This document shows, in pieces, positions 1 through 64,000 of a DNA stretch of 64,000 nt; position 1 is the first letter of the stretch, and the number at the start of each line of letters is the position of its first letter. The stretch spans positions 62,001 to 126,000 of the forward strand of contig JADFNE010000004.1 of assembly GCA_022563535.1 (NCBI GenBank). The letters run 5' to 3'. This DNA is from Myxococcales bacterium (lineage in GTDB: Bacteria > Myxococcota_A > UBA9160 > UBA4427). Below the pieces are notes generated by a model. It did not search any database, was not told the DNA's origin, and saw nothing but the letters and a program-made list of their open reading frames with translations. The translations under genes and the position numbers were made by a program.

Positions 1-1265
1 ACCGGGTAGGGCAACCAGAGAAATTCAAAACCGATCAACGTGAGGAAGACGGCGGCGGCATGACGCCGCTTGTGAATGCCCGCGGCGAAGCCGATCGAGG
101 CCAGGACTGCCAATGCGAGCATGGAGATGACGACGAAACGATTTGCGACGCGCAAACTCTCGAGAACTGGAATGTGCTCGAAGAGCGCGTGGGGCAGCGT
201 GATGCCGAGGGGCTGACCGCCGAAGCTTGGATGAGCGCCGAGCGCGAGAACCATCGAACTGAACAAGATGAGCGTCCAGGCAACCACGGAGCGATCCATT
301 CGCGCCCGAACCAGTGCCAGACCTGCAAGGAAAAGCGCCGCGAAACCAAAGTACGCCTGGGACCCGAGTGTGCGGTATGTGCGAGAGCCGCTGTAGTACG
401 CCTCGGTCAATGCCCCGAACAACGGGTGATGATCGCTCGGCACCAGGAAGAACGTGAGATCGATTCCCCTGTCGATGGGCGGCTTGGTGTAAAGCGCAAC
501 GTCCGACGCCTGCGACAACATCGACAAGACGACCGGGGCCACCGTGACACCGAACACGGCTGCTGAAATCAGGAGTTGGGGAGCTGCCCGCTGAACACTG
601 CGGATGGGGTCTTCTGCGCGAATCCACTCGACGGCCCAGATCCAGGGCAAGATGAACAAGGTAAAGACCGCGTAGTGGAGACAACTCAACGCGTTCAGGG
701 CGAATACCAGGCCGAACATGACGGCGTCGCGTCGCGATCCCTCGCGCACGATGCGAAGCCCATAAAGGGCTACCCAGGGAAGGAACTGAAGGCTCGACAA
801 GTTCAGATGCTCGAGACTCTGCTCGAAGTGATGAGGGAAGAAGGCAAAGATCAGACCGGCCATGTACGCCCCAGCTCTATTTTTGCTGATCTCGAATGCA
901 AGCTGGTGCGCGGCGATGCCTGAAAGAAAAAATCCGAGCAACGTTGCGAAGTTCAGGGCGGCGATCGGCCCCAGCAGCAAATTGATCGGGAACGCAACGA
1001 TCTGGTTGAAGGTCGAGTGCGTGTGGAGCACGAGGGAAACGCCGTGGGGGTGGAACAAGTACTCGGTCGCGAAGGGATTGGTGCCGAGTTCGACCAGCGC
1101 CTCGCGCCACCACCAGAAGTTCCAGAGATTCTGCCAGATATCGTTCGAACCGTGGGGCAGGTGCGTAGTGAGATGGCGAACCAATGGCCAGGTAAAGAGG
1201 AGCGTGAGCGTCCCGTAGAAGCTCACGACACCCCACGTCGATTCGGAAAAAGAACGCCGAGTCAT
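1..1265 (-). CDS. Polytopic membrane protein, GT-C-like (3' end outside window)
   Basis: The reverse-strand frame is open from an ATG at 1265 to the window edge (about 421 codons), so the C-terminus is missing. The N-terminus has a transmembrane segment followed by a loop with Asp and several Trp residues (SNDIWQNLWNFWWW, about residues 39-52), then many hydrophobic segments. Near the edge the motif LPHALFEHIPVLESLRVANR precedes another helix. This pattern (first helix, acidic loop, many helices, late P-V-L-x-x-L-R motif) is seen in uncharacterised glycosyltransferase-C-like inner-membrane proteins. I infer a role in transferring a lipid-linked sugar, in keeping with the nearby glycosyltransferase, but no catalytic residue can be named. 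The frame is continuous and hydrophobic, unlike the overlapping alternative frames, which are Arg/Ser-rich. Confidence 0.8.
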   Translation of the reverse strand, partial: MTRRSFSESTWGVVSFYGTLTLLFTWPLVRHLTTHLPHGSNDIWQNLWNFWWWREALVELGTNPFATEYLFHPHGVSLVLHTHSTFNQIVAFPINLLLGPIAALNFATLLGFFLSGIAAHQLAFEISKNRAGAYMAGLIFAFFPHHFEQSLEHLNLSSLQFLPWVALYGLRIVREGSRRDAVMFGLVFALNALSCLHYAVFTLFILPWIWAVEWIRAEDPIRSVQRAAPQLLISAAVFGVTVAPVVLSMLSQASDVALYTKPPIDRGIDLTFFLVPSDHHPLFGALTEAYYSGSRTYRTLGSQAYFGFAALFLAGLALVRARMDRSVVAWTLILFSSMVLALGAHPSFGGQPLGITLPHALFEHIPVLESLRVANRFVVISMLALAVLASIGFAAGIHKRRHAAAVFLTLIGFEFLWLPYP

Positions 1266-1307
1266 GGCTTGGTTCCAGGTCGACGGGGGGTGGCGGTGAA
1301 GACTGCT

Positions 1308-1333
1308 GCGATCAGCAAAATCGTGCTGCTCGC
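1308..1333. repeat. Imperfect inverted repeat upstream of the membrane protein gene
   Basis: A 10-bp stem with one mismatch (gcgatcagca / tgctgctcgc) flanks a 6-base loop, 43-68 bp upstream of the start at 1265. No T-run follows, so it is more likely a weak operator-like or RNA hairpin than a terminator. Confidence 0.3.
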
Positions 1334-1531
1334 AATGGCATCGCCAAGTTAGACCGTTTCCGAACGCGAGACCAAGTCGACAAGCTCACGCTTGAAGATC
1401 CCCGTGCAATCGAGAACCCGACTAGGCGAAACATCAGAAGATTCGCATAGTTGAACTTGATCTTCCGTCCGAGGTCAAAGCTTTGCGCAACCTCGCGGCG
1501 CCGTCTAGCGACGGCCTCCGCGCGATCCCTG

Positions 1532-2860
1532 CTAACCCCGCGACCCCCGCGACCCACGCGACCCACGCGTAGACGAACCCGCCGGTCGGGCTTGCCTGCG
1601 GCGTCTCGAGGGCGCTTGATCTCCGGATCGCTTTTGCCCGCTGTAGCCACCACCGTTACCACCGCGCCGACCCGTTGGGCGTGCGGATTTTCCGCGTCTA
1701 CCCATATCGAGGACTTCGCCTTCAAAGCCCGTCACCGTGCGGCGCGGAATCTTTTCTCCGAGTTTGCGCTCGGTGTCGCGAAGCCAGGAAACGTCGTCCC
1801 GGGTTACAAAAGTCACGGCCTGACCCTCGAGTTCGGCACGACCGGTGCGGCCAATGCGGTGGGTGTAGGCCTCGGGCGTATTGGGCACATCGTAGTTGAT
1901 GACGTGGGACACACCCTTGACGTCGATTCCGCGCGCCGCAATGTCCGTCGCGACCAGAATGTCGAAACGACGCTTGCGAAAGCCTTCCATGGCCCGGTCG
2001 CGCTGGGATTGGGACATGTTGCCCTGCAAGGCCACGGCATTGTACTTGGCCCTGCCCAATTGTTCTGCCAGGCGCTTGGCCCGATGCTTGGTGCGCGTGA
2101 AGACGATGGCCGACGTGCAACCTTCCTGCTCGAGAATGTATTCGAGAAGATCGCGCTTACGCGTTTCGCCTACCGCCACCAGAACGTGTTCAATGGTCTC
2201 GGCCGGTCCAGTTCGATTCAGCTCGGCGACATGCGGATTTCGCAGCAGTGAGTCGGCAAACGTTCGAATCTCGCTGGGCATGGTTGCCGAAAAGAGCAGG
2301 TTCTGTCGATCCGACGGCAGCTCTTTGAGAATTCGTTTCAGATCGGGCAAGAACCCCATGTCAAACATGTGGTCCGCTTCGTCGAGCACGAGGGTCTCGA
2401 TCCCATTCAGGCGAAGCACTCCGCGACCCATCAGGTCGAGAATACGTCCGGGACAACCAACGACAATTTCCGGATTGTGGCGCAGGGCCCGAATCTGCTT
2501 GCTAATCGGAACGCCGCCGTAGATGGTGGCGACTTTGATTTTGGTGAAACGCGCAAGCAGCCGGATCTCGGCATCAATCTGCGTTGCGAGTTCCCGCGTG
2601 GGTGCGAGCACCAGTGCCCGCGGTCCGCGCTTGCGCCCGCGGGCGAAGCGGTCCAGCAACGGAAGCGCAAATGCCGCCGTCTTGCCGGTTCCGGTCTGGG
2701 CCAGGCCGAGCACGTCGCGACCTTCGAGGGCCGCGGGAATCGTTTCGGCCTGAACGGGCCGAGGATTGGTGAAGCCAGCAGCGTTTACGCCGCGAGCGAT
2801 AGAGGGATGGAAGCCGAACAGGTCAAAACCAGTCGGTGTTTCAGTTACAGGTGCAGCCAT
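1532..2860 (-). CDS. rhlE: DEAD-box ATP-dependent RNA helicase, RhlE-type
   Basis: An ATP-driven RNA-unwinding protein of ribosome assembly or RNA turnover, cytoplasmic. All core motifs are visible in order: Q-motif region (GFTNPRPVQAETIP), motif I AQTGTGKT, Ia PTRELA, II DEAD, III SAT, V ATDIAARGID and VI HRIGRTGR. The C-terminal tail is basic and Gly/Arg-rich and ends in a short GSR-type tripeptide repeat, as is common in RhlE proteins that bind RNA through the tail. I place the start at the ATG at 2860; an in-frame GTG at 2881 would add seven residues, but GGAG lies between the two and fits the ATG. It is a stand-alone gene. The subfamily name is inferred from length and tail; the helicase call is certain. 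Confidence 0.92.
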   Translation of the reverse strand: MAAPVTETPTGFDLFGFHPSIARGVNAAGFTNPRPVQAETIPAALEGRDVLGLAQTGTGKTAAFALPLLDRFARGRKRGPRALVLAPTRELATQIDAEIRLLARFTKIKVATIYGGVPISKQIRALRHNPEIVVGCPGRILDLMGRGVLRLNGIETLVLDEADHMFDMGFLPDLKRILKELPSDRQNLLFSATMPSEIRTFADSLLRNPHVAELNRTGPAETIEHVLVAVGETRKRDLLEYILEQEGCTSAIVFTRTKHRAKRLAEQLGRAKYNAVALQGNMSQSQRDRAMEGFRKRRFDILVATDIAARGIDVKGVSHVINYDVPNTPEAYTHRIGRTGRAELEGQAVTFVTRDDVSWLRDTERKLGEKIPRRTVTGFEGEVLDMGRRGKSARPTGRRGGNGGGYSGQKRSGDQAPSRRRRQARPAGSSTRGSRGSRGSRG

Positions 2861-3034
2861 GGTATTTAGATGGATCTCCACCGCGCCGTCGGCGCACGAA
2901 TAGAGTGCGCACTACGCGGTCGTAGCGTTCGAACCCGCACAACAGATAAGGGTAAGATCAAGTGATTGGCGGCGAGACCTCGGAGGGGAGTACTGCTGAG
3001 GTCCTGTTGTCGCCGCTATGGTACCGCTAAAGGT

Positions 3035-3052
3035 GGCGTCGTTTTGGACGCC
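3035..3052. repeat. Perfect 6-bp inverted repeat (hairpin)
   Basis: ggcgtc-gttttg-gacgcc, a 6-bp stem with a 6-base loop, four bases from a second inverted repeat. No T-tract follows on either strand. Confidence 0.35.
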
Positions 3053-3056
3053 GTAT

Positions 3057-3073
3057 CGGGGTCCTGGACCCCG
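3057..3073. repeat. Near-perfect palindrome, 8-bp arms around one base
   Basis: cggggtcc-t-ggaccccg. The one-base centre makes this a better dimeric-protein operator candidate than an RNA hairpin. It lies about 200 bp upstream of the glycosyltransferase start and about 200 bp upstream of the helicase start. Confidence 0.35.
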
Positions 3074-3267
3074 GATTGCGGCACTGATTAGCGCGTCGGC
3101 ACCGGAAGCGCAAATCTGGACTTATTTTGGCTAGATTTGCCGAATCATGCTCTCTTGGGGGAATCAGGCTACGGAGTCTCCAGTGACACGGTAAGGGCGC
3201 CCGACGCCGACCCCGCCACGGTGTCAGCTGGGCCGCTGGCTTGGGGTAGGCTTGAGTCGCTTTCGTC

Positions 3268-3999
3268 ATGAGGCTCGCCGTGAAACTGTCGATCGTCATT
3301 CCTTTCTACAACGAAGAGCCAAACGTCGGGCCCGTACTCGACGAGATCAAGCGCTTCTATCCCGAAGCCCAGCTGATCGCCGTGGACGACTGCAGCAGCG
3401 ACGGCACCTACCGAGCCCTGGCCGTGCAACCGGGAGTGCAGGTGGATCGACTCCCGCAGCATCTGGGGCAAAGCGCGGCGATCTATCGCGGCTTGCTTCA
3501 AGTGACTGGCGATGTGTGCGTACTGATGGATGGCGACGGCCAGAGCGATCCTGCGGACATCAAGCAAATATTGGAACACTTTCCCCGGTACGATTTCGTG
3601 AATGGCTGTCGCGTCAACCGGAGCGACAAGTTCAATCGCATCGTGGCTTCGAAAATCGCCAACGGCGTGCGTAACTTCTTTACCGGCGACGGAATGCGCG
3701 ATACGAGCGGTACACCGAAAGCCATGAAGCGCGAATGCATTCCGCACCTGGTTCCCTTCGACGGGTTTCACCGCTACATCCCCGCGTTGCTGCAGAGCGC
3801 CGGATTTCGCCTGCTCGAGGTTCCCGTATCTCACCGAAAGCGCATGCACGGTCGCACCAAGTACACCAACCTGGGACGCGCTCTTCGCGGGATCCGGGAT
3901 CTGCTGGGCGTTTGTTGGTTGCTTCGCCGCCAGATCAACGTGCGTGAACTGGCAAGCGAAGTCCGGGGTCCGGATCGTATCCCGGCACCCAAAAAGTAA
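3268..3999 (+). CDS. Family 2 glycosyltransferase (polyprenyl-phosphate sugar transferase-like)
   Basis: A cytoplasmic-face GT-A enzyme that probably transfers a nucleotide-activated sugar, in many relatives to polyprenyl phosphate. The N-terminus carries the family signature LSIVIPFYNEE (about residues 7-17), an acidic pair VDD near 42-43 for the nucleotide, and MDGDGQSDP near 89-97, which corresponds to the DxD-type metal site. At 243 residues it has the catalytic domain only, without the C-terminal membrane helices of DPMS-type enzymes. It is followed 18 bp later by the SIMPL-domain gene, so the two may be co-transcribed. The start is the ATG at 3268; a GTG four codons later is a possible alternative. 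The acceptor is unknown. Confidence 0.88.
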   Translation: MRLAVKLSIVIPFYNEEPNVGPVLDEIKRFYPEAQLIAVDDCSSDGTYRALAVQPGVQVDRLPQHLGQSAAIYRGLLQVTGDVCVLMDGDGQSDPADIKQILEHFPRYDFVNGCRVNRSDKFNRIVASKIANGVRNFFTGDGMRDTSGTPKAMKRECIPHLVPFDGFHRYIPALLQSAGFRLLEVPVSHRKRMHGRTKYTNLGRALRGIRDLLGVCWLLRRQINVRELASEVRGPDRIPAPKK

Positions 4000-4017
4000 A
4001 CGAAACGGAGGCAACCG

Positions 4018-4749
4018 ATGGTTCGTCAATTCACTTGGATCGCAATCTTCACCCTGGCCGCGGCCTTGACCGCTGTAGCCCACAATGAAGCCCTGGCTCG
4101 CGATCTAGCCATCGACCACGGGGATGCAGACCCGCGCAATCGCGCATCGTTCTACGTCGAGGTGATGCGGGAGGTGAGCAATGATTGGGCGGTCGCGCGG
4201 CTTTCGATCGTCGAAGAAGGCAAGGACCCCGCACGCCTGGCCGACGCCGTCAATCGCCGGATGACGACAGCAGTCGCCGCGGCCAAAGCGGTAGCCGAGG
4301 TCGAGGTCCAGACCGGCGCTTACACGACACGTCCGATCCATCGCGACGGGCGGATCGTTCGCTGGCACGCTCAGCAGGAACTCCGCATCGAATCCCGAAA
4401 CGTGGATCAGCTTTCCGAGTTGATCGGTGAACTCCAAAGCGATTCGGTGCTGCTATCGGGAATTTCCTTTTCGGTGAGCAGCAAAACCCGCAAATCGCTG
4501 GAAGACGAACTCATCGAAGAAGCGCTCGGCGCTTTTCGCTCCCGCGCTGCGCTGGTCGCCAAAGGTCTGGGGGCCGGGGATTGGTCGCTCGTCGGACTTT
4601 CGATCAACGGCGATGGTCATGCCCCGGAGAGATTTCCCAGGCGGGCCAGAGCCGAAATGGCCATGATGACAGCCGGCGCGCCTCCAGCCCTCGAAGCCGG
4701 TTCAAGTGAAATCCGAATCCGGATCGACGGCACCATCGAACTCGACTGA
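4018..4749 (+). CDS. SIMPL-domain (DUF541) periplasmic protein
   Basis: A predicted secreted protein of the SIMPL/DUF541 family, whose biochemical role is poorly defined (members have been tied to oxidative stress and envelope functions). The N-terminus has a short basic stretch and a hydrophobic helix ending near the Ala-rich ALTAVAHNEALA, a likely type I signal peptide. The rest matches the family pattern: paired beta-strand/helix units with a VxxRxLR-like repeat of about 40 residues (residues 45-240). A strong ribosome site (cggagg) lies 8 bp before the ATG. The 3' end overlaps the converging membrane-protein gene by 48 bp. The family call is made from overall pattern and length. Confidence 0.8.
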   Translation: MVRQFTWIAIFTLAAALTAVAHNEALARDLAIDHGDADPRNRASFYVEVMREVSNDWAVARLSIVEEGKDPARLADAVNRRMTTAVAAAKAVAEVEVQTGAYTTRPIHRDGRIVRWHAQQELRIESRNVDQLSELIGELQSDSVLLSGISFSVSSKTRKSLEDELIEEALGAFRSRAALVAKGLGAGDWSLVGLSINGDGHAPERFPRRARAEMAMMTAGAPPALEAGSSEIRIRIDGTIELD

Positions 4750-5160
4750 TCCGGCGTTCGCGTTGCGCAGCATTCCAACCATGATCCACAACAGGACACC
4801 TGCCGGCAGATATACACCGGCAAGGTCGAGTCCCCAGTGGTTGCTGGGCAAGTTGCCAACGCTGGTGTCGTAGACGTGAAGCAGCGCATGGGATCCCAGA
4901 AAGACCGTCGACATTGCAACCAGGGGCAGGCGGTAGCGGTTGGATCGCGCCGCCCAGATGAGACCGGCGCCAGCGGTGAGAAACGCACAACCAATATCGC
5001 GAACGAAGTGTGGATTGAACGGTCCGGTATCGGGGACCCCGGCTGGCAGTTCGTTGTACCAGTGCATTGGCCCCACGAACATCCAGAGTGCGTTTGCGAT
5101 CATTCCTGCGCCCAGGATCATGAAGATCCACCCGTGCAGATCGAGCTTGGTATTGCTCAT
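4702..5160 (-). CDS. Small four-helix membrane protein, unknown function
   Basis: A 152-residue protein with four predicted membrane helices (about residues 8-28, 53-72, 77-95 and 112-130) and a polar C-terminus. The conserved-looking central stretch NPHFVRDIGCAF and the HALLH and SNHWGLD motifs carry several His and Asp residues. I recognise this arrangement from uncharacterised proteobacterial inner-membrane proteins but know no function. AGGGGAC 6 bp before the ATG at 5160 supports the start. The last 16 codons overlap the end of the convergent SIMPL-domain gene. Confidence 0.75.
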   Translation of the reverse strand: MSNTKLDLHGWIFMILGAGMIANALWMFVGPMHWYNELPAGVPDTGPFNPHFVRDIGCAFLTAGAGLIWAARSNRYRLPLVAMSTVFLGSHALLHVYDTSVGNLPSNHWGLDLAGVYLPAGVLLWIMVGMLRNANAGSVEFDGAVDPDSDFT

Positions 5161-5425
5161 CGCTTGTCCCCTCTAGCCCGCGAACTGGGCATGGGTCGGT
5201 TGCTGGCGGATGCGGCCCGGCTAAAAAGCGCCATCGAGCATGTGGTCACGGTATAGGAGCCCATCAGGTTTACAAGGAGCCGGCTCGAGCCCCGAGCGAG
5301 GACGATCTCAAGAAGCACGAGAAGGCGGTCGATACTCAGCAGAACGCAGGTCGTCGCCCCAGACCGCCGTGATCATTGAGATCGCGCGTCCGGCGCCATG
5401 CTGCAGGGAGCGCCAGACCCGACCG

Positions 5426-6456
5426 ATGTCTATTTCAAAGTCGTCAGAGTCAAAGTCAGAGTCAAAGCGGAACTCCATTCGAGGTTGGGTCGACAGTTTG
5501 TTCTATTCAATGTTGTACCCCGTTCCATCGCATATTCGCGCTCGCTTCCTCGAGATTGACGACGCGGCGAAATCGCGAATCGAGCGGGCACTGCGACGCG
5601 ACTTTTACAGCCCGGGATCCGACGCCTATCTCGCAGACGCAGAGGGCAGTCGCCACCTCGCAGGCCATGTGATGGGACGCCTCGAACAAGATCGTTCCCG
5701 GGTGATTCCCTGGCTCGACTCGGCCCGTTCGCTCGCCGGCGCCCGGGTTCTCGAGATCGGCTGCGGAACCGGTTCGTCGACCCTTGCCCTGGCGGAACAG
5801 GGGGCAGAAGTCGTCGCGCTCGACATGAACCGACGCCATATCGCGGTCGCCAAAGAGCGCTGCCACACGCTGGGCTTGAAGCCGCACTTCGTGGTGGCCA
5901 ACGCGGTCGAAGCCGCCGCCCTGTTGCCGGACAATCATTTTGACTTCGTGATCTTTTTTGCGGCGCTCGAACACATGACCTTCGAAGAGCGCGAAATCGC
6001 GATGCGAAATACCTGGAGCATGCTGCGCCCGGGAGGACTCTGGGTCGTGATCGAAACGCCCAATCGCCTTCACTATTTTGACGATCACTCAGCCCGGCTG
6101 CCCTTCTATCACTGGCTGCCGGACGAAGTCGCGTGGGAATACGGAAGCCGCAGCCCGCGGGCGGTGTTCAGCAACCTGTTGCAGAGCCAGCCGCGCGGCC
6201 CCGATACCCCGCCCTGCTTCAGCGCTTTGGCAGAGGCATCAGCTACCACGACTTTGAACTCGCCCTCGGCCCCATGGGCGAGCTGGAAATTGTGAGCAGC
6301 CTCGGTCGCTACACACAGGGGTTGCGATGGCTGCGACGCGCCCAGCGTTTCACCACGCTAAAAGGCCGTCATCAGGCGCTGCTGTCCCGAGTCGTCCCAC
6401 AACTCGACCCTGCATTTCTCGAGCCTTGGTTGAACTTCATCATCAGGAAGCCCTGA
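5426..6456 (+). pseudogene. Class I SAM-dependent methyltransferase, interrupted by a frameshift
   Basis: The reading frame starting at ATG 5426 holds a complete Rossmann methyltransferase core: motif I VLEIGCGTGSS, an acidic residue at the end of strand 2 (VVALDMN), and LLPDNHFDFVIFFAALEHM. Near 6195-6212, after PRGPDTP, the sensible sequence jumps to another frame, where it continues ALLQRFGRGISYHDF and ends properly at 6456 (NFIIRKP). The original frame instead runs on in low-sense sequence to 6295. The jump needs one missing base (or two extra) in a C-rich run, so it is either an assembly error or a recent mutation. The N-terminus has a small Ser/Glu/Lys repeat encoded by tcagagtcaaag copies. 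The substrate is unknown. Confidence 0.7.
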
Positions 6457-6485
6457 GGGCTAGAGACGGTTTGGCGGGGGATGGC

Positions 6486-7466
6486 TCAGCGCTTGGTCTT
6501 CAAGATGCCGACGGACTGATACGTGGGATCCCAGCGGCCCCAGGGCATGCCGTTGTCCCCGCTAGCAAAATAGAACGCCGGCAAGTCTTCCTTCAAGAAG
6601 TCGCAACCGATCAGTTCTTCGAGAATCTCGTCGTAGCGCTCAAAGTTTGTCTGATAGGCGTCGAGCTCGAAGTATTCGGCAAGGGTCTTCTCGGTAAAGC
6701 ACCAGCCGCTAGAAGGTTCGTGGAACCAATCTTCGTCTCGAGCGCCACCCACGGTGATGGCCATGCGACCACCGGGCTTGAGCACGCGCTCGATCTCAGC
6801 AATGACACCGCGCAGGTTCTCGAGGTCGTTGTGTTCGAGTGCCGAGATCGAAACGATTGCATCCATCGAATCGGATTCGATCTCTGCGAGGTTCGAAAGA
6901 TCGTGATCCCAATAGACAACCGACCCCTGGTAACGAGGGCGCTTCGGGAAGAGCCGACTCGTGGTGTTCAAGATTTTTTCGTACCAGTCTTCGGCAGACC
7001 AGATGCGCTTGGGGGGCAGGAAACTGCGATAGCTGAGCGCGCCATAACCTTTGTCTTCGCCCCGCTTGCTGTGTTCGCACCAGGCCATACAACGACGACC
7101 GGGATGTGGGCGATCTTGGAGATCGACACTCAGCACGTCGGCGCCTTGGCTGGCGAGCCACCACTGCATGACGCCATTGCCCGCTCCAGCGTCGAGCACC
7201 TTCATGCCCGGCGTCGGCGAAATCGCGCGCGCCACCCAGCACAGATCCATGTAGTAATGCCAGCCGCGGGGAACCCGGAGCTCCCGCACGACGGCTTGCA
7301 TCTCGCCGAGCAGTTCGGGCATGTCGTCCATCAGGTTGGGAGCGAGAACTTCGATGGCGTCCAAGAGCGACCTCTCCGCCGTAAACCTGCGGAATGCGAT
7401 TGCCCGTCGAGGCACGGGCCCGTCGAGCGTAAGCACTACCATCGGCAGCTTGTAAGCGGATCTCAA
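6486..7466 (-). CDS. Class I SAM-dependent methyltransferase
   Basis: A 326-residue protein with motif I VLDAGAGNGVMQWW, strand 2 acid VLSVDLQD, and the late SMDAIVSISALEHNDLENL plus VLKPGGRMAITV that mark the SAM-binding Rossmann fold. An insertion of about 60 residues, rich in aromatic and basic residues, lies between strands 2 and 4 and may form a substrate lid. The listed start is a TTG at 7466; an ATG at 7442 is an alternative, and neither has a clear ribosome site. The gene converges on the frameshifted methyltransferase 30 bp away. They share only the fold, so they do not look like a recent duplication. The methyl acceptor is unknown. Confidence 0.82.
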   Translation of the reverse strand: MRSAYKLPMVVLTLDGPVPRRAIAFRRFTAERSLLDAIEVLAPNLMDDMPELLGEMQAVVRELRVPRGWHYYMDLCWVARAISPTPGMKVLDAGAGNGVMQWWLASQGADVLSVDLQDRPHPGRRCMAWCEHSKRGEDKGYGALSYRSFLPPKRIWSAEDWYEKILNTTSRLFPKRPRYQGSVVYWDHDLSNLAEIESDSMDAIVSISALEHNDLENLRGVIAEIERVLKPGGRMAITVGGARDEDWFHEPSSGWCFTEKTLAEYFELDAYQTNFERYDEILEELIGCDFLKEDLPAFYFASGDNGMPWGRWDPTYQSVGILKTKR

Positions 7467-7565
7467 GCGCCTCGAGCCCTGTGAGCAATCTCCCCGTGAA
7501 GCAAAAACACATTATTAAAGCAGTACTTAGACGATTTTCTGCGTGTTCACGCCAATCCCGGAAAG

Positions 7566-9416
7566 TTGCCTCCCGGCGCGGGGTTCCATCAAGCACACCG
7601 CACATTGGACCGATCTAGAGCGACAGTGTCCGATTCTCGTTCAGCAACCGGCGCCCGATCCGGCTGGCTCTTCGGCCCCATTTCCGATCTCGGAATCGGC
7701 TGTGGGTTGTTGTTCTGGGCGTTCTTTGCGTGGATGGCCTTCGCGGGAGACAGCACCCGGGCGCTGCTCCCCATGGCGCTGGCACCCGTGATCGGGATTT
7801 TGATCGGCCAGCCCCACTACGGCGCGACACTCTTGCGCGTCTACGAACACCGGGAAGATCGTCGCAGCTACGCACTTTTTGCGGTCTTTGGCAGTGCCCT
7901 CATCTGGGCTGCCTTTGCAGTCGGGGTGCACAACGATATTGCGGGGTCGCTGCTCCTCACCTTCTATCTCACGATCGCTCCCTGGCACTACGCCGGCCAG
8001 AACTATGGCATTGCCATGATGCTGATGCGTCGCAAGGGAGCCGAGATCTCCTATCTCGCCCAGCGCGCATTTCACGCTTCATTCGTACTCTCTACCCTGC
8101 TCACCATTCTTTCATTGCACGGCCCAGCCAGGCCGAACGCCGAATACGCTTTTGTGGCCTACCAGGGAAGTGCGTACAACTTCATGTCCCTGGGAATGTC
8201 CGCAGCATCCAAGGACATCGCCGTCCTGTTGCTGGCGGGAGCCTATTTGGCGAGTCTCATCGCCGCCGGTTTCCTGCTCAAGCGCAAGGCGACGCTGCAA
8301 CAGTTGCTCCCGGCCGCTGCGATCTCCGCGACCCAGGCACTCTGGTTCGGCATTCCTGTCGTGACGCGGCACTTTGGACTCTTTGGCCAGATCGAGCCCC
8401 TGTCGGCTCAACACGCTGCGTATACGATATTCTGGGTCAGCGTCGGTCATTCGATTCAATATCTCTGGGTCACGACTTACTTTTCCGGTCGCGCTAAACA
8501 CCCGAGCCGGGGTCTCCCCTTCTACACCAAGGCCGTGCTCGCAGGGACCGCCACCTTCGCGATTCCCACCCTGCTCTTCGCACCGGGTTTCCTCGGCAGA
8601 GTCTCGATCGACGCGGGACTCCTGGTCATGATTTCGGCGGCGGTGAATCTCCATCATTACCTGCTCGACGCGGTGATCTGGAAATTGCGGCACAGCCGCA
8701 TTGCGAAGGTATTGATCCTCGACGAAGACCCCGATCAGAGTGAACCGGAACCCTCCGCATCTTGGGTGCGCCCGGCGCTCGTGTCTCTCGGTGTGTTGTC
8801 CGTCACCTTGATGAGCATCGACGCCGCGTCCACTCACCTTGCGACGCGCGCCATCGAGCGCCAGGACCCATCGGGCCTCAGCAGCGCAATTCGAGCTCTG
8901 TCCTGGATTCGACGCGACAGCGCGACGCTCTACTTCGAGCTTTCTACCCTGCATCAGGAGCGGGGCGAGATCGGTGCAGCGATCGAGAATGCAGCTCGCG
9001 CTGAAGAACTTCACGATCGCTACGCCTACGACATCCGTCTTTGCGCCCTCTACTCCCAGGCTCAACGCAACGAGGAGGGGGTCAAGGCCTGTCGACATGT
9101 CCTGGCTTCCCGTCCGCGAGATCCCATCGCAGCGATGAACCTCGCGCTGCTGCTGGCGCGAAACGCCGACCGCTCTCCCGCCGAGTTGAACGAAGCCATT
9201 GGCCTCGCCGAGCTCGCGAGCGAGGAACGACACCAGCAAGACCCCTACTTCCTGAAGAATCTCGCGCTGATCTATCGCGCCGCAGAACGCAGGGATGACA
9301 TGCAGCGCAGCGCCATACGCGCGCTAGAAATCGCTTCGGCTCAGCACAACTCGGCCCTCGAGGCACAGTTGCGAATCATGATCACGAAGCTCGGGGCCGA
9401 ACTCGCGGCCCACTGA
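7566..9416 (+). CDS. Polytopic membrane protein with C-terminal TPR-like region
   Basis: Roughly residues 35-430 form eight to ten membrane helices. His-containing motifs recur at helix ends: QPHYGATLLRVYEHRED, PWHYAGQNYG, VTRHFG, VSVGHSIQYLW and NLHHYLLDAVIWKLRHS. Residues 430-616 are soluble and helical with repeated Ala/Leu spacing (AIENAARAEEL, AMNLALLLARN, FLKNLALIYRAA), read as TPR-like repeats. The clustered histidines at the membrane face hint at a di-iron or heme site, as in some membrane oxygenases, but this is inference. I do not recognise a named family. The TTG at 7566 may be too early: a GTG at 7626 (VSDSRSATG) is an alternative. It converges on the DUF1214 gene with 9 bp between stops. 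Confidence 0.8.
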   Translation: MPPGAGFHQAHRTLDRSRATVSDSRSATGARSGWLFGPISDLGIGCGLLFWAFFAWMAFAGDSTRALLPMALAPVIGILIGQPHYGATLLRVYEHREDRRSYALFAVFGSALIWAAFAVGVHNDIAGSLLLTFYLTIAPWHYAGQNYGIAMMLMRRKGAEISYLAQRAFHASFVLSTLLTILSLHGPARPNAEYAFVAYQGSAYNFMSLGMSAASKDIAVLLLAGAYLASLIAAGFLLKRKATLQQLLPAAAISATQALWFGIPVVTRHFGLFGQIEPLSAQHAAYTIFWVSVGHSIQYLWVTTYFSGRAKHPSRGLPFYTKAVLAGTATFAIPTLLFAPGFLGRVSIDAGLLVMISAAVNLHHYLLDAVIWKLRHSRIAKVLILDEDPDQSEPEPSASWVRPALVSLGVLSVTLMSIDAASTHLATRAIERQDPSGLSSAIRALSWIRRDSATLYFELSTLHQERGEIGAAIENAARAEELHDRYAYDIRLCALYSQAQRNEEGVKACRHVLASRPRDPIAAMNLALLLARNADRSPAELNEAIGLAELASEERHQQDPYFLKNLALIYRAAERRDDMQRSAIRALEIASAQHNSALEAQLRIMITKLGAELAAH

Positions 9417-9425
9417 GGTCTTGCG

Positions 9426-10649
9426 CTAGCGCCGCTCGATCTCCGAGAGCTTCACCACACTGAATTCTGCCTTCATCGGCACGTCGGCGAGCAGGGTGCG
9501 AAAAACGATGTGGCCGCTGGTATAACCGTGAGTGCTGATCCAGTTCGGAACGCCGGGATTCTCGGCGCTGGCGTAAATTTCGAAGAAGTCGTCCATCCCC
9601 TTCTGAACCTGGCGGTTGTTGATACCTACCGGCGCATAGCGAAAATCCGCTGACTCCAGATAGCGGGTCATGATCTGGCATGACCAGTAGCGACACGGCA
9701 CGTCAGTGCCCGAGATCCGGATGGCTTCGTCGGGCGCAAGTTGAAACCACGCGCCGAGATAGTCAATGCCCGGCCCCGGCAGGTTGTTGGCGACGAGCTT
9801 GGGGTCGATCATGCGCGCCAGATCCTCGGGGCTGTGCTCGCCATCACCCGCGTCGTCATAGATCAGCACGCCGTTGTCGATGCGCGTCATGGCGGATCGC
9901 CTGGCGCCCTTGGCGCTCTCGTGGGCAATCAGGTTCAAGCCGGCAAAGACCGACAACCCGATCGACACGTCGGTTGCGTCCTCTACGAAATCGAGCACGC
10001 GCTGCAGGCCTGCCTCGAGATCTTCCTCGCTGTAATCAGAGGATAGTTCCACGTCGGAGGTACATGCGATGTTCATGATGGCCGGGCGATAGCGCCCCGC
10101 GTCGACCTCGAGCACGGACTCTGGAAAATATTCCCGCACGAACAAGATCGGCCGGGCATCCTCTAGCCGCAGCCAGTTGAGTGCACCCTCTGGCCGCTCG
10201 GCGGAAAGATGGATCTTGGCGATCCTCTCTCCAAAGACTTCTTCGAAGACGATGTCGTGATCGAACAGGCCGTCGACAATCTTGTAGGAACCCTGCTCGT
10301 CGAATGCATAGACCGTGAAGGAGAGAAAGATGTCGTCGCCTCGCCGAAGCGTCACCTCGTAGTTGAGGGTCTCGTCGAGCTTCGCCTCGTGGTACAGCGT
10401 GTCGGGACCATCGCCTTTGAACTTTCGGATCGGCGTCATCATGCGCGCCAGGGTCGGAAGCTTGCGGTCGATATCCATTTCGAGTTGATGCGCGGCTGAG
10501 AGCAGGCGTACGAGATAGCGATAACCCTCGGCACGCTCGCGGGGACTGCGGGCACCGGTCGGCCCGACAATTTTCTCGCCAATGCGAGCCAGCTCGACGG
10601 TAAAGCGATTCCAGGCGGACTGGGACAGGGAAGGATCGGAGGGGTTCAT
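9426..10649 (-). CDS. DUF1214 domain-containing protein
   Basis: A 407-residue soluble protein. The C-terminal third (about residues 290-400) matches the DUF1214 pattern, with YWSCQIMTRYLESADFR, NWISTHGYTSGHIVFR and a final basic strand. The first half is unlike classical DUF1254/DUF1214 fusions. DUF1214 proteins have no firm biochemical role; several sit beside lipid- or xenobiotic-degradation genes. The gene lies just downstream of the TetR-type gene on the same strand (72 bp gap), so it is the likely target of that regulator. There is no signal peptide. Confidence 0.78.
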   Translation of the reverse strand: MNPSDPSLSQSAWNRFTVELARIGEKIVGPTGARSPRERAEGYRYLVRLLSAAHQLEMDIDRKLPTLARMMTPIRKFKGDGPDTLYHEAKLDETLNYEVTLRRGDDIFLSFTVYAFDEQGSYKIVDGLFDHDIVFEEVFGERIAKIHLSAERPEGALNWLRLEDARPILFVREYFPESVLEVDAGRYRPAIMNIACTSDVELSSDYSEEDLEAGLQRVLDFVEDATDVSIGLSVFAGLNLIAHESAKGARRSAMTRIDNGVLIYDDAGDGEHSPEDLARMIDPKLVANNLPGPGIDYLGAWFQLAPDEAIRISGTDVPCRYWSCQIMTRYLESADFRYAPVGINNRQVQKGMDDFFEIYASAENPGVPNWISTHGYTSGHIVFRTLLADVPMKAEFSVVKLSEIERR

Positions 10650-10721
10650 TTCATATCCTCTTCAGGGCTGATGCTCGACACTGTAACTCGCCTGGAGAAA
10701 AAACGATTGGCCGGGCCGGGA

Positions 10722-11321
10722 TCAGCCGCGCGCCGCATCGCGATTGATCATCGCGATGAGTTCATGCACTGCGGCGCTGCGCTCTTCGTGCATGCGCGAT
10801 CGGTTGTCGAAAAAACCGAGCAGCAGCATGGCGTCGAAGGACAGCATCAGGCTGTGGGCGACCAGCTTGGGATCGCGATGGTTGGGGAGCAGCTGCGCGA
10901 CAGTCTCGGTCAATGCCCCGGCAAATCGGTGATTCAGGTCGAGCGCCGCATCAACGACGATCCCGCGCAGCTGGGGCGATTCGAGCGCCCAACGAACGAA
11001 AGCCGCAATTTCTACGCCGTGCTCGGCGGCGAAGTGCTCGGACATGGCGATCTGTTCTTCGAGGCGTTTCGTGATGTTGACGTCGTCCCACCGCCGGCTC
11101 AGGGATTCGCGAAATGGCGCAAGAATGCGATTGAAGGACTCGCGAAAGACGCTGGCCTTGTCTCTGAAGTGCCAGAAGACCGTCGCCCGGCTCACCCCCG
11201 CGAGTTCGGCGATATCGCTTACGGTGGTTCGCTCGTAGCCTCGAGCGATGAAGAGTTCGGTGGCAGCGCTGAGAATGCGCTTTTGTGTGTCGGCCTTGTC
11301 GCGACCATTGTTGACGCCCAT
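10722..11321 (-). CDS. TetR/AcrR-family transcriptional regulator
   Basis: A 199-residue repressor-type protein. The N-terminal helix-turn-helix is clear: RILSAATELFIARGYERTTV followed by SDIAELAGVSRATVFWHFRDK. The C-terminal helical domain binds an unknown ligand. I chose the ATG at 11321 because GGAGGCGGG lies directly before it; the frame is open further upstream to 11396, without a ribosome site. It sits upstream of the DUF1214 gene on the same strand and faces away from the sulfotransferase gene, so it probably controls one or both. No clear operator palindrome is visible in the 220-bp gap. Confidence 0.93.
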   Translation of the reverse strand: MGVNNGRDKADTQKRILSAATELFIARGYERTTVSDIAELAGVSRATVFWHFRDKASVFRESFNRILAPFRESLSRRWDDVNITKRLEEQIAMSEHFAAEHGVEIAAFVRWALESPQLRGIVVDAALDLNHRFAGALTETVAQLLPNHRDPKLVAHSLMLSFDAMLLLGFFDNRSRMHEERSAAVHELIAMINRDAARG

Positions 11322-11543
11322 CCCGCCTCCGTTGCTCTCCAAGTCTGATCGGGTCGCTAGCGATGGTGCCAAAAGCCAGCTTCCCTCCCGTATCATTCAC
11401 TAGACCCGATCGCGATTCGAGTCTGGTTAACAGCTGCGCGCTGCATAGGACCCCCCTAGCCTGCCGGGTTGGAAGCTCGGCGACCCTCGGCGTGCGGAAC
11501 ATGAAAACGGCACATCCCAGGCAAGTGATTGGAGCGGAATAGA

Positions 11544-12803
11544 TTGAGCAACCTGCAGTCCCACACGATCCCAGCGCGCCCCGCGTCCCTGCGGGCGATC
11601 GATGCCGTCGGCCGCGGCCTGGGCCGGCTCGGCTGGCGCGGCATTCGCTTCGACGTAGAGAGCCTGCTCGCCCAGGCGCGCCGGACTGCGGGTCTGGAAG
11701 ACTTCGGAGACCCGGCCTTCCTGCCCGGCTTGCAGCGGCTTGTCGAGTCACTGGAAGCGGACGCGCGACTCTCGCCGTTTGGTCGCTACGTCGCCAAGCT
11801 ACAGCTCCTCGAAGTGCTCGGGCACCGCCTGCAGTTGACCGACTACCGGCGCAGCCACCCCGAGGTGGCCGAACAATCAATCGTTCGTCCGCTGCTCGTC
11901 GTGGGCCTTCCGCGCACGGGTACGACGCTCCTGTACGAATTGCTCGCCCAGGACCCCGCACACCGGGCACCGCTGTCCTGGGAACTCGACGACCCTTGCC
12001 CGCCTACCGATTCGCCCCTAGCGGCCGACGACCCCCGGATCATCAAATGCGATCGACGCATGGCGGCACTGCGAGCTTTGGCACCGGGCTTCCAGGCGAT
12101 TCATCCAATCGGCGCTCTGCTCCCCCAGGAGTGCCTGGTCGCAACGGCCTACGCGTTCCTGAGTGTGCGCTTTGAACTTTGCTTCGACGTCGCCAGCTAT
12201 CAACGCTGGCTCACCGAACAGGACATGGGGTTCGCTTATCAAACCCATTTCGAGATCCTGCAGCTTTTGCAATCGCGCCGCGCGCCGAAGCGATGGGTTT
12301 TGAAATCTCCCGGTCATCTCGGCACCTTCGACACCATTCTCGACCGCTATCCAGACGCCATGATGGTGCAGACTCATCGCGACCCGCAGAAGGTCATCCC
12401 GTCCCTGGCGAGCCTGTATGCGAACATGCGTTCAATCGCGACCGAAGACCTGCAACTCGAGCAACTCGGGCCGCAATTGGTAGACACCTGGTCTGCCTAC
12501 CTCGAGGAAGGAATCCGCAGACGCCAATCCCGGCCCCACGCCGCGGATCAAATCCTGGATGTGCACTATCGGGATCTCGTCGCCGATCCGATCGCGTGCG
12601 TGCAGCGAATCTATCGCCACTTCGAGTTGCCGCTGGAAGACTCGACCCTCGAACGCATGCGCGCCTACCTCGCATCGAATCCCCGCCATCGCTTTGGCGT
12701 GCACCGCTACGACCATGAAAGCTTTGGCCTGGTGCCCCAGGGCGTCGCAAGCGCCTTCAAGCGCTACTGCGATCACTTCAGCATCGAACCCGAGGTTGAT
12801 TGA
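11544..12803 (+). CDS. Sulfotransferase-family protein
   Basis: Predicted to transfer sulfate from PAPS to a hydroxyl or amine acceptor. The 5'-phosphosulfate loop is LLVVGLPRTGTTLLYELL (about residue 120), and the 3'-phosphate-binding part is RWVLKSPGHLGTFDTILDRY followed by QTHRDPQKVIPSLASL, a typical bacterial Sulfotransfer_3 layout. The start is uncertain: a TTG at 11544 has GGAG nine bases upstream and is preferred over an in-frame TTG at 11529. Bacterial members of this size are common in myxobacterial and Binatota-like genomes and in actinobacteria, and often act on lipids or glycans. It is divergent from the TetR gene. The acceptor cannot be read from the sequence. Confidence 0.88.
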   Translation: MSNLQSHTIPARPASLRAIDAVGRGLGRLGWRGIRFDVESLLAQARRTAGLEDFGDPAFLPGLQRLVESLEADARLSPFGRYVAKLQLLEVLGHRLQLTDYRRSHPEVAEQSIVRPLLVVGLPRTGTTLLYELLAQDPAHRAPLSWELDDPCPPTDSPLAADDPRIIKCDRRMAALRALAPGFQAIHPIGALLPQECLVATAYAFLSVRFELCFDVASYQRWLTEQDMGFAYQTHFEILQLLQSRRAPKRWVLKSPGHLGTFDTILDRYPDAMMVQTHRDPQKVIPSLASLYANMRSIATEDLQLEQLGPQLVDTWSAYLEEGIRRRQSRPHAADQILDVHYRDLVADPIACVQRIYRHFELPLEDSTLERMRAYLASNPRHRFGVHRYDHESFGLVPQGVASAFKRYCDHFSIEPEVD

Positions 12804-12842
12804 TGATCGTTGATAGAAGTTCCGCCGGCAGAGCGAGGGCGG

Positions 12843-13727
12843 TCACTTCTCCGGCGAATCGCTCCAGGCGCCACCCGTGTACATGCGCAATAGCAGACGA
12901 TCGCGCAGTCGGTCCGGGATCAAGCCGAGCATCCCCCGCTGCATGCGCCCCAGTCGCGGCGCGAAGTAACGCGCCCGGGGCCGGCGGGCGTTTGCAGCCC
13001 GTTCGATGACCTTCGCAACGTCGTCTGCCCTGAGTGCGGAGCGCAGCTGAGTATTCGCAAACTTTTCGAGATCGAACATCAGCGGGCGGTAAGGGTTTGC
13101 GAGATCCTCGCGCAGTGCGCGACCCTGGATTCGCGCGCTTTCGAACGCCTCGGTCGCGACGAAGCCGGGGATGATCAGAGACACGGCAATGTTCCACGGC
13201 AGAAGTTCCAGGCGCAGACACTGAGAGGCCGCCTCGATTCCGGCCTTGGAAGCCGAATATGCAACGGCCAGCGGCGCGGCGACGCTACCTGCCATCGAGC
13301 CGATATTGATGATGCGACCGCCACCCTGCTCCCGCATCAGCGGAGTAATCTCCGAAATCAGTTGCAACTGCGAGATCAGGTTGACTTCGAAGGTATGACG
13401 TAGTTCTCCGCGAGAGAGTTGCTCGACTGCCGATGCGGGGCTGTAGCCTGCGTTGTTGACGAGAACGTCGATGCGCCCCCAGGTTTTCTGGGTGCGTGCG
13501 ACCAGTTCGTGGGTCTCCTCCTCACTGGCGAGATCGACCGCCAGCGGCAGAACCTCGGCACCAACGACCGCGAGTTCCTTGGCCATCGCCTCGAGTCGAT
13601 CGATGCGCCTCGCTGCGGCCGCCACGCGAAACCCGGCGCGGGCCAATCTCCGCGCGGTGGCTTCACCTATGCCTGAAGAAGCACCCGTCACGATGACGAC
13701 GCGCGGGGAAGTAGACACTGCATTCAT
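12843..13727 (-). CDS. Short-chain dehydrogenase/reductase (classical SDR)
   Basis: An NAD(P)-dependent oxidoreductase, cytoplasmic. Motifs: VTGASSGIGEATA (cofactor loop), DVLVNNAG, INIGSMAGS with the catalytic Ser, and YSASKAGIEA with the Tyr/Lys pair. The Arg residues after strand 2 (AAARRIDRL) suggest NADPH. The C-terminus is extended and basic, and residues 255-290 may touch the membrane. The ATG at 13727 is chosen over an upstream TTG. It lies divergent from the PKS operon, 325 bp away, so it could act as a ketoreductase in trans for a PKS whose own KR is degenerate; this is only inference from position. Confidence 0.9.
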   Translation of the reverse strand: MNAVSTSPRVVIVTGASSGIGEATARRLARAGFRVAAAARRIDRLEAMAKELAVVGAEVLPLAVDLASEEETHELVARTQKTWGRIDVLVNNAGYSPASAVEQLSRGELRHTFEVNLISQLQLISEITPLMREQGGGRIINIGSMAGSVAAPLAVAYSASKAGIEAASQCLRLELLPWNIAVSLIIPGFVATEAFESARIQGRALREDLANPYRPLMFDLEKFANTQLRSALRADDVAKVIERAANARRPRARYFAPRLGRMQRGMLGLIPDRLRDRLLLRMYTGGAWSDSPEK

Positions 13728-14052
13728 GATCGCGGAGCATTGCGAGGGCAATACGAGTCGTCCATACGCCAGCCTGTTGATTGTCAGACTGAACCCAGGA
13801 TTGAGTCGGATGCATCCGGGACACGCTACTGCCTCGGCGGCTTGTCACGACTCTCCTCGGGTGGACGCGGCGAGTCTTACGATCGTTGGACTCTCATCCA
13901 AAAGCGGTACTACAACTGCGGTTGCCTGGGCAGCGTCGAGTTGCAACTGTTCCGCGCAACTGTTTTCTGAATCCTGCGGCCTACTCGAAGTGTCGTCAGC
14001 TCGCTGCGCTCCCGCGCACCGAGAGCGCAACGAGAAATTGGGAGTTTGACAC
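13728..14052. other. Intergenic region upstream of the PKS operon
   Basis: About 325 bases with no supported gene, presumably holding the divergent promoters of the SDR gene and of the lipocalin/PKS/hydrolase operon. A 9-bp direct repeat (gcaactgtt) occurs at 13943-13951 and 13956-13964. No consensus promoter is obvious. Confidence 0.45.
13943..13964. repeat. 9-bp direct repeat, 13-bp period
   Basis: gcaactgtt occurs twice, separated by four bases, about 90 bp upstream of the PKS-operon start. It may be a binding site for a regulator of the operon. Confidence 0.3.
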
Positions 14053-14490
14053 ATGCATGCGTCTTCGCTGGTCGGAACCTGGGCGTTGCGTCGCTTCGAA
14101 CTGTGCTTTCCCGACGGTCGAATTACGCATCCCTATGGTGAGGACGTAACCGGGCTGCTCTTCTACGACGACACCGGCCATATGTCCGCAGCCTTCGGCA
14201 GCGCAAAGCGCGAGGCGGGCGCTTCCCTCGATCTCGAAGAAGTTGGCACCAAGCCAGCCTACGACGCCTTCATGGCCTACTGCGGCAGCTATGAAGTCGA
14301 GCAAGATCGCATCGTCCATCGAGTCGAGGTCAGCTCGCTCGCGGCCTGGGCCGGCACTGTCCAGGAGCGCAGATTCAAGATCGAAGACGGAAGGCTGACC
14401 CTCGTCACCATGCCGCTCGTAATCGGGGCAGACGCGCCTACGGGGCGCCTCGTCTGGGACCGCGTCGGAGCGGACAAGCAGACCCGGTGA
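14053..14490 (+). CDS. Lipocalin-like domain protein
   Basis: A 145-residue single-domain protein with the pattern of the lipocalin-like family: an initial LVGTWALRRFE, then GLLFYDDTGHMSAAF, a middle SYEVEQDRIVHRVE strand, and a last GRLTLVTMPL before a final basic-aromatic strand. Relatives fold into a small beta-barrel that binds a hydrophobic ligand. No signal peptide is seen. The stop overlaps the PKS start (GTGA), so translation is probably coupled and the protein likely binds the PKS product or an intermediate. GGGAG nine bases before the ATG supports the start. Confidence 0.82.
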   Translation: MHASSLVGTWALRRFELCFPDGRITHPYGEDVTGLLFYDDTGHMSAAFGSAKREAGASLDLEEVGTKPAYDAFMAYCGSYEVEQDRIVHRVEVSSLAAWAGTVQERRFKIEDGRLTLVTMPLVIGADAPTGRLVWDRVGADKQTR

Positions 14491-17400
14491 GCGGACCCGA
14501 GAAAGAATCGCAAAGCCCACTTTCGTCCGACCCCGTGACTCCCATCGCGATCATCGGGATCGGCTGCCGTTTCCCGGGCGCACGTGGCCCCGAAGCGCTT
14601 TGGCGAATCATCATCGAAAACCGCTGTACCGTCAGCGAAGTCCCGGAGCACCGCATCGAGTTGGGCTACTCGGTCGACCGCTATTACGATCCGCGTCCAC
14701 GCATCCCGGGGCGCATTTCCAGCTGCAAAGCGGGTTTCATCGATCACCCCGAGCGATTCGACCCCTTGCCCTTCGGCCTGACCCCAAGAGACGCTGCGGC
14801 ACTGGAGCCCCAGGCACGCATGATGCTCGAAGCGGTCTGGGATGCGATCGAAGACGCGGGCATCCCCTTCGAGGACTTGCGCGGCGAGCGTGTCGGTGTT
14901 CTCGTCGGACATACCTACGAAGATTTTTCACGCGAACGCATCGCGGTTCTCGGCGAAGACGCGGCGATGCGCAGCTTGGATGTACGCACGGCAGTGGGCT
15001 ACGCGCGGTCCGCGATCTCCGGACGCATCTCACATCAGCTCGATCTGCGCGGCCCGAGCCTCACCATCGACACCGCTTGTTCGTCTTCTCTTTACGCGAC
15101 TCACCTCGCCTGCCAGAGCCTCTGGCGGGGCGAGTCGACGTTGGCCTTTGCCGGGGGCGTGAGCTTGTTCTTGACGCCCGAGGGCAGCCTCGCTCTCTCG
15201 CGCAGCGGCATGATGGCAAACGATGGGCGCTGCAAGGCTTTCGACGCCAAGGCCGATGGCTTTGTGCGGGCCGAAGGCGCGGGTGTCGTTTTACTGCGGC
15301 CACTCGCGGATGCAGTAGCGAACGGCGACCCGATCTACGCAGTGATTCGTGGCACCGGAGTGAGTGCGGACGGCCGGGACGGCGGACACATGATGGCGCC
15401 GGGCCGCAGTGGACAAGTCCAGGCCATGCGCGACGCCTATCGAACGGCGGGGTTGGCCGCTTCGGAAATCGACTTCGTGGAGGCTCACGGCACCGGCACC
15501 TGGATTGGGGATCCGGTCGAGATCGCAGCCCTGGGCGACGTGATGTGCGAAGGACGCGCTGCGGACCGTCCACTGCTGATTTCCTCGATCAAGGGAAACA
15601 TCGGCCACGCCGAATCTGCCTCGGGTGCCGCCGGCTTGATCCGGGCCGCGCTCGCGATCGAACGCAGAGTCGTGCCTGCGCAGCTCCACTTCGAAACACC
15701 CAACCCACAGATCGCATGGGATGAGGTCCCGATCGTTGTACAGCGAGAGGCCACGCCCTGGCCAGAGCGCGACGTTGCCAGAGCGGCCGTAAACTCGTTC
15801 GGTATTTCCGGTACCAACGCGCACGTCGTGCTCGAGAGCGCACCCGCCCTGGACGAATGCGTCGAATCTTCATTCGACGGACCTCTGTTGTTACCCATCA
15901 CAGCGCACGATTCGAATGCATTGAGCGAGCTCGCTTCGCTGCATCTCGAACAATTGCGCGAGACCGCGTGGGTCGATGACGAAGAAACAAAACCCCAGGC
16001 GAAAGCGATCCGCGGCCCCATCGCATTGACGGATCTCGGTTACACGCTCGCGCGTCGCCGCAGCCATCACAGCGAGCGCCTCTCGATCGTCGCGGATTCC
16101 CCAGCTGCACTCGCCCTCGAACTCGAGGCCTACCTCGCCGGTACTCCGAGCCCCGCGTGCCAGAGCGGACGAGCGCGGGCCGGCGGGCCGGGCCCGCTCG
16201 TCTTCGTGTTTCCCGGCCAGGGAGGGCAATGGGCAGGCATGGGAGCCGACTTGCTCGACCGGTCGTCGGCCTTCCGCACTTCGATCGAGGCATCGGATGC
16301 GGCCTACCGAAAACACGTAGACTGGTCCCTGGTCGATGTGTTGCGGGACTCGCTGCGTGATGGCGGTCCCTTCGAACGCCTTTCTGTGTTACAGCCGGTG
16401 CTCGTCGCCGTTCAAATTGCCCTCGCCGACATGCTCGCCGACTGTGGGATCGTGCCCGACGCGGTGATGGGTCAAAGCGTAGGTGAGATCGCCGCGGCGG
16501 CGGTGGCGGGGGTATTTCCCCGGGAAGAAATCGCGCGCCTGGTTTGCCTGCGCGGCGCAGCGGTTGAGCACGCGGCCGGCAAGGGCGCCATGGGGCTCAT
16601 CGCACTTTCAGAAGATGAGACCCGCGAGGCCATTGCAAGCGCGGGGGACCGCCTCGAGGTCGCCGGTCAAAACGGACCCGCATCTACCCTGATCGCGGGC
16701 GATCGAGATCCTCTGATTTCCATGATCAAACGCCTCGAAGCCCGCGGCGTCTTCGCCCGCACCCTCGATGTCGACTTCGCCTCCCATTGTTTTCACATGG
16801 ATCCGTTGCTCGAAGCTTTCTCCGCTGAACTCGGTGCACTTGCACCGAACGAGGCCAGCTGTTCGATCTACTCCACGGTCGAGGGCGACGTCATTTCCGG
16901 CCCGGCGCTGGGTACCGACTACTGGCTGCGCAACCTCCGCCAGCGGGTGCGCTTTTCCGATGCGATGATGCGGGCACTCGAACCCGCCGAATCGACCTTT
17001 GTCGAACTCTCCCCCCACCCGACCCTCGGCACGCCCATTGGCGAGATCGCCGCCGTGCTGGGCAAGACTGCGCGCACATTCGCAACGCTGCGGCGCGGCC
17101 AACCCGGGCAGGAGAGCATGCTGCGCCTGCTGGGCAGCCTCTTCACGACGGGCCACCCCGTGGACATGAAGCGCTTGTATCCCCAGGGCCGCAACGTTCG
17201 TCTTCCCCTTTACCCCTATCAGAAACGAACTCTTTGGTTCGGATCGCGCCGCCGCCCACGACAAAGCGCGCCCATTCATCCACTACTGGGCAAACGCAGC
17301 CACGATGCCGCAGCTCCCCGACACCAACGCTGGGAGACGCTCATCGATCTCGACACTACCCAGGCCTTCGGTCTCGCCGAGCGCGATGATCTCACCGCAT

Positions 17401-20400
17401 TGCCGGCGGGCTTCTGTATTGAGGTTGCGCTCGCCGCCGCCGCGGATGTCTGGCCGGATTGCGGTGCACGAGTCACGCGAATGCGCCTGCCTACCGATCC
17501 CCCGCTTCGCGGGGCCGACGGCACTGCGGAATCGCGATTCGTCCTGCAGGTCAACTTTGTGGCAGGCGCCGAGGGCAGCGGACGCCTGAACCTGTATACG
17601 CGCAACCTCGAAGATTCAGGGGCGGCGTGGCGACACGCCGCCGCCGCAGAGGTTTCGACCCTCGCAGACGACAACCAAGACGATGCTTTCGGCGAGCAGC
17701 GCGAAGACCTGGCGCAGATTCGCAAGCGCATCGCGACCGAGGTCGCGCCCGAATGGTCGAAAGCGGTATTGGCCCGTGCCGGCGCCGGGTTTGCGCGACG
17801 CGTAGACGGACTGCGAACACTTCATCTTGGCAAAGACGAGTTGCTCGCACGCATCGAGATCCCGACCGCCTGCCAAAACGACATTGGCCACTATCACCTG
17901 CACCCCGTGTTGATCGAGACCGGCATCGCGCTGGCAGGCTGCGTGCTTGAACCTCCCGAAGGAGGACCGTTTGCAAGGGGCTTGTCGAGTCTCACATGCT
18001 TTGCTCGCTGTGAAGAAAGCAACTGGTGTCACGCCAAGCTCGCTGCAGACGGTCGTTCAATCGATCTCAGCTTCTATTCGGAGTCGGGGAAACGACTCGC
18101 GGAAATCGAGGGACTCCGGACTCGACCGGGTGCGTCACCAGGCCGCGCATCGGCCGAACGTTTCATCCATCAAATCGCCTGGTCACCGGTGAAAGACACC
18201 GTCGAGCCCGGGCGCAACGGCGGGAACGACGCCGTTTTCCCGAACAGAAGTGAACGCTGGATTGTTGCCGCGGCGGATGCAACGGAGGCTCGGCTCCAGG
18301 CACGAGCCCTCGGCAGCCGCTGCCTGGCCATCGCCAACCTGGAGGCTGGCCACATCAAAAGGCTCGCCGAGACTGGCGACGCCCCCGGTTTGCTGCTGCT
18401 CGCCTATGACTTCGCCAACGACTTCTTCTGGAGCCCCGCCGAAGTGGGCGTGGGCACGACCCCGTTCGCTCGTCTGCTGGATTGCCTAGCCGCCGAAGAT
18501 ACAACGCTGGGTGAAGTCGTCGTCGTGACCCGCGGCGTGCACCGGGACGACAAACCCTCCGCTCTGACCGAACAAGCTTCGGCGATCGCCTGGGGAATCG
18601 CGACGACCGAGGGACAGCGCGCCGACGCAAAGGGTCCGCGCTACAGCGCCATTGATCTACCGAGTGATCCAAGTGTAAACGACGCAACGACGGTCGCGAG
18701 ATTTCTTGCAGAACGAGGCGACGGTCCGGCGTATGCCTTTGTTGTGGACCGCTGGCTCGAACCGAAACTGGTGCAGTCTGCGCTCTCGGATAACCGACAG
18801 GTCGCAGCCGGTAGCGACGCATGCTTCGCAGCCCAGCTCGAACCCCAGGCGTATGGAGAATCCTGTGTGGTGCTGCGCGCACGCGAAGTCGCGCAACCAA
18901 AACCGTTTGAAGTCACAGTGCGTGTACACGCCGCCGGGCTCAGCCAACTCGACACTCGCGCAGCACTCGGCCTGGGTGAAGACCTGCAAGCCTTGGATTC
19001 GACGCGCGCCGCAGCGACGAAGTTGGGCCTCGGGCGGGAGTGCGCGGGCAACATCGTGGCCGTGGGAAATTGCGTGACCGAGTTTCGGGTCGGAGATGCG
19101 GTTGTCGGCCTCGCACAGGGGGCCGTGGCGAGTCATGTGACCACCCCCGCTGCCTGGTTGAGCCCACTTCCCGACGGCTTCACCTTTGCCGCTGGCGCCG
19201 CACTTCCTTTGGCCCATGTCGTGGCCGAACGCGCATTGCTCGACCTCGCTCGTGTAACGCCCGGGGAACGGGTGCTGGTTCTTGCAGGCGCGGGCGGTGT
19301 AGGCCTGGCGATCACCCAAGTGGCACGCCGGCTGGGCGCTCACGTGCTGGCAGCCTCGTCGACCGAGCGTCGCCGCAGCGCGCTAAAAGCGAGTGGCGCC
19401 GAGCTGACATGCGACGTGTCGGGCTCCGCAATCGTTTCAGCGGCGCGAGCGTGGGTGGAGGACGGCGGCGTGGATGTCGTGCTCTGCGCGTTCGATGATT
19501 CGCGCATCGAGCAAGCCAGCGAAACCCTGGCAGCCAGCGGCCGTTTCATCGATCTGCGTCCAGCCGGGGCCCGAACCTGTTCTTCCCCCATGCTTCGGGG
19601 CAATCAGACGCTATTCAGTTTCGACTTCGACCGCTGGCTTGCGGAGACTCCTGAAACGGTTGGCGCGGCGCTGCGGCGCGCCATCAAGAACATTGACCAC
19701 GCTGTTCGAAACGGTGCTCAACCCGCGCCGCACAACACCTTTTCGATCGCTGAACTCGCGCGGGCACTTCGCTTCGCCGAGCAGGACCGCCAGATCGGGC
19801 GCATCACGATCGATCTGACAAGCGAAGAACCGTTATCGATACAGGTCGGGCCGAGCAGCCAGCTGCTTTCGGATGAGCTTCGTCACTGGATCAGCGGAGC
19901 GCGCGCACAAGACATCGAAATGCAAGCGAAGTGGTTGATGGAGCGCGGCGCACGAGCGCTGCTGGTCTGCCCGACTCGTCCCCTCGGCGAGCACGAGGCT
20001 CCGTTGCTCGAACGACTCGAAGCGTTGGGATTGCGGGTCGAACTGGTGAGCGGAAACAAAGCGGGCGCATCTCTCGAACTCAGTCGCGACGTACACCCAC
20101 TCGGCAGTGTGATTCACGTGGTAGACGATACGATTTCGAGCGCGACGGCGATTGACGCCGAAATCGAACTCATGCGAGTCCTCGATACCGCCACCCGAGA
20201 CCAGCCGCCGAAAGTTTTTCTGCTCGTGCACGCGGCCCGTGATGTTTTTGGACGCGGCCATGAAGACAAAAGCCCCGGGGCCGAAGGAGAGCACTCCCAG
20301 GGTAGAATCGATGCCGGTCGCGGCATGCGGACATTCGCGGACGCGCTGTGTCGAGAGCGGCGTCGACGCGGTCAGCCTGCCGCCAGCATCGGGATCGCAT

Positions 20401-20903
20401 ACACGGGGGAAGGCGCACCGAGCAGCGAGCGTCGCATTGGACAGGCGATGGGTTTGCTCGTCTTTTGCGAGCGGGGCGGACAGGGCGGACTGGGAGATGA
20501 CGGCGTCGTCATCCCGGCCGACCCCGAGGATTGGCCCACCCAGGGTGCGCGATCGCTGCTTCATGAGACTTCGCTTTCAGCAGGATCGACCAGCGCCATC
20601 TACTCTCCGATCGATCTCGCGGGGCTCCCTCCCGAGCAGAGAACGGCACGGCTCGCAGCGGTCGTAGAGGAACGAATTGCGAACGTGCTGGCACTCTCGG
20701 GCGAAGCGCGTGCGCGACTGGACCCGAACGCTTCGTTGGTCGACCTGGGTCTCGACTCGCTCCTCGCCAGAGAGCTCGCGTTGTTGATCGAAAAGGATGC
20801 CGGGATCGCGCTGCCTCCTGCGACCTGGGTCGACCGCCCGAGTTTGCACGTGCTGCTCGAAAGCCTCGAAAAAGCCGTCGCGCTTAAGGCCACAATCCAT
20901 TGA
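14487..20903 (+). CDS. Single-module type I polyketide synthase, KS-AT-DH*-ER-KR*-ACP
   Basis: A 2138-residue megasynthase that condenses an extender unit onto an acyl thioester. KS (about 17-450) has the complete triad: Cys198 in DTACSSS, His334 in EAHGTGT and His374 in KGNIGHAESASG. AT (about 570-900) has nucleophile Ser664 in GQSVGE; the specificity stretch VDFASHCFH (762-770) looks nearer the methylmalonyl-type YASH than HAFH, tentatively. The DH region (930-1215) has no His before LPAG (971-975) and Glu1144 where Asp is usual. A structural KR half (1225-1440) precedes ER (1445-1785, cofactor loop AGAGGVG at 1600-1606). KR (1795-1975) lacks the TGGxG loop and the Ser/Tyr pair. ACP Ser2091 lies in DLGLDS. 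The start is GTG, overlapping the upstream stop. Confidence 0.94.
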   Translation: MSGPEKESQSPLSSDPVTPIAIIGIGCRFPGARGPEALWRIIIENRCTVSEVPEHRIELGYSVDRYYDPRPRIPGRISSCKAGFIDHPERFDPLPFGLTPRDAAALEPQARMMLEAVWDAIEDAGIPFEDLRGERVGVLVGHTYEDFSRERIAVLGEDAAMRSLDVRTAVGYARSAISGRISHQLDLRGPSLTIDTACSSSLYATHLACQSLWRGESTLAFAGGVSLFLTPEGSLALSRSGMMANDGRCKAFDAKADGFVRAEGAGVVLLRPLADAVANGDPIYAVIRGTGVSADGRDGGHMMAPGRSGQVQAMRDAYRTAGLAASEIDFVEAHGTGTWIGDPVEIAALGDVMCEGRAADRPLLISSIKGNIGHAESASGAAGLIRAALAIERRVVPAQLHFETPNPQIAWDEVPIVVQREATPWPERDVARAAVNSFGISGTNAHVVLESAPALDECVESSFDGPLLLPITAHDSNALSELASLHLEQLRETAWVDDEETKPQAKAIRGPIALTDLGYTLARRRSHHSERLSIVADSPAALALELEAYLAGTPSPACQSGRARAGGPGPLVFVFPGQGGQWAGMGADLLDRSSAFRTSIEASDAAYRKHVDWSLVDVLRDSLRDGGPFERLSVLQPVLVAVQIALADMLADCGIVPDAVMGQSVGEIAAAAVAGVFPREEIARLVCLRGAAVEHAAGKGAMGLIALSEDETREAIASAGDRLEVAGQNGPASTLIAGDRDPLISMIKRLEARGVFARTLDVDFASHCFHMDPLLEAFSAELGALAPNEASCSIYSTVEGDVISGPALGTDYWLRNLRQRVRFSDAMMRALEPAESTFVELSPHPTLGTPIGEIAAVLGKTARTFATLRRGQPGQESMLRLLGSLFTTGHPVDMKRLYPQGRNVRLPLYPYQKRTLWFGSRRRPRQSAPIHPLLGKRSHDAAAPRHQRWETLIDLDTTQAFGLAERDDLTALPAGFCIEVALAAAADVWPDCGARVTRMRLPTDPPLRGADGTAESRFVLQVNFVAGAEGSGRLNLYTRNLEDSGAAWRHAAAAEVSTLADDNQDDAFGEQREDLAQIRKRIATEVAPEWSKAVLARAGAGFARRVDGLRTLHLGKDELLARIEIPTACQNDIGHYHLHPVLIETGIALAGCVLEPPEGGPFARGLSSLTCFARCEESNWCHAKLAADGRSIDLSFYSESGKRLAEIEGLRTRPGASPGRASAERFIHQIAWSPVKDTVEPGRNGGNDAVFPNRSERWIVAAADATEARLQARALGSRCLAIANLEAGHIKRLAETGDAPGLLLLAYDFANDFFWSPAEVGVGTTPFARLLDCLAAEDTTLGEVVVVTRGVHRDDKPSALTEQASAIAWGIATTEGQRADAKGPRYSAIDLPSDPSVNDATTVARFLAERGDGPAYAFVVDRWLEPKLVQSALSDNRQVAAGSDACFAAQLEPQAYGESCVVLRAREVAQPKPFEVTVRVHAAGLSQLDTRAALGLGEDLQALDSTRAAATKLGLGRECAGNIVAVGNCVTEFRVGDAVVGLAQGAVASHVTTPAAWLSPLPDGFTFAAGAALPLAHVVAERALLDLARVTPGERVLVLAGAGGVGLAITQVARRLGAHVLAASSTERRRSALKASGAELTCDVSGSAIVSAARAWVEDGGVDVVLCAFDDSRIEQASETLAASGRFIDLRPAGARTCSSPMLRGNQTLFSFDFDRWLAETPETVGAALRRAIKNIDHAVRNGAQPAPHNTFSIAELARALRFAEQDRQIGRITIDLTSEEPLSIQVGPSSQLLSDELRHWISGARAQDIEMQAKWLMERGARALLVCPTRPLGEHEAPLLERLEALGLRVELVSGNKAGASLELSRDVHPLGSVIHVVDDTISSATAIDAEIELMRVLDTATRDQPPKVFLLVHAARDVFGRGHEDKSPGAEGEHSQGRIDAGRGMRTFADALCRERRRRGQPAASIGIAYTGEGAPSSERRIGQAMGLLVFCERGGQGGLGDDGVVIPADPEDWPTQGARSLLHETSLSAGSTSAIYSPIDLAGLPPEQRTARLAAVVEERIANVLALSGEARARLDPNASLVDLGLDSLLARELALLIEKDAGIALPPATWVDRPSLHVLLESLEKAVALKATIH

Positions 20904-21745
20904 GTGAAGCATTGAGTGATCTATCGAGTAAAGACATCGTAACCCTGGCTAGCGAATCGTTTTGCGAGCAAGGCCGCCCGCTGGTCATGCTTCACGGCTT
21001 TTCGCAGAATCGACACGTCTGGCGCTCGATCGCAGAAACCATCTCTCGTCGCTTGCTGCGCCCCATCTCGATCGATCTGCGCGGACATGGAGACTCGGGT
21101 TGGTCCCCCGAACGTCGCTACCAGCTCGACGACTACGCGCGTGATTTGCCCACTGCACTCGATGCGATCGGCCTGGATCGCGTCATCCTCGTAGCTCATT
21201 CCCTCGGCGGGCACGCCGCGACGCTGTTTGCCGCCCAACATCCCGAGCGCGTCGAGGGTCTGGTGTTGGTCGATACGGGGCCAAACCTTTCGATCGCCGC
21301 CCTGACCCAGATCGCCAATGACACCGAGAGCGCTCTCGACAGTTTCGAAAGTGTCGAGGGCTACCGCCGGTGGCTCGGCGCACAACTTCCCTGGGCAGAT
21401 CCCGATGCGCTCGCAGATTTTGCCCCGCGATGCATCGTCCGCCGGCTCGACGGGCGCTTCGAACTCAAACTCGATCCCGGCATATTGAATCCAAGCGCGG
21501 GCGCCGGCGACTGGCAAGCGATGGAACAGCAACTCGAAGACGCACTTCGCCAGATCCGCTGTCCGACACTGCTCGTGCGCGGAGGACTCTCTGCAGTACT
21601 TCCTGAACCGGTCGCCAAGCACATCTGCGAAACGCTCTTGCGCAACGGGCAGCTCCACACCCTCGAACGGGCGGGCCATGCGGTCATGCTCGAAGACGGT
21701 CCGCAACTCTGTCGGGTGATCGAGAGTTTCGCGGAAACGCTCTGA
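20900..21745 (+). CDS. Alpha/beta-hydrolase, possible PKS-associated thioesterase
   Basis: A 281-residue alpha/beta-hydrolase. LHGFSQNRHVW gives the oxyanion-hole HG, RGHGDSG follows strand 4, nucleophile Ser101 sits in VAHSLGGHAA, and the late AGHAVMLE holds the catalytic His (about residue 260). No signal peptide is present. The TTG start overlaps the PKS stop (TTGA), so the gene is in the PKS operon. As the PKS has no terminal thioesterase domain, I infer that this enzyme releases or edits the product, but the fold also serves esterases and C-C hydrolases. It is the third and last gene of the operon. Confidence 0.87.
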   Translation: MSEALSDLSSKDIVTLASESFCEQGRPLVMLHGFSQNRHVWRSIAETISRRLLRPISIDLRGHGDSGWSPERRYQLDDYARDLPTALDAIGLDRVILVAHSLGGHAATLFAAQHPERVEGLVLVDTGPNLSIAALTQIANDTESALDSFESVEGYRRWLGAQLPWADPDALADFAPRCIVRRLDGRFELKLDPGILNPSAGAGDWQAMEQQLEDALRQIRCPTLLVRGGLSAVLPEPVAKHICETLLRNGQLHTLERAGHAVMLEDGPQLCRVIESFAETL

Positions 21746-21777
21746 GCCGGAGCTACCTGCGGGTCTTGCGGGTCTTG

Positions 21778-23037
21778 CTATCGACGACCGCGCAGACCTT
21801 CGGCGCGCATCTCGCGCGCCACATCTTCCGCGGCCCCGAGCACGCGCAGCAGGTTTTCGCCCAGGACCTTCCGGATCGTTTCGCGCGAGTGGCCCCGCGC
21901 GAGGAGACCCTCGGTGAGCGAAGGCAAGTCGCTGATTTCTTCCATGCCCACGGGCATGCTGGGTACGCCGTCCCAGTCCGCACCAATTCCGACGTGGTCT
22001 GGCCCAGCCAGCGTGATCGCGTGATCAAAATGGTCGAGCAGCACGTCCAGCGAGGTCTGGGGCACGGGATACCTGGCGTAGTATTCGCGCATCAGTTTGC
22101 GTTGCAGCGACGGGTCGCCTTCGGCCCGTTCCCAGAGCGCGTCGAGGGTGGCTTCGTGCTCTTCGAAGTAGCCGCGCGCTACCGCCTGGGTCTGCTCGTC
22201 AATATAAACCGGATAGAAGTTGATCATTACGACACCCCCGTTTTTCGCGAGGGCGCGCAACATTTCGTCGCTCATATTGCGGGGATGATCGGCGACCGCG
22301 CGGGCCGAAGAATGCGACGCGATGACCGGCGCCCGCGATACTTCGAGGGTGTCGAAGAAGGTCTTGTCGGAGACATGGGAAATATCGACCAGCATGCCGA
22401 TCCGGTTCATTTCGGTGACGACCTGCTCGCCAAATTCGGTGAGGCCATTGTGGACGGGTTCTGGAGTCTCATCGGTTCCCGAAGAGTCCGCCCACGGCGT
22501 GTGGAACGAATGGGTCAGGGTCATGTAACGAACGCCGAGTCGATAAAAATTGCGCAGCGCGGGCAGACTCTCTTCGATGATGTGGCCGCCCTCGATCCCC
22601 ATCAAGCTGACGAATTTTCCAGCGGCGACCGCGTCGCGAATTTCGCGGACACTCGCGGCGACGACAACGTCTTCGGGGTGCCGCGCGGCCATCGCGTGAA
22701 CTGCGTCGATGCGCTCGAGCGCTTCGCGGATCGCGCTGCCCGGGATGTCGCGTTTGCCCATGTAGATCGACCAGAACTGAACGTCGAGTCCGCCCTCTCG
22801 AATTCGCGGTAAATCCATATGGCCAAAGGCTTTTGGGTGACGATCCGCAAAATTCCAAGACGGATCTTCGAAGCGTGGCGTCGTGTCCGAATGTCCGTCG
22901 ATTACGATCGCGTCGAAGTGGAGCTGGCGGGCGGATTCGCCCTGTGTTGCGCATCCACACAGCAGGCCTGTGACTCCGGCTGCTAGAAACAGCCGGAGGC
23001 CGAAGACGCTGCAAAGCTGAATGGCATTCTCCACCAC
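21778..23037 (-). CDS. Membrane dipeptidase, peptidase family M19, lipoprotein
   Basis: A zinc dipeptidase of the renal-dipeptidase family that cleaves dipeptides, including those with a D-residue at the second position. Metal and catalytic motifs are present: DGHSDT (His, Asp), GIEGGH (bridging Glu), DISHVSD (His) and ASHSSARA (His). The N-terminal stretch FLAAGVTGLLCGC reads as a signal sequence ending in a lipobox Cys, so I expect a periplasmic lipoprotein. The start is a GTG at 23037; other starts are possible. It converges on the hydrolase gene (32 bp between stops) and is divergent from the phosphate transporter. Its role could be peptidoglycan peptide recycling or peptide scavenging. 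Confidence 0.92.
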   Translation of the reverse strand: MVENAIQLCSVFGLRLFLAAGVTGLLCGCATQGESARQLHFDAIVIDGHSDTTPRFEDPSWNFADRHPKAFGHMDLPRIREGGLDVQFWSIYMGKRDIPGSAIREALERIDAVHAMAARHPEDVVVAASVREIRDAVAAGKFVSLMGIEGGHIIEESLPALRNFYRLGVRYMTLTHSFHTPWADSSGTDETPEPVHNGLTEFGEQVVTEMNRIGMLVDISHVSDKTFFDTLEVSRAPVIASHSSARAVADHPRNMSDEMLRALAKNGGVVMINFYPVYIDEQTQAVARGYFEEHEATLDALWERAEGDPSLQRKLMREYYARYPVPQTSLDVLLDHFDHAITLAGPDHVGIGADWDGVPSMPVGMEEISDLPSLTEGLLARGHSRETIRKVLGENLLRVLGAAEDVAREMRAEGLRGRR

Positions 23038-23091
23038 TCAAAGGCTACTTTAATTGGGCGGATGCGCCTTGCGCCTCAGGCCTAAATCGAG

Positions 23092-24420
23092 TTGACTACG
23101 CGCCCGTGGCCGCACCGCCATCGATTTGGGCTCACAAAAGGCGGGAATTGGGTGGTAGACGCAAGCTGGCTCGGGTTCTCTCCAGTCCTCTGGATCGCAG
23201 GTAGCCTCGCCCTGTACATGGCCTGGGCGATCGGGGCCAATGATGTCGCCAACGCCATGGGAACCAGCGTCGGCTCGGGTTCCCTGACCATCCGCAACGC
23301 GGTGATCATCGCCGGACTGCTGGAGTTCTGTGGGGCGTATTTCGTGGGCGGCCACGTCACGGACACGGTGCGCAAAGGCATCCTCGATACCACCGCGTTT
23401 GCCGCAGATCCAGACATTTTGAAGTTCGGCATGCTGGGGGCACTCGCCGCAGCGGCAACGCTTCTGGTCGGTGCGACGCGCTTTGGCCTGCCTGTTTCCA
23501 CCACCCACGCCATCGTCGGCGCAATCGTGGGGTTCGGCGTCGTCGGAATTGGACCCGAGGCCGTGGCCTGGGACAAGGTAGGGGAGATCATGGTTTCCTG
23601 GGTCACCTCGCCGCTCATCGGTGGGATACTCGGGTACGGGATTTTTCAGCTGATTCGAGTATTGATTCTCGATCGGGAAGATCCACTGCTGGAAGCCAAA
23701 CGCTACGCCCCGGCGTTCTTCTTTGTGGTGTTTTTCACCATTGGACTCGTCACCCTCTTCAAGGGTCTGAAGAACATGAACCTCGACTACGACCTTCCCG
23801 AGGCGTTGTTGCGGGCGGCGCTAGTGGGGGTCGTCGGTGCCGCGTTGGGCGCCGTGATGACGCGTCGCATGAAAACCATGGAACCTTCAGAGGAGCACCG
23901 TTTTCTCCAAACCGAGCAGGTGTTCGTGGTGCTGGTGGTCCTGACCGCATGCGCGGTCGCATTCGCACACGGTTCCAACGATGTCGCCAACGCGATTGGC
24001 CCGCTGGCGTCGGTCATCAATATCGAACAAGGAATCGAGGTCGCGGGCCAAGCCGCCGTGGCGCCTTGGATGCTGGTCGTCGGCGGAATCGGAATCGTGG
24101 TCGGGTTGGCGACCTGGGGCTACAAGGTGATGGAGACCGTCGGAAAGAAGATTACCGAGCTCACGCCCAGCCGAGCGTTCTCAGCCGAACTCGCCGCGGC
24201 GCTAACCATCGTGGTGGCCTCTCGCATGGGAATTCCCGTCTCCACAACCCATATCCTGGTAGGATCGGTGTTGGGTGTAGGACTGGCGCGTGGAATCGGC
24301 GCACTCGACCTGCGGGTAGTGGCAAAAATTGCGAGCTCGTGGGTTTTGACGCTGCCCATCGCCGGGCTCCTGTCGATCTTCTTCTTTTATTTTTTCAAGG
24401 GCCTGCTCACCCCGCAATAG
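23092..24420 (+). CDS. pit: Inorganic phosphate transporter, PiT family
   Basis: A low-affinity inner-membrane phosphate/cation symporter. The family's duplicated signatures are both visible: GANDVANAMGTSVGSGSLT near the N-terminus and HGSNDVANAIGPL in the second half, with LPVSTTHAIVGAI and IPVSTTHILVGSV as the paired inner motifs. Ten to twelve helices are expected, with a cytoplasmic loop near residues 200-285. The listed start is a TTG; the first 20 residues are polar and a GTG at 23152 is more likely the true start. It is followed 12 bp later by a DUF47/PhoU-like gene, the usual partner arrangement. Confidence 0.93.
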   Translation: MTTRPWPHRHRFGLTKGGNWVVDASWLGFSPVLWIAGSLALYMAWAIGANDVANAMGTSVGSGSLTIRNAVIIAGLLEFCGAYFVGGHVTDTVRKGILDTTAFAADPDILKFGMLGALAAAATLLVGATRFGLPVSTTHAIVGAIVGFGVVGIGPEAVAWDKVGEIMVSWVTSPLIGGILGYGIFQLIRVLILDREDPLLEAKRYAPAFFFVVFFTIGLVTLFKGLKNMNLDYDLPEALLRAALVGVVGAALGAVMTRRMKTMEPSEEHRFLQTEQVFVVLVVLTACAVAFAHGSNDVANAIGPLASVINIEQGIEVAGQAAVAPWMLVVGGIGIVVGLATWGYKVMETVGKKITELTPSRAFSAELAAALTIVVASRMGIPVSTTHILVGSVLGVGLARGIGALDLRVVAKIASSWVLTLPIAGLLSIFFFYFFKGLLTPQ

Positions 24421-24432
24421 GAGGGATACGCC

Positions 24433-25101
24433 GTGTCGTTAATGGGAGATCTCTTCGGCAAGTCTCCGATTCGCCCCATGCAAGAACACATGGCGGCGGC
24501 GCTATCCTGCGCACGCGAGTTGCTGCCGCTATTTGAATGCATGGCGGCGGGCAAGACGGAAGAACTCGCCGGCCATCGCGAGACGATCGATCGCCTCGAG
24601 CACGATGCGGACCGCATCAAGAACGAAATTCGCAGCCACCTGCCCAAGCGTTTGATGCTGGCGGTCGAGCGGCGGGACATGCTCGAAATTCTCGATTATC
24701 AGGATTCGATCGCCGACCGGGCGCAAGACATCGCCGAACTGGTCGAGATCCGAACGATGATGTTTCCGGAAACTCTGGTTGAACCCATGATCGATCTGGT
24801 TCGTCGCGTGATCGCGGCCTGCGAGGCTGCAGACCGCATCATCAGTGAGCTCGACGAACTGGTCGAAACCGGTTTTCGGGGGCGCGGGGTGGTCCGGGTC
24901 GAAGAGATGATCGACGAGCTCTCGCGCATTGAGACCGACACAGACAAACTCGCCGAACGCGCGCAACGAAAGCTGTTCGCCCTCGAGTCGGAGCTCGGGG
25001 TGGGCGTAGTTTTCTGGAATCAGATCATTGGCTGGGTCGCGAATCTCGCAGACAACGCCGAGCGCGTCGGCAACCGGCTGCGCCTGCTCATCGCCAATTG
25101 A
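24433..25101 (+). CDS. DUF47 (PhoU-like) protein, partner of the phosphate transporter
   Basis: A 222-residue all-helical protein of the DUF47/TIGR00153 family, related to PhoU. Such genes usually follow pit and are thought to modulate phosphate uptake. Repeated acidic helices (RLEHDADRIKNEIRSHL, DYQDSIADRAQDIAEL, RIETDTDKLAERAQRKL, NLADNAERVGNRL) provide the Glu/Asp-x-x-x-Asp metal-binding pattern of PhoU-type bundles. GGAGGG lies 8 bp before the GTG start. The stop is inside the first unit of a 10-bp tandem repeat. Confidence 0.9.
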   Translation: MSLMGDLFGKSPIRPMQEHMAAALSCARELLPLFECMAAGKTEELAGHRETIDRLEHDADRIKNEIRSHLPKRLMLAVERRDMLEILDYQDSIADRAQDIAELVEIRTMMFPETLVEPMIDLVRRVIAACEAADRIISELDELVETGFRGRGVVRVEEMIDELSRIETDTDKLAERAQRKLFALESELGVGVVFWNQIIGWVANLADNAERVGNRLRLLIAN

Positions 25102-25130
25102 AGCCAATTGAGGCCAATTGAGGCCAATTG
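25091..25130. repeat. Four tandem copies of a 10-bp unit
   Basis: tcgccaattg, aagccaattg, aggccaattg, aggccaattg: a fourfold repeat of (a/t)nGCCAATTG covering the last codons of the DUF47 gene and the following 29 bp. One unit is about one helical turn, so each CAATTG palindrome lies on the same face of the DNA. Confidence 0.85.
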
Positions 25131-25340
25131 AGTTTCTGCGCGTAGGCCCTGGGCAAAGCCACCCCGAATCTCGAAGCGCAAAACATTAAATGACGTATCG
25201 GTAGCGAGAAGAATCCATCCTCGACTGATGCGATCAAGCCCTGGAATAGACCTTCCGATTATCCGGTCGAGGTCTCGCGAACAGCCAGGTGTGTCCAGGC
25301 CTCTTTGCCCCGCCTTCGAGTCATCCAAGGTTGAAATCAT

Positions 25341-27875
25341 TTGTCCGCAGCAACCATCACCAATGTCTCCGAAACTCTCGAGACCTCCAACATTTCTTTT
25401 TCGCCGTGGAACTGGGCAGCGGGAGTCACGCTGATTTGTGTCTTGCCACTTCTGCTCATGGGGATGGGTGTAGATTTTTCGACTGAGATCAAACCTCTCC
25501 TGATCGCCGACACCGGCGCCATGACGCAGTCCAGCCTGGGCGAAGCAGTCCACGCGGCCGCACGTGGGAACTACACCCATACATTGCTCGAATGGAGCGC
25601 TACCGCGTCTGCGGTCTTCCTGTTCGCTCTCGCGATGATGCAATTTCGACTGACGCGAGAAAGCTCGCTCATGATCATCGGCATTGCCCTGTTGTGCGCT
25701 GGAGCAATGGACGCCTTCCACACCTTGGCGGCAGATCGCCTCATCTCCGCCCAGGCAGATAACAAAGACCTCATCCCATTCACCTGGGCAATCTGCCGGA
25801 TGTTCAATGCCGTCATTCAGCTCGTCGGCGTAACGATCGTGGTCCTGAGTTTCCGGCGAGGAGGGGGGCAGATCAGTCCGGCTGGAATGGTGGCGATCAG
25901 CGGCGTATTTGTTTTGACCGCATATTTGATCATCGACTACTGCGCGAACACCGCGACGCTTCCGCAAACCATGTTTCCGGACAACACCATCAAACGCCCG
26001 TTCGACATCTATCCGATCATTCCGTACGCGATCAACGCCCTGGTCGTCTTCCCCATGTATCTGCGACTGCACCGCAACGTTTTTTCGTACATGCTCCTGA
26101 TCGCGCTGATTCCCGATATTGCTACCGAGCTCTACATGGCCTTTGGCTCGACCAGTCTGCACGATTCGGCATTCAATGTGGCACACGCGACGAAAGCGTT
26201 CAGCTACATGATCCCCGTAATCGGGCTGTTCATCGACTACGTTCAGACTTACGCGCGCCAGGCCCAGCTGTCTGAAGAGCGCCAGGTACTGATTTCACAT
26301 CTCGAGAACGCGGTCGAAGAAGCGGAACGAGCCAGTCGCGTGAAGAGCGATTTTCTCGCGAACATGTCCCACGAACTTCGGACACCCATGAATTCGATCA
26401 TGGGATTTACAAAGCGACTGATCAAGCGGTTGCCCGAACAAATCGGCGAGCGAGACATGGACGCTCTGCGGACGGTCGACCGCAACGCCGAACATCTGCC
26501 CATTCTCATCAACGACATCCTCGATCTTTCGAAGATCGAGGCCGGTCGAGTGGAGCTCGACTACACAGCTTTTGATTTGAGTGAAGTCGTGCAGCATGCC
26601 ACGCAGGAACTGACACCGACTGCGGAGGCCAAAGGGCTCCGGGTTGAACTCGACCTCTCAGAAGATACGGCGCTAAACGTCCAGGCCGACAGCGTCAAAT
26701 GTAGACAGATGATCAACAATTTGATCTCAAATGCGATCAAGTACACCGACCAAGGGCACATCACGGTGAGTTTGCGCAAGGTGGTGGATCCAGAGCTGGG
26801 AGATGCCGCTCAAATACGGGTGGTCGATAGCGGAGTTGGGATTCGCGAAGAAGATCGAGATCGACTCTTCCTTCGGTTCATGCAAGTAGACCAGAACTCG
26901 GACAGGCGAGTCGGTGGTACGGGCCTCGTCATCGTCAAACACTACGCGGAACTACACGGGGGCCGGCTCGAGTTTACCAGCGAATACGGAGTGGGGAGCG
27001 ACTTCTGGATTACCATCCCGTTAGTGGCGTCGCTCGCCAGACAGGTCGTCAACCCGAGCGGTGGGAATGATCAGTCGTCTGACCAATCACTCTCCCCGGA
27101 TGCCTCAACCCAGGAATCTGATGAGCCGGCTACAGGGCTCACGGTTCTCTGTGTCGACGATGAGCCCGACATTCTCAAGTACCTCAGCCTCACCTTCCTG
27201 GATGCTGGATACGCCGTCCAAACCGCACTGAACCTCGAGCAGGCGATTTCACAAGCGCAGACTACTTCGCCGGACATCATCTGCCTCGACCTCGAACTCC
27301 CGGGACAGGACGGTTACGAAATTCTGCGAAAACTCAAAAGGATTCCCGCGATTGCGGACGTCCCAGTGGTCATCGTCTCCGCCACCGCCGAAGACGCACG
27401 AGAACTCGACATCGACGCATGCGCGTTCTTGTCAAAACCCGTCGACGCAGAGGTGCTGGTAGAAACAGTCCATCAGGTGCTCGTGGATGAGATTCATAGC
27501 GCCCTGATCGTTGACGACGATCCGGACAGTTGTCAACTGATCGCCACCACGCTGATCGACAGCCAGATTGATGCCACGGTCGCCAACAATGGCGGCGAGG
27601 CGCTCGAATCTCTGGTCAACTTCCAGCCGGATGTAATTTTCCTGGATCTCATGATGCCCGAAATGGACGGGTTCGAGTTTCTCAGGAACGTCAAATCTGA
27701 TCCGACCTGGTCAAAAATCCCCATCATTGTCATGAGCGGCAAGGAACTCCACCGCAAGGACTATGACCGTCTCGGCGGGAAGGTCGAGGTCATCCTTTCC
27801 AAGGGCCAGAGCGAGGCGGCGCAACTCGTGCGGTCGATTCTCGCGGCGAAGGCACGCAAATCCCGCGAATCTTGA
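25341..27875 (+). CDS. Hybrid sensor histidine kinase, MASE3-like sensor with two receiver domains
   Basis: An inner-membrane sensor. Residues 23-300 form seven to eight helices of MASE3 type (GAMDAFHTLAADRL). A short coiled coil leads to HisKA (phospho-His344 in SHELRTP), then HATPase (N box NLISNAIKYTD, G1 DSGVGI, F box LFLRFMQVD). The G2 box reads GGTGLVIV instead of the usual GTGLGL. Two receiver domains follow: the first with Asp650 (ICLDLELPG), the second with Asp769 (FLDLMMPEMDG). Only a TTG at 25341 can begin this frame, with AAGG upstream. It faces the CheY-like gene across a 26-bp convergent gap, so phosphotransfer to that protein is plausible. The signal sensed is unknown. Confidence 0.92.
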   Translation: MSAATITNVSETLETSNISFSPWNWAAGVTLICVLPLLLMGMGVDFSTEIKPLLIADTGAMTQSSLGEAVHAAARGNYTHTLLEWSATASAVFLFALAMMQFRLTRESSLMIIGIALLCAGAMDAFHTLAADRLISAQADNKDLIPFTWAICRMFNAVIQLVGVTIVVLSFRRGGGQISPAGMVAISGVFVLTAYLIIDYCANTATLPQTMFPDNTIKRPFDIYPIIPYAINALVVFPMYLRLHRNVFSYMLLIALIPDIATELYMAFGSTSLHDSAFNVAHATKAFSYMIPVIGLFIDYVQTYARQAQLSEERQVLISHLENAVEEAERASRVKSDFLANMSHELRTPMNSIMGFTKRLIKRLPEQIGERDMDALRTVDRNAEHLPILINDILDLSKIEAGRVELDYTAFDLSEVVQHATQELTPTAEAKGLRVELDLSEDTALNVQADSVKCRQMINNLISNAIKYTDQGHITVSLRKVVDPELGDAAQIRVVDSGVGIREEDRDRLFLRFMQVDQNSDRRVGGTGLVIVKHYAELHGGRLEFTSEYGVGSDFWITIPLVASLARQVVNPSGGNDQSSDQSLSPDASTQESDEPATGLTVLCVDDEPDILKYLSLTFLDAGYAVQTALNLEQAISQAQTTSPDIICLDLELPGQDGYEILRKLKRIPAIADVPVVIVSATAEDARELDIDACAFLSKPVDAEVLVETVHQVLVDEIHSALIVDDDPDSCQLIATTLIDSQIDATVANNGGEALESLVNFQPDVIFLDLMMPEMDGFEFLRNVKSDPTWSKIPIIVMSGKELHRKDYDRLGGKVEVILSKGQSEAAQLVRSILAAKARKSRES

Positions 27876-27901
27876 GCGTTGCCAACTGGGCGTTGATTTT
27901 T

Positions 27902-28276
27902 TTAGGAGTCCGAACCAATCCAGGTCGCGATCGCTTCGAGTAGCTCCTCTTCGAGGATCGGCTTGGTGATCAGGCCGTTGACGCCGGAATTCAAAATATC
28001 CTCGGCCTCTCCCGAGACGGCGTGGGCCGTCACCGCAAGGATCGGGAGATCTTTGAATCGCAAGTTCGCTCGCAGACGCCGTGTCGTTTCCTTGCCGTCG
28101 ATTCCCGGCAATGAAATGTCCATCAAGACGAGCCCGAAGGAGCGTTGCTCGAGCACCGCCAGGGCTTCCTCGCCAGTCTCTACCGCTTCGAAGCTGTAGC
28201 CAGCATCCTCGAGACACCAGCAGACGAGCTTGCGATTGTCCGGGTGATCCTCGACGACCAGGATTGAGCGCGACAT
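27902..28276 (-). CDS. CheY-like single-domain response regulator
   Basis: A 124-residue receiver domain without an output domain. Acidic pocket VVEDHPDN near the start, phospho-acceptor Asp in VLMDISLPGIDG (about residue 54), Thr in LAVTAHAV and Lys in GLITKPI complete the active site. The ATG at 28276 is chosen because GGAGAG lies 7 bp upstream; the frame stays open further upstream to 28513 but that part is low-sense. It belongs to the single-domain class closest to DivK or sporulation-type regulators. It converges on the hybrid kinase gene. Confidence 0.9.
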   Translation of the reverse strand: MSRSILVVEDHPDNRKLVCWCLEDAGYSFEAVETGEEALAVLEQRSFGLVLMDISLPGIDGKETTRRLRANLRFKDLPILAVTAHAVSGEAEDILNSGVNGLITKPILEEELLEAIATWIGSDS

Positions 28277-28409
28277 TTCCGTCTCTCCATGTCCCTTCGA
28301 ACTCAATGGCCGTTCAGGACGAATGACATTCCAGCAATCGGTAAATTCACCACACCTCTGAAGGAACAACCCGGAATACGAGCAATCTGGATAAAACACC
28401 CGTGTCTGG

Positions 28410-30035
28410 CTACGGAGTATTATCGAGCAAGTCCCGCTTGAGGACCTTGCCCGTCGTGTTTCGCGGCAGGGTGTCGAGGAAGACGATCTCGCGGGGCACT
28501 TTGTACCGGGCAAGGTTGGCCCTTACGTAGTCCTTCAGCCCAGCCTCATCTTCGCTCGCACCCTCGTGCAGCACGACGAACGCCTTGAGACGCTGCCCAA
28601 ATTCCTCGTCGGCAACACCAACCACCGCAGCTTCCAACACCTGATCGTGATTCGAAAGCAGGTCTTCGATTTCTCGTGGAAAGACGTTTTCTCCCCCCGA
28701 GATGATCATGTCGTCGTCGCGGCCGTCCACGAAGAGGCGACCTTCTGAATCGAAGTGGCCGACATCGCCGCTGGACATCAGACCGTCGATCATCTCCTTG
28801 TTGCCCCCGCCCGTGTAGCCGTCGAACTGGACATCGTTGCCGACAAAAATGCGTCCGGTCGTGCCGGAGGGCAATTCGTGACCCTGGTCGTCGAGGATAC
28901 GCACGGTTACGCCGCGGGGCGGGCGACCGGCAGTACCGGGCGCAGCCCGCAATTCATCGGGCATGGCGATCGTAGCCTGGGCGACCTCGGTAGAACCGTA
29001 GAGGTTGTAGACGTTGTCGCCGAAGGTATCCATCCACTCGATCGCGAGGCCGCCCGGAAGTGTCGAACCGCTCACGCAGACCGCTTCGAGGGTCGAGGTG
29101 TCGTAGCGACCGATGATCTCGGGACCCAGATCGAGGATGCGCTGCATCATGACCGGGACGACCGCCATGATTTGAACCCCCAACTCCTGGATGGCCGCCA
29201 GGGTGCCTTCCGGATCGAACCGGCGTCTCAGGCAAACGGTACAACCGAGTTGGGCCGCGACCAGCAGATGCAGCCCGCCCCACGAATGAAAGGTCGGCGC
29301 GACGACGAGATTGCGCATCCCGGTGCGAAGGGGCATGCGCCCAAACAGGCCGATCAATGTATCGATGCCCTGGCGCTTCATCTTGCGCTGCGCACCTTTC
29401 GGAGAGCCCGTAGTGCCGGAGGTCAGAATCGTGTAGCGACCGGGCTGGGATGGGGCGTCGAGCTCTGCATCGTCGTAATTTTCCGCCAACTGCTCGAGGG
29501 TTGTTTCGGCAGCGCCGTTTTCGGCCGAGGTCACGACCCGGGTGAGTCTGCTCACAGTTCCCATTTCGACAATGTCGCGGAACTCTTCGTCGTAGATGAT
29601 CAACTGGCTGCCTTCACGCGCACACACTTCTTCGAGCTGCGGCGCTGCGAAGCCGGTGTTGAGCATCAAGGTGTTGGTGCCGAGTTTGTCCAGGGCGACC
29701 TGCGCCCGAACGAAGCCAACGTGGTTGCGCGCGAACAACGCGACACTGTCGCCGGCCTTCACTCCGGCTTCAGCCAGGCCTCGTGCGATGGCATTGGTCG
29801 AGCGATCCATTTCAGCGAAGGTCAGCGAACTGGTGTCGTCTACAACCGCCGTGCGATCGGGATCGCGCTGGGCGGCGGCGTAAAAGCCAGCGGCGGTCGT
29901 CGACCCGTACTTCGAGACCGCCCGCTTCATGCTCCTCAGGTAACGCGGGCTCAAGAAACCCGCCCCGCCCAGGACCTGAAACAGCTCGCGGGTGCGACTC
30001 AGCACCCCGCCCTGCCCGGTTCCACGTAGACTCAT
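28410..30035 (-). CDS. AMP-forming acyl-CoA ligase (FadD-like)
   Basis: Activates a fatty or aromatic acid with ATP and CoA through an acyl-adenylate. Motifs: P-loop TSGTTGSPKGAQRK, NLYGSTEVAQA (adenine-binding loop), SGDVGHFDSEGRLFVDGRDDD (hinge Asp) and the C-terminal Lys region LPRNTTGKVLK. The length of 541 residues is normal. A GGAG lies about 11 bp before the ATG. It is divergent from an SDR gene that lies in the same general lipid-metabolism neighbourhood. The chain-length preference cannot be read. Confidence 0.92.
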   Translation of the reverse strand: MSLRGTGQGGVLSRTRELFQVLGGAGFLSPRYLRSMKRAVSKYGSTTAAGFYAAAQRDPDRTAVVDDTSSLTFAEMDRSTNAIARGLAEAGVKAGDSVALFARNHVGFVRAQVALDKLGTNTLMLNTGFAAPQLEEVCAREGSQLIIYDEEFRDIVEMGTVSRLTRVVTSAENGAAETTLEQLAENYDDAELDAPSQPGRYTILTSGTTGSPKGAQRKMKRQGIDTLIGLFGRMPLRTGMRNLVVAPTFHSWGGLHLLVAAQLGCTVCLRRRFDPEGTLAAIQELGVQIMAVVPVMMQRILDLGPEIIGRYDTSTLEAVCVSGSTLPGGLAIEWMDTFGDNVYNLYGSTEVAQATIAMPDELRAAPGTAGRPPRGVTVRILDDQGHELPSGTTGRIFVGNDVQFDGYTGGGNKEMIDGLMSSGDVGHFDSEGRLFVDGRDDDMIISGGENVFPREIEDLLSNHDQVLEAAVVGVADEEFGQRLKAFVVLHEGASEDEAGLKDYVRANLARYKVPREIVFLDTLPRNTTGKVLKRDLLDNTP

Positions 30036-30177
30036 GCGTGAGGAATACTCCAGCCCTTCGCCGCAGTCGACCCACAGTCCCCAACATCCTCGGAACTACG
30101 CAAGCGCGGCGGCTGTTTCATGGTAGCTTGCTTCCTGTCGTCCAGACGTCTCCAGGCGCTCCAGAGGAGAATTGAAA

Positions 30178-31029
30178 ATGGGTCAATGTGACGGGAAAGT
30201 AGCGTTCGTTACGGGTGCGAGTCGCGGCATCGGGCTCGCCATTGCAACCCGACTGGCCAGCGAGGGCGCATCGGTTGTGCTCTGTGCGTCGCGTATGGGG
30301 GCCCATGACGATTTGGTGGGAACCCTCGAGCAATCGGTTTCTCTCGTGCAGGCGAACGGCGGCAAGGCCTCGGCCGTCGCATGCGACTTGTCGGACGCTT
30401 CGGCCCGGGCAGATCTGATCGAGCGGGCGAGCGAGGCCTTTGGCCCAATCGATATTTTGGTGAACAATGCCGCCGGATCGAGCATGAAGCTTCCGAGTGA
30501 GTGCACAACCCTTGAACGCAGCAATATGTTCGACATGAACGTGAACGGCCCGATCGACCTCGCACAGCAGGCCATTCCCAGCATGAAGGCCCGGGGCGGC
30601 GGCTGGATCTTGAACATCTCCAGCGCGACCTCGAAGCAACCCGAGCTTCCCTACCGCGACTCCAAGATTGCCGCCCTGGTCATCGGCCCCTACGGAGCCA
30701 GCAAGGCCGCACTCGAGCGCTACACCACGGCCCTGGCCCACGAAGTCGCGGAACACGACATCTTCGTAAACGCCATGGCGCCGACATCGATCGTGCTGAC
30801 CCACGGTGCAAGCTACGTGCGCGACATCGCCCGCAGAAACCCCGACATGGCCGAACCCGTCGAGATGATGGCCGAGGGCGCCCTCGAACTCTGCACCGGT
30901 CGCCATGTGGGGCGGGTCGTTTTCAGCCGCGACATCGTCCACGCCGTGGGCCGCAAGGTCCACAGTCTCGACGGAAAGACGGTGCTCGGCGATGCGTTCT
31001 TGTTGGCGGACGTCGAGGCGACTGTCTGA
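30178..31029 (+). CDS. Short-chain dehydrogenase/reductase
   Basis: A 283-residue SDR with VTGASRGIGLAIA cofactor loop, DILVNNAAGSS, Ser in LNISSATS, and the Tyr/Lys pair in PYGASKAALER. About 20 residues (KQPELPYRDSKIAALV) are inserted between the catalytic Ser and Tyr, longer than usual and perhaps a substrate-gating loop. AGGAGA 7 bp before the ATG at 30178 fixes the start. It converges directly on the MaoC gene: its TGA and the neighbour's stop form TGATCA. It likely oxidises a 3-hydroxyacyl-CoA or sterol alcohol. Confidence 0.9.
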   Translation: MGQCDGKVAFVTGASRGIGLAIATRLASEGASVVLCASRMGAHDDLVGTLEQSVSLVQANGGKASAVACDLSDASARADLIERASEAFGPIDILVNNAAGSSMKLPSECTTLERSNMFDMNVNGPIDLAQQAIPSMKARGGGWILNISSATSKQPELPYRDSKIAALVIGPYGASKAALERYTTALAHEVAEHDIFVNAMAPTSIVLTHGASYVRDIARRNPDMAEPVEMMAEGALELCTGRHVGRVVFSRDIVHAVGRKVHSLDGKTVLGDAFLLADVEATV

Positions 31030-31446
31030 TCAGTTGAAACGAACCACTGCCGTGCCCGGGGTCGTGTTCTTGCCCTTGGCGTTGTTCACGTAGAGTTCGA
31101 GTTCGGCGAGCTTCTCGCCGCCCTCTTCCCATTTGCGCTTGACTATGCCACCCAGGGTCATCTCCTGATTGGGCAAGTCCATGCCGCGATACTGGCAGGC
31201 AAGGTTCTTGATGCGGCCGCCGTGGTCGAGCCAGTTGGAAACTAGTTCCCCGAGCGCGGCATACTTGAAGCGTCCATGAATGATGATCGAACCAATGGCC
31301 TTCGATTGCGGAAACTCAAAGTCGTGGTGAAGCGGATTGAAATCGCCGCCGCCCGCGGCGTACTTGACGAGCTGGGTTACGTCCGGGTTCTTGATGAGTT
31401 CGGGGAGAGCGTCCCCCTCTTTGAATGAGTCCCAGGTTCTCGGCAT
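31030..31446 (-). CDS. MaoC-family (R)-specific enoyl-CoA hydratase subunit
   Basis: A 138-residue hot-dog protein with the catalytic hydratase signature GGGDFNPLHHD (Asp and His about residues 34 and 40). In heteromeric enzymes this is the catalytic subunit, comparable with mycobacterial HadB. It sits 60 bp after the FAS1-like dehydratase subunit on the same strand, so the two most likely form one hydratase acting on trans-2-enoyl-CoA or 3-hydroxyacyl substrates. Its stop abuts that of the convergent SDR. Confidence 0.9.
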   Translation of the reverse strand: MPRTWDSFKEGDALPELIKNPDVTQLVKYAAGGGDFNPLHHDFEFPQSKAIGSIIIHGRFKYAALGELVSNWLDHGGRIKNLACQYRGMDLPNQEMTLGGIVKRKWEEGGEKLAELELYVNNAKGKNTTPGTAVVRFN

Positions 31447-31506
31447 CTCGAATTCTCCTGTCTCTTTGCTTGCCTATTCGCGTACGTAGATCTTCTTTCG
31501 AGCGGC

Positions 31507-31998
31507 TCAGAAAAAGAGGGCCTGGCCGCGCTGGGTCGCCACGAGTTCACCGTCCTGGTTTACGACCTTGGTCTCGTTCGTCATGATCAGCATCTCGCCG
31601 GTCGTCCTTCCCTTGCGCACCGAGAGATCCGAAATACACGAGATCACAGTGAGGATGTCTCCAGCACAGATGTCCGCGTAGTATTCGGTTTCGGTTCCGC
31701 CGTCCAGCAAATTTGGCAGGCCAGGATCGATCGAAGGTCCGGTATTTCTTAGACCACTGAACGTATCGCTACACACACCGGGAATGAAGATTGGCGTGCC
31801 CAGATAGGTCGGGGGACACGGAAGACTTCGGTACCCCGCCGCCTTGGCCTTGGCTTCGTCGAAGTACACGAGATCCGTGTACCCCACCCCGCGCGCAAAC
31901 GCGCGGACGCTCGTGGTGGTGACTTCGTGGGTCCACGGCGCTGATTCGACGCCGATCACTTTGCGCCATTCATCCGTAATTTCAATACTGTCCGCCAT
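31507..31998 (-). CDS. FAS1-like dehydratase (MaoC N-type) subunit
   Basis: A 163-residue hot-dog protein of the MaoC_dehydrat_N/HadA type: an N-terminal VRAFARGVGYTDLVYFDE strand-helix followed by PCPPTYLG and a GGTETEYY hot-dog helix region. It lacks the GDxNPxH catalytic motif, which the next gene supplies, so it is the non-catalytic partner of a heterodimeric R-hydratase. A short spacer and the shared strand indicate co-transcription. Confidence 0.88.
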   Translation of the reverse strand: MADSIEITDEWRKVIGVESAPWTHEVTTTSVRAFARGVGYTDLVYFDEAKAKAAGYRSLPCPPTYLGTPIFIPGVCSDTFSGLRNTGPSIDPGLPNLLDGGTETEYYADICAGDILTVISCISDLSVRKGRTTGEMLIMTNETKVVNQDGELVATQRGQALFF

Positions 31999-32075
31999 CT
32001 TGCCTCCTGTCTTTTGCCGCTAGATCCGCTCGTCTGTAATCGCCGACCCCATACTGCGTTTTCGCAGGACCGCGA

Positions 32076-34007
32076 TTAGAGCAGCAAGCTCGAGATTCGG
32101 AATGTCACAAACGCTCCGCACCACGCCAATACCATCATATAAGTCAGCGCAAACATAGGCCAACGCCACCCCCCGGTTTCCCGCGCCATCACGGCGATGG
32201 TGGAAGTGCATTGAAGCGCAAACACAAAGAACACCAGCAACGAAAGCGCGACCGGAAGACTGAACACGCGCTCTCCGGTTCTCGGATCTACGTCCGCCTG
32301 GAGCGCTCCGCGCAACCCTTCGAAATCGTCGGCATCTCCTACGGCGTAGATCTGCGCAAGCGTCGAGACAATGATCTCGCGTGCGGCAAAGCTCGCGATC
32401 AAGCCGGCGCCAATTTTCCAGTCGTAACCGAGGGGTGCGATGGCGGGTTCGATTGCCTTGCCGATCCGAGCGCCAAAGCTCGCTTCGAGATCCATCTGCG
32501 CCTGGGCCGCGGGGGTCGCACCGGGGATCACTTCTGCCTTTGGATAGTTGAGCAGCGCCCATACGATCAACGAGGCGACGAACACGATCGTGCCCGCACG
32601 CTTCAAGAAGGCCTTCGCGCTGCGCCAGACCTGGGACGCCAAAAGTCTCGGCGTGGGGAAGCGATACGGCGGAAGCTCCATATAGAACGTCGAAACATGA
32701 CCGCGAATCACGGTCGCCTTGAGGAGCGCCGCGGAAACCATGGCGGTGACCGCCCCCAACAGATAGAGCCCCAGCATCACGAGCCCCTGGAGTCCAATCC
32801 CCAATCCGACTGAGACTGCGGGAACGAAAGCCGCGATCAGAAGTGTATAGATGGGGAGCCGGGCCGAGCAGGTCATGAATGGTGCAACGAGAATGGTGGC
32901 GAGACGGTCTCTCGGGTTCGGAATTGTGCGCGCGGCCATGATCCCCGGCACCGCGCACGCATAGCAGGAGAGCAGCACGATGAACGAGCGGCCCTGGAGT
33001 CCGAACCAACCCATCACGCGATCGACCACAAACGCCGCCCGGGCCATGTAGCCGATGTCTTCGAGAAAATGGATCAGCGTAAAGAGAATGACGATCTGGG
33101 GAAGGAAGATCATCACAGAGCCGACTCCGGCCAATATTCCATCGATCCACAAATCTGTGAACCAACCTTCGGGCATCGCTGTTCGCGACATTCTCCCCAA
33201 CTCAGAGAAGAATGAGTCGATGCCGTCCATCGCTGGAAGGGCGAAGGTGAAGATGCTCTGAAAGACAAAGATCATCACACCCGCAAAGATCAGCCCGCCC
33301 CATACCGGGTGAAGTAGAACCCGATCAATTCGGTCGGTGTGTTCATCTCGATTCAAAGGGCGCTGTTTGATCTCTGCCCACAACGCATCGACTTGTTCGA
33401 AGCGCGCTTCGGTGGACTCGACCGGCTCCATGCCCTCGCCGCGGCGCCACTGGGTGGGGGCTTCGAGCGCGCGCAACAACAGGTCCAGTCCCACGCCGCG
33501 GTTGCCCACGATGGGAAATACTGCGATCCCGAGACGGCGCCCGAGCTTGTCGAAGTTCACCAGCCCACCCCGTGCGCGAAGCTCGTCGATCATGGTGACC
33601 ACGAGCGCCACCGGCGAATCGGGATGAGAGGAGAGAACCTGCAGCACGAGGGCCAGGCCGCGTTCGAGGGTGGTTGCATCCGCGACGACGAGAATTGCAT
33701 CTGGGGCACTCTCGCCGGGGATTCGACCCGAGAGCATGTCCTCGACCACTCGCTCATCGAGAGTCTCTGGAATCAGACTATAGGTACCGGGAAGATCGAT
33801 CAGTTGAACCGAATTGTTCAGCTTCTGGATCTTGCCTTCGCGCCGTTCGACCGTGACCCCCGGATAGTTGCCAACCTTGGCCCGCGATCCCGTCAGCGCA
33901 TTGAACAGCGTCGTCTTGCCGGTATTGGGTGCACCGACCAGCGCAACCACGTCACTGGTGTTGCTTGTCGCCATGTCTTCCAGGGTCAGTGGGTTGCCGG
34001 ACGCCAT
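32076..34007 (-). CDS. feoB: Ferrous iron transporter FeoB
   Basis: An inner-membrane Fe(II) transporter with an N-terminal G-domain. G1 GAPNTGKTT (about residues 25-33), G2-like YPGVTVE and G3 DLPGTYSL (71-78) are intact; the expected G4 NMxD reads TMID (138-141). The rest is a polytopic region with the family Gate motifs and a conserved Cys (LLSCYACAVPG). At about 643 residues it is shorter than the E. coli protein. The start is the ATG at 34007, which shares one base with the FeoA stop (TGATG), so the two are translated as an operon. No Fur-like site is obvious upstream of feoA. Confidence 0.95.
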   Translation of the reverse strand: MASGNPLTLEDMATSNTSDVVALVGAPNTGKTTLFNALTGSRAKVGNYPGVTVERREGKIQKLNNSVQLIDLPGTYSLIPETLDERVVEDMLSGRIPGESAPDAILVVADATTLERGLALVLQVLSSHPDSPVALVVTMIDELRARGGLVNFDKLGRRLGIAVFPIVGNRGVGLDLLLRALEAPTQWRRGEGMEPVESTEARFEQVDALWAEIKQRPLNRDEHTDRIDRVLLHPVWGGLIFAGVMIFVFQSIFTFALPAMDGIDSFFSELGRMSRTAMPEGWFTDLWIDGILAGVGSVMIFLPQIVILFTLIHFLEDIGYMARAAFVVDRVMGWFGLQGRSFIVLLSCYACAVPGIMAARTIPNPRDRLATILVAPFMTCSARLPIYTLLIAAFVPAVSVGLGIGLQGLVMLGLYLLGAVTAMVSAALLKATVIRGHVSTFYMELPPYRFPTPRLLASQVWRSAKAFLKRAGTIVFVASLIVWALLNYPKAEVIPGATPAAQAQMDLEASFGARIGKAIEPAIAPLGYDWKIGAGLIASFAAREIIVSTLAQIYAVGDADDFEGLRGALQADVDPRTGERVFSLPVALSLLVFFVFALQCTSTIAVMARETGGWRWPMFALTYMMVLAWCGAFVTFRISSLLL

Positions 34008-34258
34008 CAGTTTTCGATCCTCATCACACTCATGCCGCTGAGATCTCGCCGCCGCAAACACATGCGAAAACCTCGAAGCTCGAGTTCGATGGGATCACCC
34101 AGCGCACCGCGGCGAACCAGCGTCACTCGGGTACCCGGAACGAATCCGAGTTCGCGCAAGCGCTTTGGAACACCCTCTTCGGAGTCCCTCACGAGCTCGC
34201 CGCTTTGCCCAACTTCGAGATCAACGAGCGGCAACGAATTCTGTTCTGAACTGTGCAT
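34007..34258 (-). CDS. feoA: FeoA-domain protein
   Basis: An 83-residue SH3-like FeoA protein: LVDLEVGQSGELVRDSE followed by RLRELGFVPGTRVTLV, then GDPIELELRGFRMCLRRRDL, the usual pattern. It is the partner of FeoB in ferrous iron uptake and overlaps its start by one base. A candidate start at ATG 34258 has no strong ribosome site. It is divergent from an SDR gene. Confidence 0.93.
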   Translation of the reverse strand: MHSSEQNSLPLVDLEVGQSGELVRDSEEGVPKRLRELGFVPGTRVTLVRRGALGDPIELELRGFRMCLRRRDLSGMSVMRIEN

Positions 34259-34485
34259 CTGAATTTTGTCTTGGCTGGCACGCGGCGCGCGAACCTTTCG
34301 GCTCGTCGAGGTTTAAAATCGTACCAAACTCCCGCAGAAGCGCGAACCTGAACGGGATACGCGATCGAGGTATGCTCGCAGACCATAGCGTATCGAGTTG
34401 ATGCCCCCCTGGCAGGGTCGCCTCATACCGGCCTGTCAGAGAACGCATACCCCCGCAGCGCGCGGAAAAACTCAGGAGAGACACG

Positions 34486-35346
34486 ATGGCAAAGGGAACC
34501 ATTCCGAGTGGCGGCCTCGAAGGCATGGCAATTCTCGTTACCGGTGGCGGAACCGGCATTGGTGCGGCCTGTGCGGCGCGTTGTGCGGCGGACGGGGCGG
34601 CGGTCACGATCTGCGGCCGGACCGAAGACAGGCTCGCCGTCGCCAGCAAGAAAATTGAATCTCACCTGGGGCACGGCGGGAGCATTCAGTTTGTGGTTGG
34701 CGACGTGACGAAGGAGGACGACGTCAAGCGCATCGTCGCATTCTCAGCGGAACCGACGGGTGGGCTGGACGGTTGCGTGGCCAATGCGGGGGGCGGCGGC
34801 GGCATGGGGCCGTACCACCTTCAGGACGCGGATGAGTTTGTTCGCGTGCTTCACCTCAACGTGCTCGGCACGATGCTCTGCGTAAAGCACACGACTCCCT
34901 ACATGATCGAGGCGGGGGGTGGGTCTTTCATCGGTATGTCATCGATCGCGGGACACGTGACCCATCCGTATTTCGGAGCCTATTGCGTGGGCAAGGCCGG
35001 GATTGAAGAGATGATGAAAAACGCCGCAGACGAATATGGCGCGCGCAACGTCCGCTTCAACTCCATTCGGCCGGGCTTCATCTCGACCGAGATCATGCAA
35101 GGAATTCCGCGCGACAGTGAGGTCTTTGCATCCTACATTGAGAACACACCCATGAACGATGTGGGGGATCCGGAAGACGTCGGAAATCTCGCACGCTTTC
35201 TGATCGGCCCCGAAGCGCGCTGGATAACCGGCGTCGCGATCAATGTAGACGGGGGGCACGCCCTGCGGCGCGGTCCCAATTTCACGCAATTTGTAGAACC
35301 CGCCTTTGGCATGGACGTGCTTTCGGGAGACCGGCCAAAGGACTGA
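34486..35346 (+). CDS. Short-chain dehydrogenase/reductase
   Basis: A 286-residue SDR: cofactor loop VTGGGTGIGAACA, ANAGGGGG in place of NNAG, Ser in GMSSIAG, and Tyr/Lys in YFGAYCVGKAG. The Arg in ICGRTEDRL suggests NADPH. AGGAGA lies a few bases before the ATG. It is followed 46 bp later by the MDR gene on the same strand, and both may act on one catabolic route with the flavin monooxygenases next door. The divergent neighbour is feoA. Confidence 0.9.
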   Translation: MAKGTIPSGGLEGMAILVTGGGTGIGAACAARCAADGAAVTICGRTEDRLAVASKKIESHLGHGGSIQFVVGDVTKEDDVKRIVAFSAEPTGGLDGCVANAGGGGGMGPYHLQDADEFVRVLHLNVLGTMLCVKHTTPYMIEAGGGSFIGMSSIAGHVTHPYFGAYCVGKAGIEEMMKNAADEYGARNVRFNSIRPGFISTEIMQGIPRDSEVFASYIENTPMNDVGDPEDVGNLARFLIGPEARWITGVAINVDGGHALRRGPNFTQFVEPAFGMDVLSGDRPKD

Positions 35347-35392
35347 GCGGTCAAAGTTCGTCAATGTACAAAGTCAGCGAGGAGATCGACCC

Positions 35393-36466
35393 ATGAGCAA
35401 CGACGGCAATCTGCCCAAAACCATGCGCGCCTGGCGGACCCATGAGTACGGTGAAGAACCGACCCAGGTTCTGAAGCTCGACGAGATCTCACTTCCGGAA
35501 CCGCAACCCGGTGAGTTGTTGGTGCACGTTGCGGCCATCGCGCTCAACCTCAACGACCTCGAGCGCGTGACCGGTCGCAATATGATGGTGCGGCCGGAGC
35601 TGCCGTGCACACCCGGAATGGAGGTCATGGGCACGGTTGCCGCCTGTGGTCCCGGCACGGAAGACTGGGCCAACCGGCGGGTCGTGGCGATGGCGAAGCA
35701 AGCCACCGGCGGCTTTGCCGAGTACGCGATCTGTCCCCTCGTAAGTGCTTTCGACATGCCCGAAGAGATCCCACTCCCGGATGCGGCTGCTCTCTATTTC
35801 CCCTTCCATCTCGCCTGGCTGGGCTTGCTCGATCGCGCCGAACTCCAGGCGGGGGAAAGTGTCTTGATCCACGCTGCGGCGGGTGGGGCCGGATCCGCGG
35901 CCATTCAGCTGGCAAAGAACGCCGGCGCGACGGTGTTTGCCACGGTGGGATCGGCAGAGAAGCTGAAACTCTGCAGCGATCTCGGGGCCGACACGGTGAT
36001 CAACTACAACGAACAGGACTTTTGCGAAGTGATCATGGAAGCCACGCAAAACCGCGGCGTCGATGTGATCTTCGACAATGTTGGCGAGGCTGTGATGGAG
36101 AAGTCGATGAACTGCATCGCGTACAACGGCCGCTACCTGATGATGGGCTTCGCTTCGGACAAGTCCTTTGCCGACAAACAGTTCATCGTGCCCCGACGCA
36201 TTTCTGTGGGAAACCTGAAACTTTGCGGCGTGCTTCTCGCCTATGCGGACGCCGTAATTGCACCGTTGATGAAGAAGGGCATGGGTTGGAATTTCGTGCC
36301 GGATCATTTAGGAACGCGCATCACCAAAGAGATCGTCGAAGGCGTGCTCGCAAAGGAGCTTCGCCCTGTGGTGGGTCAGGTCGTCGAATTCGAGGCATTG
36401 CCTGCTGCCCTCGAGTCGCTGCGAGATCGCAAGACCGTCGGCCGGACCATCGTCAGACTCGACTGA
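35393..36466 (+). CDS. Zinc-independent quinone-oxidoreductase-like MDR
   Basis: A 357-residue medium-chain reductase lacking structural-zinc cysteines. NADPH loop IHAAAGGAGSAAIQLAKNAGA and the later VDVIFDNVGEAV fit the QOR/enoyl-reductase group. The ATG at 35393 has GGAG nine bases upstream; the frame is open from 35306 but that part overlaps the SDR stop region. The stop abuts that of the convergent monooxygenase (TGATCA). It may reduce an alpha,beta-unsaturated ketone or enoyl thioester. Confidence 0.9.
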   Translation: MSNDGNLPKTMRAWRTHEYGEEPTQVLKLDEISLPEPQPGELLVHVAAIALNLNDLERVTGRNMMVRPELPCTPGMEVMGTVAACGPGTEDWANRRVVAMAKQATGGFAEYAICPLVSAFDMPEEIPLPDAAALYFPFHLAWLGLLDRAELQAGESVLIHAAAGGAGSAAIQLAKNAGATVFATVGSAEKLKLCSDLGADTVINYNEQDFCEVIMEATQNRGVDVIFDNVGEAVMEKSMNCIAYNGRYLMMGFASDKSFADKQFIVPRRISVGNLKLCGVLLAYADAVIAPLMKKGMGWNFVPDHLGTRITKEIVEGVLAKELRPVVGQVVEFEALPAALESLRDRKTVGRTIVRLD

Positions 36467-37942
36467 TCAGGTTCTGAGATCTGCTGAACTCAAAAACTCC
36501 GACCGCTTGATTCGCTTCAGTTCTGCCACGAAGCGTACCGCCGAGTACGGCCACAGCGTGAAGTTGTAATCGTTGGCATCGGTATACCAGGCGTTACAAC
36601 CACCGCTGAATACCATTCCCTTCATGTCTCGCTGTAGGCGGCGATTGTACTGGCGAACGACCTCCGGGTCGGGATCCAGGTGTTTCACACCTTCTCGTTC
36701 CATCAGCCTGAGGCAACGCAAGATGTATTGCACCTGGGACTCGATCATGATCAAGGCCGAGGTGTGGCCGGTCCCACTGTTGGGCCCGAGCAGCAAGAAG
36801 AAGTTGGGGAAACCCGGAATCATCATCGTGCGGAACGTCTCGATCCTCTCGCCCCAGACATCGCGCAGCCTGCGGCCGTCCCGGCCCTCGATATTGACGT
36901 AGTCGCTGATGTCGAAAGGCCTGAACCCCGTGGCTTCGATGATCGTATCGACCTCGTGCAGCTTTCCCGAGGCATCTCGAATCCCGCCGGCTTCGACACT
37001 GGCAATCGTATCTACGACCAGGTGAACGTTGTCGCGATTGAAAGTGATCCAATAGTCGTCCGCGATACAGCGACGCTTGCAGCCGGGGTTGTAGTCCGGT
37101 GTGAGCTTCTGTCTCAATACCGGATCCTTGACCGCCGCCTCGAGATGCGCGAGCCCGATGCGCCTCACCTTGGCGGCCATCCAGCTGCCCCTGCGCAGGG
37201 AGAGGAAGCCGAATACATCCATGAACATCCACAAGCACCAGCGGTAGAGCCTAAGCAACAGCGGGGCGCGGCGGAACCGAGCGCGCCAGTCTTCGGGAAT
37301 TTCCCGGGCCAACCGCGGAAAAACCCAGGCCGCTGAACGCTGGAAGATCGAAACCTCCGCGACCTGTTCGGCGATCGCCGGAAGCACCTGCACTGCGCTG
37401 GCTCCGGTGCCGATGATCGCGACGCGACGCCCGGTGAGGTCGTGGTCGTGATTCCATTCTGCGGTGTGAAAGCTGGTGCCGGCGAACGAATCCATGCCCG
37501 GAAGAGCGGCGCGATTGGGTACGTGCAGCCCCCCCATTCCGCTGACCACGATTTCTGCGTCGACCGTCGCGCCGTCCTTCACTTCGATCTGCCAACGGCT
37601 GCCATCGAATCGCACGTTCGAGATTTCGGCACCAAACCGGATATGCGGCTTCAGGTCGTGCTTTTGGACAACCGCTTCACAGTAGTCCCAGATATCACGA
37701 CCCGTCGAATATGAATGACTCCAATTGGGGTTCAGCTCAAAGGAGTACGAATACAAATGCGAGGGGACATCGCAGGCCACACCCGGGTAGGTGTTTTCGC
37801 GCCAGGTCCCACCGACCGCTTCGGCCTTTTCGAGAATGACAAAATCATGGATACCGCGCTTCTTCAGCTGGACAGCCATACAGATGCCAGACATGCCCGC
37901 TCCGAGGACTGCGATGCGAACGCGTTGCTTCAATTTGATCAC
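36467..37942 (-). CDS. Flavin-containing/Baeyer-Villiger monooxygenase
   Basis: A 491-residue class B flavoprotein monooxygenase using FAD, NADPH and oxygen. FAD loop VLGAGMSGI near the N-terminus with GGTWRENTYPGVACDVPS, the fingerprint FAGTSFHTAEW (FxGxxxHxxxW), NADPH loop IGTGASAVQ, and ATGFRPFD. The fingerprint lacks the final Pro or Asp typical of many such enzymes. It lies upstream of a second, longer monooxygenase on the same strand (to the right), 88 bp apart, which suggests they act together or on related ketones. Confidence 0.92.
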   Translation of the reverse strand: MIKLKQRVRIAVLGAGMSGICMAVQLKKRGIHDFVILEKAEAVGGTWRENTYPGVACDVPSHLYSYSFELNPNWSHSYSTGRDIWDYCEAVVQKHDLKPHIRFGAEISNVRFDGSRWQIEVKDGATVDAEIVVSGMGGLHVPNRAALPGMDSFAGTSFHTAEWNHDHDLTGRRVAIIGTGASAVQVLPAIAEQVAEVSIFQRSAAWVFPRLAREIPEDWRARFRRAPLLLRLYRWCLWMFMDVFGFLSLRRGSWMAAKVRRIGLAHLEAAVKDPVLRQKLTPDYNPGCKRRCIADDYWITFNRDNVHLVVDTIASVEAGGIRDASGKLHEVDTIIEATGFRPFDISDYVNIEGRDGRRLRDVWGERIETFRTMMIPGFPNFFLLLGPNSGTGHTSALIMIESQVQYILRCLRLMEREGVKHLDPDPEVVRQYNRRLQRDMKGMVFSGGCNAWYTDANDYNFTLWPYSAVRFVAELKRIKRSEFLSSADLRT

Positions 37943-38029
37943 CTACATGATTGAGAAATAAAAGGGGCGAAATTCCGTTCGACCAGTTTAGCGGATCGCC
38001 GACGCTCTTCCGCAGGAGAAACCCGAAGG

Positions 38030-39652
38030 TCAGCGAAGCGAAAAACCTTCGTAGTTCTTGGCCACGACTTCTTCGCACTTGTCGACGTAGGTCGGAAATC
38101 CGATATAGGGCATGAAGACCCGGGGCTTGCCCGCGATGTTCGCCCCGAGATACCAGGAATTGCAGCTGGGAAACAGCGTCATGTCTGCGATCTCGTTTAC
38201 GTGCTCGACCCAGGCATCTTCCGCATCGATCGTGGCTTCAATCTCGCGAAGACCAGCGATGCGCAGATATTCGATGCAGTCAGCGATCCAATTCACGTGT
38301 TGCTCGATCGCGGGCACCATGTTGGCCAACACCGAAGGACTGCCGGGTCCCGTAATCGTGAACAGATTCGGAAAGCCAGCGGTTCCCAACCCGAGATAGG
38401 TGCGCGGCCCCTCCCGCCACTTGTCGCGCAGGGTCTGACCATTGCGACCTCGGATGTCTACCCCGAGCAGCGCACCGGTCATTGCGTCGAAACCCGTGGC
38501 AAACACGATGACGTCGAGTGGGTATTCGGCATCAGATGTTCGCAGACCCTTCGGCGTGATCTCTTGAATTGGAGCTTTCTTGATGTCGACGAGATCGACG
38601 TTTGGACGGTTGAACGTTTCGAAGTATCCGCTGTCTACGCACAGGCGCTTGCAGCCAAAAATCTGATCGGGAATCAGGATGCTGGCCACAGCGGGATCGT
38701 CGACGGCGTCCATGATCTTTTGTCGTACGTACTTCACCGCGGTTGCGTTGGCGTTTTCATCGAAAAGCAGATCGCCGTAGGACGCCAGGAACGTCAGTCC
38801 GCCAATCTTCCACCAATGGTCGTAGTGTTGCTCGAGTTCCGTCTCACTGGCGGCCAGCGCGGTTTCTTCCCGACCTTCGACATCCGCGAACGCTCCAAAG
38901 GGCATCCGGCTGTTCCGTGCTCGGAAGCCCCGGTAATCCGCCTTTACCCTGGCTTTTAGATCCGGGTCAATGGGTGCGTTGTGTGCGGGAATCGAATAGT
39001 TTGGCGTGCGCTGAAACACGGTGAGATGCTGCGCCTCGACGGCGATCAACGGAATCGACTGAATGGCGGATGAACCGGTCCCGATCACGCCTACGCGCTT
39101 GCCGCTGAGGTCCACTCCCTCATGAGGCCAACGGCCAGTGTGGTACCAGTCGCCTTTGTATTCATCGAGTCCCGGAAAATCAGGTGTGTTGGTCGAGGAC
39201 AGACATCCCGTGGCCATGATGTAGAACTGGGCCGAGATCGATTTGTCGCCGTCCGATTCCGTGTGCAGGCCGATGTTCCAGCGGCGGGTGGATTCATCGA
39301 AGTAGGCCCTTGTGACCCGCGTTTCGAATTGAATGTCGCGACGCAGGTCGAAGCGGTCCGCTACATGATTGAGATAGGCGAGGATCTCGGGCTGGGACGC
39401 ATAGCGCTGGCTCCAATCCCATTCCTGCTGCAGATCCTCGGAGAACTGGTAGGAGTACTCCATGCTCTCGATATCACAGCGTGCACCGGGATAGCGGTTC
39501 CAGTACCAGGTGCCCCCCACTCCCGCACCAATCTCGAACACTCGAACCGCAAGACCCATGCTGCGCAGCCGATGGAGCATGTAACAGCCGGCGAAGCCCG
39601 CTCCGACGACGACGACGTCGAAGTGCGTACGATCCTGGTTCGTAGAGCTCAT
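38030..39652 (-). CDS. Baeyer-Villiger monooxygenase, cyclohexanone/steroid type
   Basis: A 540-residue class B monooxygenase: FAD loop VVGAGFAGCYML, GGTWYWNRYPGARCDIES, the fingerprint YKGDWYHTGRWPHEG (typical F/Y-x-G-x-x-x-H-T-x-x-W-P), NADPH loop VIGTGSSAIQ, and FATGFDAMTG. This type converts ketones to esters or lactones. GGAGGA 7 bp before the ATG at 39652 fixes the start. With the neighbouring MDR, SDR and second monooxygenase it fits ring or side-chain ketone oxidation. The substrate is unknown. Confidence 0.94.
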   Translation of the reverse strand: MSSTNQDRTHFDVVVVGAGFAGCYMLHRLRSMGLAVRVFEIGAGVGGTWYWNRYPGARCDIESMEYSYQFSEDLQQEWDWSQRYASQPEILAYLNHVADRFDLRRDIQFETRVTRAYFDESTRRWNIGLHTESDGDKSISAQFYIMATGCLSSTNTPDFPGLDEYKGDWYHTGRWPHEGVDLSGKRVGVIGTGSSAIQSIPLIAVEAQHLTVFQRTPNYSIPAHNAPIDPDLKARVKADYRGFRARNSRMPFGAFADVEGREETALAASETELEQHYDHWWKIGGLTFLASYGDLLFDENANATAVKYVRQKIMDAVDDPAVASILIPDQIFGCKRLCVDSGYFETFNRPNVDLVDIKKAPIQEITPKGLRTSDAEYPLDVIVFATGFDAMTGALLGVDIRGRNGQTLRDKWREGPRTYLGLGTAGFPNLFTITGPGSPSVLANMVPAIEQHVNWIADCIEYLRIAGLREIEATIDAEDAWVEHVNEIADMTLFPSCNSWYLGANIAGKPRVFMPYIGFPTYVDKCEEVVAKNYEGFSLR

Positions 39653-39739
39653 GGGCATTCCTCCGTCGTCGGCAGACCATAGCGTCCGATCGCCATGCAC
39701 CACGAGCCCATTCGTACAGGTTGGGAAGCTGTCAGAGAA

Positions 39740-40519
39740 TCAGTCGGTCGAGGCGGTCAATGCGACTGGGACCGTGAGGGACTCGAAAACGTGCAGGACC
39801 CGTTCACTTTCGGGGGCCGACGACTCCGACAGCGGGTTTGGCTCGGGGACGGAAGCGGGAAGTGCAGCGGACACCCCGAAGACCGGCGATGGCCCAATTG
39901 GCCCCATTCGCCAGCGCTCTTTCAGGTAATCGCCAAATCTGGAATCCCACGCCAACTGGGCGCCGATGCGAGTGGAATGCGTCGCGTTGATGGCCTGCCA
40001 ACTCGCCTTGGAGCCCCCGGATTTCTCCCAATATTCGGCATCTCCGCTGGGACTCCACGCGTAACCAAACACGTTGATGGCGTGGAACGCCGCCGCTCCC
40101 CACGCCAGATTGCTCTTTCGGTGTGCTCCGGTGTCGACGATCACCTCGGCGGCGATCCCAGTGCACACGTTGCCGATAATCGAGACTGTTTGATGTTCGT
40201 TTTGGGACAGATCACCGAACTCGAGGTAGAGAGAGCTACCGCGAAAGCTCGCGTCGACGTCCGCGCCGAACGCCGCGCCCACAGCGAGATGGCAAGCCTC
40301 GTGGAGAACGAATGAACCGAGCGCTCCAGCGCCCCGCATGCTCCAACGCGTTACGAACGAATCCGAAGTGTCCAGGCTCGCGCAGCCGGTCAGCCCACAG
40401 ACCCACCCGATTGCCACGATCGCCAATACAGTCCGAACTACAGTTCGAACCCCCCCACGACACGCTGTTGCACCCCGCAACTCTTCCGCTATTGCCATAA
40501 CTTTCTTGGCGTCGAACAT
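39740..40519 (-). CDS. Predicted lipoprotein with HExxH motif
   Basis: I recognise no family. The N-terminus has a hydrophobic helix ending in LTGCAS, a lipobox, so export and lipidation are likely. FVLHEACHLAVGAAFG (HExxH) with a later GDAEYW region recalls a zinc-metallopeptidase arrangement, but the third ligand cannot be fixed. The tail after residue 205 is Pro/Ser-rich and low-sense. The ATG at 40519 has no clear ribosome site; an internal ATG at 40498 is possible. It sits alone between the monooxygenase and the amidase. Confidence 0.65.
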   Translation of the reverse strand: MFDAKKVMAIAEELRGATACRGGVRTVVRTVLAIVAIGWVCGLTGCASLDTSDSFVTRWSMRGAGALGSFVLHEACHLAVGAAFGADVDASFRGSSLYLEFGDLSQNEHQTVSIIGNVCTGIAAEVIVDTGAHRKSNLAWGAAAFHAINVFGYAWSPSGDAEYWEKSGGSKASWQAINATHSTRIGAQLAWDSRFGDYLKERWRMGPIGPSPVFGVSAALPASVPEPNPLSESSAPESERVLHVFESLTVPVALTASTD

Positions 40520-40661
40520 GCAAAAAACTTGAGAGATGAGAATTCCGGGCCGACCACGCCGGAGGTGCGCACTTAACGATGTTGGTTGCTAGTGGCTGAG
40601 GCAACTGCGATGGGCGACGAACCCGAGTGTGGCAATTGTCTGATTCGCCACAAACTAGCGG

Positions 40662-42113
40662 CTAATGATATCCATCGGGCGCAGCGAAACCGCCAGTGTG
40701 CGCCGACAGCAGTCGGGCAAACTCGATTGTCGTGTAATCGTGATACTCAGCGCCGATAGCTTGCAACCCGATCGGAAGGCCGGTGCTGGAAAGACCGGTT
40801 GGGAAAACCGTACTCGGAAGATAGGAAGTGGTGACCACGCCAGCCCAAAAAAGTTGATCGAAGTAGGCTTGATCTCTGCCGTTCACCTGAATCGTTCGCT
40901 CGGAGAACGGTCGATGATCGTGGGGAAATGCTGGGGTCGGCGTTTGCGGGCAGATCAAGATGTCCCAATCGGTGAAGAAATCGCGCCATACATAGCGAAG
41001 ACGCTCGCGCTCATTATTGTGCGACAGCCACTCTCGATGACTCGACACGATCGAACGCGTGACCACAGCCCGATTCGATTTGTCGGCCGGATCGTTGGCT
41101 TCGGCCGCGGCCTGGGCGGCTGCCCATTGATCGGGACTCAAGCTCGACCCCATGATCGAGTTGAGCAGGCTGAGGTAGGTAACATGGCCCCTCGCGAAGT
41201 CGAACTGCGGACGCGATGAGTTGGATACCCGCGCACCAAACTTGCGAAGGCTGTCGCCCAACGCAATGGCACGGTCGGCGATCTCCGTATCGACCTCACA
41301 CATCTCGTCGGTCGGCCAGATCGCGACTCGGAAATCCTCCAAGCTGTTGTGTATGGACTTGCGGAGAGTCAACTGCCAACCCAGTTCGTTCAACGGCTCG
41401 GGGCCCGCAACCACGCTCATCGCCAGGGCGAGATCTTCTGCGCTGCGAGCTATTGGACCGCACACCGCGATGTCGGGTGACGCGATCATTCCGGGTATCG
41501 CGTGCCCTTGCTGCGGAACCACGCCCCAGGTCGGTTTGTGGCCGAAGACGCCGTTGAAATGTGCGGGGGTGCGGATCGACCCGCCGATATCCGAACCCGT
41601 CTCGAGACCCGTCAAACCTGCCGCCAGAGCAGCTGCACCGCCTCCGGACGATCCACCTGGCGTGCGGGTGAGGTCCCATGGGTTGCTGGTGGTTCCGTAC
41701 ACCGGGTTGTAACTCTGCAGATCGCCCAAAGCGACCGGGACGTTTGTCTTGCCCAGGAAGATCGCGCCAGCGTCCTTATAGCGTTCGACCACCAATGAAT
41801 CAGAGCTCGCAATATTGTCCTTGAACTCCAGGTAGCCCCAGGTGGTGGGCAGTCCCGCGATGTCATAGGACTCCTTGATCGTCATCGGAACGCCATGGAG
41901 CGGGCCCCTGAAATTGCCCACCGCAAGTTCGGTATCGGCGATGCGCGCTTCGTCCCGCGCACGTTCAAAATCGCGAACCACGACTGCGTTGATGTCTCCA
42001 TCGTATTTTTCGATCCGCGCGATGAAGTAGTCCGTGAGTTCGAGCGAGCTGACCTCCCCCGATCTCAGCGCTTGTGCGAGCCCGCACGCGCTGCGGAATG
42101 CAAACTCAGTCAT
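40662..42113 (-). CDS. Amidase, amidase-signature family
   Basis: A 483-residue amidase. The Ser-cisSer-Lys triad is in place: Lys80 in TIKESYD, Ser156 in TPGGSSGGG and Ser180 in GSDIGGSIRTPA. The full family pattern (NPVYGTTSNPWDLTRTPGG) follows. AAAGGAG eight bases before the ATG at 42113 fixes the start; the frame is open further upstream but without sense. It hydrolyses an unknown carboxamide. Divergent from the crotonase gene. Confidence 0.93.
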   Translation of the reverse strand: MTEFAFRSACGLAQALRSGEVSSLELTDYFIARIEKYDGDINAVVVRDFERARDEARIADTELAVGNFRGPLHGVPMTIKESYDIAGLPTTWGYLEFKDNIASSDSLVVERYKDAGAIFLGKTNVPVALGDLQSYNPVYGTTSNPWDLTRTPGGSSGGGAAALAAGLTGLETGSDIGGSIRTPAHFNGVFGHKPTWGVVPQQGHAIPGMIASPDIAVCGPIARSAEDLALAMSVVAGPEPLNELGWQLTLRKSIHNSLEDFRVAIWPTDEMCEVDTEIADRAIALGDSLRKFGARVSNSSRPQFDFARGHVTYLSLLNSIMGSSLSPDQWAAAQAAAEANDPADKSNRAVVTRSIVSSHREWLSHNNERERLRYVWRDFFTDWDILICPQTPTPAFPHDHRPFSERTIQVNGRDQAYFDQLFWAGVVTTSYLPSTVFPTGLSSTGLPIGLQAIGAEYHDYTTIEFARLLSAHTGGFAAPDGYH

Positions 42114-42345
42114 GGATTCACTCCTTTCCAGGGAATCACGCTGATGTGTCGGCACCAAGATCCATGCGGGCTCGCCTCGGTGCAGGTGGGTCGAAGGTGG
42201 CAACACCAGCGGCGCTTGCTCTCGGAAAACCCGCGGCTCGAGCGCTCACGAATGTAGCCCAGCCGGAACGGCTCAACTCCGCCAATTTCCGCGATCCCGT
42301 GTTAGAATGACTCCGCATCCGCGCTCAGAATTTTGGGGAGCCAAC

Positions 42346-43047
42346 ATGTCAGACGCCGTTACCTATGAAACTTCCGGAGATGTGGCGATCATTCGCCTCG
42401 ACGATGGCAAGGCCAACGCCCTTTCTCCCAGCTTGCTCGCAGCGCTCAACACCGCGTTGGATCAGGCCGAGGAGGCCGAGCTTGCAGTGTTGCTCACCGG
42501 TCGGCCGGGTCGCTTCTGTGCGGGCTTCGACCTCGGTGTGATGCGCGAGGGAGGCCCGGGCGCCGCGAGAGCCATGGTGACCAGTGGCGCTGAACTCGCT
42601 CTGCGGATCGCTCGATTTCCCGCACCCGTCGTGATCGCTTCGACCGGACACGCGTTGGCCATGGGGGCCGTATTGTTGATGGCGGCAGATTCTCGCATTG
42701 GCGCCGAAGGCGAGTTCAAAATCGGTTTCAACGAAGTCGCGATCGGGATGACGACGCCCATCTTCCTGGTCGAATTTGCGCGAGGCCGCATGCCCAACAC
42801 GGAATTCATCGGGGCTACGGTGCAAGCGAAAATCTATACGCCTGAAGGGGCGGTAAGCGCGGGCTTCTACGACCAGACGGCGACGAGCGAGCAACTCGCA
42901 GATCGCGCACTTGCAGAAGCAGAGCGCTTGGCAAAACTTCCGCGCCGCGCCTACGTGGGCACCCGAGCAATCGTCAGGGGAGCGGCGATCGAACTCATCG
43001 AGAAGACTCTCGCAGCCGACCTGGCAACCGGATTCCCCGACCCATAG
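42346..43047 (+). CDS. Enoyl-CoA hydratase/isomerase (crotonase) family protein
   Basis: A 233-residue crotonase-fold protein: GRFCAGFDLGVM holds the first oxyanion-hole backbone, ASTGHALAMGAVLLMAADSRIG the second. The catalytic glutamates of classical hydratases are not clearly present, so an isomerase or hydrolase role is as likely. GGGGAG lies before the ATG at 42346. It converges on the rhomboid gene with a 43-bp gap. Confidence 0.85.
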   Translation: MSDAVTYETSGDVAIIRLDDGKANALSPSLLAALNTALDQAEEAELAVLLTGRPGRFCAGFDLGVMREGGPGAARAMVTSGAELALRIARFPAPVVIASTGHALAMGAVLLMAADSRIGAEGEFKIGFNEVAIGMTTPIFLVEFARGRMPNTEFIGATVQAKIYTPEGAVSAGFYDQTATSEQLADRALAEAERLAKLPRRAYVGTRAIVRGAAIELIEKTLAADLATGFPDP

Positions 43048-43090
43048 CAGCCCGTTCACAACTCCACTCGCGCCCGGGCTGAGGGAATCG

Positions 43091-44875
43091 TCAGGGGAGA
43101 TGCTTGAACTCTGGAAGCATCCTCTGGAGTCGACAGATCGTGGCGTCCCCCAGCGCACCCGGCTCAATCCGGCCCAGCCAGACCGCGCGAACAATCGTCT
43201 CGCTGTGTTGTCGACTCTCCCGTTTCGTCTCCGGAAACAAGCACTGGCGAATGACCATGTCAGTCTCGAGCATGATTTCAATGAGACCGTCGAGTTCTCC
43301 GTCTCGATACATGAGCCCGTGAACGACTACGGGTTCGGAAATGCTGTGCGGTAAAATCGTCTCGAACTGAAGTCCTCCTCCGTACTCGGGTGCGGATAAT
43401 TCGATGCGCGTCTCTGCAATTGCTTCGGGTTCAAAGTCGGGATCTCCAGCTACATGTTCCTCTGCATCGATGGCTGATTGGTAAAACCGCGTCAGCTGAG
43501 ATCCGAGCCTCGGAGTTGGTGCGGTTCGCCATAGAGCTCTCGTGATGCTGACCGCTCGCTGCGGGATGCCGACGCGATAGTAGAGCGTGGCGAGCGTCTC
43601 CTGAAGCGGAAAGCCGGGGTCGCCGGCGAGCAGATCCTCCATTTTGTCCAACGCGAGCTGCAACGATCGCTTTGGCGCAGAGGCCGAGGTGGCGAGTACC
43701 CAGGAGTAGTAGTGGCGCGCTTCATCGGAAATGTTGGGCAAAGCGAGACGATCGTGGATCAAGATGATGTAGGGCCTGGTCCCAGACAACCCGTTGTTCC
43801 TGATCGCCAAGCCGGCCGCAAGCATCGCAATCCCAGCCACGATCACTACCGCGGGGGTGAGTTTCGAGTTTTTCGGTAGCGGGACCCGACGACTTCCCCG
43901 CGCAGCTCCGATCAAGAAAATCAACCCCGTCAGCCCGCCGACCAGGTGTGCCATCACAACTTGGTCGCTCAAGAGTCCCTGTGCGTAGACCTGCGATACG
44001 AGGAGTATCCAAAAGGGCCACGGACTGCGGAACCCGACGGGGAAATCGTTTCTTCTTCGCAGCGAGAGAAACGCGTAGGCCCCGCCCAGCCCCCAAACCG
44101 CGGCAGAACTCCCCATTGAGATGAAGACTTGCGATTCCTCGCAGGAAAGATTCAGTAGAAGAACCGCTGAGTAGCCCGCGACTCCGGAGAGAAACAGCAT
44201 CAGCGCCAGCCGTCTGGGGCCAATTGAGGCTTCGACGATCCAACCCAAAACGAGGCAAACCATCGAGTTCTGCAGCAGGTGCGACAGATCGATGTGCAAG
44301 AAATTTGCGGCCACCAATCTAAACACTTCGCCCGACGCGACGAGCCCAGCGACGAAGGCGCCGTACCGCAATTGGCCTTCAAGACCATGAGAATCAACCC
44401 GGTTGCTGACGAACCAGTGAATGAGTCCGAACAACGCCACCAGGCCGACACTGAACCATGGGAATTTGAGCAGGCGTTCGAAAAAGAGCGATCGCCGATC
44501 AATCCGATGGAGCATCGATGCGCCACCGGGCTGCTTCGAGACATATCGCAGCAATTCCGCGGAGAGAAGTTCGAGCGCTGCGGGGTTGGTCAGGTCGCCG
44601 CTTCGAATGCATACCGGAGTGGACCGCATCGATCCAACGATCAGAACTTCGAAAAAGCGGCGCCTCAAAAATACCAGCGAGTGGATCTGCGAGAGCGAAA
44701 CTGACGTGGACCGTTGGAAATTGAATCGCATCGGCAATTCGAGACGGTCTTCGTAGATCTCCACATACACCTTGCATGCTTTGGATACATCATCGAAGAA
44801 GAAATTCTGCGACGCGATCTGCTGTCTCAGGACAGGCACTCCTGACTCCACCGGGGGCAACAGCGATGTAGTCAT
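43091..44875 (-). CDS. Rhomboid-family intramembrane serine protease with extra domains
   Basis: A 594-residue protein. Residues 1-125 form a soluble N-terminal domain; about 140-330 is the rhomboid core. In this core a His/Asn site lies in HIDLSHLLQN (His199, Asn203), the nucleophile Ser257 in SMGSSAAVWGLGGAYAF, and the catalytic His310 in MAHLVGGLTG, matching the GlpG-type H-x3-N, GxSx and AH motifs. After a further helix near 345 the C-terminal 240 residues are soluble and TPR-like. The gene starts 16 bp after the RHS gene stop on the same strand, so the two are an operon. I infer that it cleaves the RHS C-terminal tail; no rhomboid is otherwise expected here. Confidence 0.88.
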   Translation of the reverse strand: MTTSLLPPVESGVPVLRQQIASQNFFFDDVSKACKVYVEIYEDRLELPMRFNFQRSTSVSLSQIHSLVFLRRRFFEVLIVGSMRSTPVCIRSGDLTNPAALELLSAELLRYVSKQPGGASMLHRIDRRSLFFERLLKFPWFSVGLVALFGLIHWFVSNRVDSHGLEGQLRYGAFVAGLVASGEVFRLVAANFLHIDLSHLLQNSMVCLVLGWIVEASIGPRRLALMLFLSGVAGYSAVLLLNLSCEESQVFISMGSSAAVWGLGGAYAFLSLRRRNDFPVGFRSPWPFWILLVSQVYAQGLLSDQVVMAHLVGGLTGLIFLIGAARGSRRVPLPKNSKLTPAVVIVAGIAMLAAGLAIRNNGLSGTRPYIILIHDRLALPNISDEARHYYSWVLATSASAPKRSLQLALDKMEDLLAGDPGFPLQETLATLYYRVGIPQRAVSITRALWRTAPTPRLGSQLTRFYQSAIDAEEHVAGDPDFEPEAIAETRIELSAPEYGGGLQFETILPHSISEPVVVHGLMYRDGELDGLIEIMLETDMVIRQCLFPETKRESRQHSETIVRAVWLGRIEPGALGDATICRLQRMLPEFKHLP

Positions 44876-44890
44876 CAATTGCCTCTCCCG

Positions 44891-47800
44891 TCAGCTCCCA
44901 CGTGACGCAGTCTTCGAACGACGTGCCGGCGACCGGCGAGTTCGGAGCCAAAACGCGAGCGCTAGCAGCGGCGCGATTTCAAATCCCAACCCGCACGACC
45001 AATCCACAGCAGGGCCGCTTCCCGTGGAAGCCCCGGTCGAAACACCCGTGTTCTTGGTCCCGCTGGAGCAATTCATCTTGCACGTCCCATTTCCAGGCCG
45101 TTTGCCTCGGGAACCACTCCTCGAGCCGTTGAGCGCGGGTGAGGTCTGCGTGCTGGGAATCTTTGTCATCGTCTCTCTCGTAACCTCGTAGTGGAACTCA
45201 GCGTGAGCGACGAATATGTTGACCCCGAATCCGCCGCCCGTTGTCGTGGTCTTTAATTCATATCCAATCGGGGGCGAGCTCGTCTGTTCAGCCCCACCTG
45301 GATCCCAGAACCGCACCGGATTCCCCAGCGTGTAGCTGTACTGATTGATGATCTGAGAAATCGGGTCTCGCGACAGAAACCGCCGCGCGACTGGATCGTA
45401 AATGCGCTTTCCGATGACGACCAATTCATCGACGTGGGCTCCCGCCGCGAAGCCCCTGCTACTTTCATCGCTGCCAGTCGTAGTGACGCGTTCGTAACCC
45501 GAGTAGTGATGATGCGCCTTCACAGCGCCTTCGTCATCGAGCATCAACTTGCTGTTGCCTCGGAAGTCGAAGAGCCGGTACTCGTGAGTAGAATCGTCGA
45601 TCCGACTTACGGCCCAGCCGAGGTCGAGCCTTTGATTGCTTCCGAATTCGTCTTCAACCAACTCGCCGCCGTACTTCCAATGGGCCTCCGCTCCTGCGAC
45701 CGTCGCTGAAATTTTTCTTCCGAACGAGTCCCATTGCATTTCGACGTCGCTTCCCAGCGCCGTCATTCGCCCCATTCCGTTCCAGTGGATCGGCACACCG
45801 TTGCGCGCGGTGACATAACCCGCTTCATCGTACTCGTACGCGAGGACCAGCGAACTGTCGGCTTCCATGCTGGCCTTTTCAATTCCGAACTTCTCGATTC
45901 CGACTTTTGCGAGTCCGAACTTCTCGATGCGAAGTAGACGGTTGCGCTCGGGGTTGTAGATGAAGTCTCCGGCTGACGACGCTTCCAGATTGCTGAGTTC
46001 GTCATAGTCGTAGAACTCATCGACCACGAGCCAGATGCCGCGCGAGTCAGCGATCAGTCGCTCGGAACTCCGATCTTCGAGTTGATACTCCGTGTAGGAG
46101 GTTGCGAGGACTCCGATCAGACTTTCGGTCCGCTCGATCTTGCAGCGACTGGCGGGCAGCACGATGTCGCAGGTCGCAGTCGAGACGTCCATCGAGGCGA
46201 CGAGTTGCTGCGCTTCGTTGGTCGCCGTGAACCCGGTGAGATCGCCGGTCGCTGGGTCGAAATGGTTCACGACCGCAACGCCATTGCCGAAGAGGATTTC
46301 GTCTACGCTGCCTGCCGCGAATGTCAAATTGAGGATCGCAACACCGTCCTCGCGAACCGCGATCTGCCGATTGGCAAGATCGTAGTCACGCTCAAAGCTC
46401 CGCAGAAGCGTTCCGTCGGCCCGCCAGTATTGTTTCAGATCGACTCGCCCCCGCAGATCGCGACTCACGCTGACGGCTTCGCCGTCGGGATAGTGAATTT
46501 CGTCGACAAATCCCGCGGCGTCGTAGGAGTACGTTTCGGGGACCATCGCGTGTGCCGTGTCGCGAATCGCGACGAGCCGTGCGTTTTCGTATTCCAACAC
46601 CGCCATCGAATCGACTTCGCCAGCATCGGTCCAGTCCAGCTCGTAGCGCACGGAAACAACTTCGCCTGGGCTGCGATACGTGAGGCGTGTCGCCATCCCG
46701 TTGGGCTTCAAGATCGCAACAATCCGACCGTTGGCGTCGTATTGAACCATGGTACTGGTCCACGAACCGTCGACCCGGCTTCTTTCTTCGACTCTGCGAC
46801 CCAGGGTGTCGTAGTGAAACTCGGTATCTCCGCCATAGGGGCGCTCGATCAGGGTACTTTGGTGGTCCGCCCGCCATTCGATCCGCAGCTCGCTTTGCAG
46901 TCCCGGCGCCGACGCCCCGCCGGCTTCGAGCACAAGCGCCGCGATGTTGCGATCTGCATCATACGAGCGCTCGACAATTCCCCCCTGGCCTATCGAGAGC
47001 GAGCCAAGGTGCGGGTCCCGATCGAGCAAACCGTCGGCTTCGAGGAGGTTGCCCAGGACATCGTAGGTGTAGTTCACCGTGGTGGTCCCGCGCGTCACGC
47101 TGCGAAAATGGCCGTGATCTCCACGGTCCGAATACACGGTCACGACGCCGGCTGGATCGGTCAGCGTCAAATCTCCGGCCGCGTCATAGGCCAGGGTCGT
47201 GAGATCTCCGGTTCCTGTCGCGACCGACTCGAGAACGCCTTCACTCGAGTAGCTTCGGCTCTCGATCAAGCCGAGGTCTTCTTCGATTCTCGCGATTGCA
47301 CGCCTGTACCGGTTCTCGCGATTCTCCGCCGGCGAAGGCGCAAAGGTGCGAATGATGATGTTTCCGGAGGGCTGCGTCTCGGTGGCGACGTCACTGCCCA
47401 CCACATCGAAAAGACGCTCGACACCCGAGGGCGAAAGCTCGGAGATGCGATCGTAGCTATCTCCCCGCCACTGCCACCTCCAGAACTCGCCAGCGGAATT
47501 TTGCTTGCTCCACATGCGCAGATTCAGATCGAACGAGTAGACGGAAGTGCCGCCCATGGGATCGGTCACATTGGTTTTCGCGATTCCGATCGAATCCATC
47601 CCGCCGTAAACAAACCGCCAGAACGGGTCGCCTTCCCCGATCTGCACGACCTTCATGATTGCGTTGGTCGTTCCGTAGTAGTGGTATTCGATCCGCTCGT
47701 CGTGGGAGTTTGTGATGGCGACAAGGCGGCCGGCCTCGTCGTATTCATAGCGAGTTCCCCCCCAACCGTTGGCGAGGTCCAGGGCATCGCGTGCCGAAGC

Positions 47801-48571
47801 AATGCGCTCCGTATCTGCGTCATAGGTATAGAGAGCCGAGCGCCCCGCGAGGTCATCGACCGCCGACAAGCGCCCCCTCGCGTCGTAGGTCAATGAATAG
47901 AGGGTCGAGCAATCTGTATCGCTCGTGCACTGGTCGATTCTTGCGAGTCGGCTTTCCGCTTCAGGGCTCGATCTCACAAAACGAAGTGCCGGGAACGCAG
48001 CACTGATCCAATTCACGGAGGCCAACTTCCCCGCCTCGTCGAACTCGTGCACGAGCCCCCCACTTGTCCGAACGGCATCGTGACTGTGCCAGACCCAATG
48101 GGATCCGGGCACGGGTTGGCCTATTCCGCTGCCGATTTTGAAATTGAACCGATAGCCGGTGTCATCCGTAAAGATGGGATCCATTGTCGGCTGATCTCTG
48201 AGCAGGCTGGAGTCGAAGTTCCAGTGCCACGCCCCTGCGGCCGAGTTCCACACGGCCTCAACCTGCCAATCGCCAATGCGGGTATCGACCGCTAGATCAC
48301 CGCGCACAACGAACAAGTTTCCGCCATAGGCATTCACGTGCCCACCGGGTACCGGGAGCATGAGGTCTTCGAAGACCCGAGCCACACCGGAGCGCGGTTG
48401 CGGAATGCGCAATCCGGTTTCCCAGGCGGAGCAACCCAAGCACCCCATATAGAGCGCAGCTGCGGCCACCAGCACGAGCACCCGCGCAAACCCATTGAGC
48501 CGACGCGTGTTGTACTCAAAAGTAATTGAACGCAAAACTGAACTGCATGCGAGAACGACACCGCGCGCCAT
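44891..48571 (-). CDS. RHS/YD-repeat surface protein with C-terminal Cys-Gly-TM-Arg sorting tail
   Basis: A 1226-residue protein with an N-terminal hydrophobic export helix (VLVLVAAAALYMGCLGC). From about residue 190 to 1000 many YD repeats are visible (TYDARGRLSAVDDL, YEYDEAGRLVAITN, YDTLGRRVEER). The RHS core follows: RIYDPVARRFLSRDPI and NPVRFWDPGG. The 120-residue tail is Ser/Thr/Gly-rich with several Cys, and ends DWSCGLGFEIAPLLALAFWLRTRR, a Cys-Gly, membrane helix and Arg cluster like the myxobacterial GC_trans_RRR sorting tail. No toxin-like domain is visible. The start is likely ATG 48571 (a GTG at 48592 also fits). The rhomboid gene follows by 16 bp. It is an exported, probably surface-anchored protein. 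Confidence 0.9.
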   Translation of the reverse strand: MARGVVLACSSVLRSITFEYNTRRLNGFARVLVLVAAAALYMGCLGCSAWETGLRIPQPRSGVARVFEDLMLPVPGGHVNAYGGNLFVVRGDLAVDTRIGDWQVEAVWNSAAGAWHWNFDSSLLRDQPTMDPIFTDDTGYRFNFKIGSGIGQPVPGSHWVWHSHDAVRTSGGLVHEFDEAGKLASVNWISAAFPALRFVRSSPEAESRLARIDQCTSDTDCSTLYSLTYDARGRLSAVDDLAGRSALYTYDADTERIASARDALDLANGWGGTRYEYDEAGRLVAITNSHDERIEYHYYGTTNAIMKVVQIGEGDPFWRFVYGGMDSIGIAKTNVTDPMGGTSVYSFDLNLRMWSKQNSAGEFWRWQWRGDSYDRISELSPSGVERLFDVVGSDVATETQPSGNIIIRTFAPSPAENRENRYRRAIARIEEDLGLIESRSYSSEGVLESVATGTGDLTTLAYDAAGDLTLTDPAGVVTVYSDRGDHGHFRSVTRGTTTVNYTYDVLGNLLEADGLLDRDPHLGSLSIGQGGIVERSYDADRNIAALVLEAGGASAPGLQSELRIEWRADHQSTLIERPYGGDTEFHYDTLGRRVEERSRVDGSWTSTMVQYDANGRIVAILKPNGMATRLTYRSPGEVVSVRYELDWTDAGEVDSMAVLEYENARLVAIRDTAHAMVPETYSYDAAGFVDEIHYPDGEAVSVSRDLRGRVDLKQYWRADGTLLRSFERDYDLANRQIAVREDGVAILNLTFAAGSVDEILFGNGVAVVNHFDPATGDLTGFTATNEAQQLVASMDVSTATCDIVLPASRCKIERTESLIGVLATSYTEYQLEDRSSERLIADSRGIWLVVDEFYDYDELSNLEASSAGDFIYNPERNRLLRIEKFGLAKVGIEKFGIEKASMEADSSLVLAYEYDEAGYVTARNGVPIHWNGMGRMTALGSDVEMQWDSFGRKISATVAGAEAHWKYGGELVEDEFGSNQRLDLGWAVSRIDDSTHEYRLFDFRGNSKLMLDDEGAVKAHHHYSGYERVTTTGSDESSRGFAAGAHVDELVVIGKRIYDPVARRFLSRDPISQIINQYSYTLGNPVRFWDPGGAEQTSSPPIGYELKTTTTGGGFGVNIFVAHAEFHYEVTRETMTKIPSTQTSPALNGSRSGSRGKRPGNGTCKMNCSSGTKNTGVSTGASTGSGPAVDWSCGLGFEIAPLLALAFWLRTRRSPARRSKTASRGS
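45885..45928. repeat. 14-bp direct repeat inside the RHS gene, 30-bp period
   Basis: ccgaacttctcgat occurs at 45885-45898 and 45915-45928, in frame, giving a 10-residue repeat around IEKFG in the protein. It lies just before the final YD repeats and looks like a recent slippage or duplication. Confidence 0.75.
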
Positions 48572-48870
48572 CCCACCCCCTGTCGCTGACACAGACTCGC
48601 GGCGCGCGTCCTTGCATTCACTGTTACCACTGCAGAACGTTCAAAACGTGCAGATGGATTTCGAATGCGAGCGGGGTGTTGACACTATGGCCAGTTCATA
48701 CCGAGCGAATTTCTAGCCGGAACCTCAATTGTGAATTGCGCCAGATCGGATTGGCTTCGTTGGCCTCGTCTGACATTTTTTCGAGTAGCACAGCGCCGGG
48801 ATGGCCACGAGCAATCGGCTGAGGATTGCTCGAAATGGTTCTGATTGGTCGGACCCCAAACCACCGGTCC

Positions 48871-49989
48871 TCATCCAGGACCGAGCATGTCCTTGAACCC
48901 ATAACGAGCGTGCGGGCCGATGTGAACTTGCTCGAGCACACCAATTCCCTTTTGATCCCCGCTCGTGGCCATCACGATCTGTTGGATGTGAACGTTTTCG
49001 AATGCGTTCTCATCCAGTTCGTCGCAGCGCCATTTTTCTCCGCCAATTGCAAGTTCGCCCTTCCAACGCCCGTGGCCCCATTCCGGATGCTGATAACCAA
49101 TGCCCTTCATGCGAAAACACAGCACCGGGTCGAGTTGAATTTCTTCGCGCTTTCCGTCGAGGGTAAGCAGGGTGATCTCTGCGGCGCTGGCCCGGCGCGT
49201 TCCCGGAACAAAGCTCAGTTTGTGCTCTCCTCCGGCCAGGAACTCGGTCGCTGGATCTTCGGTTCCGGGAATGTCGTCTGGGTTGTCGTAAGCCGGGCAG
49301 ATCATCCCATCGAAGTGCCACTGCACACCGTGCTTGTTCTCGAACACGCCCATGTGCGTGCAACGGTCTTTCCAGTGCAGCGGCGCCCACAAGAAAAAAA
49401 TGCCATCAAACTGACCAGGCGGCGCACCGGGCGGCGCGGGATCGCCCACCGGACGAATTCCCCAGCTGCGATCCTTGGTGCCCAGCACCCGGGCCGGGTC
49501 GATGGTCAGCGACTTGCCCTCGTAGCGGATCTCTCCCTCCCAGTGACCAAATTGATTGAAACGCGTGGCTTCCATGCGTCCAACTCTGCTGCGCATGAGT
49601 TGATGCCCTTCTTCGATACTGGCGGTCCGCGGAATCCACTGCAGCTCCCCCGCAATTCCGGTCTCGTTGTCGTCCAAGGTGACCCGGAGGCGTTTCATCG
49701 GTTCCTGGATCTCGAGTTTGAACGGCCCCACGGAAATTTCGCTGGGTTCGGTCGGCGCCCGACGCGAAGCGTGAAACGAGTGTTGTTCGCCGTCGATCAC
49801 CAGCGAGAGTCCGCAGTCCATGATTTGCAGATTGGGGTACAGCGCCGCGCCGATCCCGAAGTAGAAGCTGCCATCATCCGGATAGCCGTTGAACCAATAG
49901 CGGTCGTAGACGTTGCGATCGCTCGACGCCGGATGAGCGAGTGGCTCCGAGGTCTGGTGGACGGGATAGTCGTCGAGTTTCGAAAGCAT
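48871..49989 (-). CDS. Conserved protein, possibly AttH/CrtC-like lipocalin fold
   Basis: A 372-residue soluble protein rich in beta-strands and Trp/Gly motifs: HWEGEIRYEGK, KDRSWGIRPVGDP, FDGIFFLWAPLHWKD, QWHFDGMICPA and GHGRWKGEL. This pattern of W/G/D strand motifs with RSWG is seen in AttH/hydroxyneurosporene-hydratase-like two-domain lipocalins, which act on or bind hydrophobic isoprenoid or lipid ligands; the assignment is tentative. GGAGAGATC before the ATG at 49989 fixes the start. It is divergent from the PaaX-type regulator and opens the catabolic island. Confidence 0.7.
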   Translation of the reverse strand: MLSKLDDYPVHQTSEPLAHPASSDRNVYDRYWFNGYPDDGSFYFGIGAALYPNLQIMDCGLSLVIDGEQHSFHASRRAPTEPSEISVGPFKLEIQEPMKRLRVTLDDNETGIAGELQWIPRTASIEEGHQLMRSRVGRMEATRFNQFGHWEGEIRYEGKSLTIDPARVLGTKDRSWGIRPVGDPAPPGAPPGQFDGIFFLWAPLHWKDRCTHMGVFENKHGVQWHFDGMICPAYDNPDDIPGTEDPATEFLAGGEHKLSFVPGTRRASAAEITLLTLDGKREEIQLDPVLCFRMKGIGYQHPEWGHGRWKGELAIGGEKWRCDELDENAFENVHIQQIVMATSGDQKGIGVLEQVHIGPHARYGFKDMLGPG

Positions 49990-50186
49990 GATCTCTCCAG
50001 GGGTGACGGGGTCACGGTAGGACACGCCCATCCCGGCCGCCGGGGCGCTGCGAGGTCTGCGAGGGGCCGGGCGGCATCGAAAAAAGTCTTTTCAATTCAA
50101 TGACTTGCGGACGACCCTCGTTAAAATCTCGATATTTCATTTATTGTCACTATGATCCGAATACTGTAATAACTGATGGGACCACG

Positions 50187-51077
50187 ATGAGCAGAGCAAA
50201 GCTTCAACGTTTCGGCGGCAAGGTCTCGGCCAAGAGCCTCGTGATCGATCTGCTGTCGACCATGCCGTCCCATCATCCAGTTGCAGTGGCGGCATTGCTG
50301 CGAGCCGCTGGGTTGTTTGGCATCGGCGAGAACAGCATGCGGGTGACACTTGCGCGACTCCGATCGCGCGGGTTGGTGGAGTCGGATCAGCGGGGACTCT
50401 ATCGCCTGAGTAGCAACGCCCTTCCAGTCAACCGAGAGGTTCGAGCGTGGTCGACGGTCGAAACTTTCGTGGGCGCCTGGGACGGAAGCTTCATCGGTAT
50501 CGAAACCAGCGGTCTGTCGCGCCGGGAGGATCGCCGCGGATCGCGAGTGCGAGAGCGAGCACTGGGTTTTCTGGGATTCAAATCACTCACACCGACCCTG
50601 CGAATCCGCCCCAACAACCTCGTCGGCGGAGTCGCGTCTTGTCGACAACGGCTGATCGCGCTGGGCTTCGCTCCGAAGCCCATTGTATTTCAACTGACCG
50701 AATTCGATGAAAGCATGGACCGACGTGCTCGCGGGCTTTGGGACATCGCAAAGCTCGAGGCCGACTATGTCGCGACCTGCGAGCGGCTTGCGCAGAGCGT
50801 CGAAAGGCTGCCGGGTCTCGGGACGAAAGCCGCCATGGCGGAATCATTTCAACTGGGAGGCGAAGCCGTGCGCCAAATCGTCCTCGACCCGCTGCTTCCC
50901 GCAGAGATCGTCGACGTTGAGGCGCGCAGCGCGATGTTCGACGCAATGCGACGCTACGATGCAATTGGGCGCAACCACTGGAAGCAATGGACCGGCGCAT
51001 CGATCGACCTCGAACAGAGTCCAGTCGATATCGGAACCTTCGGCTCGGCAACAGAAACTCCGAGCATCAACAGATAG
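50187..51077 (+). CDS. PaaX-family transcriptional regulator
   Basis: A 296-residue regulator of the PaaX type, which responds to acyl-CoA (phenylacetyl-CoA in the archetype). The winged-helix part is SAKSLVIDLLSTMPSHHPV, then SMRVTLARLRSRGLVESDQRGLYRL. The PaaX middle and C-terminal parts follow, with RRGLWDIAKLEADYV-like text. The ATG at 50187 is chosen; the open frame starts at 50100 without a better ribosome site. It is 12 bp before the desaturase gene, so it may control that gene and the neighbouring island. Confidence 0.9.
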   Translation: MSRAKLQRFGGKVSAKSLVIDLLSTMPSHHPVAVAALLRAAGLFGIGENSMRVTLARLRSRGLVESDQRGLYRLSSNALPVNREVRAWSTVETFVGAWDGSFIGIETSGLSRREDRRGSRVRERALGFLGFKSLTPTLRIRPNNLVGGVASCRQRLIALGFAPKPIVFQLTEFDESMDRRARGLWDIAKLEADYVATCERLAQSVERLPGLGTKAAMAESFQLGGEAVRQIVLDPLLPAEIVDVEARSAMFDAMRRYDAIGRNHWKQWTGASIDLEQSPVDIGTFGSATETPSINR

Positions 51078-51088
51078 AGGGGCGAGAA

Positions 51089-52063
51089 GTGCTGGAAAGA
51101 GAGAGCGTGTTGACCACGGATGATGTCGAGCGGGCAGACCTCAATCGCAAATTCAGGATCACCGACATTGCCGCGCCCGATGAATTGGTTCGCTTTAGCG
51201 AGCGGAGCAACGCCCGTGCGACGAGCTATGTCGTCTTCAACTGGGCCATGGTGGCGCTGATATTCACCACAGTTGCGCTGTGGACCCACCCCCTGACGAT
51301 CCTGCTGGGCGTCGCACTGTTGGGCGGACGACATCTGGGCTTCGCGGCGCTGATGCACGACTGCGGACACCGCGCGCTGTTCGCGAGCGACCGCACCAAT
51401 GCCTGGGTGGGCCAGTGGTTGTGCGCGTATCCGATCTTGTCGGACCTCCCCCGCTACGCCGCCGGACACCGCAAGCACCACGCCTTTGCGGGCACGCACG
51501 ACGACCCCGACCTCCCGAACTACCAGAGTTATCCCGTATCCAAGGCGAGCTTTCGCCGGAAGATCGTGCGCGACTTGACGGGGCAGACGGGGCTGCGGAG
51601 TTTGCGTGCAACCTGGCGCCGGGGTAAGGCGGACATCACGCGCGCACCTTGGAACGGGAACACACTGGCGGGACACGCGCTGATCTACGGCGCCATTTTC
51701 GCCCCACTCTACGCGGCCGGCGCCGGATGGTTGTTTCTAATGTGGCCCGCTGCGTATATGACGTCCTACATGTTGATTGCACGCTTGCGCCAGGTCGCCG
51801 AGCACGGCGCGGTGCCCAATCTCTTTGATCCCGATCCGCGCAGGCATACCCGCACGACGCTCGTGCGCTGGTTCGAGCGGCCCTTCCTGGCGCCGTTCAA
51901 TCTCAACTACCACCTCGAACACCACCTTCACGCAAGCATCCCCTGTTATCAGCTACCGGCCTTCCATCGGTATCTGGTTTCTCGGGGCGTGTTTGATGAA
52001 ACGCATTTTCCCAGCGGATATGGGGAACTGTTTTCGAAGACCGTACAGCCGGACACTGTGTAG
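51089..52063 (+). CDS. Membrane fatty acid desaturase (di-iron)
   Basis: A 324-residue membrane desaturase with the three His boxes: HDCGH, HRKHH and HLEHH. Helices around residues 50-80 and 185-225 pair up as in acyl-lipid or acyl-CoA desaturases and hydroxylases. The GTG at 51089 lies 12 bp after the PaaX stop with a GAGGGG site, so the two are an operon. It converges on the DUF4336 gene (9-bp gap). The position of the double bond and its substrate are unknown. Confidence 0.92.
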   Translation: MLERESVLTTDDVERADLNRKFRITDIAAPDELVRFSERSNARATSYVVFNWAMVALIFTTVALWTHPLTILLGVALLGGRHLGFAALMHDCGHRALFASDRTNAWVGQWLCAYPILSDLPRYAAGHRKHHAFAGTHDDPDLPNYQSYPVSKASFRRKIVRDLTGQTGLRSLRATWRRGKADITRAPWNGNTLAGHALIYGAIFAPLYAAGAGWLFLMWPAAYMTSYMLIARLRQVAEHGAVPNLFDPDPRRHTRTTLVRWFERPFLAPFNLNYHLEHHLHASIPCYQLPAFHRYLVSRGVFDETHFPSGYGELFSKTVQPDTV

Positions 52064-52072
52064 TGATCGCGA

Positions 52073-52747
52073 CTAGAGCCAGGCGAAGGCCTGCTCGAGC
52101 TTCGCACGGCCGCCGGTTTCGAGCACCTGGCCGTGGGTCACCGTCACCCGGTCGAAGTCCCATTCGAGTATGCGGTCGATGACTCGCCGGATGGCCTGTT
52201 TGTCTCTCATGAAGGTCCTTGCCAAATAGCTCGGTCCGAAGTGCCCATAGCCCCCCATGACTCGCATCAACACCCGGGTGATGAGCGACTCTGAATTCAA
52301 CATGTTGAAGCACAAGTCGGTCAACAGGAGCGTGCGGGTCGCGCGGTGGAAGAAGACGGTTTCGTTGATCTGAGGTGCACCTTGAACGAAGACCTGATCG
52401 ATATCCGCCGACCACGCCGCCGGCACATCATCGCTCAATGTCTCGTAGGACAGGCCGGGTACTTTTGTGTCAAAAGAGGCAGGAGCGTGACAAGTCGCGC
52501 CGTCGTAGCGCGACATCCAGTCCGCAACATTCATGTTGTGGAATAAATTGGAGGCGACGATCTGGGTGACATTGCCGAGCTTGTCGATCTCGATGTGGTC
52601 GCCGTCGTCTGTCGGCCCGGGAGCGTGGGCAAAGATGTTCCCGTCCGAGAGACGGATCAACGTCGTTCGGGTTCCGATCCGGATGCCGCCGGTAATCGTC
52701 AATGCGTGATCGATGACCCACAGGTCTTTGTCGAGCTTTCGCAGCAT
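52073..52747 (-). CDS. DUF4336 (metallo-beta-lactamase-fold) protein
   Basis: A 224-residue protein of the DUF4336 family: LRKLDKDLWVIDHALT, TTLIRLSDGNIFAHAPGP and TLLLTDLCFNM match the N-terminal strands and metal-site region of the MBL fold. Residues for zinc are less complete than in classical MBL hydrolases (late HGQVL is one). AAAGGAG before the ATG at 52747 fixes the start. It sits among LLM-type oxidoreductase genes; function unknown. Confidence 0.8.
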   Translation of the reverse strand: MLRKLDKDLWVIDHALTITGGIRIGTRTTLIRLSDGNIFAHAPGPTDDGDHIEIDKLGNVTQIVASNLFHNMNVADWMSRYDGATCHAPASFDTKVPGLSYETLSDDVPAAWSADIDQVFVQGAPQINETVFFHRATRTLLLTDLCFNMLNSESLITRVLMRVMGGYGHFGPSYLARTFMRDKQAIRRVIDRILEWDFDRVTVTHGQVLETGGRAKLEQAFAWL

Positions 52748-52836
52748 TCGACTCTCCTTTTGAGCTTGGACCAATCGAGCTGGAAAGCTCTCTTGCGAGG
52801 TAGCCGTTCGCGTCCGAACCGCACGAGGACCAGAGT

Positions 52837-53706
52837 CTAGAGCTTCGTCAGGACTTCGTCGGCGAATTTCTTGATGCAGTCGAGACGTTCTGGCAATGCG
52901 AGTTCCTGGGTGTCGTAGACCCCCCAGGCGGAAATCGTAATATCGGTGAGGCCGATGTCTTCCGCCTCGCGGTAGCCGTCGGGATCAAACACTTCGATAT
53001 CGCTCAACATTCCCTGCACGATGTAGTCTTCTCGGTTGTCGGTGCCGAACTCCTTGCGGTAGCCATCGAGCAGCGTTTTCAACCCGCGCATCTGTTCGCG
53101 GGTCACGTTCGCCGCGACCCAGCCATCGCCGAGCCTCGCTGCACGTCTCAATGCCGGCTTTGAATGACCCCCCACGGTGATCTTGATCGGCTGATCGGGA
53201 ACTGGGCACATCTTGAGTCGAGGAAAATCGAAATGCTCGCCGTGGTACTCGAAGTACTCGCCACTTTGTACCCCGCGCAGCACTTCGATCATTTCGTCGA
53301 GTCGCTTGCCCCGGCCTTCCCAGGCGACGTTGCAGTGCTCGAAGTCGTCGAGCCACGGACTGATCCCAACACCCAGGGTCAGTCGATTGTTGCTGATCAC
53401 GGCGGTCGATAGCGCGGTTTTTGCGGCGATCAGCGCATCGCGGATCGCCAGCTTGATCACGAACGTGCTGAAATGAAGTGTCGACGTCACCGCAGCCATC
53501 GATGCAATCGCAATCAACGGCTCGACAAACGGCTTGTCCTCCAAAAACTCACGCCCTTCGTGATACGGATATTTACCCAGCGCCTCTTCGGGATAAAATA
53601 TGCTGTCGGGAACACTCACCGCATAAAAACCGGCCTCTTCAGCAGCCCGTGCAATGGGCAAATATTGATCACAATCGAGCATCGTAACATTGAGAGTAAA
53701 CCGCAT
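52837..53706 (-). CDS. LLM-class (F420/FMN-dependent) oxidoreductase
   Basis: A 289-residue TIM-barrel enzyme of the luciferase-like family. Typical text: EEAGFYAVSVPDSIFY, NRLTLGVGISPWLDDFEH, RGKRLDEMIEVLRG and PVPDQPIKITVGGHSKPALRRAARLGDGW. Its sequence is close to the LLM gene at 56811-57680, so the two are paralogues. I infer use of F420 from similarity, as the active residues for F420 versus FMN are not decisive. It may reduce an enone or oxidise a hydroxy-steroid-like substrate in the island. Confidence 0.9.
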   Translation of the reverse strand: MRFTLNVTMLDCDQYLPIARAAEEAGFYAVSVPDSIFYPEEALGKYPYHEGREFLEDKPFVEPLIAIASMAAVTSTLHFSTFVIKLAIRDALIAAKTALSTAVISNNRLTLGVGISPWLDDFEHCNVAWEGRGKRLDEMIEVLRGVQSGEYFEYHGEHFDFPRLKMCPVPDQPIKITVGGHSKPALRRAARLGDGWVAANVTREQMRGLKTLLDGYRKEFGTDNREDYIVQGMLSDIEVFDPDGYREAEDIGLTDITISAWGVYDTQELALPERLDCIKKFADEVLTKL

Positions 53707-53802
53707 AACCCCTCCCTATCCCCCAACCAAAGAGGCTACCAGCCCCGCGTCTCCCACCCGAATCGCCCTACCTCAAGCCAGAATCAGCAATCTCAATCAA
53801 CC

Positions 53803-55770
53803 CTAAATCCCAAAAGCAACTTCCAACGCCTCTTGCACCGCCTTCTTCGACAAACCAAACCCCGTCGTGTCACCAATGGCGTGCACGTGTTCAGCCAGGC
53901 CTTCGAGTTTGTCCGCAAGCTCGGAATTTGCTTGCGGCTGGCCGACAACGATCACCGTATCGGCCTCGACCAGGCTTTCTCGCCCTGCGTCGAGTTGAAG
54001 CTCCACCCCTCGTTTCGTAATTCCCTTGACCCCAACGCCGGTGTTGACCGGGACACCCAGGCGATCGAGTTGAACGCAGTGATCCGCTCTTCGCTTCTTG
54101 CCCGCCGGAGTGGCCAACCGGCGACTCGGTTCGATCAGATGAACCCGCTTGCCTCGACTCGCGAGAAACTCGGCCAGTTCGATGCCGATCAAGTTCGCAC
54201 CGATGATCGCGACCGACTCGCCGATGCCGAGATCCGAAGCCGGATCCGCGTTGCGCGCCCGGGCCACCAGGTCGAGCACGGCCGAGCCCGTGATCACGTG
54301 ACTCTCTTGGTCTCCCGGGATCTCCGGCGCCGAGAAGCGACCGCCAATCGCCACCACGATGTCGTCGGGTTCGAGTTCCCTGATCGTCGTCTCGTTGGCT
54401 TCCGTGCCGAGCAAGATATCGATCGGCAAATCGGTCACGCGCTGAATCAGGTAGTCGAGGAAGAGTTGGTTTCTCGGAAATAGCGTCGAGGCCCAGCGAA
54501 ACCTTCCGCCGAGTTCCTGTTCCCGCTCCAGGAGAGTCACCTGATGACCCCGCTCGCAGGCGTACATCGCCGCGGCCATCCCCCCCGGCCCACCGCCGAT
54601 GACCACTACCTTCTTGGCCACGTCGGCCAAAGCGTGCGGAAACTCGAGTTCCTTCCCGACCCTCGGATTGATCGAACATCCCGCTCCGTTGAAGTCGGTC
54701 GTCATCGTGTCGATGCAGCCCTGGCAAAGAGTGCAGCGATTGATTTCGCGCAGGCGCCCTTGCTTGATCTTGTTTGGCAACTGCGGGTCTGCCAGCAGGG
54801 CGCGAGCCATTGCGATCAAATCCGCCCGCCCCTCTTCTACGATCCGGTTGGCCTCGTGAGGATCCATGTTCTGGCCCACCACCAGAACGGGTACGTCGAC
54901 CACCTGCTTGATCGCCGTCGCAGCGGCCACGTTGAAGCCGGTTCCATACTCGGGTCCCGTGATGATCTGGGTGATGTTCGCGTCCCCGACGCCACCGCTC
55001 ACGTGGAAGCAATCGACCCCCGCTTTGACGAGAAGCGGCGCCAGGCGCTGGCTATCGTTGATTTCGCGTCCGCCGGACTGCCGTTCGAAGCCCGATAACC
55101 GCACCGTGATCGGAAAATCGGACCCGACCTTCTCGCGAATCCGTGCGAGTACGTCGAGCAGGAGTTTGGTGCGTCCTTCGAACTTGCTGCCCGCGTATTC
55201 ATCCGTGCGATGGTTGCGCAGGGGCGACAGGAACGAGCCGAGCATCATGTAACTATGTGCGGCGTGCAGTTCAATGCCGTCGTAACCCGCTTCGCGCGCT
55301 CGCCGGGCAGCCTCCCCATACATCTCGACCACGGCGTCGATCTCTTCGAGGGTAATCTCGCGGCAGACCTGCTTGGTGGTTTCGGTTCGAATGATCGAGG
55401 GGCCAATCGCTTGCAACTGCTTGAAGAACGGGGCGAGAGATTCGGGGCCCGGATGGGAGAGTTGGGGCTGCGCCTTCACCCCATGAGCGTGAATGGCGGC
55501 GACCAACTTTTTGTGGCCCGCAATCTGGAAGTCACTATGCAGGCCGAGCGAGTGTTGTTGATAGCGATGGTCGGGGTCAACGCTTGCAACTTCGAGGCCG
55601 ATCAAACCTACGCCCCCGGCCGCGCGCTCGCTGTAGTAGGCAATCTGGCGGTCGGAGGGGGTTTCGTCGGGAAGCCCATAGTCAACCGTCATCGGCGCCA
55701 TCACGATCCGGTTGGGCAGCTCCATCGTGCCGATCTTGATGGGTGTGAAGAGTGAATTGAAATCAGACAT
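53803..55770 (-). CDS. Old-yellow-enzyme/2,4-dienoyl-CoA reductase-type flavoprotein
   Basis: A 655-residue FMN/FAD/[4Fe-4S] reductase. The N-terminal TIM barrel has GIELHAAHSYMMLGSF and LSPLRNHRTDEYAG for FMN and substrate; the iron-sulfur cluster is CTLCQGC with a further Cys in GAGCSINP (about 346-366). The second half holds FAD (VVVIGGGPGGMAAAM) and NAD (SVAIIGANLIGIELAE) sites. Family members reduce enones and dienoyl-CoA, and include the bile-acid enzymes BaiCD/BaiH. The start is the ATG at 55770. It is flanked by LLM oxidoreductases on the same strand. Confidence 0.93.
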   Translation of the reverse strand: MSDFNSLFTPIKIGTMELPNRIVMAPMTVDYGLPDETPSDRQIAYYSERAAGGVGLIGLEVASVDPDHRYQQHSLGLHSDFQIAGHKKLVAAIHAHGVKAQPQLSHPGPESLAPFFKQLQAIGPSIIRTETTKQVCREITLEEIDAVVEMYGEAARRAREAGYDGIELHAAHSYMMLGSFLSPLRNHRTDEYAGSKFEGRTKLLLDVLARIREKVGSDFPITVRLSGFERQSGGREINDSQRLAPLLVKAGVDCFHVSGGVGDANITQIITGPEYGTGFNVAAATAIKQVVDVPVLVVGQNMDPHEANRIVEEGRADLIAMARALLADPQLPNKIKQGRLREINRCTLCQGCIDTMTTDFNGAGCSINPRVGKELEFPHALADVAKKVVVIGGGPGGMAAAMYACERGHQVTLLEREQELGGRFRWASTLFPRNQLFLDYLIQRVTDLPIDILLGTEANETTIRELEPDDIVVAIGGRFSAPEIPGDQESHVITGSAVLDLVARARNADPASDLGIGESVAIIGANLIGIELAEFLASRGKRVHLIEPSRRLATPAGKKRRADHCVQLDRLGVPVNTGVGVKGITKRGVELQLDAGRESLVEADTVIVVGQPQANSELADKLEGLAEHVHAIGDTTGFGLSKKAVQEALEVAFGI

Positions 55771-55829
55771 CAATAATTCCCAGCTGTGTGGCGTCGAGTT
55801 TCAGTGGAACACAGATTAGTCGAGCACAG

Positions 55830-56732
55830 TTACGAAGTACGGTGGATCACCTTGTTTGCGAATCGTTCCATGGCGAGCTTTTTGACGTCGAGACTTGCGA
55901 CGTCTTCGCCGTCCTTCAGCCACGGCGCACGTCCCCATGGCGTGATCACCCAGGGCAGCACCATGTTGTTGCCCGCGCCCATCTCTTCGAGCTGCGCTTC
56001 CACGTCACGGGTAAGGGGTTGAATCAAACTGCAGCAGATGTCGAACGGATCATCTTGTTTTCCCAATTCTTCGCGGAGGGCTTTCAAGCCGTTGATTATC
56101 TCGATCAGTTTATCGAGCATCAGCGGCACCCCGAGCCATCCGTCGTTGCGGGCCGCCCGGCGCAGCCCGGCCTTGCTTGCTCCGCCGCTCCAGATGGGGA
56201 TGTCGGCGAATGGAGCCGGGCTCATCAGGGCGTTTTCGAATTCAAAGAACTCACCCTTGTGGTCGACGCTCTTGCCCGTCCAGAGCTTTCGCATCACTTC
56301 GATGGTTTCGTCGAGGCGTCGCCCGCGAGCATGGAAGTCGATCCCGAGCAGCTCGTACTCTTCCTTGATCCAACCCACCGAAACACCGCAATGAACACGT
56401 CCGCGGGTAAAGATGGATGCCGCTGCAATCGCGCGCGCCGAGGTGAAGGGGTCGCGCAGCCCGGCGAGATAGATATTGGTCGCCAGGTGGAGTTTCTCGG
56501 TGGCGACCCCCATCGCGGTAAGGGTCACCCACGGATCGGACCAGGGGCTGTCCTCGGGCCACCAGATTTTTCCGTCGGGGGTATAGGGATACTTCGAATC
56601 GGTGATGTTGGTCGGCATCACGAGATGATCCGCCACCGTGATTCCGTAGTACCCGATCTCCTCGGCGTGCTTCGCGATTTCTACGAACTGATCGACTTCC
56701 CGAACGTTGACCAGCGAAATCCAGTGCTTCAT
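55830..56732 (-). CDS. LLM-class (F420/FMN-dependent) oxidoreductase
   Basis: A 300-residue luciferase-like TIM-barrel enzyme: EEIGYYGITVADHLVMP, GRVHCGVSVGWIKEEYEL, RGRRLDETIEVMRKLW and DIPIWSGGASKAGLRRAARN. It is more distant from the other two LLM genes than they are from each other. Cofactor F420 is inferred. Gap to the flanking genes is about 60-80 bp on the same strand, fitting one transcription unit. Confidence 0.9.
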   Translation of the reverse strand: MKHWISLVNVREVDQFVEIAKHAEEIGYYGITVADHLVMPTNITDSKYPYTPDGKIWWPEDSPWSDPWVTLTAMGVATEKLHLATNIYLAGLRDPFTSARAIAAASIFTRGRVHCGVSVGWIKEEYELLGIDFHARGRRLDETIEVMRKLWTGKSVDHKGEFFEFENALMSPAPFADIPIWSGGASKAGLRRAARNDGWLGVPLMLDKLIEIINGLKALREELGKQDDPFDICCSLIQPLTRDVEAQLEEMGAGNNMVLPWVITPWGRAPWLKDGEDVASLDVKKLAMERFANKVIHRTS

Positions 56733-56810
56733 CTTCGCATCCTTCTACCGACTATCGATCCATGACTGCAGAAACTGCCATTGCCTCGAAGGAGAACGAG
56801 GCATCCCGCG

Positions 56811-57680
56811 CTACATCTTGCCGATGACTTCGTCGGTGAAGCGCTTCATGGCGTCGATCTTCTCGTTGAGCGGCGACTTGAACTTGCCGCCGTAGTAGAG
56901 CCACGGCATGTCACAACATTCGTCGACGCCCATGTCAGCCAGCCGCTTGTGCCCGTCCAGATCGAAGGCATCGATGGCGACGGAGACCATGCGAAAGGGT
57001 TTGTCGTCAGTTCCGTACTCTTTGCGATAGCCGTGAATCTTTTCGATCATCACCTTGATCTTGTCCGCGGTCGTGTTGGGCGAGACAAAACCGTCGGCGA
57101 GGCGGGCGGCGCGCTTCAGCACCGGCTCGGCGGTGCCACCGATCAAGATCGGCATGTCTCGGTTGGGGACGGGGTTGATCGAGAGATTTGGAAAATCGTA
57201 GTACTTGCCTTTGTGCTCGAAGAACTCGCCGCTGAGTGCCTTGCGCAAAATCTCGATCGATTCTCCACAGCGCGCACCGCGCGTCTTCCAATCTTCGCCG
57301 CAGATTTCGAAATCTTCGGGCCACGGGCTGAGCCCGACACCGAGAGAAAGACGGTCGTTGGTGATGAAGGTGGTCGTACCGCAGAGTTTCGCGACGAGCA
57401 GTGGGTTGCGCACCGGAAGCTTCAACACGTTGATCAGGAAGCGAACGTTCTGCGTCACGGTTCCCATCGCGCTGATGATCGCGAAGGGGTCGAGGAACTG
57501 CGTGTTCGCACTCCAATAGCGAGCGCCGCTGTCGCTGTAGGGATAGTCGACCGAGGTCTCGTCATAGTAGAAGAGTCCGTCGCCCACGTTGACCGAGTGC
57601 CAACCGAGTTCATCGGCGACTTTGGCCAGCGGGATGTAGTCTTGCATCGGATTGAAGGTGAGGGTGAGGTTGAATTTCAC
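56811..57680 (-). CDS. LLM-class (F420/FMN-dependent) oxidoreductase
   Basis: A 289-residue luciferase-like enzyme, paralogous to the gene at 52837-53706: NDRLSLGVGLSPWPEDFE, LSGEFFEHKGKYYDFPNL and IGGTAEPVLKRAARLADGF. The true start is probably the GTG at 57680, preceded by GGAG; the frame is open to 57707. It is divergent from the ketosteroid-isomerase-fold gene, so that gap holds promoters for both operons. Confidence 0.9.
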   Translation of the reverse strand: MKFNLTLTFNPMQDYIPLAKVADELGWHSVNVGDGLFYYDETSVDYPYSDSGARYWSANTQFLDPFAIISAMGTVTQNVRFLINVLKLPVRNPLLVAKLCGTTTFITNDRLSLGVGLSPWPEDFEICGEDWKTRGARCGESIEILRKALSGEFFEHKGKYYDFPNLSINPVPNRDMPILIGGTAEPVLKRAARLADGFVSPNTTADKIKVMIEKIHGYRKEYGTDDKPFRMVSVAIDAFDLDGHKRLADMGVDECCDMPWLYYGGKFKSPLNEKIDAMKRFTDEVIGKM

Positions 57681-57857
57681 GGATGGGTCTCCGGATTCGA
57701 GGGGCACGGCACCGCATCAATACAACGACCAGTCTGTACAGATGCCCGGGGCTGCGAACTAAAATTGCGATCAACAGATCGGTAGTATATGCATTCATGA
57801 CCGTCAATTCGCGTTCTGGGCGGCAGAAAACACGAGAGAACCAGAAGGGAATTCATC

Positions 57858-58277
57858 ATGAGTGACATTCATCCTGCCCTCGCGGCAGCTCAAAATTCCT
57901 GGCGCTGCGCACAGGCCCACGACAAAGAGGGCTGGCTCGACCTGATGGCCGACGACGTATGCATCGAAGATCCGATCGGTGAGGCACTCACCAACCCCAC
58001 GGGCAAAGGGGTTCGCGGCAAAGCCGAGGTGGGAGAGTTCTTCGACAAGTTCATCGCACCGGCCACGCTGGTGATCGAGACTCACGAGTCGAGAGTCGCG
58101 GGAAACGAATCGGCCCATGTTCTGTCCTTGACGACCACGCTGGCCAACGGGGTGGTGACTCGGGTGCGCGGCATCTTTACATATCACTTGAACGACGCGG
58201 GGAAACTCACGAACCTGCGGGGCTACTGGACCATGGCCGACATGTCTATCGAACAACCTTCCGAAGCTTCTGAGTAG
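57858..58277 (+). CDS. NTF2-fold protein, ketosteroid-isomerase-like
   Basis: A 139-residue SnoaL/KSI-fold protein. Its text MADDVCIEDPIGE aligns without gaps with the Comamonas KSI segment around catalytic Asp38 (here also Asp38). The Tyr14 position is Ser14, and the Asp99 position in the strand before YHLNDAGK is Phe, so only one of three KSI catalytic residues is kept. It may isomerise by another route, or bind a ligand. It starts the operon with the flavoprotein, 11 bp apart. Confidence 0.85.
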   Translation: MSDIHPALAAAQNSWRCAQAHDKEGWLDLMADDVCIEDPIGEALTNPTGKGVRGKAEVGEFFDKFIAPATLVIETHESRVAGNESAHVLSLTTTLANGVVTRVRGIFTYHLNDAGKLTNLRGYWTMADMSIEQPSEASE

Positions 58278-58288
58278 AGGCGGAACCC

Positions 58289-59767
58289 GTGTCGACGACT
58301 TCCAAAGCAACCCCCACCCGCCCCCGAAGACTCTCTAGCGTCGAGCAATGGGACATCGAAACCGACGTTGCCATTGTCGGCTTCGGAGGCGCAGGTGCCT
58401 GCGCGGCCATCGAGGCGTCAGACGCGGGCGCCGACGTATGCATTTTTGAAGTCACCGCAGCGAGTGGAGGCAGTACGGCGTTGTCGAGCGCCGAGGTCTA
58501 CATGGGAGGAAGCGGGGGAACCCGGGTCCAGCAGGCCTGCGGCTACGACGACTCCACCGAAGACATGTTCAACTTCTTGATGGCCGCACAGGGCGACCTC
58601 GCTGACGAAGCCAAAATTCGCATGTACTGTGAGAACAGCGCCGGCCACTTCGACTGGCTGGTGCGTATGGGGGCCAAGTACAAGAACAGCGAACTGAAAG
58701 AACGCGCAATCATGGCGATGACAGACGATTGTCTCCTGTATACGGGAAACGAAAAGGCTTTCCCCTTCCGCGAGATCGCCAAGCCTTGCCCGCGCGGACA
58801 CAACCTCGAAATTACCGGAGACAACGGCGGCCCCATGTTGATGGGTGTGCTGACTGAGAACGTCGAGAAGCGGCCCATCCGCGTCGAATTCAACGTTCGC
58901 GCACTCTGTCTGATTGCGGACGAAGACAATGTAGTTCACGGACTGGTGGTGCGTATCGATGGCGAAGAACGAACCGTCCGCGCCCGCAAGGGAGTGATTC
59001 TCTGCGCGGGTGGATTCGTGATGAATGAGGAGATGGTGAAGAAATATGTTCCCCAGGCGAAGTTCGGGAACATCCCGATCGGCAATCCCGGTGACACGGG
59101 CGCTGGCATCCTGATGGGACAAGGAGTGGGGGGCGCTGTCATTCACATGAACGAAGCATTCATCACTCTTCCCTTCTATCCACCGGGATCACTGACCAAC
59201 GGCATCTTTGTCAACGCCCAGGCCCAGCGGTTCATCAACGAAGACGTCTACCACTCGCGGATCGCGTATCACATTCTCAAACAAGTGGGAGACGGGATCT
59301 ACTTGATCGTCAATCACGACGACTACGACCACCCCACATTCTTGAACGCAGAAATCGCGGGTACCGGAGAGACCCTCGAAGAACTGGCGGAAGAGATCGG
59401 CCTGGACCCCGAGATGCTTCGTCACACCATCGAGTTCTACAACCGAAATGCAGCGGAGGGCAAGGACCCCCTGTTTCACAAACACGACGCCTGGTTGAAG
59501 CCCATTCTGCCGCCCTACGCCGCACTCGACTGCACACCGGGTCGTGGTGCGATCTATCCGTACTTCACCCTTGGTGGCCTCGACACCCTGCCTACGGGGG
59601 AAGTATTGACCATGGAAAGGCAACCCATTCCCGGACTCTATGCGGCGGGCCGGACATCATGCGGCCTGCCCCGCACCGCGGCGGGTTATGGCAGCGGAAT
59701 GTCCGTAGGGGACGCCACTTACTTTGGCCGCGTGGCGGGCAAGCACGTCGCAACTCGGGAAGTTTGA
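58289..59767 (+). CDS. FAD-dependent 3-ketosteroid delta4-(5alpha)-dehydrogenase-like flavoprotein
   Basis: A 492-residue flavoprotein of the succinate-dehydrogenase/fumarate-reductase fold. FAD loop VGFGGAGACAAIEASDAGA, SGGSTALSSAE, and the late PGLYAAGRTSCG. Tyr321 (EDVYHSR), Tyr467 and Ser469 (AAGYGSGMSVGDA) match, one or two residues off, the Tyr319, Tyr466 and Ser468 reported for Rhodococcus delta4-(5alpha)-KSTD; this is from memory. It would introduce the 4,5-double bond into a 5alpha-3-ketosteroid. Related family members act on other ketones, so the substrate is inferred. The start is the GTG at 58289. Confidence 0.88.
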   Translation: MSTTSKATPTRPRRLSSVEQWDIETDVAIVGFGGAGACAAIEASDAGADVCIFEVTAASGGSTALSSAEVYMGGSGGTRVQQACGYDDSTEDMFNFLMAAQGDLADEAKIRMYCENSAGHFDWLVRMGAKYKNSELKERAIMAMTDDCLLYTGNEKAFPFREIAKPCPRGHNLEITGDNGGPMLMGVLTENVEKRPIRVEFNVRALCLIADEDNVVHGLVVRIDGEERTVRARKGVILCAGGFVMNEEMVKKYVPQAKFGNIPIGNPGDTGAGILMGQGVGGAVIHMNEAFITLPFYPPGSLTNGIFVNAQAQRFINEDVYHSRIAYHILKQVGDGIYLIVNHDDYDHPTFLNAEIAGTGETLEELAEEIGLDPEMLRHTIEFYNRNAAEGKDPLFHKHDAWLKPILPPYAALDCTPGRGAIYPYFTLGGLDTLPTGEVLTMERQPIPGLYAAGRTSCGLPRTAAGYGSGMSVGDATYFGRVAGKHVATREV

Positions 59768-59793
59768 GCGGCGACGCGTTCAGCGCCGCCAGT

Positions 59794-61032
59794 TCAACGA
59801 GCCGTACCGGTTGGGATGTCCTTGAAGGGCTTTCCCTTGTCCATGCGCGGCTCTCCGGGCATTCCAAGTACGCGTTCGGAGATGATGTTGCGCAGGATTT
59901 CGTCCGTGCCCCCGGCAAGTCTGAGCCCGGGCATGGACAGGTAAGTGCTCTGCCAAATTGAACCGTCCGGGTTGTCGTCCCCCGCAAGCACCCCCGCAGC
60001 CCCCTGCAGCTCCATGCCAAATGCACCCATCTCCAGGCCCATGATGGCGGCGACCAGCTTGCCGATCGAAGCCTCCGGCCCGGGCGTCTGCCCCTGGGAC
60101 AATGCCGAGAGACCGCGCTGACCAACGTACTTGAGCCCACTTCGGCGAACCGAAAAGTCCGCGATCTTTCGGCGCACTCCACCGTCTTCGATCGCAGGGC
60201 GCCCGTTGATCTCGACATTCTGGGCGAGTTGGATGAGTTCCTTGATCCCACCTCCACCCCCCGCGCCACCGAGGGACGAGCGCTCGTTCATCAGGGTCGT
60301 GATGGCGACGCGCCAACCGTCGCCCTCAGCACCCAGACGATTGGCATCCGGGATGCGAACGTCGGTGAAGAAGACTTCATTGAAGCCGCGTCCACCGTTC
60401 ATCTGCCTGATGGGCCGAATCTCGATGCCCGGAGCTTCCATGTCCACGATGAAGTACGTGAGCCCCGCGTGCTTGACGGCGTTGACGTCCGAGCGGGCCA
60501 CCAGCATGCCCCACTTGCAGTACTGCGCGCCGGTGGTCCAGGTCTTCTGACCGTTGATCACCCAGTCGTCGCCGTCTTTGACTGCGCTGGTCTTGAGACC
60601 TGCGAGATCGGAACCGGCATCGGGCTCGGAGAACAACTGGCACCAGACCTCTTCTCCCTTCACCATGTCGGGCAAGAAGCGCTGCTTCTGCTCGTCTGTG
60701 CCATGGGCCATGATGGTCGGGCCGAGCATGCCGTGACCAATGCCGTAGATCGAAGGCGGCAACTCGTAACGACCTTCTTCTTGACCAAAGATCACCGACT
60801 CCATCGCGCTCGCTTCCTGACCGCCATACTCTTTGGGCCAGCGCAGGCATGCCCAACCCGCTTCGGTCTTCACGGCCTGCCAGGCTTTGGCCTTGGCGAT
60901 CAGGTCGCCTTCGGCTTCGTCGAGAATGTTGCGCTTGCTCTTGTTTGGATCACGCAGGGTTGCGTTGGCGTCCAACCACGTGCGCACCTTGGCCCGGTAG
61001 GCCGCCTCTTCCGGCGAATCATTGAAATCCAT
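59794..61032 (-). CDS. Acyl-CoA dehydrogenase family protein, larger subunit
   Basis: A 412-residue FAD acyl-CoA dehydrogenase: SEPDAGSDLAGLKTSAV, GQKTWTTGAQY and the C-terminal LAGGTDEILRNIISERVLG. The catalytic-base Glu position of medium-chain enzymes (before GT) is a Gly, as in steroid side-chain dehydrogenases that work as two unlike subunits. It follows the 369-residue acyl-CoA dehydrogenase on the same strand (41 bp), which suggests one alpha2beta2 enzyme, like ChsE4-ChsE5. Confidence 0.92.
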   Translation of the reverse strand: MDFNDSPEEAAYRAKVRTWLDANATLRDPNKSKRNILDEAEGDLIAKAKAWQAVKTEAGWACLRWPKEYGGQEASAMESVIFGQEEGRYELPPSIYGIGHGMLGPTIMAHGTDEQKQRFLPDMVKGEEVWCQLFSEPDAGSDLAGLKTSAVKDGDDWVINGQKTWTTGAQYCKWGMLVARSDVNAVKHAGLTYFIVDMEAPGIEIRPIRQMNGGRGFNEVFFTDVRIPDANRLGAEGDGWRVAITTLMNERSSLGGAGGGGGIKELIQLAQNVEINGRPAIEDGGVRRKIADFSVRRSGLKYVGQRGLSALSQGQTPGPEASIGKLVAAIMGLEMGAFGMELQGAAGVLAGDDNPDGSIWQSTYLSMPGLRLAGGTDEILRNIISERVLGMPGEPRMDKGKPFKDIPTGTAR

Positions 61033-61073
61033 GAGTTTCTCCTATTCCTGAATCGATTCGTTCTTCGATTCGA

Positions 61074-62183
61074 TCAAGCTGCCTGCTCGATGAGCTGGAC
61101 AATGAGTTTTTCGCGCCACTCGTCGGTCGTGCCCAGGGTGTGGGCCAATACCTTGGCGCGCCGGTAGAAGAGGTGACAATCGTATTCCCAGGTGAAACCG
61201 ACCCCACCGTGCATCTGAATCATTTCTACGACCATGTTCTCGAATGCGTCGCTGGCGCTGATCTTGGCGGTCGCGGCGGCAATCGGGAGCTCTTTGTCGT
61301 CGTTCTCGAGCGCCCAGGCTGCGTAGTAGCAGTTGGAGCGCGCGAGTTCGCGGTCGGAGTAGAGATCGGCCATCCGATGTTTGAGCGCCTGAAAGGATCC
61401 GACCGGGCGTCCGAACGCGTAGCGATTCATGATGAACTCGAACGTGATGTCGAAGGCGCGGTCGGCACTTCCGAGCTGCTCGAACGCCATCATGACCGCC
61501 GCACGGGTGAACACGCTCTGGGCGATAGACCAACCTGCCCCGGCAGCGCCCAGCCGTGTGGCCGGTGCGTCGTCGAACACGAGCTTTGCCTGAGGTCGCG
61601 TCGGATCGATCGACTCCAGCTTGCTGCACTCGACGCCCGCGGCACGCAGGTCAACGATCACCAGCGACTGGCCATCACCTTCGTTCGCCAGCACGATGGC
61701 GAAATCTGCGCTGTCAGCGTCCGGCACCGGCAGTTTCGTGCCCGAGAGCTTGCCGTTCGAAAACGTCGCACCAATCGACTTCTCGGTGAGGGTTCCGGGT
61801 TTTTCGCTGATTGCCATGGTGCCTATCAGATCACCACCGGCGATCCCGGTCAAATATTGCGTCTTCTGCTCGGCGGTTCCTTCGCGAGCAATTGCCTCGG
61901 CTGCGAGATAAACCGTGGACCCGAATGGGATTGGCGTGAGAGCCCGTCCGATCTCACCCGCGATCATGGCGAGTTCGAGATAGCCGTAGCCCGCGCCTCC
62001 GTACTCTTCAGGAATCGCAACGCCCAGCCAACCCAGTTCGGCAACGCCCTTCCAGAGATCCTTGCTGTAGCCGGTGTCGCCCTCCAACACGTCTCGCATG
62101 AGACCCAACGACGAATGCTCGGTGAGGTACTCCCTCGCCGTGTGCTGAAGCAGTTTCTGCTCCTCTGAGAAATCAAAATTCAT
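61074..62183 (-). CDS. Acyl-CoA dehydrogenase family protein, smaller subunit
   Basis: A 369-residue acyl-CoA dehydrogenase with an N-terminal EEQKLLQHTAREYL helix, VAIPEEYGGAG, FEQLGSADRAFDITFEFI and QMHGGVGFTWEYDCHLFYRR. The FAD-proximal middle domain is more divergent than in the other subunit. GAAGGTC lies before the ATG at 62183. It likely pairs with the following 412-residue protein. Probable reaction: alpha,beta-desaturation of a steroid or branched acyl-CoA. Confidence 0.92.
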   Translation of the reverse strand: MNFDFSEEQKLLQHTAREYLTEHSSLGLMRDVLEGDTGYSKDLWKGVAELGWLGVAIPEEYGGAGYGYLELAMIAGEIGRALTPIPFGSTVYLAAEAIAREGTAEQKTQYLTGIAGGDLIGTMAISEKPGTLTEKSIGATFSNGKLSGTKLPVPDADSADFAIVLANEGDGQSLVIVDLRAAGVECSKLESIDPTRPQAKLVFDDAPATRLGAAGAGWSIAQSVFTRAAVMMAFEQLGSADRAFDITFEFIMNRYAFGRPVGSFQALKHRMADLYSDRELARSNCYYAAWALENDDKELPIAAATAKISASDAFENMVVEMIQMHGGVGFTWEYDCHLFYRRAKVLAHTLGTTDEWREKLIVQLIEQAA

Positions 62184-62239
62184 GTGCGGACCTTCTTTTT
62201 GTTTTTGGCGCGGTTGTCAGTGTGGTCGATGATGTTGTT

Positions 62240-62261
62240 GTTGATATTGCCGTTGATATTG
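62240..62261. repeat. Low-GC spacer with a 10-bp direct repeat
   Basis: gttgatattg occurs at 62240-62249 and 62252-62261, within a T/A-rich patch between the crotonase stop and the acyl-CoA dehydrogenase start. It is unlike the GC-rich surroundings. Confidence 0.4.
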
Positions 62262-62264
62262 AAA

Positions 62265-63017
62265 TCAGTTTCCTGTCCACGCGGGTTCGCGTTTTTCGAC
62301 GAACGCGCGCGGTCCTTCCTTTGCATCGTTGGATGCGAACACCTCGCGCAACGGCTGCTTCTGATGTTTCCAGAACTCCTCTTCCGTGCGCCCAAATGAA
62401 TCGACGATGAGCCGCTTCGAAGCCGCGACCCCGAGCGGAGCGTTCTGCGCAATGCGGGTCGCCAACTTGATCGCCTCGGCTGCCGCCTGGCCGGGTTCCG
62501 CAAGCCGAGCGACGAGACCGTATTCGTGGGCCTTCGCAGCGCTGATCGGATCTCCCGTCAACGCCATCTCCATCGCGACGCCATAAGGGACAACCCGGGG
62601 CAAGCGCATCAATGCACCACCCGCGGCAAAGAGTCCCACGCCCACTTCGGGAATACCGAACCGAACGTTGTTGGCCGCGACGAGCAGATCGCAACTCAAT
62701 GCGATCTCGAGTCCACCCGCCAGGGCAAAGCCCTCGATCGCGGCGATCAACGGCTTCTGTGCGCCGTTGCGCAAGAATTGGTCGAACCCCTTGGGCGGAC
62801 CTTCGCTGGCAAAGGCCTTGAGATCCATCCCCGACGAGAACCCGTTGCCGGCCCCGGTCAATACTCCCGCGCTGAGCCCGTTGTCCGAATCGAGTTCTTC
62901 GATCGCCGCGACCAATGCGCCGGCCAGCGCCGAGTTCACGGCGTTGCGTGCTTCAGGGCGATTGAGCGTGATCAGCAACACGCGATCGCGCCGTTCTACG
63001 AGGACTTCATCTGCCAT
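62265..63017 (-). CDS. Enoyl-CoA hydratase (crotonase family)
   Basis: A 250-residue crotonase: GNGFSSGMDLKAFA and IEGFALAGGLEIALSCDLLVA supply the oxyanion-hole strands, and GIPEVGVGLFAAGGALMRLPR includes one Glu of the hydratase pair (the other, next to AGGLE, is present too). It hydrates trans-2-enoyl-CoA. The gene is 15 bp downstream of the SDR gene on the same strand, so they are a beta-oxidation operon with the two acyl-CoA dehydrogenases. Confidence 0.92.
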   Translation of the reverse strand: MADEVLVERRDRVLLITLNRPEARNAVNSALAGALVAAIEELDSDNGLSAGVLTGAGNGFSSGMDLKAFASEGPPKGFDQFLRNGAQKPLIAAIEGFALAGGLEIALSCDLLVAANNVRFGIPEVGVGLFAAGGALMRLPRVVPYGVAMEMALTGDPISAAKAHEYGLVARLAEPGQAAAEAIKLATRIAQNAPLGVAASKRLIVDSFGRTEEEFWKHQKQPLREVFASNDAKEGPRAFVEKREPAWTGN

Positions 63018-63032
63018 GAATCGCTCCTTGAT

Positions 63033-63803
63033 TCATTTAGGGGGAAGGCGCACGCCACCGTCTGCACGCACGACTTCGCCGTTCATGTAGTCGTTGGTCA
63101 GAAGTTCCATCACCATCGAGGCGAGTTCGTCTGCAAATCCAAGTCGCTTGGGGAACAGAACGCTCTGGCCGAGCTTCGCCTTGAAGGCTTCGCTGGCTTC
63201 TCCCTGACCGTAAATCGGGGTATCGAACAGACCGGGGGCGATCGTGTTGACGCGCACGCCGATCGCCGACAGGTCCCGGGCGATGGGAAGCGTCATTCCG
63301 ACGACACCCCCCTTTGAAGCCGAGTAGGCACATTGTCCGATCTGGCCGTCGAAGGCCGCAACCGAAGCCATGTTGACGATGGCACCGCGTTGGCCCTGGT
63401 CGTCCAGCGGCTCCATCTTGGCCATCATCGCGGCTGCCAGTCGAATGCAATTGAACGTGCCGAGAAGATTTACCCGAATCACGAACTCGAAGGCTTCGTA
63501 GTTGAAGGGTTCACCCTTGCGATCAACCGTGCGCCCGGCATTGCCGATCCCGGCGCCGTTGACGAGTACGCGCAACGGCGCCAAACCCACTGCCGTCTCC
63601 ACGGCCACCTGAACCTGCTCTGCATTGGATACGTCGGCCTTGACGAATTCGCCGCTGAGATCGCTCGCGACTTGCTTGCCCTTCTCTTCGTTCATGTCGA
63701 GGATCACGCATTTTGCTCCAGCAGCTGCCAGTCTGCGGGCACATGCTTCACCGAGTCCAGAGCCACCACCGGTGATGAGAGCCGAGCCGTTCGAAACGTC
63801 CAT
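63033..63803 (-). CDS. SDR, 3-hydroxyacyl-CoA dehydrogenase type 2-like
   Basis: A 256-residue SDR: ITGGGSGLGEACA, an acidic residue after strand 2 (VILDMNEE, so NAD), LVNGAGIG in place of NNAG, and YSASKGGVVG. The long segment around VDRKGEPFNYEAF and the ending GVRLPPK match the HSD17B10-type 3-hydroxyacyl-CoA/hydroxysteroid dehydrogenases. It oxidises a 3-hydroxyacyl-CoA after the crotonase, or a hydroxysteroid. It is the first intact gene of the beta-oxidation run. Confidence 0.92.
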   Translation of the reverse strand: MDVSNGSALITGGGSGLGEACARRLAAAGAKCVILDMNEEKGKQVASDLSGEFVKADVSNAEQVQVAVETAVGLAPLRVLVNGAGIGNAGRTVDRKGEPFNYEAFEFVIRVNLLGTFNCIRLAAAMMAKMEPLDDQGQRGAIVNMASVAAFDGQIGQCAYSASKGGVVGMTLPIARDLSAIGVRVNTIAPGLFDTPIYGQGEASEAFKAKLGQSVLFPKRLGFADELASMVMELLTNDYMNGEVVRADGGVRLPPK

Positions 63804-63814
63804 CTTGCTACTCC

Positions 63815-64000
63815 CTAGTCTTCTAAAAACACCCGGCCCATATTTTCGCGCAGGCGGTTGAGTAATTGTGCGAGTTCGCGCCGTTCCTTGCGCGAGATCC
63901 CCGCGCGCAGTTCGGCTCGCAATTTTTCGTCGATCTTCAATACCTGGCGGACGACCTCACCCCCCGAAGGCGTGACCGCCACCAACCAGACGCGACGATC
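63815..64000 (-). CDS. MarR-family regulator, C-terminal part (5' end outside window)
   Basis: The reverse frame is open from the right edge to a TAG at 63815 (61 residues). It begins in the wing of the MarR winged helix (DRRVWLVAVTPSGGEVV) and carries the C-terminal dimer helix (ISRKERRELAQLLNRLRENM). The DNA-binding recognition helix lies outside the window. Placed 11 bp upstream of the SDR start, it is a likely regulator of the beta-oxidation operon, possibly as its first gene. Confidence 0.88.
   Translation of the reverse strand, partial: DRRVWLVAVTPSGGEVVRQVLKIDEKLRAELRAGISRKERRELAQLLNRLRENMGRVFLED

Follow-up and report, generated by a model that had tools for sequence, protein, structure and literature searches.

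The locus described here raises the question of what an intramembrane protease of the rhomboid family does beside an RHS protein that carries a membrane-spanning tail at its C-terminus, RHS cages being usually regarded as toxin carriers. Both genes lie in a 64,000-nt stretch of a Myxococcales genome (the window), on the minus strand, where an initial sequence-only reading had placed them. Comparison across the order points to a likely answer: the RHS protein and the rhomboid would form a dedicated substrate/protease pair, in which the rhomboid removes the C-terminal tail of RHS.

The RHS gene (44891–48592, minus strand) codes for a 1233-aa RHS/YD-repeat protein. Its start had been put at 48571, which is indeed the first ATG, although the open frame begins with a GTG at 48592. 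The protein matched PF05593 at 4.6e-23 in profile searches and scored above the cut-offs for PF05593, TIGR01643 and TIGR03696 (42.9 bits for the last, cut-off 32.5). The end of the RHS-associated core, delimited by TIGR03696 at residues 1038–1100 (45293–45481, minus strand), is intact up to its closing GNPVRFWDPGG at residue 1100, in agreement with the sequence-only reading. It is followed by a cysteine-containing, Ser/Thr/Gly-rich linker of 96 residues (45005–45292, minus strand), which occupies the place where polymorphic toxins have their toxin. Profile searches found no Pfam or NCBIfam domain in this low-complexity linker, after which the protein ends in the tail DWSCGLGFEIAPLLALAFWLRTRRSPARRSKTASRGS. 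The toxin domain after the core and the cognate immunity gene that characterize RHS polymorphic toxins were both absent, and the rhomboid gene follows instead. The protein gave the only Rhs_assc_core match in the window genome (98% complete), and its named orthologues come from MAGs that are nearly all of Myxococcota, deltaproteobacterial or unassigned proteobacterial origin.

At the opposite end of the protein, a hydrophobic signal (48431–48490, minus strand), located by orthologue alignment, ends in a lipobox-like Gly-Cys at residue 54. Cys54 was invariant in 22 of the 22 aligned RHS orthologues and was always preceded by a hydrophobic run; the residue before it was nearly always small, and position −3 varied. 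This pattern suggests a Sec/SPII-type signal, and the RHS protein is probably lipidated at Cys54. Myxococcota teneurin-like proteins are likewise predicted to be Sec/SPII lipoproteins (PMC13018210). With such a signal at its N-terminus, the RHS protein would have a membrane anchor at each end up to the removal of the C-terminal tail.

The tail itself (44894–45004, minus strand; Cys1200 at 44993–44995) consists of a CGLGFE motif, a transmembrane segment and an Arg-rich end. The sequence-only reading had assigned it to the GC_trans_RRR (MYXO-CTERM) kind, and this assignment was rejected: searches of the window genome with TIGR03382 and TIGR03901 did not pick up the RHS tail, no NCBIfam sorting-tail model matched it, and the TraA tail was not recognised by the CGxGxE model. 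When 28 CGxGxE tails were compared with any CTERM model, weak scores at best were obtained, in one or two tails. In these 28 tails, which could be aligned, Cys, Gly, Gly and Glu were invariant, mostly arranged as C-G-L/I-G-x-E or C-G-L-x-G-x-E and followed by a hydrophobic segment and clustered Arg residues. An HMM built from RHS tails found matches in 62 of the 80 genomes of the order, up to 22 per genome, and reading of the tails revealed that most of the matched proteins were unrelated to RHS; DGxDNDGDG-repeat proteins were among these non-RHS carriers. For independent scoring, a second HMM was built exclusively from non-RHS tails, 22 in number, taken from unrelated proteins of the order. 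It gave 36.7 bits to the window RHS tail (E 1.1e-10 for 1000 sequences), whereas shuffling the same 60 residues 1000 times gave at most 8.3 bits. Since a model of non-RHS proteins finds the RHS tail far above shuffles, the tail is a real shared one; it has the short motif, transmembrane helix and basic C-terminal cluster, common to unrelated proteins, of tripartite sorting tails in general. Judged by its sequence, it is a genuine shared sorting-type tail distinct from MYXO-CTERM, so the Cys-Gly/transmembrane/Arg layout and the sorting character seen at the outset stand, although no NCBIfam sorting model captures them. In the window genome the RHS protein is its sole carrier (next match at E 0.2–0.3 in profile searches), and the earlier concern that many unrelated proteins of this genome might share the tail proved groundless.

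The rhomboid gene (43091–44878, minus strand) is the next gene on the same strand, as had been noted, and encodes a rhomboid-family intramembrane serine protease of 595 aa (PF01694, 8.6e-18). RHS and rhomboid are separated by 12 bp if the latter starts at a TTG and by 15 bp if it starts at an ATG, rather than by the 16 bp first given. The intergenic gap (44881–44890, minus strand) contains the ribosome-binding site GGGAGAGG directly ahead of the rhomboid start, and no site resembling a terminator or a promoter was seen in it on the minus strand. Rhomboid domains have the catalytic Ser in TM4, His in TM6 and Asn/His in TM2. The core of the window rhomboid, delimited by the TIGR03902 and PF01694 alignments at residues 174–322 (43913–44359, minus strand), retains the complete Ser/His site recognised by the sequence-only reading, with Ser258 at 44105–44107 and His311 at 43946–43948 (minus strand). 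These two residues, together with His195, His200 and Asn204, were invariant in five aligned RHS-linked rhomboids; the Ser motif, GSSA, is unusual compared to the common GxSG. The domain match and the catalytic residues identify the protein as a PF01694 rhomboid protease. Its flanking domains appeared strand-rich on the N-terminal side and, in the C-terminal extension, helical plus beta, in a low-confidence AlphaFold model (5 aligned rows, pLDDT 52) that was too poor for fold comparison, and a PDB sequence search with the rhomboid returned nothing useful.

Classification of the RHS-linked rhomboids as rhombosortases was ruled out by TIGR03902 scores of 38 bits for the window rhomboid and 23–44 bits for the others, which the housekeeping paralogues equalled (43–52 bits), all below the cut-off of 84 bits. 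We do not file the window rhomboid as a rhombosortase, though it may well work like one. In the tree, 28 housekeeping rhomboids formed one clade with 99/100 support and all RHS-linked rhomboids fell outside it; the latter had long branches and shared a single origin in 28% of the bootstrap trees. Where gene context was read, the housekeeping rhomboids adjoined alternative-complex-III-like genes.

All 80 genomes of the order-level sample were searched, RHS homologues were found in 44 of them, and 45 RHS loci were fetched and read for gene context. Homologous RHS-rhomboid neighbours, for which the sequence-only reading had proposed to search, were found in 8 of the 80 genomes, from five genera and two families, with the rhomboid immediately downstream of RHS on the same strand. 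Two of the three refuting conditions named in that reading, a tail carried by many proteins of the genome and RHS homologues never beside a rhomboid, did not come true. In the window's own family these are the window genome, a second species of its genus (G002) and members of three other genera (G014, G006 and G005); in the other family they belong to one genus (G065, G071 and G032, the last with the tail encoded in a different frame of its MAG, locus L088). Neither a tail-less RHS gene with an RHS-linked rhomboid beside it nor an RHS-free genome containing one was found among the 80 genomes and 45 loci. More generally, sorting-type enzymes were present within 4 kb of 18 of the 32 tail-bearing RHS loci and of none of the 10 tail-less loci (Fisher p = 0.002, following reclassification of the tails by eye; the automatic tail classifier gave p = 0.08). 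The reclassification concerned two tails just under the hydrophobicity threshold, the tail of L088 in another frame, and false hits without a Cys before the transmembrane segment. In genus g15, three tail-bearing species had the rhomboid together with a cassette of further enzymes and two tail-less species had neither, the tail-less RHS proteins being only ~40% identical to the others and hence not clean orthologues.

Haft and Varghese (2011) reported that target and rhombosortase lay no more than one gene apart in 16 of 21 genomes with a single GlyGly-CTERM target, and were distant otherwise (PMC3237569). Because single targets adjoin the rhombosortase by this published rule, the single tail of the window genome and the adjacent rhomboid support a dedicated pair. 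The RHS protein would be exported by Sec and lipidated at its N-terminal Cys54, and the CGxGxE/transmembrane/Arg tail would give it a second, temporary anchor in the inner membrane. The downstream-encoded rhomboid would then cut off the tail, within or beside the membrane, and the folded RHS cage freed by the cut could pass to the outer membrane or the cell surface. A new C-terminal lipid on the cut protein is conceivable, as in the VesB/rhombosortase system. We infer the cleavage, its site, the lipid and the surface location from these comparisons.

The most serious alternative, which we consider rather unlikely, is that an unlinked enzyme, either a CPBP protease or a housekeeping rhomboid, processes the tail, and that the adjacent rhomboid acts elsewhere on RHS, in release or quality control, or serves as a protease for clearance. 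Cys-type tails have a known enzyme in CPBP myxosortase (PMC11980579). A genome of the window genus, G003, keeps the tail as CGIGFEI with no adjacent rhomboid and with only the housekeeping paralogue genome-wide. Tail-rich genomes (10–22 proteins) mostly contained no rhomboid of the RHS-linked lineage, which rules out this lineage as the general CGxGxE-tail enzyme; because it is mostly absent there, another enzyme must serve the CGxGxE tail in these genomes. CPBP genes also adjoin tail-bearing RHS genes in many genera, including some rhomboid-bearing genomes. Against this explanation, the myxosortase core had just two CPBP matches in the window genome, both weak (E 7.5e-5 and 0.01) and neither beside RHS, and the RHS-linked rhomboid goes along with tailed RHS genes but not with tail-less ones. 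The myxosortase core cut-off was reached in none of the 80 genomes of the order.

The neighbourhoods of RHS in the relatives were more complex than a dedicated pair. In most other genera, tail-bearing RHS proteins had a second tail type with a Cys-Ser/Ala-Pro motif, a transmembrane segment about ten residues on, often a PLQ motif, and an Arg cluster. Since this C[SA]P...PLQ tail was also found in 6 of the 8 rhomboid-paired genomes (in one of the six read in another frame), there is no one-to-one match between tail and enzyme. Many RHS genes of the second type adjoin a CPBP/Rce1-like protease (PF02517, with MrtJ among the best NCBIfam matches), an Lgt-like protein (PF01790), or a polytopic family, here called GYGH, with invariant GYGH, SxWHxxEN, several further His residues and a PxxYxFxxxHxxQT motif; in most genera, these proteins replace or join the rhomboid beside tail-bearing RHS. 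The strict one-to-one pair of the sequence-only reading thus oversimplifies the wider group, with its additional enzymes and with the unaccompanied tail of G003. No Pfam, NCBIfam or PDB entry matched the GYGH family convincingly; searching PDB sequences with its profile, or with the Lgt-like protein, yielded no informative hit, and the AlphaFold model of GYGH (4 rows, pLDDT 46) was too poor for fold comparison. The CPBP and GYGH genes adjoined each other, in many cases together with the Lgt-like gene, even when RHS lay on another contig (L273, L276, L278 and L279), and complete five-gene loci of CPBP, GYGH, Lgt-like, RHS and rhomboid genes occurred in G005, G065 and G071. GYGH was found in 20 of the 80 genomes, all 20 of which contained RHS. 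With tail classes assigned by reading the tails, it was present in 17 of 20 C[SAT]P-type genomes, 0 of 6 with CGxGxE-tailed RHS and 0 of 9 with tail-less RHS (p = 2e-5 for C[SAT]P-type versus tail-less, a value that overstates independence as the genomes are related).

It is improbable that the tail is a plain C-terminal membrane anchor and the RHS-rhomboid neighbourhood inherited synteny without a functional link. Two species of the window genus do have the same surrounding genes (amidase and crotonase), and synteny alone could suffice there. However, the paired loci of the five genera differ in their surrounding genes, and this recurrence largely refutes the explanation. By our own estimate of 2–3 rhomboids per roughly 4500 genes, ~0.03 cases of chance adjacency would be expected in the 45 loci compared to the 8 observed, and the linkage is kept with two tail sequences of different motifs. 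We see very little prospect that the RHS protein carries a polymorphic toxin, with a membrane-acting C-terminus and with the rhomboid as activator or immunity factor: RHS cores do normally bear C-terminal toxins, and rhomboids do activate other membrane proteins, but the C-terminus consists here of a low-complexity linker and a tail common to unrelated non-RHS proteins, no toxin family was matched in Pfam or NCBIfam, no small variable immunity-type gene lies downstream, and no result of the analysis points toward a toxin.

Returning to the dedicated substrate/protease pair, we tentatively suggest that it could represent, in reduced form, a new system for C-terminal sorting in this Myxococcota order. 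Such a system would comprise the CGxGxE and C[SA]P...PLQ Cys-type tails, previously unmodelled, and a variable cassette of an Lgt-like lipid transferase, a CPBP protease, the GYGH polytopic protein and the rhomboid, with a single RHS lipoprotein as best-linked cargo; the Lgt-like protein might then be the enzyme, missing so far, that has been proposed to attach lipid to Cys-type tails. Its presence beside tailed RHS in the order, together with the CPBP protease, makes it a concrete candidate for this role, the presumed lipidation of the Cys in Myxococcota C-terminal tails. The predicted pair would couple RHS cages to surface anchoring. To our knowledge, few rhomboid proteases have known natural substrates, and a rhomboid with one predicted substrate next door is a directly testable pair.

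For another tail, GlyGly-CTERM, a dedicated-pair layout has been described before. The claim of an undescribed operon thus holds for its RHS cargo, which is absent from Haft and Varghese 2011 (PMC3237569) and for which our literature search found no paper, and not for the rhomboid operon layout, described in that work. The new elements are the CGxGxE tail type, the RHS cargo, the rhomboid lineage and the multi-enzyme neighbourhood in relatives. The rhombosortase/GlyGly-CTERM system (PMC3237569; VesB/RssP, PMC6219818) shares with the window locus a rhomboid-family protease, a tripartite motif/transmembrane/basic tail and a single target beside the protease. In VesB, the parallel that we found to be studied in most detail, the cut C-terminus gains glycerophosphoethanolamine and the protein reaches the surface by type II secretion (PMC6219818). 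The Gly-rich GlyGly-CTERM motif contains by its published definition no Cys, whereas a Cys was always present in the motif of the 28 CGxGxE tails; the window rhomboid is below the rhombosortase family cut-off and has long extra N- and C-terminal domains, and its predicted cargo is an RHS protein that is probably lipidated. MYXO-CTERM and its myxosortase MrtX (PMC11980579) have in common with the window locus a Cys-containing tail before a transmembrane helix and an Arg cluster, in Myxococcota, but the window motif is CGxGxE, without recognition by TIGR03901 or TIGR03382, and the place beside RHS is taken by a rhomboid instead of a CPBP protease. The JDVT-CTERM/MrtJ two-gene pair resembles the arrangement in the relatives, in which the CPBP gene beside tail-bearing RHS has MrtJ among its best matches. 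Finally, RHS polymorphic toxins and bacterial teneurin-like proteins (PMC13018210) share the YD-repeat shell, and the apparent lipoprotein signal is as in the Myxococcota teneurin-like proteins, a comparison made from shell and signal only; in contrast to the RHS polymorphic toxins, with their C-terminal toxin domain, the window RHS protein ends in a sorting tail.

An unnamed polytopic membrane protein family, in whose alignment (A3) the motifs GYGH, SxWHxxEN and PxxYxFxxxHxxQT are all invariant, was present in 20 of the 80 genomes sampled from this Myxococcota order, and in every one of these cases the RHS protein was tail-bearing or truncated. Its members include those at L109:6363-7427, L081:9255-10238, L043:1141-2178 and L122:14601-15584, among others in the alignment, and a CPBP gene was the usual neighbour. 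Comparison of the family with Pfam, NCBIfam and PDB yielded no convincing match. Lgt-like (PF01790) genes also adjoined tail-bearing RHS genes (L081:9812-11032, L102:8371-9804 and L115:1804-2829), and their product is a candidate for the proposed lipid-attaching enzyme of Cys-type C-terminal tails.

Two irregularities were observed in the RHS genes themselves. The RHS core of the window carries a short internal repeat at about 45,860-45,915 on the minus strand (KFGLAKVGIEKFGIEKASM), which is absent from the orthologue consensus. At L088, the RHS locus of a genome from another family (G032), the Cys-Ser-Pro tail near 4,690-4,820 is out of frame with the core, through a frameshift that belongs either to the MAG or to the genome itself.

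A second rhomboid (L002:1402-2832) carries TPR-like repeats in its C-terminal part, and the majority of the 80 genomes encode a counterpart of it. This rhomboid lies directly 3′ of genes for subunits resembling alternative complex III (actD/actF-like) at the loci read (L002, L040, L042, L044, L045 and L046), in an apparent linkage to respiratory genes.

Within the order, as many as 22 proteins of a single genome end in the CGxGxE-TM-Arg sorting-type tail (C-termini L190-L212, alignment A6), which falls outside NCBIfam coverage. PEP-CTERM-like tails (VPEPG...TM...RRR) were found in the window's own genome (L034, L142) and, in a relative of the same genus (G002), on the product of the gene upstream of RHS (L038:13661-14524), which makes the coexistence of an exosortase system probable.
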